Positions 1-5,805 of a stretch of 5,805 nucleotides of DNA are shown here, piece by piece. The notes beneath the pieces were generated by a model that was given only the letters and a program-made list of their open reading frames with translations, was not told where the DNA came from and searched no databases. How positions within the stretch are numbered: the first letter of the stretch is position 1; each line of letters opens with the position of its first letter. The position numbers and the translations under genes were made by a program. The stretch spans positions 1 through 5,805 of the forward strand of contig DAOWAL010000081.1 of assembly GCA_030634615.1 (NCBI GenBank), in the 5' to 3' direction. This DNA is from Candidatus Aenigmatarchaeota archaeon (GTDB lineage: Archaea > Aenigmatarchaeota > Aenigmatarchaeia > QMZP01 > QMZT01).

Positions 1-228
1 GTATTACAAGCAGTTGAAATCTTAGAACTTTATGGTCTTGAAACAAAGGTTATAGGAGCATCGCTAAGAAATGCCAGACAAGTCAGAGAAGTTGCAGAGA
101 CCGGTGCACAGATAGCAACAGTACCTTTTGCTGTTCTGGAAAACATGATAAAGCATCCAAAAACATTTGAAGGTATCATACAGTTCTCAAAAGACGTTGT
201 TCCAGAGTATAAAAAACTCTTTGATTAA
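1..228 (+). CDS. tal: Transaldolase family protein, C-terminal fragment (5' end outside window)
   Basis: The reading frame is open from base 1 and ends at TAA 226-228, giving the last 75 residues. The segment has the C-terminal signature of the small (about 215-residue) TalC/fructose-6-phosphate aldolase type of transaldolase: a GASLRN strand end (about residues 19-24 of the fragment), then GAQIATVPFAVL and a KHPKTFEG helix start. In this family the region forms the last strands and helices of the (beta/alpha)8 barrel. The catalytic Schiff-base lysine would lie upstream and cannot be checked. Known family role: transfer or aldol cleavage of a dihydroxyacetone unit in the non-oxidative pentose phosphate pathway, in the cytoplasm. 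The ending VVPEYKKLFD is slightly longer than that of the typical bacterial TalC. It is a core-metabolism gene and probably not part of the polysaccharide cassette downstream, from which it is separated by 82 bases. Confidence 0.85.
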   Translation, partial: VLQAVEILELYGLETKVIGASLRNARQVREVAETGAQIATVPFAVLENMIKHPKTFEGIIQFSKDVVPEYKKLFD

Positions 229-256
229 AGCAAGACATGGAACAGATTTTGGAATA

Positions 257-268
257 TGTTTTTAAACT
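257..268 (+). promoter_or_regulatory. Candidate archaeal-type TATA element upstream of the dehydrogenase
   Basis: The 82-base gap between the transaldolase stop and the dehydrogenase start contains TGTTTTTAAACT. An A/T-rich box here would place transcription initiation about 25 bases downstream, near 285-292, leaving a leader of roughly 20 bases that just includes the ribosome-binding site. The spacing suits an archaeal promoter. In an AT-rich genome such a box occurs easily by chance, and no clear bacterial -35/-10 pair was seen. Confidence 0.25.
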
Positions 269-297
269 TAGTGAATAAAAGAATCTATAAGTTTGTA

Positions 298-305
298 GAG
301 GTGAT
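298..305 (+). promoter_or_regulatory. Strong ribosome-binding site for the dehydrogenase
   Basis: GAGGTGAT is an eight-base perfect complement to the conserved 3' end of 16S rRNA (AUCACCUC). It lies five bases before the ATG at 311 and fixes that start. None of the other genes in the window has a site this good. Confidence 0.85.
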
Positions 306-310
306 TTCAA

Positions 311-1603
311 ATGAACATTTCGATTATAGGAACAGGTTACGTCGGGCTTACAACAGGCGTTGGATTTGCAGTCAAAGGAAATGAAGTTTCATGTGTAGAC
401 ATTGATGAAAAAAAGGTCGAAAGAATAAACCTCGGTGATTCCCCAATTTACGAGCCATTACTTGATGATTATCTAAAAAGAGTCTTGGACCAAAGAAGGT
501 TCAAGGCGACAACCGATCTCAAATCCGCTGTTATGAACTCAGAAGTCAGCTTCATTTCAGTCGGCACACCTTCAGGAGAAGGCGGCAAAATTGATCTAAA
601 ATTCATTGACCAGGTATCAAAGCAGATAGGAGATATTCTGAAAATCAAAGATTTATACCATATAATTGTTGTTAAATCGACAGTTATACCCGAAACAACT
701 GAAAAAGTTGTTCTCAAAAATTTAGAAGAACGTTCAGGTAAAAAGGCAGGAGATGATTTTGGCGTCTGCATGAACCCTGAATTCCTTAGAGAAGGTGTTG
801 CGATGGAAGATTTCCTAAACCCGGACAGAGTTGTCATAGGTTCCATTGACAAAAAATCCGGAGATGTCATAGAAAGACTCTACGAAAATTTCAAAGCACC
901 AATACTCAGAACAAACCTCAAGACAGCTGAGATGATAAAATATGCAAGTAACTCACTTTTGGCAACAAAGATATCATTCACAAACGAGGTTGGAAACATC
1001 TGTAAAAAAATCGGAATAGATGTGAATGAAGTTATGAAAGGTGTTGGTCTTGACCACAGAATATCTGATAAATTCCTTAATGCAGGATGCGGATATGGCG
1101 GATCGTGCTTCCCTAAAGACGTTGAAGCGCTCATAGGAAAAGGAAGGGACACAGGATACGAACCAAAGCTCTTACAGGAAGTTCACGACACAAACATGAG
1201 ACAAAAAGTAATAATAGTAAAGCAGCTTGAAGAAAAACTTGGTGATCTGAAAGGAAAAACGATATCAATTCTCGGACTTGCATTCAAGCCGGATTCAGAT
1301 GATATCAGAGAAGCTTCTTCAATTGAAATAATCAAAAAACTAACTGAAAAGGGAGCAAACATCAAAACATATGATCCTAAAGCAATGGGTCACATGAGAA
1401 ATGTTTTCCCTGACATTGAATACAGTAAAAGCGCAAAAGAAGCGATAAAGGATTCTGACGCGTGTCTTATACTAACCCACTGGAAAGAATTCAAGGATTT
1501 GAGAGAAGAAGACTTTAAAGAAATGAGTAACAGGTTAATAATCGAAGGAAGAAGGATTCTTGACAGAGAAAGAGTATTCGGTTTTGACGGCGTATGTTGG
1601 TAA
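311..1603 (+). CDS. ugd: UDP-glucose 6-dehydrogenase
   Basis: Predicted cytoplasmic enzyme that oxidises UDP-glucose to UDP-glucuronate with two NAD+. At 430 residues it has the normal family length. Visible motifs in order: Rossmann GTGYVG at 7-12 with an acidic ribose-binding residue near D30; SPIYEPLL 44-51; SVGTP 83-87; KSTV 122-125; NPEFLREG 155-162; NPDR 170-173; K210 and N214 in the EMIKYASN helix; catalytic Cys266 in GYGGSCFPKD (261-270); and the C-terminal UDP-binding segment LGLAFKPDSDD (321-331) with ILTHWKEF (387-394). No key residue is missing. The VGTP form, rather than VPTP, favours UDP-glucose over UDP-ManNAc/GlcNAc dehydrogenases, but substrate cannot be fixed from sequence. 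The ATG is set by the GAGGTGAT site. The last 10 bases overlap the next gene, so they are probably co-transcribed, and the product is a likely precursor supplier for the surface polymer. GC content looks higher here than in the following genes. Confidence 0.93.
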   Translation: MNISIIGTGYVGLTTGVGFAVKGNEVSCVDIDEKKVERINLGDSPIYEPLLDDYLKRVLDQRRFKATTDLKSAVMNSEVSFISVGTPSGEGGKIDLKFIDQVSKQIGDILKIKDLYHIIVVKSTVIPETTEKVVLKNLEERSGKKAGDDFGVCMNPEFLREGVAMEDFLNPDRVVIGSIDKKSGDVIERLYENFKAPILRTNLKTAEMIKYASNSLLATKISFTNEVGNICKKIGIDVNEVMKGVGLDHRISDKFLNAGCGYGGSCFPKDVEALIGKGRDTGYEPKLLQEVHDTNMRQKVIIVKQLEEKLGDLKGKTISILGLAFKPDSDDIREASSIEIIKKLTEKGANIKTYDPKAMGHMRNVFPDIEYSKSAKEAIKDSDACLILTHWKEFKDLREEDFKEMSNRLIIEGRRILDRERVFGFDGVCW

Positions 1604-2661
1604 ACAAAAATTTAATAATAAAAGTGGTAGGTATTATCCTGCTCCTGATTCTTGTATTTTTCACCATATCAACTATTTTTTCACAACATGACATAATCGA
1701 AGATGATGATACTAAACCAGACTTAGTTGCACAATTTACAATATATGATTTATATGATAGAGGGCTGGATTCTACTTTCAAAAAATTGAAAGAAGATGGG
1801 TACAGCATAGTAATAGTACAGGTGTTCCCAGACAATGAACAGGGTGTATTTTGGGATTCTAAAATAGCTCCAGTAAATGAGGATTTGTTGAAAAATGCTG
1901 TTACATCAGCACATTCAAATGGTTTGAAAATATGGGCATGGGCAAAAACTCTTGACACATTATGGTTATACGATGATAACGATGAATGGAAAGTAAAAGC
2001 ACTTGAAAGTGATGGATACACGTATGAAACCGGATGGTATAAAAGAATAAGCCCATGTGTTGACGAGCATATATTATATCTAAAAAAACTTTTCAGAGAA
2101 ATTGTCACGGACTATGAAATTGATGGTATACTGCTTCAGGATGATTTGTATCTAGGAGGGAACGAAGATTTCAGTGAAACGTGTAGGGAAAAATATCTAA
2201 GTGATTTTGGTGAAGAACTTTCGAAAGATGTTTTAATGAAAGATAATTATAATGTTTTTTCCACATGGAGAACAGGATATATAACAAATGTAATTTCTGA
2301 AATTGGTAATGAAATAAAGAGTGTAAGACCAGAAATTAAACTTGCTGTAAACATATATCCATCATGCGTAACAAACATGCAAGAGTGTTTAAATGATAAT
2401 TCACAAAACGTTTCAGAAATTGTAAAATATGCTGATTACATTGTTCTTATGGCATACCACAAACTTGATGGAAAATCCGTTAACTGGATAAGTGAAATTA
2501 CAACTGGTGCCATTGCGATAGCTGGTAAAGAAAAAGTTATAATAAAACTCCAGACAGTTGACTGGAGTACTGGAAATAAGTTGGACAATGATGAAATGAA
2601 ACATGCAATAGATACTTCAACGAGCAGTGGAGCAGAAATAGTGGCATTTTTCCCTTCTTAA
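1594..2661 (+). CDS. Membrane-anchored PgaB C-terminal-type glycoside hydrolase (GHL13/GH153-like)
   Basis: 355 residues with a single N-terminal hydrophobic anchor (about 8-29), a short acidic linker (33-39, IIEDDD...) and one extracytoplasmic domain (about 43-355). There is no lipobox cysteine. The domain follows the C-terminal domain of E. coli PgaB, as I remember it, from end to end: the VQVFPD strand (75-80; PgaB LQAFAD), LKIWAWAKTL (111-120; PgaB VNIYAWMPVL), YKRISP (149-154; PgaB YHRLSP), DGILLQDD (177-184; PgaB DGILFHDD), IKLAVNIYP (248-256), YIVLMAY (282-288), and a final LQTVDW and FFPS. The D183-D184 pair sits where the family's proposed catalytic acids lie. In bacteria this domain (CAZy GH153) cleaves partially deacetylated poly-N-acetylglucosamine. 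Here it is a stand-alone protein without the N-terminal deacetylase. The start overlaps the dehydrogenase end by 10 bases with no clear ribosome-binding site, suggesting reinitiation. Alternative: another glycosidase-like barrel of the same clan with a different polymer substrate. Confidence 0.78.
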   Translation: MLVNKNLIIKVVGIILLLILVFFTISTIFSQHDIIEDDDTKPDLVAQFTIYDLYDRGLDSTFKKLKEDGYSIVIVQVFPDNEQGVFWDSKIAPVNEDLLKNAVTSAHSNGLKIWAWAKTLDTLWLYDDNDEWKVKALESDGYTYETGWYKRISPCVDEHILYLKKLFREIVTDYEIDGILLQDDLYLGGNEDFSETCREKYLSDFGEELSKDVLMKDNYNVFSTWRTGYITNVISEIGNEIKSVRPEIKLAVNIYPSCVTNMQECLNDNSQNVSEIVKYADYIVLMAYHKLDGKSVNWISEITTGAIAIAGKEKVIIKLQTVDWSTGNKLDNDEMKHAIDTSTSSGAEIVAFFPS

Positions 2662-2693
2662 AACTCTGCTCACATATTTTTTAACGTATCGTA

Positions 2694-3482
2694 ATGAAAC
2701 AACAAATATTTTTTGGAATAATAGTAGTATTGATTTTATCAGCACTGTTTCTTGTTCTACCACAACTCCCGTCAAATAACACACAGAATAAAGGTATAAT
2801 AATTTTCAACATGGATGACATTCAGGGAAACTGGCTGGAGGATATTTCAAAAACTCTTGTTGAAACACATATAGAAAACGAAGCAGATGTTGTGCTTGGA
2901 GTAATACCACAGAACCTCGATAACATGATACCTTACATAAAGGATTGGTACAGTAATCATAAGGACGTTGTCGAGATAGCTCAACATGGATTAAATCATA
3001 CGGTAGTATACAGAGGGAAAACTTATGACAGGCAGCAAGAACTGATAAAAATGGGGAAAAATATTTTCCTTTCAATTGGTGTTGAACCGAAAACTTTCAT
3101 ACCACCATTCTCAGAGTTGGACAATACAACACTCAAAGTATTGAGTGAAAATGGTTATGAAGAAACATTAACACATACCGGAAAAGGTTACTCATCAGGA
3201 AATATTTTGGTAATTTCAAACGTAGTTTTCCTATGTGAATCAGAATATGTCGGCTACAATTGTACAATAAAGAAAACAGAAAAAATAGTCGAAGAAATTG
3301 AAAAAAATATAGATGAAAGTGGAGTTGCAGTTATTTTTTATCATATCCAGGATTTTGCGACAGAAGAAAATATATTGGACACAGAAAAACACGAAACACT
3401 AAAAGATATTATTTCGTTTTTGAAAAATAGCGGAAAATACGAGTTTATGACAGCAAATGAATATCATCACAAAATATCTTAG
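2694..3482 (+). CDS. Membrane-anchored polysaccharide deacetylase-like protein (NodB/DUF2334-type fold)
   Basis: 262 residues: N-terminal membrane anchor (about 5-23), then a single extracytoplasmic catalytic domain. The carbohydrate esterase motifs are visible: MDD (D41, D42) at the end of the first strand, metal-binding HGLNH (H98, H102), FIPPF (135-139) in place of the classic RPP loop, and a late H217 in FYHIQDF. The PPF and HxQDF forms resemble the DUF2334 branch common in archaea more than canonical NodB. The family removes N- or O-acetyl groups from polysaccharides using a divalent metal. Next to a PgaB-type hydrolase, the parsimonious role is N-deacetylation of an amino-sugar polymer, as by the N-terminal half of PgaB. 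C181 and C190 could form a disulfide. The gene starts 32 bases after the hydrolase with no recognisable Shine-Dalgarno sequence; the short T-rich gap (TATTTTTTAA) could hold a weak promoter or terminator. Its stop lies two bases from that of the convergent gene. Confidence 0.82.
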   Translation: MKQQIFFGIIVVLILSALFLVLPQLPSNNTQNKGIIIFNMDDIQGNWLEDISKTLVETHIENEADVVLGVIPQNLDNMIPYIKDWYSNHKDVVEIAQHGLNHTVVYRGKTYDRQQELIKMGKNIFLSIGVEPKTFIPPFSELDNTTLKVLSENGYEETLTHTGKGYSSGNILVISNVVFLCESEYVGYNCTIKKTEKIVEEIEKNIDESGVAVIFYHIQDFATEENILDTEKHETLKDIISFLKNSGKYEFMTANEYHHKIS

Positions 3483-3484
3483 AA

Positions 3485-4534
3485 CTACATGCGCTTCATT
3501 TCCCATATTTGAGAAGGCGTCATAATAACAGTATCATTCATTGAATTGAACTTAAGATAAGCACTCTTGTACATTTCCCATTTTGTAACATTAACTATAC
3601 CGTTACGTTGCATTTTTTCATTGTCATATTCCTCTATATCCCAGTTTTCAATGAATACAGGAACTATTGTAATGTTTCCAAATTTTCTCACTCCTGCCCT
3701 GTTTTCGGAAGCAATTTCTTCCATTCTATTTAACAAGTATTCAAGTGTGTTAAAGTCTTCGTAATCCATAGATTCGCTGTCCTCGGGGAAACCTACACTG
3801 TACTGATAGACATCAAAATCAGTTGTCTGATTCATGATTTCAATATCGTCACCAATATACAGTTCAAAGTACGATTTGAAGCCGAGCTCTTCTAAAGCTC
3901 TCATTGTATCTTCATTGACAACACCCATTAACGCATTGAATGAAAATATGGATACGTTTTGTTCTGGAAGAAGTTTATTTATTTTTTCCTCGAGTCTTTC
4001 TTTACCAATATGTATTTTTGCTTTTTGTTGATAGAATGGGGTTTTGTGCAAAAACATATCTATTTTAGGAGTGTCTGTACCCTTTTGTAAAATTTCAAAA
4101 CAGTTGCTCAAGTATATTTTTTTAAGAAGTGTATCAAATACGTCATTATCCTCAAGGTCAGTCGCATAGATACTCAAGGCTGCGGGTATTTCGTTTTCTA
4201 AGTGAAACTGTATAAAATGTGAATCTACATTGGTAAGCCATTCTTCAGATATTTCACCATCCAAAGATCCTATGTAAGGAACGAGTATTTTTGTGACATT
4301 ACCACTCTTAATTTTTTCAACTTTGGATTCAAAATCCATACACGTGTCTTTAACGGATTCACGTATTTCCTTGTCTTCTATTACCTTTACAGTACTATCT
4401 TCAATAAATTCAATCGGTACCGTGAAAATATCAGGATTAATAAAATATAACATAACAACTACCACAAAAAGTACCACGATTAATCTTATGATTTTAGAAA
4501 AACCTTTTACAAATTCATCATCTGACACGTGCAT
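3485..4534 (-). CDS. Membrane-anchored degenerate deacetylase-fold protein, probable pseudoenzyme
   Basis: 349 residues: short cytoplasmic N-terminus, one membrane segment (about 16-32), a charged linker (about 45-76), then an extracytoplasmic domain. I know no named family for it, but it aligns by eye with the convergent deacetylase encoded at 2694-3482. EEWL...FHLENE (97-115) matches GNWL...THIENE (45-63) without gaps, EILQKGTDT (147-155) matches EIAQHGLNH (94-102), and NEDTMRALEELGF (207-219) matches DNTTLKVLSENGY (143-155). At the catalytic positions the DD pair becomes G93-E94, the two metal histidines become K151 and T155, PP becomes A201-L202, and the late histidine falls near I295. 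It is therefore unlikely to be a metal-dependent deacetylase. It might bind polymer or act as a partner of the synthase or deacetylase (inference). The ATG overlaps the synthase stop (TAATG), and a GGAG lies upstream. Six N-x-S/T sequons and two cysteines (C65, C145) lie in the outer part. No frameshift is visible, so it is not a decayed gene. Confidence 0.72.
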   Translation of the reverse strand: MHVSDDEFVKGFSKIIRLIVVLFVVVVMLYFINPDIFTVPIEFIEDSTVKVIEDKEIRESVKDTCMDFESKVEKIKSGNVTKILVPYIGSLDGEISEEWLTNVDSHFIQFHLENEIPAALSIYATDLEDNDVFDTLLKKIYLSNCFEILQKGTDTPKIDMFLHKTPFYQQKAKIHIGKERLEEKINKLLPEQNVSIFSFNALMGVVNEDTMRALEELGFKSYFELYIGDDIEIMNQTTDFDVYQYSVGFPEDSESMDYEDFNTLEYLLNRMEEIASENRAGVRKFGNITIVPVFIENWDIEEYDNEKMQRNGIVNVTKWEMYKSAYLKFNSMNDTVIMTPSQIWEMKRM

Positions 4535-5805
4535 TATTTCTCCATCCCGATTAAATTAATGTCCTTTGGTGTAGCGTAAAATTCGTCACGATTCCATGTA
4601 CTGTTCCATCTTCTAGTCCCGCCAATATATTCAAACGTTACCTTGAAAGCAGCAGTTAACCACAAAGAACACCACAAAAATTTTATTATATATACTTCTG
4701 GCAAATTAAGAAGCATTCTTTTGTCAATGTACGTCAAAGAAAATACCGTAAATAACAGATCTGCAAAATAGAACCACGTGAAAAATTCTGGGAAAAAGAA
4801 AAATAGTACTGGGCCTGATATGAAAATTGGACTGTATACAAAAATATCAAAATATGTCGGCATTAGTGTTGTTAAAAATAATGACTTTGCTTTGAAAAGA
4901 TTTCTACCGTGTTTGTAAAGACATTGGAATCCTCCGGTGTACCATCTAAAAACCTGTTTACAGTGTCCTTTAAACGTGGATGGGTCTACACATCTGACAA
5001 ATGCGTTTTTCTGAAAACTTATGCGATGTCCCATCTCAAGTGTTTTCCATGTCATGTCCATGTCTTCAACATTAGTACCTTCAGGGAATTTTCCTACCTT
5101 TTTTAGGAAAGATGCTCTATAAGCAGCACTATCACCACAAACAACAGACACAGCATTCCTGATCATCTGTGCTTCTTTTCTGAAGCAGAAGAAAAGATAC
5201 TGAAAAACACTTCCCCTAAATATTATTCTTCCAAAAATATTTCTCTGCATAATAGGTGTTGATATGCCTGTAGATATCATAACTTTTTCATCATCAAATG
5301 GCTTTACTATCTCTTCTATGTAGTTTTTGGACATGAATGTGTCTGCGTCAAGAAAAATTGCGACATCACCGAGGAAAAAGTTTTTCATTGCATGTGAAAG
5401 ACTGTGAGATTTTCCCATATTCTTTTCTTTTTCAATAATAACAAGGTCCCTGTATTTTCCTTTTGCCAGTTTACACATCTCAACTGTTCTATCTGTTGAA
5501 CAATCATCGACGACTATTACTTTTTCAGGTTTTACGGTTTGATTAAAAGCATGATTTATACATTCACCTATATTCAATTCTTCATTGTAAGCCGGTATAA
5601 CAACATAAACACGATAGTCTTTCTTTTTTACGCTAACTGCTTTTTTTTCATCAGTTGGAACCATGAGCTTAATACAACGATTAATGAAATTGACTTTCAT
5701 TATTTTTTTGTTGATTTTTTTAAAAGTGCTAAGAATGGATGTTTCAGAACTGTAAAGTCTCGTCAATGGTCTAAAAATGTACATAGAATAAATATTTTTC
5801 AAAAA
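4534..5805 (-). CDS. Processive family 2 glycosyltransferase (PgaC/IcaA/hyaluronan synthase type), 5' end uncertain
   Basis: Membrane polysaccharide synthase, predicted to polymerise a UDP-sugar and pass the chain through the membrane. Numbering is from a possible TTG start at 5802: PAYNEE 70-75, VVDDCSTDRT 97-106, DAD 152-154 (metal/UDP), VEDMDMTWK 245-253 (catalytic base region), QVFRW 283-287 (the Q-x-x-R-W acceptor motif of processive enzymes), then membrane segments about 317-338, 341-358 and 366-388, and the tail GGTRRW, as in PgaC-like proteins. All active-site motifs are intact. The frame is open to the window edge and neither TTG 5802 nor ATG 5784 or 5700 has a good ribosome-binding site, so the start may lie beyond the window. 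PgaC-type enzymes normally have membrane helices before the catalytic domain, and none is obvious in the visible N-terminal part. Polymer identity (poly-GlcNAc, hyaluronan-like or other) cannot be read from sequence. It is translationally coupled to the downstream anchored protein. Confidence 0.88.
   Translation of the reverse strand, partial: FLKNIYSMYIFRPLTRLYSSETSILSTFKKINKKIMKVNFINRCIKLMVPTDEKKAVSVKKKDYRVYVVIPAYNEELNIGECINHAFNQTVKPEKVIVVDDCSTDRTVEMCKLAKGKYRDLVIIEKEKNMGKSHSLSHAMKNFFLGDVAIFLDADTFMSKNYIEEIVKPFDDEKVMISTGISTPIMQRNIFGRIIFRGSVFQYLFFCFRKEAQMIRNAVSVVCGDSAAYRASFLKKVGKFPEGTNVEDMDMTWKTLEMGHRISFQKNAFVRCVDPSTFKGHCKQVFRWYTGGFQCLYKHGRNLFKAKSLFLTTLMPTYFDIFVYSPIFISGPVLFFFFPEFFTWFYFADLLFTVFSLTYIDKRMLLNLPEVYIIKFLWCSLWLTAAFKVTFEYIGGTRRWNSTWNRDEFYATPKDINLIGMEK
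4540..4548 (-). promoter_or_regulatory. Ribosome-binding site inside the synthase 3' end, with TAATG stop/start overlap
   Basis: On the - strand GGGATGGAG ends five bases before the TAATG junction at 4532-4536. There the synthase TAA shares its last A with the ATG of the degenerate deacetylase gene. The GGAG core plus one-base overlap indicates translational coupling and supports ATG 4534 as the true start. Confidence 0.6.

Follow-up and report, generated by a model that had tools for sequence, protein, structure and literature searches.

A candidate archaeal gene cassette combining a PgaB-type barrel, a DUF2334 deacetylase, a pseudo-deacetylase and a membrane glycosyltransferase

Gene content and host of the locus

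The 5,805-nucleotide stretch analyzed here (the window) carries the genes listed in Table 1. They stand as genuine genes, and their host is a small-genome archaeon. The initial annotation had considered an archaeal or monoderm source probable, and an archaeal one was borne out: the host genome contains a partial archaeal 16S rRNA that scored 914 bits to RF01959, the top-scoring model within its clan. The UGD was 68-73% identical to its counterparts in three genomes from the family of the window, and a transaldolase gene lies upstream of UGD in L072, L073 and L074, as it does in the window, indicating that the window contig belongs to that family. UGD, which was present in 21 of 26 genomes searched, is a resident flanking gene that is possibly cotranscribed with the cassette; its end and the start of the barrel gene share 10 bases. 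Since UGD is a resident neighbor, the cassette looks inserted behind it. A contaminating bacterial contig was rejected on the basis of the UGD and transaldolase context and of the relatives of the 3485-4534 product (P5) in the same archaeal class, and a viral origin was rejected because neither the P5 alignment nor the barrel alignment found a relative when scanned against viral contigs.

Table 1. Features of the window
Feature	Coordinates	Strand	Basis
Transaldolase/fructose-6-phosphate aldolase, 3' end	1..228	+	PF00923, 37.4 bits; resident flank, outside cassette
UDP-glucose/nucleotide-sugar 6-dehydrogenase (UGD)	311..1603	+	TIGR03026, 481.6 bits (cut-off, 189.8)
PgaB/GH153-type barrel hydrolase, 355 aa, predicted membrane-anchored	1594..2661	+	PF14883, PDB PgaB matches, residue map, tree
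DUF2334/CE4-like deacetylase, 262 aa, predicted membrane-anchored	2694..3482	+	PF10096; alignment with archaeal neighbors
Degenerate DUF2334-related domain (pseudo-deacetylase, P5), predicted membrane-anchored	3485..4534	-	Profile-profile match; residues
Membrane GT2, PgaC/IcaA-like synthase, truncated by contig end	4534..5805	-	Motifs aligned to E. coli PgaC

The PgaB-type barrel, deacetylase and synthase genes named by the initial annotation were all present at or near their expected places, and its remark that no PgaA is visible agrees with the frames of the window, the longest of which encodes 430 aa and none of which is as long as PgaA. Its view that the processing enzymes are membrane-tethered fits the one strong N-terminal hydrophobic segment predicted in each of the three processing proteins. 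It had passed over the P5 gene, which we found to be the most unusual part of the locus.

Domain assignments and active sites

The barrel product matched PF14883 (GHL13) across residues 55-353, scoring 103.5 bits against a curated cut-off of 27, and also GHL10 with 52.1 bits (cut-off, 27.9), and phmmer aligned it with PgaB hydrolase domains of known structure, 4p7l (E 4.9e-15), 4f9d (E 1.4e-14) and 6au1 (E 9.6e-10). Its score against the two-domain PgaB model TIGR03938 was below the cut-off (88.4 of 321.9) because it has one domain only. Residues 1-35 are hydrophobic. D183 is the equivalent of E. coli (Ec) D466 and B. bronchiseptica (Bb) D474, whose catalytic role in PgaB is described in PMC5933820, and Asp occupied this position in all 17 aligned relatives. 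The second acidic residue was kept (E474/E191), and PgaB His465 was replaced by Gln. The -3 subsite (Bb D326, D328, D364; Ec D320, D322, D358) corresponds to T49, Y51 and D80, with one of the three Asp kept; the D80 pairing was judged visually, and we matched the Bb to the Ec residues ourselves from their spacing in excerpts of PMC5933820 and PMC13366581. The identical barrel protein is also listed on two contigs, the longer of which has 8,369 bases.

A midpoint-rooted tree of 49 rows was built from 12 of the 17 non-window homologues (without P0007, P0008, P0011, P0016 and P0017) and one row for each of 35 loci. In this tree, where EcPgaB forms a long row, a branch with values of 100/100 separated 16 rows, EcPgaB included, from the other 33. 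The 16 are the clade of 12 rows that contains the window protein, L027, and three PgaBs with two domains; the 33 comprise 26 bacterial stand-alone loci and 7 metagenomic proteins. We rejected the barrel as a bacterial stand-alone GHL13 protein, since the tree puts those proteins apart. The comparison with GHL13/GH153 proposed at the outset thus gave a PF14883 match above the cut-off and clustering with genuine PgaBs. By profile, residues and tree, the barrel is of PgaB/GH153 type and lies on the PgaB side of the GHL13 tree; dPNAG hydrolysis is a possible activity.

The deacetylase matched DUF2334 (PF10096; 47.3 bits; cut-off, 26) and Polysacc_deac_1 (26.0 bits; cut-off, 23.1), and residues 1-29 are hydrophobic. 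Its Asp/His site is complete and in the standard, non-permuted order (D41 D42, H98, H102, H217), whereas the order in EcPgaB is H55, D114 D115, H184 H189. In PNAG de-N-acetylases of the PgaB N-domain type (NodB2), the MT5 motif sits N-terminally, according to an excerpt of PMC10967932, and the window protein lacks this N-terminal placement. Since its motif order is non-permuted, the enzyme is not a PgaB-type (PNAG-type) deacetylase; the annotated DD and HxxxH motifs and the DUF2334 match stand, but the motif order is not that of the PNAG deacetylases. A phmmer search against solved structures returned nothing below E 0.035. A stretch of the protein that contains two Cys recurs in the first domain of a giant archaeal protein in genome G052.

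P5 had no match in Pfam or NCBIfam. Alignment of its profile to the DUF2334 profile with hhalign gave a probability of 98.1 and a pairwise E of 1.1e-13 over 225 columns, and the active-site positions were replaced as follows: D41 by G93, D42 by E94, H98 by K151, H102 by T155 and H217 by E296. Lys occupied the place of the first metal-binding His in all 11 family members, the second metal His was absent from all 11 (one being a gap), and only 3 of the 11 had Asp at the position of D42. The Asp and two His of an active NodB metal site are lacking in the window protein. Modeling P5 with four sequences gave a structure too poor to use (pLDDT 47.2). The P5 start codon and the synthase stop codon share one base (TAATG).

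The synthase contains the D-A-D, E-D and QxxRW motifs when aligned to E. coli PgaC, and its model has long C-terminal helices, the combination of motifs and C-terminal membrane helix found in processive GT2 enzymes. Its frame runs off the contig; P0024, which is 65% identical, has ~27 more N-terminal residues, including a hydrophobic segment. The best NCBIfam match was TIGR03937 (PgaC/IcaA) with 128.3 bits, followed by a match of 61.3 bits; the equivalog cut-off is 422.3, and E. coli PgaC scores 648. The full-length relatives P0024, P0025 and P0029 scored 129-147 bits against the same model, and the window gene is short by only ~27 residues. Among named families the synthase is, by score, nearest to PgaC/IcaA and far below the family cut-off; the annotated PgaC-type processive synthase therefore keeps its motifs but falls short of the equivalog. 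Among the matches listed, its own relatives were 46-65% identical, and the alignment used 32 of the 120 listed relatives, 342 having been found. No PgaC was named among the 23 sequence matches or the fold-list rows listed for the synthase, a result with no bearing on kinship.

Recurrence in other genomes

The DUF2334 gene adjoins the barrel gene in six of the eight archaeal loci found (the window, L015 and L017-L020), with a 4-base overlap or a 14-32-base gap; in the remaining two (L016 and L027), the contig stops at the barrel gene. Neither a DUF2334 nor a PgaB-N match was detected in the available stretches of the 26 bacterial stand-alone barrel loci, several of them short or one-sided, by BLAST against PgaB-N and eight DUF2334 domains and with one DUF2334 profile.

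Of the 156 genomes representing the phylum, seven carried P5-type genes. Six of these have a GT2 gene nearby; in G099, the remaining one, the giant frame begins at the contig end. In four other genomes of the window's class, distant P5 relatives form the C-terminal part of giant deacetylase proteins, whose genes sit in operons that include a GT2. The order in these four is PIG-L, WbqC, GT2, GNAT, DegT, a 249-aa protein and the giant deacetylase-P5 protein, and three of them have one or two additional genes. The window's DUF2334 subfamily (E <= 1e-8) occurred in 4 of 156 genomes, all among the seven with P5 (Fisher p 1.5e-6), both domains sitting in one protein in two of the four.

Proposed function and comparison with known systems

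The sequences establish what the genes are, the state of their motifs, which of them adjoin, that they recur in other archaea and that the host is archaeal; what the products do, which polymer is made, the topology and the part played by the pseudo-deacetylase are inferred. We favor, at a probability of roughly 58%, an archaeal "split PgaB" cassette that would, much as bacterial Pga does, make an amino-sugar polymer at the cell surface, remove part of its N-acetyl groups and clip it, though with components that are partly unrelated to those of Pga. The membrane GT2 would polymerize a UDP-activated N-acetylated sugar and thread the chain across the single membrane, and the membrane-anchored DUF2334 enzyme would strip some acetyl groups outside. 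The PgaB-type barrel, standing alone instead of forming the second half of PgaB, would then cut the modified chain, which would set its length or release it. P5, which has lost the catalytic Asp as well as the histidines of the metal site, may bind the emerging chain or hold synthase and deacetylase together.

The PNAG-like polymer of the initial annotation holds up in part. A true PNAG system, with poly-beta-1,6-GlcNAc as the polymer and pga/ica moved into an archaeon, would account for PgaC/IcaA as the nearest named family of the synthase, for the clustering of the barrel with two-domain PgaBs and for its retained catalytic Asp, but we consider it unlikely given the 128 of 422 bits of the synthase, the wrong motif order of the deacetylase and the loss of two of the three GlcN-site aspartates from the window barrel. 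An amino-sugar polymer can fairly be inferred, whereas its identity as PNAG would go beyond these data. Less likely again is a glycosaminoglycan-like chain (hyaluronan-, heparosan- or chondroitin-like), in which uronic acid and amino sugar residues alternate and for which UGD, directly upstream and overlapping the barrel gene, would supply UDP-glucuronate; hyaluronan synthase tops the fold list for the synthase, and a sugar epimerase-family gene lies just before the barrel gene in Methanosaeta (L017). As a resident gene, UGD was not accepted as proving that the polymer contains uronic acid.

Archaeal GT2s often act in protein glycosylation, and the convergent gene orientation in the window could reflect two unrelated units, in which GT2 and P5 decorate an N-glycan or S-layer while the barrel and DUF2334 enzyme degrade the polysaccharide of a host or neighboring cell. 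The barrel-DUF2334 pairs of Nanohalarchaeota (L015 and L018-L020), which have no BLAST-detectable GT2 in the available stretches, point the same way. The halves are tied together, however, by the G052 giant protein, which joins a window-subfamily DUF2334 domain and P5 within a GT2 operon, and by L017, where GT2, epimerase, barrel and DUF2334 genes stand in one row; we regard separate units as the least probable explanation.

The split-PgaB cassette might belong to a wider scheme, which we advance tentatively and with less conviction: archaea may possess a synthase-dependent machine of their own for amino-sugar exopolysaccharide, in which a PgaB-type cutter was paired with a non-permuted DUF2334 enzyme independently of the PgaB fusion, and in which a dead deacetylase with Lys in its metal site, its gene directly behind that of the synthase, serves as the chain-handling subunit of the synthase, the split cassette and the giant-protein operons being two builds of it. 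In three archaeal lineages the PgaB-side barrel domain sits beside a different deacetylase. If the proposed working is true, make-deacetylate-clip control of an amino-sugar polymer was assembled more than once, and small-genome archaea carry it out without an outer membrane. The pseudo-deacetylase family would offer a direct genetic handle on the coupling of such synthases to modifying enzymes.

One survey ascribes the PgaB-type cutter, in the excerpt available, to Gram-negative pga operons only, and an open-access literature search gave no title on a PgaB-type hydrolase or PNAG system in archaea among the matches listed. The window barrel resembles the GH153 domain of E. coli and B. bronchiseptica PgaB in barrel family, catalytic Asp, E474/E191 and a deacetylase alongside, but it stands alone with its own N-terminal hydrophobic segment, has Gln for His465, has lost Asp320 and Asp322 and is partnered by another type of deacetylase. 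The synthase shares GT2 membership, DxD, ED and QxxRW motifs and C-terminal membrane helices with PgaC/IcaA (TIGR03937) and differs in its low score and its own set of relatives. The deacetylase has the DD, HxxxH and C-terminal His of DUF2334 and CE4 NodB enzymes in standard order; it differs from them in adjoining a PgaB-type barrel and in the two-Cys stretch common to the G052 protein. The inactive NodB proteins Ba0150 (4M1B) and EcCDA (2VYO) are inert or without metal or catalytic residues, according to an excerpt of PMC10967932; P5 differs in its invariant Lys at the metal-site His and in lying directly behind a synthase or being fused to active-looking deacetylase domains. Like pgaABCD and icaADBC, the window combines synthesis with de-N-acetylation, and with the hydrolysis found in pga (ica has no barrel in the excerpt of PMC7112194), but it does so without an outer-membrane porin, in an archaeal host, and with separate genes arranged in two convergent units.

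Gene content of the window and the setting of UGD

The window is the whole of contig C124, which belongs to a genome of 1.10 Mb in 142 contigs with a completeness of 83%. Genome sizes of 0.5-1.9 Mb in 100 listed relatives make the DPANN group a likely affiliation. The initial annotation had guessed an archaeal host, and the guess was right, as the genome contains a partial archaeal 16S rRNA. Its gene calls, including a PgaB hydrolase-type domain, a deacetylase and a PgaC-type synthase, were also borne out among the six genes of the window. A relative of the GT2 synthase, P0024 (65% identity), is longer by ~27 N-terminal residues, including a hydrophobic segment, indicating that the GT2 gene is incomplete. 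The GT2 stop overlaps the start of the fifth gene, P5, in the sequence TAATG.

Genes of the window
Feature	Coordinates	Strand	Basis or remark
Transaldolase-family gene, 3' end	1-228	+	gene reading and profile matches
UGD (UDP-glucose/nucleotide-sugar 6-dehydrogenase)	311-1603	+	gene reading and profile matches
Barrel hydrolase	1594-2661	+	gene reading and PF14883
DUF2334 deacetylase	2694-3482	+	gene reading and profile matches
P5	3485-4534	-	gene reading; no Pfam or NCBIfam match
GT2	4534-5805	-	incomplete at contig end

UGD was present in 21 of the 26 genomes searched. Three genomes of the same family carry a UGD 73, 69 and 68% identical to that of the window and a transaldolase gene upstream on the same strand, which adjoins UGD in G007 and is separated from it by one frame in G006 and G002. 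Six UGD regions were inspected, and none contained a barrel, DUF2334 or P5 gene, the G006 region extending only 382 bases past UGD; neither a barrel nor P5 was found in the genomes of those regions. The GC content is 38% for UGD and 32-33% for the four genes behind it, a weak contrast because the transaldolase end is also low (34.5%). We infer that UGD is a resident gene and that the four-gene cassette was inserted behind it.

Elsewhere in this genome, the short contig L053 (G000:C20:1-3164) contains two GT2 genes side by side, one matching PgaC/IcaA best (158 bits) and the other CelA (161 bits), a possible second polysaccharide locus.

A PgaB-type barrel in archaea

The barrel product had been proposed to be a PgaB-type hydrolase, and it matched the GHL13/GH153 profile PF14883 at 103.5 bits (cut-off, 27). 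It scored 88.4 bits (cut-off, 321.9) against the two-domain PgaB model TIGR03938, and its sequence matched PgaB hydrolase domains of known structure (4p7l, 4f9d and 6au1). PMC5933820 and PMC13366581 give D474 of Bordetella bronchiseptica PgaB, equivalent to D466 of E. coli PgaB (EcPgaB), as the probable catalytic residue. The window equivalent is D183, which is Asp in 17/17 relatives, and EcPgaB E474 corresponds to E191 (Glu in 15/17). The EcPgaB H465 position is Gln in all 17 barrel relatives, and this Gln is shared by two-domain PgaBs at L021, beside a PgaA gene, and at Selenomonas L025, beside PgaC and PgaD genes. One of the three -3 subsite aspartates is kept in the window protein (D80; paired by eye), and several archaeal relatives additionally retain the first. 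A Thermoproteota barrel that is incomplete at its contig end (L027:9983-10733) keeps the first two (QLDLDL), and its -3 subsite is nearer to canonical PgaB than that of the window protein.

In a midpoint-rooted tree of 49 rows, in which EcPgaB forms a long branch, the window barrel fell within a 12-row archaeal/metagenomic clade (support 100/98). This clade, EcPgaB, L021, L025 and L027 lie on one side of a 100/100 branch. The opposite side comprises the other 33 rows, of which 26 are bacterial stand-alone loci and seven are metagenomic proteins. Since L027 is outside the 12-row clade, the archaeal rows do not form a single clade. One homologue, P0002 (562 aa), has a ~190-residue N-terminal extension ahead of a hydrophobic segment.

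Scanning one-per-species genomes with the barrel alignment yielded 35 loci, 28 bacterial and seven archaeal (four Nanohalarchaeota, two Methanothrix/Methanosaeta and one Thermoproteota). With the window counted, a DUF2334 gene directly adjoins the barrel gene in 6/8 archaeal loci; the remaining two, L016 and L027, are cut off by the contig end at the barrel gene and lack an adjoining DUF2334 gene on the sequenced side. L017 reads GT2, epimerase, barrel and DUF2334, and no GT2 was detected in the examined stretches of L015 and L018-L020. Two of the 28 bacterial loci encode two-domain PgaBs; the screen, which covered DUF2334 and PgaB-N, found neither in the stretches, several of them short, examined at the other 26, a large set of stand-alone GHL13 proteins (L022-L024, L026 and L028-L049). 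Two Nanohalarchaeota loci encode an FAD-dependent protein (FAD-depend_C) after the barrel gene (L018:10932-12416 and L019:10476-11891), and upstream of the barrel gene in L019 (1052-5584) is a protein of 1510 aa in which DUF2334 occurs in two stretches, together with an F5/8 type C domain.

P5 and the giant-protein row

P5 has three relatives at 46-49% identity. Its profile weakly found the window's own DUF2334 deacetylase (E 3.3e-4), and hhalign of a P5 profile (n=11 sequences) against a DUF2334 profile (n=8) gave a probability of 98.1 and a pairwise E of 1.1e-13 over 225 columns. The DUF2334 deacetylase has D41, D42, H98, H102 and H217. In all 11 P5 sequences, H98 is replaced by Lys, the second metal-site His is missing (a gap in one) and Asp41 is substituted, and Asp42 is retained in three, the window not among them. 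The H217 position is Glu in the four stand-alone P5 proteins and His in the seven P5 domains of other genomes. On this residue pattern, P5 is predicted to be an inactive deacetylase.

P5 was found in 7/156 genomes of the phylum, and the six others are 25-31% identical to that of the window. The window's DUF2334 subfamily (E <= 1e-8) was found in four genomes, all with P5 (Fisher p 1.5e-6 over 156 genomes, the counts not being independent in G052 and G099, where one protein carries both domains). In the six other genomes a DUF4215-like motif, scoring 22.8-56.5 bits against a cut-off of 27, precedes P5. In five of them P5 is part of an open frame, 979-1444 aa long, which encodes Polysacc_deac_1 or DUF2334 domains as well, and in G021 it lies in a 387-aa protein.

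In G052, G074, G045 and G069 (L061, L062, L064 and L065+L082), a giant gene encoding deacetylase, DUF4215-like and P5 domains stands last in a row of PIG-L, WbqC, GT2, GNAT, DegT and a 249-aa protein, with families named by Pfam in G052 and transferred by BLAST to the other three. G052 has no additional genes, G074 and G045 have two between GNAT and DegT, and G069 has one opposite-strand frame ahead of the giant gene. WbqC and GT2 genes adjoin P5 on the opposite strand in G021. In G099, whose giant frame begins at the contig end, a GT2 was not detected in the 10.4 kb examined. The GT2s of G052, G074, G045 and G021 are 24-29% identical to that of the window. In many pathways the substrates of the PIG-L, GNAT and DegT families are amino sugars, so the row fits an amino-sugar polymer; it looks like an archaeal operon for one. 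No description of it was found in the open-access literature searched.

Comparison with PgaB systems

The initial annotation had proposed a locus for synthesis, deacetylation and hydrolysis of a PNAG-like polymer. Its gene calls stand; the identity of the polymer as PNAG is not established. The locus is better read as an archaeal form of the exopolysaccharide systems that make, deacetylate and clip a polymer, in which the PgaB-type cutter is split off and has another kind of deacetylase as its partner, and in which a family of pseudo-deacetylases is linked to GT2 genes. One survey (PMC7112194) assigns the hydrolase domain exclusively to pga operons of Gram-negative bacteria, a statement that leaves archaea uncovered. 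NodB2-group PNAG deacetylases have the MT5 motif at the N terminus, according to PMC10967932, and EcPgaB accordingly has H55, then D114 and D115, then H184 and H189. The window deacetylase has the motif order of ordinary NodB enzymes, and therefore the archaeal barrel and deacetylase pair differs in make-up from PgaB.
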